From positions 1 to 7,267 of the forward strand of contig CAMEQX010000065.1 of the NCBI GenBank assembly GCA_945933905.1: a stretch of 7,267 nt of DNA, read 5' to 3'. The DNA comes from an uncultured Clostridia bacterium (GTDB lineage Bacteria; Bacillota; Clostridia; Oscillospirales; Ruminococcaceae). Under the pieces are notes generated by a model that searched no databases, was not told the origin of the DNA, and saw only the letters and a list, made by a program, of their open reading frames with translations. Below are positions 1 to 7,267 of the stretch, one piece after another. The position numbers and the translations under genes are program-made. Position 1 is the first letter of the stretch. Every line of letters begins with the position of its first letter.

Positions 1-1834
1 GGCAATACCTTTCGTTTCCGCACTTGTAAAGGCAGGTTCCGCGCCGGGAGCAGCGTATCAGGTCGTACTCCGACGCCTCCACCTGAAGCGCGTCCATATA
101 AAACTTAGTCTCTATAGTACCCGGTGAAAACAGGAATTGATGTGTTGGAATTGAGAAAAGCGGCTTTGTCAATTCGCGGACATTTTCCACAAGAAAGTCC
201 TCAATATTCTGGCTTGCGAGTATCACGGCAGAATCCTTTTTGCGAACGCGTTTCATGAAGTTTCGGATGTATTCAACGGCGGTCAGATTTGTCAGAAACA
301 AATAAAATTCGTCAATACTCGCGACGGTGTTTCCCTTTGTGAGAAGCTGCTCGGACATATATGCGAGGACGTTGAACAACAGCGCATTGCGGATATTTTT
401 GCTTGCCTGAAGCAGTCCTTTAACGCCGAAAGTTATAAATCTGCTGTCGGTTATATTTGTATAACCATTAAAAAATTTGCTCTCCGCACCAACGCAAATC
501 GAGTGCAGTCCAAGGCAGATATTTTGCAGATTTTCGGCGGTATAAAGCCCTTTTTCTTTCGGATTGAACGACTTGTATTCTGCCTCAATCAGCTCGTAAA
601 AATCCGAGAGAATGGGAAAATCTGTCGGTTTCATCACGCTCCAATCCGTGTTGTCGGATATCCCGAATTTCTCGTAGAGCTTTATCAAAAGCAGCTCGAT
701 TGTGTCAATTTCGCGGTCGGAAAAATCCTTGTAGCTGCTGAAAAAATCGCGCAGAAAGCTGATGTGCTGGGACAGCTTTGTCTTGCATTTGAAGGCTTGC
801 GGAGCGTCTTCATCAATGCTTGTCCCATCGTCCCACGACTTTGGTTCAAGCACATTTATGATGTACTCGCCGGACATCAGGTCAATATAAACACCGTCAA
901 CGCCTTTGATGCGCGGCGTCCGTGCCGCGCTTTGGGCGTTGACTTCGCAGCTTCCTGCTGCGCCGCCGAGATTATTCGTTAAATCAGCGTATTCGGTCTC
1001 GGGGTCAAGGCAAATAATGCTCTTTCCACTCTCGCGCAGGTTGGTTAAAATCAGCTTGAGAAGATAGGATTTGCCCTGCCCGGAATTGCCCAGAATAAGC
1101 GCGTTTGCGTTGGTTTTGTCATCGGAACGCTTGTCGAAATCCACGATAATATTGCTCCCGAATTTGTCGCGCCCAAGATAAAAACCGTTCTCATCGGTCT
1201 TTCCCGAGAATGAAAACGGGTAAAGATTTGCAACCGATGACGCGGGGAGAACGCGCTCAAACTGCTCCTTGAACATATTTCGTCCGCTTGGCATAACGCT
1301 CATAAAACCGTGCTGCTGGCGGAGAATAAGCCTGTCCACGTTCAGCTTTGAGCGCACCAATTCGGTCTGCACCTCGGTTTGCAGAATTCGCAGATTGTCC
1401 AGATTATCCGAAATCATTTCGATGAAAACCGCCGTGTGAAGCAGCGGTTCTCGGTTTCGGTGCATATCCGCGGCAAGCTGCGCCACGTCCTGCAGGTTGC
1501 TTTCGGCGGCAACGGTTTGCTGCAAATTGTTGGTGGAAATGCGCTGCATACGGTTTTTGTTGGCGGCATTTGCGATGATTCTTTTTTCCTCGGCAGCGGT
1601 CACAGGTCGCGTGTAAATGCGCAGCGTCACACCGTCTTTTTCGCCGAGATAGCGCAGAATTGCCTGCTCCGAGGTGCTTGTCGGGTACTCGCGCAGCGCC
1701 CAGACGCAGCGAAAAGTGTTCCCGCAAATAAAGTAGTCCGTGTAGAATTTTATCACGGACGGCGCAATCATATCGAGGAAATTTTTCTGCGGTTTGGTCG
1801 CAAAATCCCTCTCGTTCAATCTGTTTTTCTTCAA
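1..1834 (-). CDS. virB4: VirB4-family conjugation ATPase (partial, 3' end outside window)
   Basis: This is the ATPase that powers assembly of the mating channel and substrate transfer at the inner membrane. The reading frame is open from 1834 to the window edge, giving 611 codons. The Walker A motif GNSGQGKS is at residues 249-256, followed by the strand CLDPETEYADL. The Walker B-like strand ASIDEFYLFL has D508 and E509, and a downstream ASQN motif has S541-Q542-N543. The visible end, GTCLYKCGNERY, is typical of the extreme C-terminal part of clostridial VirB4 proteins, so little is missing. The start is TTG: GGAGG lies six bases upstream, no in-frame ATG is nearby, and its first bases overlap the stop of the preceding gene. 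A 22-residue palindrome-encoded segment (residues 292-313) interrupts the otherwise family-like run from YADLTNNLGG to YIDLMSGEYIINVLEPKSW. No stop or frameshift is seen in the frame. The family call is very secure. Confidence 0.95.
   Translation of the reverse strand, partial: MKKNRLNERDFATKPQKNFLDMIAPSVIKFYTDYFICGNTFRCVWALREYPTSTSEQAILRYLGEKDGVTLRIYTRPVTAAEEKRIIANAANKNRMQRISTNNLQQTVAAESNLQDVAQLAADMHRNREPLLHTAVFIEMISDNLDNLRILQTEVQTELVRSKLNVDRLILRQQHGFMSVMPSGRNMFKEQFERVLPASSVANLYPFSFSGKTDENGFYLGRDKFGSNIIVDFDKRSDDKTNANALILGNSGQGKSYLLKLILTNLRESGKSIICLDPETEYADLTNNLGGAAGSCEVNAQSAARTPRIKGVDGVYIDLMSGEYIINVLEPKSWDDGTSIDEDAPQAFKCKTKLSQHISFLRDFFSSYKDFSDREIDTIELLLIKLYEKFGISDNTDWSVMKPTDFPILSDFYELIEAEYKSFNPKEKGLYTAENLQNICLGLHSICVGAESKFFNGYTNITDSRFITFGVKGLLQASKNIRNALLFNVLAYMSEQLLTKGNTVASIDEFYLFLTNLTAVEYIRNFMKRVRKKDSAVILASQNIEDFLVENVRELTKPLFSIPTHQFLFSPGTIETKFYMDALQVEASEYDLIRCSRRGTCLYKCGNERYC
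896..961. repeat. 66-bp palindromic element inserted in frame in virB4
   Basis: The outer arms are GTCAACGCC (896-904) and GGCGTTGAC (935-943), a perfect 9-bp pair. The inner arms are GCGCGGC (911-917) and GCCGCGC (924-930), a perfect 7-bp pair. They are separated by small internal loops (905-910 and 931-934) and a six-base apical loop (918-923). A second small hairpin, GCAGC-TTCCT-GCTGC, abuts it at 947-961. With borders at 896 and 961 the segment is exactly 22 codons, starting and ending on codon boundaries of virB4. The encoded peptide starts AAGSCEVNAQ and ends RIKGVD and matches nothing I know in VirB4. The hairpin is directly visible. That it is a mobile or repeated element, and its exact borders, are inferences because only one copy lies in the window. 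Confidence 0.7.
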
Positions 1835-2868
1835 CTTAATCCTCCAATCGTCTGCTTCATTTCCGGCTCGGGAAACATTTCGCTTTCGGGCAGCAGAAAG
1901 AAGTTGTCGCTGTTCCAGAACGAGATGTAAACGACATCATCTCCGAGCCGAATTTCGCGCTGCTCAAAGCTCTCGCCCCAGCCGTCGGAAAGCTGTCCGG
2001 TGAGCTCTTCAGCAAGGTCAATCAAATCCGCCTTATCCGGCTCCCCGTAAGACTTCACGGCAATCACACCATACAGATTTCCGCCACGATTTTCAACCTG
2101 CGGAAAGGCAGAATACACCTTGCGGTACAGGTGATTGTTGTCGGTAAAAGCAATCAATCCGCGGGTTTTCATATCCTCATCTCTCGAAATATCCGCGTGA
2201 ATTTTTGCGTTGATCTTGGCAGCATAATCGGCGTATTTTTCGGGATTTTCCTCGCACAAATCCGCAGAATAATCCTCGGGTTCGGAAACAATTTTCAGCG
2301 GACAGTACAGCTTGGTTTCGGAAAGCTCGCCCTTAACGGCTACAATCGCGTTGTTTTTTCTTTCAAGAAAACCAATTCTCGGGTGCTTTCGTATTTCCTG
2401 ACAAACCCACTCGTTAAGCAGCTCCAGAGTATGTTTGTCGCCCAGAAATTCGTTTGTGTGAACGCAAAAATCCAACTTGTCGCCGCTGTCCGAAACGCAG
2501 CCTGCAACCCAATTTTTCAAGCATTTTTCGAGTTCCGACAAAGCAGACGTCTGTTCGTGCGCGGCGATAATTCCACTTGCGTTTGGGATAAACTGCGAAT
2601 ATCTCGCGTAATCCGCGCCCTCGGATTTAATCAGCAAACCGTCGCCGCTTTCCCTTCCGACTGCAAGAATACAGTGATTGAGACTGCTCTCAACGCCCAT
2701 CAGCTCGCGGTATTTCCGGATAAAATATTTCTCCCGAAGCGGGTGCTCGACAAGGTTTTTGAACTCGGTTTCGTTCAGCTTAATCACCTTATCCACCACG
2801 CATTTTTCGGGCGAATAACAGTCTGCTTTTCGGTTCAAAACAGCGTTAATTATAAGCCTTTCAGCCAT
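1831..2868 (-). CDS. DUF6329-like protein of the conjugation operon
   Basis: This 345-residue, acidic, probably cytosolic protein has no signal peptide or membrane segment. The N-terminal region (about 1-110; AERLIINAVLNRKADCYSP at the start and YARYSQFIPNASGIIAAHE near residue 90-105) resembles the DUF6329 family as I remember it. The C-terminal part has the block LSDGWGESFEQREI followed by VVYISFW (about residues 293-318), a motif I associate with small proteins of clostridial mobile elements. The function is unknown. The ATG start has AGGTGG seven bases upstream and overlaps the previous stop by eight bases (ATGGCTGA). The stop overlaps the virB4 start, so the gene sits tightly between transfer genes and is probably made with them. 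It could be a regulatory or anti-host-defence accessory rather than a structural part. The family name is moderately sure; the role is not known. Confidence 0.75.
   Translation of the reverse strand: MAERLIINAVLNRKADCYSPEKCVVDKVIKLNETEFKNLVEHPLREKYFIRKYRELMGVESSLNHCILAVGRESGDGLLIKSEGADYARYSQFIPNASGIIAAHEQTSALSELEKCLKNWVAGCVSDSGDKLDFCVHTNEFLGDKHTLELLNEWVCQEIRKHPRIGFLERKNNAIVAVKGELSETKLYCPLKIVSEPEDYSADLCEENPEKYADYAAKINAKIHADISRDEDMKTRGLIAFTDNNHLYRKVYSAFPQVENRGGNLYGVIAVKSYGEPDKADLIDLAEELTGQLSDGWGESFEQREIRLGDDVVYISFWNSDNFFLLPESEMFPEPEMKQTIGGLS
1832..1845 (-). promoter_or_regulatory. Ribosome-binding site and TTG start of virB4
   Basis: GGAGG at 1841-1845 is followed by six bases and the start codon TTG (1834-1832). 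The TTG shares two bases with the TGA stop (1833-1831) of the upstream gene, giving the string TTGA. This decides the virB4 start, because the next in-frame Met is about 20 codons downstream and has no comparable site. The overlap suggests translational coupling of virB4 to the DUF6329-like gene. Confidence 0.8.
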
Positions 2869-3436
2869 TCAAAATCCACCTTTCTCCGTCTGAGTCATCA
2901 AATTTTTCCGTTGTGACATTCTGCTCAAAATATACGGCGATGAGCGTTTTAATATCCTCGCCGTCGTATCGTCTTGCGGAAAAACCATTTTCGCTTAGCG
3001 TTTTTTCAATGCGGTTCAAATAGGAGAAAATTTCCTTGTCCTTAAGCCCGCGAATCCGCACTATAAGCAGAAATTCTCTTGCAGTTGCGGTAAGCGCCTG
3101 AATGTGGTCAAGGTGCTTTTCGTCCTGTTCAAGCAATTTCCGAACAGCCGGATTTTCCTCTTTTTTCGCGAGATTTTTCAAGTGATTTTTGTTGCCGTCA
3201 AAGCTCTCGCGGCTGTTCACGCAGAGTATCTCAATCTCCGTCAAGCCTTTCAGGACGTTCATCAGCGAGTAGATTTTCGCCGACAAACCCGCCTCGGACA
3301 TCACCGAAATATTGCTCGGCTTGACGCTGAAAAAGACCGCCTCATTTGAAGCAGTCTTGAGCGAATATTCGGTTATGCAATCTATTCCGAGGAGCTGACG
3401 GGTGCTCTGATTATTTTGCTGATTCTTTTTCTTCAA
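2861..3436 (-). CDS. Conserved ICE protein resembling a VirB4 N-terminal module
   Basis: This 191-residue soluble protein lies between the PrgI-like gene and the DUF6329-like gene. Visible blocks are ITEYSLKTASNEAVFFSVKPSN (about 21-42), a probable helical middle rich in charged residues (about 73-115), the strand REFLLIVRIRG (about 120-130), a helix with IFSYLNRIEKTLSENGFSARR, and a tail YFEQNVTTEKFDDSDGERW. The strand-helix-strand end, with a 'REF-L-I-R' strand and a terminal 'AVYFEQN' block, recalls the N-terminal domain of TraC/VirB4-type ATPases, but there is no Walker motif. It may be an accessory partner of VirB4; this is inference. I prefer the TTG start at 3436, with GGAGG five bases upstream and a TTGA overlap with the PrgI stop, exactly as at virB4. 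An ATG at 3448 with a weaker AGGA site would add four residues. Confidence 0.8.
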   Translation of the reverse strand: MKKKNQQNNQSTRQLLGIDCITEYSLKTASNEAVFFSVKPSNISVMSEAGLSAKIYSLMNVLKGLTEIEILCVNSRESFDGNKNHLKNLAKKEENPAVRKLLEQDEKHLDHIQALTATAREFLLIVRIRGLKDKEIFSYLNRIEKTLSENGFSARRYDGEDIKTLIAVYFEQNVTTEKFDDSDGERWILNG

Positions 3437-3693
3437 TTTAACCTCCATCTAAATTCCTGCTGTTCCACAAAGAAATACCTCACGGCATATTTGAGGAAAT
3501 CCAGAATACTGGTGTCCTCGAAACGGATAGCGAGAAACGCGTATGCAAACGTAATTACAATCGGGATTGTAAGCCCAATCTGCGACAGCGCAAGCACCGA
3601 AATCAGCGCGCCGATGCCGATTGCCGCGAGGTCTTTCAATCGCCACAAAAACAGCGTCGGCGCGGCTTTGAGGTTCTCCGGATAAATATACAT
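3433..3693 (-). CDS. PrgI-family (VirB3-like) inner-membrane transfer protein
   Basis: This 86-residue protein has two hydrophobic segments (about 20-38 and 40-56) separated by a short turn. It starts MYIYPENLKAAPTLFLWRLKD and ends with an amphipathic tail, LDFLKYAVRYFFVEQQEFRW. Size, two-helix hairpin and position between the TrbL-like gene and virB4 fit the PrgI family, the Gram-positive counterpart of VirB3, which anchors the VirB4 ATPase at the membrane. The ATG start has AAAGGAG five bases upstream. That site immediately follows the TGA of the TrbL-like gene, 11 bases before the start. The frame is open further upstream, but that extension runs through the end of the preceding gene and has no ribosome-binding site. 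The family call is good; direct contact with VirB4 is inferred from the family. Confidence 0.85.
   Translation of the reverse strand: MYIYPENLKAAPTLFLWRLKDLAAIGIGALISVLALSQIGLTIPIVITFAYAFLAIRFEDTSILDFLKYAVRYFFVEQQEFRWRLN
3434..3446 (-). promoter_or_regulatory. Ribosome-binding site and TTG start inside the prgI stop overlap
   Basis: GGAGG (3442-3446) is followed by five bases and TTG (3436-3434), which overlaps the TGA stop (3435-3433) of the PrgI-like gene. The following bases, AAGAAAAA, are the same as after the virB4 TTG. An in-frame ATG at 3448 lies within two bases of the GGAGG and would need a poorer upstream AGGA site, so the TTG is the better-supported start. Confidence 0.6.
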
Positions 3694-3704
3694 TTCTTCT
3701 CCTT

Positions 3705-4523
3705 TCACGCCTTGTGCGTAACCATTCGCGCCAGATGCACCGCCGACTGCGCCGTGTTTATAACGCCGTTTATATTCGGGCGAATTGACGTTTCCAATCC
3801 GAACATTCCCGCAATCCTCGGAATTTCTCCCGCCGCCAAAATTACGCCAAGTCCGAGCAGCCAATAATCCTTAAACAGAATAAGCCCGCACACAAGCATT
3901 ACCGACTGCAAAAACGCCGTCAGACAGGTCGCAATAACCTGTTTTATCCACATGATAAAACCGTCCGTGAAGCCACGCGGTACAGAAAACATATAGAGTG
4001 AACCTACCGCAATTTGTATCAGCAAGATTCCGCCGCGCTTGATGCTTGCGAAGAACACCTTTATAATCGTGTACCCCATCATAATCGTTATGAGTATCGA
4101 CAAAAGCGGGCCGAACATCAGGCTTTCAACGACTTTTAGGCAGGATTCCGCGAGAGTGCTGCCCTCGAGGAAAATAAGGCTTGTCATATCGTCGCTCATT
4201 CCGAACTGCAGTTTTACCGCGAGTCCGTAGAGCTGCACGGGAACGCTGCAGAACAAATCCACCGCGAAAAATCCCTTGATTATATTCAGCGCGAGAGCCT
4301 TCGCGTCACCGCGTCCGTTCTGCGATTCAATGGCAAATTCAAACAGCGCCACAACTATTCCCACAACAAAAAGCGCCCAGCCCAGATTGCTGAAAAGCTG
4401 CACGATTTGCTTTACCCATGGCAGCCCGAACAAATCCACGCCCAACGCGTTCATAGCGGCAAAAAATTCGCCCAGCATTTTGACGACCTGCTGATAAATC
4501 CAGTCCGTGATGTAGTCGAACAT
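3705..4523 (-). CDS. TrbL/VirB6-like polytopic conjugation channel protein
   Basis: This 272-residue integral membrane protein has about six hydrophobic segments (roughly 45-66, 81-103, 137-160, 164-182, 196-217 and 219-235). The segment IKRGGILLIQIAVGSLYMFSVPRG (161-184), with GFTDGFIMWIKQV after it, is the hallmark block of the TrbL-like channel proteins of clostridial ICEs (DUF6045-type, from memory). Such proteins form the inner-membrane pore of the secretion system, like VirB6/TrbL. An ends-in block AAGEIPRIAGMFGLETSIRPN also matches that group. I chose the ATG at 4523 because it begins the family-like MFDYITDWIY and has GGTGAG eight bases upstream. In-frame GTG (4532), TTG (4535) and an ATT at 4562 are alternatives, and the ATT has by far the best Shine-Dalgarno site. 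The gene follows the DUF3852 gene by 78 bases. Confidence 0.88.
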   Translation of the reverse strand: MFDYITDWIYQQVVKMLGEFFAAMNALGVDLFGLPWVKQIVQLFSNLGWALFVVGIVVALFEFAIESQNGRGDAKALALNIIKGFFAVDLFCSVPVQLYGLAVKLQFGMSDDMTSLIFLEGSTLAESCLKVVESLMFGPLLSILITIMMGYTIIKVFFASIKRGGILLIQIAVGSLYMFSVPRGFTDGFIMWIKQVIATCLTAFLQSVMLVCGLILFKDYWLLGLGVILAAGEIPRIAGMFGLETSIRPNINGVINTAQSAVHLARMVTHKA

Positions 4524-4559
4524 TTTGCTCACCAAATCCGCGCCAACATCAAAGTAATA

Positions 4560-4575
4560 AATACTATCACCTCCC
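4560..4575 (-). promoter_or_regulatory. Strong Shine-Dalgarno with in-frame ATT upstream of the TrbL-like gene
   Basis: GGGAGGTG (4568-4575) is the strongest ribosome-binding site in the neighbourhood. The codon at ideal spacing (seven bases after GGAGG) is ATT (4562-4560), which is in frame with the TrbL-like gene and would add 13 residues. No ATG, GTG or TTG lies at that distance in this frame. A six-codon mini-ORF, MLARIW (4549-4529), starts 18 bases after the GGAGG and ends five bases before the ATG of the TrbL-like gene. Confidence 0.5.
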
Positions 4576-4601
4576 GAAACGACAGCGCACGTTTTCGCGA
4601 A

Positions 4602-4940
4602 TCAGACGTTGATTATCGTCCAAACATAGGTCGGCGCAGTCAGCGTGAACACCAGACACGCGAAAAGTATCGCGGGCGCAGTCCATTCAAAGTGACCGGA
4701 TTTGCGGTAATCGAAATACGCGAGTCCGAGTTTTGCGAAGAAAAACACCGCCAGAACAACGTCAATTATCGGGAAAACAACGTTGTTCACGACCTGTTTT
4801 ATCTGCGTTGACGCGGTATTCCAAGTGCCCTCGATTGCACCCGCAACATCGCCCTCGGCAAAGGCGCAGAGCGACATCGCGGACATAACGATAATTGAAA
4901 TTACAGAAGAGCTAATTATCTTTGAAAACTTAATTTTCAT
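4602..4940 (-). CDS. DUF3852 small membrane protein, VirB2/TrbC pilin-like
   Basis: This 112-residue protein has a signal peptide (about 1-28: KIKFSK, a hydrophobic run, then CAFA before EGD), a short soluble loop, and two hydrophobic segments (about 52-72 and 86-105). The block AYFDYRKSGHFEWTAPAILFACLVFTLTAP is characteristic of DUF3852 proteins of Firmicutes conjugative elements. The architecture (signal peptide plus two helices, with a short basic loop between them) is that of VirB2/TrbC pilins, so it is probably the pilus-like or channel small subunit; that role is inference. The ATG start has GAAAGG nine bases upstream, 27 bases after the stop of the large exported protein. Its position directly before the TrbL-like gene supports a structural role. 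The DUF assignment is confident; the pilin role is moderately so. Confidence 0.88.
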   Translation of the reverse strand: MKIKFSKIISSSVISIIVMSAMSLCAFAEGDVAGAIEGTWNTASTQIKQVVNNVVFPIIDVVLAVFFFAKLGLAYFDYRKSGHFEWTAPAILFACLVFTLTAPTYVWTIINV

Positions 4941-4967
4941 AAATTCAATCCTTTCAAAATTCCGAGT

Positions 4968-6665
4968 TTAATTTGCAGGAGCTATGTGCCAATCATCGAA
5001 AACATTGCCCTTAATCGTAAGACTGTCGGTTAAATTAGCGGACAACATTCCCGCGGGAGTCCAGCAATCCATCGCCCAAGTGTAAACCGTGTAATTCCCG
5101 TCCGGATACCACACGGGCGTGAAATGCGTTCGGTTGTTATAGGTGCTGTACTTGTTTTTTCGGAACTCCAAAACGTTTGCCGAGGTGCTTTCAAGCAGCC
5201 GCCAATAGCTCTTGTAATAAAATTCGGGGAAATACGAAACCGCATTCTGAAGCGAAGTATGCTCGCCGTTTCCCGAAATTGAAGCAGTAACTTTTTCGTT
5301 AATTCCATAGCCGGATTTCATCGAAAAAGCTGCTGCCGTGGGATTTTTTTCATCCGGAAAAATCTTCATTTTCGCACTCAACGAAACGCGGTAAGACTTG
5401 CTGCGAAATTTCCACTCGCCCTCGTCAACCCATCTCCCGCGGTCAACCCAGCGCGTTCCCGTCCACTTCCAGCTTGGATGCCAAACCCATTTTGCTTTCC
5501 AATACGCGCTCCAAACGCTCCACGCAGACGAGGTTTTCTGGGGCTTTTTGGGAACGGAAGCCGCACGAAAACTATCGTTTCGGTAATCGGCAGTCGGGTC
5601 GGGAGGCGGATTTTTGTTCAAATCCACAACGCTTGCAGTAATGCTGTTTTTGCTGACGGTCGCGCCGCCCGTTGCCGTAACACGAATGTTTACCGTCTGC
5701 GCGGTTTTCGGCGTGTGCCACTTGCACCAGACGAGCTGCGAACCGTCCTTCGGATACACAATATTCCCCACCGTGTACACCTTGTTTTTGACGTAAAACC
5801 GCACCGTTACGGGATTTTCGGGAGTGTGTTCGCCGCCGGTCACGGTCACGCTTGTGTAAACGTCGGTGTCAACGCGGTACTCAAAATCGCTTGATACCGG
5901 CTCGTTTTCTTTCACTTTTTCCTTAAACGACAAAATTCCAATCCCGAGAAATCGGATAATATCGCTGTCGGCTGCATACGAATTTTTCGAGCCTGTCCAC
6001 GCGGAATAGCCCAAATCGTCCTTTTCAAGAAACATCGCAAGCGGCAGATTTTTATGCGAAAGCGGACCTAATTTTCGGATAAGGTCGCCGCCCGTCTGCA
6101 TATTGTACAGCGCGGCTTCGGTTGCCGTCATCGCAGTCCTGACGCCGTTGTAGGTGACATACATAACAGGCTCGAGCATCAATTTGTAATCACCGCAGGT
6201 CAGTTTTACAAAGTCAATTCCAACGTGATTTGCAATCCCTCGGACAACCTGCTCATCGGTAAAATAACTGCGGATAGCGTCAATATCTGTCGCACTTCTG
6301 CCGTTGGAAATAATCCTCGGAATGGGCTGCGAAGGCGTTTTGTAGGTGTATTTCGCCGTGCTGACCGAAATCGCTTTTCCGCCGACATAATTCGCCTTGC
6401 ACACCTTTCCGAAATGAAAACGAATATCTCCCGCGTTTGTGTTCGTGTAATCAACCGACGTGGATTTCACCTCGCCCGTTTCCGAATCGACAACGGTTAT
6501 ACGCACGCCGTCGTCGCCGGAAATCCAGAAATTGCTCGAGCTGCCCTCCTTCAATCCACCGCCGCCGTTGTCGATATTCGGGTCGCCGCTTTCCGCAAAC
6601 GCAGCGGTCTGCAAACAGAAAATTGCCGCCATAACAGCGGCAAAAATCCTCAAAATTTTCTTCAT
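4968..6665 (-). CDS. Large exported protein of clostridial ICE, function unknown
   Basis: This 565-residue protein has a clear signal peptide (about 1-24, MKKILRIFAAVMAAIF through TAAFA before ESG) and no other membrane segment, so it is exported. The order is: a Gly-rich start with GGGGLKEGSS; an N-terminal domain (about 40-220) with RNSF-type motifs of a family I recognise only as conserved ICE secreted proteins; an Ig-like beta-sandwich (about 265-350; VTVTGGEHTPENPVTVRFYV through ITASVVDLN); a linker NPPPDPTADYRNDSFR; a tryptophan-rich stretch (382-418); and a C-terminal domain ending DDWHIAPAN. I know of no catalytic residues here. It may be a surface or pilus-associated component; this is inference from its position just before the DUF3852 pilin-like gene. 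ATG at 6665 has GGAGG five bases upstream, which rules out the in-frame TTG at 6677. Confidence 0.82.
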   Translation of the reverse strand: MKKILRIFAAVMAAIFCLQTAAFAESGDPNIDNGGGGLKEGSSSNFWISGDDGVRITVVDSETGEVKSTSVDYTNTNAGDIRFHFGKVCKANYVGGKAISVSTAKYTYKTPSQPIPRIISNGRSATDIDAIRSYFTDEQVVRGIANHVGIDFVKLTCGDYKLMLEPVMYVTYNGVRTAMTATEAALYNMQTGGDLIRKLGPLSHKNLPLAMFLEKDDLGYSAWTGSKNSYAADSDIIRFLGIGILSFKEKVKENEPVSSDFEYRVDTDVYTSVTVTGGEHTPENPVTVRFYVKNKVYTVGNIVYPKDGSQLVWCKWHTPKTAQTVNIRVTATGGATVSKNSITASVVDLNKNPPPDPTADYRNDSFRAASVPKKPQKTSSAWSVWSAYWKAKWVWHPSWKWTGTRWVDRGRWVDEGEWKFRSKSYRVSLSAKMKIFPDEKNPTAAAFSMKSGYGINEKVTASISGNGEHTSLQNAVSYFPEFYYKSYWRLLESTSANVLEFRKNKYSTYNNRTHFTPVWYPDGNYTVYTWAMDCWTPAGMLSANLTDSLTIKGNVFDDWHIAPAN

Positions 6666-6690
6666 CTGCACCTCCAAAAAATAGCGTTTT

Positions 6691-7263
6691 TTATCCGAAA
6701 CTGCCTATTTTATTGCCGTTTTCGTACATATCCGGCGCAGGTTCGCCGCTTCCGCCGCCGCCCTCATCGACAACCCAGCCGAAGCCGTTGATGTAGATTT
6801 TACCGTCTTTGGTGTCGCCGTGTTTCGGGGTATCCGAGGGAAATTCTGTCTGCTGCGGCTCAGTCTGCTCGGGTTTGTAGATTGGCTCTGCATCAGGGTT
6901 TGTGAGCATATCCTCGTCCTCAATTTCAGGAGGAGCGGGCGGCGCGTTTTCCTCTGTTTCCGGTTCGGTTTAGGGAAAATTCTGCTCAATTTCAATACCG
7001 CCGCTTTCGATAAATTCCGCATGAATTTCGTCCGGATTTTTAGCGCTGTTGTCATGCGCAGTTTCGGATTTTTCAGACCTCGTTTCCTCGTGTTTCGCGC
7101 AAGGGATTTCCACGCTGATATGCGCCTCGGAATTTGACTCGGGAGCGTTCGCCGCAAGCTCCTTATCATCGCTCGCAAACCGCGCTGCAATGAGGATTGC
7201 AAGCGCTGCACAAAGTACAGTTCCGCCGCCTGCAGCAAGGGTTCTTTTCGTTTTCATTGTCAT
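6691..7263 (-). pseudogene. DUF6550-like membrane-anchored protein broken by an in-frame TAA
   Basis: One reading frame runs from ATG 7263 (or 7257) to the TGA/TAA-type stop at 6691 and is broken once, by TAA at 6972-6970 (codon 98). The N-terminal half (97 residues) is MTMKTKRTLA, a hydrophobic helix (about 13-27), then an acidic, unstructured stretch. The C-terminal half in the same frame reads TEPETEENAPP, then LTNPDAEPIYKPEQTEPQQ and a conserved end with GKIYINGFGWV and DMYENGNKIG, which I recognise from DUF6550 proteins of clostridial ICEs. A single-base change would restore the frame, for example GAA (Glu) to TAA, which would fit the acidic TEPETEE repeat. The role of the family is unknown; it is probably an envelope-anchored accessory of the transfer operon. 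A sequencing error is an alternative to a true nonsense mutation. The gene's ribosome-binding site lies outside the window. Confidence 0.75.
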
Positions 7264-7267
7264 AAAA

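Follow-up and report, generated by a model that had tools for sequence, protein, structure and literature searches.

Palindromic repeats of Rickettsia, the Rickettsia palindromic elements (RPE), were reportedly described by Ogata et al. in 2000 and 2002. Genome decay in Rickettsia could explain the survival of palindromes in these bacteria. In the passages devoted to them in three papers (PMC10969869, PMC2229807, PMC3767692), RPE are dispersed palindromes found both between genes and in frame within conserved genes; an RPE-bearing guanylate kinase is stated there to be translated and active (PMC2229807), and protein-coding palindromes are said to be best known from Rickettsia (PMC10969869). 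Intragenic REPs, tagged by GTAG or CGTC, form another comparable group. The relevant passages of PMC3733652 report that they encode 20-30 residues, that repair and tRNA synthetase genes are among their targets, and that the CGTC class of REPs has no dedicated transposase. Words beginning with Clostridi or Firmicutes do not occur in the main text of that paper. Finally, bacterial MITEs with copies fused in frame, namely ERIC, Correia and RU, are covered in part of PMC2229807.

The repeat described here resides in a gene for a VirB4-type conjugation ATPase of an uncultured Clostridia bacterium, within a stretch of 7,267 nucleotides (contig CAMEQX010000065.1), referred to below as the window. Like RPE, it is a dispersed palindrome, present between genes and in frame in unrelated conserved genes, and open in the frame used. 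It differs from RPE as described in size (66-69 bp versus about 100-150 bp), in design (two adjacent hairpins with similar loops), in its additional presence in two phage capsid genes, and in its carriers, which are Clostridia (Oscillospiraceae, Ruminococcaceae, Ruminiclostridium and uncultured MAGs) instead of Rickettsiales. The analogy with Rickettsia drawn in the initial annotation applies to the way of working and not to family membership. With REPs the repeat shares short hairpins, dimers, intragenic copies and targets among repair and tRNA synthetase genes, whereas it has no constant end tetranucleotide (by eye, the ends of the copies examined vary) and its unit is a fixed pair of hairpins. 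Like the MITEs it is a small, apparently non-autonomous repeat fused in frame, but its lone module comes without a demonstrated terminal repeat and target duplication; long inverted repeats surround some of the larger intergenic copies. Titles and abstracts found by literature searches, in which phage genes were not asked about, describe no such element in Clostridia. The kind of element is known; as far as these searches show, the family, the two-hairpin design and the host group are new.

The VirB4 insert and its two hairpins

The VirB4 gene occupies positions 2..1834 of the window on the minus strand, as an ORF of 611 codons that is open at the window end. Its product matches the Pfam families TraG P-loop, AAA_10 and DUF87 and the PDB entry 4ag5. 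DNA and protein alignments delimit within it an insert of 69 bp, or 23 codons (AAGSCEVNAQSAARTPRIKGVDG), at 893..961 on the minus strand, which carries the hairpin element; according to the ORF translation the reading frame stays open throughout. The initial annotation had described an in-frame compound palindrome of 66 bp encoding 22 residues. The open frame and the multiple of three were borne out, and the size had to be revised to 69 bp and 23 codons by comparison with empty sites.

Read 5' to 3' on the minus strand, the element starts with hairpin A (946..962), which has a 6-bp stem (957-962 with 946-951) and a 5-base loop AGGAA (952-956), and which is defined by folding and by covariation of helix 1. 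Two bases further lies hairpin B/C (896..943), defined by folding and by covariation of helices 2 and 3. Its 9-bp outer stem (935-943 with 896-904) leads to an internal loop, with CAAA (931-934) opposite ATCAAA (905-910), and its 7-bp inner stem (924-930 with 911-917) is closed by the loop ACGGAC (918-923). The 9-bp and 7-bp arms noted at the outset are thus exact, and the palindrome is indeed compound; its description was incomplete, however, because the stem of hairpin A, and with it a second hairpin, had been overlooked. The folding energy of the 68-nt segment is -40.3 kcal/mol, compared with -22.5 (sd 2.9) for shuffled sequences (z -6.0; none of 200 as good).

The same structure is conserved among copies of the repeat. 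In a first alignment of 96 matches (88 distinct rows), 98.5% of the stem cells are paired and 20 of the 21 pairs have changed on both sides; none of 500 shuffles reached the observed scores. A second alignment of 85 matches (74 distinct) has 97.3% of its stem cells paired. Its count of pairs with changes on both sides was reached by 13 of 500 shuffles, its level of pairing by none of 500. In both alignments, versions slid out of register gave 20-49%. Both alignments were fitted to the same model whose pairs they test, which favours the model. Folded on their own, five copies all adopt the two-hairpin architecture; inclusion of longer flanks alters the fold near hairpin A in some copies. By eye the loops are alike, with mostly A(C/G)GA(T/C/A) in hairpin A and A(C/A/T)GGA(C/T) in the inner loop, so the stems vary by compensatory change while the loops stay similar. 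In one genome the inner loop of two neighbouring copies (L100 623-708 and 743-828, G036:C84) is enlarged by 20 bases and the stems are still paired.

An RNA selected for folding should keep G-U over A-C mispairs. Among 3104 cells from 153 distinct copies, G-T and A-C mispairs number 37 and 36, respectively. This equality indicates no RNA wobble preference, and we therefore read the palindrome as being maintained at the DNA level, either because hairpins able to move are selected or because one arm serves to repair its partner.

Distribution of the repeat

In the host genome (a 1.84 Mb draft, 73.5% complete), copies 83% identical over 53 bases are found on contigs C96 and C255, and the exact loop pattern occurs six times, compared with none for the reversed control. 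In another genome, G018, the corresponding figures are 25 and 1. A covariance model built from six copies gave at least seven matches in the host at E<=0.01, and at least one in 37 of the 43 genomes of the genus. At this cut-off the highest counts were at least 66 in G011, at least 44 in G018 and at least 23 in G014; the model found no match in G002, G005, G007, G010, G023 and G030. All the genus counts are lower bounds, as the filters were strict and at most 120 candidates per genome were scored. A repeat with further copies in the host and related genomes had been suspected from the window alone, and such copies do exist, some of them intergenic and others inside genes without a shift of frame. 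The repeat is dispersed, and this distribution makes a strong case that it has spread.

Outside the genus the repeat is less widely seen. In an order-wide sample of 295 genomes, for which the listing gives 17 scored candidates, matches at E<=0.001 came from the host and from three members of a single further genus of its family. A pattern scan of named genomes returned at least 117 stretches, and among the 80 listed there were 57 model matches at E<=0.001. With one exception, L220, these 57 come from records of Oscillospiraceae, Ruminococcaceae, Ruminiclostridium or uncultured Clostridia. L220, from a Bacteroidales MAG, and the similar L204 (28.2 bits) have one shared context and no two-hairpin fold, and were treated as chance matches. 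Matches to the 12-base loop pattern outside the genus, among the loci examined, likewise look like chance codons. In IMG/VR, two of the five contigs with the loop pattern also have model matches (two in L405 and one in L401). A plasmid search gave no element match.

In genes, the module occurs alone, in short tandems, or beside further hairpin-like repeats (L278, L310, L292). Between genes it lies, in several genomes, within longer repeats that have inverted repeats of their own and differ between the groups compared. Intergenic copies also form head-to-head pairs. One arrangement, with head-to-head elements 47 bases apart, is common to two genomes (L002 at about 1000-1300, G000:C255; L037 at 1482-1662, G016:C13), and in L002 the outer flanks of the pair both end in GGTTTTTAGAG.

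In-frame insertions and empty sites

Of the model hits, 173 have distinct flanks, and 27 of these are bordered on each side by 90 or more open codons of one strand. For 23 of the 27 the best pair of frames is an in-frame one. Among these 23, L043 and L310 are represented by two hits apiece, L108 is uncertain, and L284 had its best frame pair on the wrong strand, with a stop, although its real gene (GlmS, minus strand) is in frame and open. The other four have open stretches in different frames on their two sides. By eye, three of them (L315, L113 and L304) resemble spacers that precede the start of a gene, and in L128 no gene could be recognised. Merging of shared sites, exclusion of L108 (tandem copies with an upstream frame of 76-98 codons), and inclusion of L030, L131 and L122, near gene or contig ends, and of the viral contig L405 result in 21 separate in-frame gene insertions, all open through the insert. 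No clear frame-shifting insertion within a gene was seen in this search, which by its use of long open frames favours in-frame copies.

The genes are named by best family match, and several cut ORFs fall under the whole-protein cut-off of the family. Besides VirB4 (the window and G031), they encode PurD, PurL, MetK and GlmS, the tRNA synthetases ValS and LeuS, RecG of G014 (two tandem units) and RecG of G027 (the same site), V-ATPase subunit B, a sensor histidine kinase, two ABC transporters, a MobL relaxase, a Helicase_C protein, an ApbE protein, a phage minor capsid protein, and a phage capsid protein on the IMG/VR contig. In these the element is in the sense orientation (18 insertions). Three insertions are antisense: in an RlmD-type methyltransferase, in a C5 DNA methylase (two genomes) and in an N6 DNA methylase gene (two genomes).

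The net insert length is 69 bp in VirB4 and 66 bp in PurD. In sequence alignments with PDB entries the insert is extra in PurD, MetK, RecG, V-ATPase B, LeuS and VirB4. In PurD, V-ATPase B and VirB4 the template residues on its two sides are adjacent or overlap, in RecG it stands opposite four unaligned template residues, and in MetK and LeuS the gap is looser. These alignments predict that the insert adds a loop of about 22-23 residues to the host protein. A structure model of VirB4, built with 24 similar sequences, has a mean pLDDT of 36, too poor to place the loop.

One sense frame predominates. The inner loop is read as (T/M/Q)-(D/E)-(A/V) in 16 of the 18 sense insertions, the exceptions being the window and L293; P is 1.7e-6 on the assumption of equal use of the three sense frames and of independent events. 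Of 136 other copies, 108, 106 and 91 are open in the respective sense frames, whose translations have a hydrophilic average (GRAVY -1.38 to -0.95). The antisense frames of these copies, open in 94, 112 and 118 cases, are not hydrophilic (GRAVY +0.09 to +0.52). The frame bias fits selection on the peptide or a target preference for glycine codons.

Comparison of filled and empty sites shows that the stretch is an insert. VirB4 is matched at E<=1e-50 in 15 of the 43 genus genomes. The DNA alignment, which left out partial matches (for example in G029, G004 and other contigs of G015), comprised 17 loci representing 14 distinct places, three loci being second views. The insert is absent from 13 of these places and present in one, G031:C4; the same genome also has an empty VirB4 copy on contig C10. 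Empty sites mostly read NLGG-CFIDLMSG and filled ones NLGG-[23 residues]-VYIDLMSG. In the best DNA alignment the insert consists of 68 bases plus one base nearby, so on grounds of parsimony a one-base change may have helped the insertion to stay in frame. In a search of 5.8 billion proteins, 7993 were scored; among the best 120 VirB4 homologues listed, 12 have the 23-residue insert and 108 do not. This agrees with the original observation of extra residues between two normally adjacent VirB4 blocks. Two of the homologues (P0084 and P0090) have a different extra segment of about 11-12 residues after residue ~332, near the site of the 23-residue insert.

Two other genes gave similar pictures. 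RecG is matched in all 43 genomes (in G029 only by an Mfd-like protein, in G033 split), and the 41 readable genomes comprise 39 empty and 2 filled sites. For PurD, both flanks match in 34 genomes, in every one of which they are 66 bases closer together than in G025; the remaining genomes have a single flank, only element copies, or no match. The PurD flank matches overlap by 5 bases in several genomes, in line with a CGGCG repeat on both sides of the G025 insert. Direct repeats of at least 4 bases are present at 9 of the 19 in-gene sites examined, and their sequence, length and spacing differ. A constant target-site duplication was not found at these 19 sites, those other than PurD having different short repeats or none. 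GG adjoins many of the in-gene insertion sites, which is a lead to the target and no more.

Probable mobility and alternative explanations

The above observations establish a repeat family with two hairpins and compensatory stems, filled and empty sites, and 21 in-frame insertions. In the reading that we consider probable, the VirB4 insert is a copy of this dispersed hairpin repeat, which is likely a non-autonomous mobile element and whose copies, where they are in frame and lack a stop, are predicted to be translated. A protein supplied in trans would recognise the hairpins and move them; recognition as DNA is suggested because the stems are free and the loops alike. Insertion would be scattered over sites, and purifying selection would presumably remove frame-shifting copies from genes. 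The in-frame copies may then persist as tolerated loops, with the peptide made and probably located at the protein surface. Three candidate mobilisers were considered. The Y1 transposase (PF01797) is present in 9 of the 43 genomes, reverse transcriptase in 17, and TnpB in 8, in 6 of them over the cut-off. By eye, none of the three follows copy number across these genomes, and G011 (at least 66 matches; 86% complete) has none of them. Their role as mobilisers is thus not supported.

Other explanations have to be weighed against this one. The insert could be an ordinary variable loop of VirB4, as it is located between two strands, at a point open to variation among homologues; this is practically untenable, being refuted by the empty genus sites and homologues and by the same element in unrelated genes. 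The hairpins could instead represent a structured mRNA element, regulatory, spliced out or bypassed by ribosomes, whose peptide is never made. In its favour are the pair of hairpins whose loops resemble each other, the strong covariation and the many intergenic copies. We nevertheless consider it very unlikely: Rfam gave no match at E<=1 for five sources (the window, L002, L003, L005 and L007), copies lie in genes in both orientations, and the two kinds of mispair are equally frequent. Moreover, an insert that is removed or bypassed could do without an open frame and could have any length, yet all 21 insertions are open and measure a multiple of three, an argument biased by the fact that open frames were what was looked for.

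The remaining alternatives concern how the copies multiply. The repeat might be of the REP type, moved by a RAYT (Y1 tyrosine transposase), as its short hairpins, head-to-head pairs and intragenic copies resemble REPs as portrayed in the relevant passages of PMC3733652. Against this, G018, G011 and G014, the richest genomes, have no Y1 transposase match, and the copies examined by eye have no constant GTAG or CGTC end; a RAYT-driven origin is accordingly very improbable. Multiplication could also proceed without any transposase, through template switching and through recombination from one hairpin to another, with arm repair keeping the stems paired. This would accommodate the failure to find a mobiliser among the three families tested, the tandem copies of L043 and L108, and the equal mispair counts, which fit correction of the arms at the DNA level. 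Single copies at unrelated sites in unrelated genes, empty in relatives, are hard to produce without a dedicated insertion step, however, and arm repair, which leaves loops untouched, would not account for how alike they are. This mechanism therefore appears unlikely.

A mobile element with translated in-frame copies remains the preferred reading. It is possible, and proposed here tentatively, that the repeat represents a family of its own among the protein-coding mobile palindromes, the first to come from Clostridia and their phages. It would be a two-hairpin DNA moved by an enzyme, and its sense strand would have been moulded so as to encode, in one preferred frame, a soluble and portable loop with which it can reside in essential enzymes. 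The genomes of these Clostridia are of ordinary size (1.8-3.5 Mb). If the reading is true, it would show that selfish DNA can repeatedly give housekeeping proteins an entire additional loop in genomes that are not in decay, in this case in tRNA synthetases, purine enzymes, MetK, GlmS, RecG and the V-ATPase of Clostridia. Since copies number in the dozens, sites are filled in some relatives and empty in others, and the structural code is clear, both the movement of the element and its tolerance by proteins become testable. Annotation and structure prediction should take the element into account.

As for the surroundings of the VirB4 gene, genes for DUF6329, TrbL_5 and DUF3852 proteins are adjacent to it (window 1831-4940), a neighbourhood consistent with an integrative conjugative element. 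Further along the window, around 6910-6972, two ORFs of the minus strand, 6691-6909 and 6970-7263, follow one another head to tail on either side of a stop codon (6970-6972), and could be a single interrupted gene.
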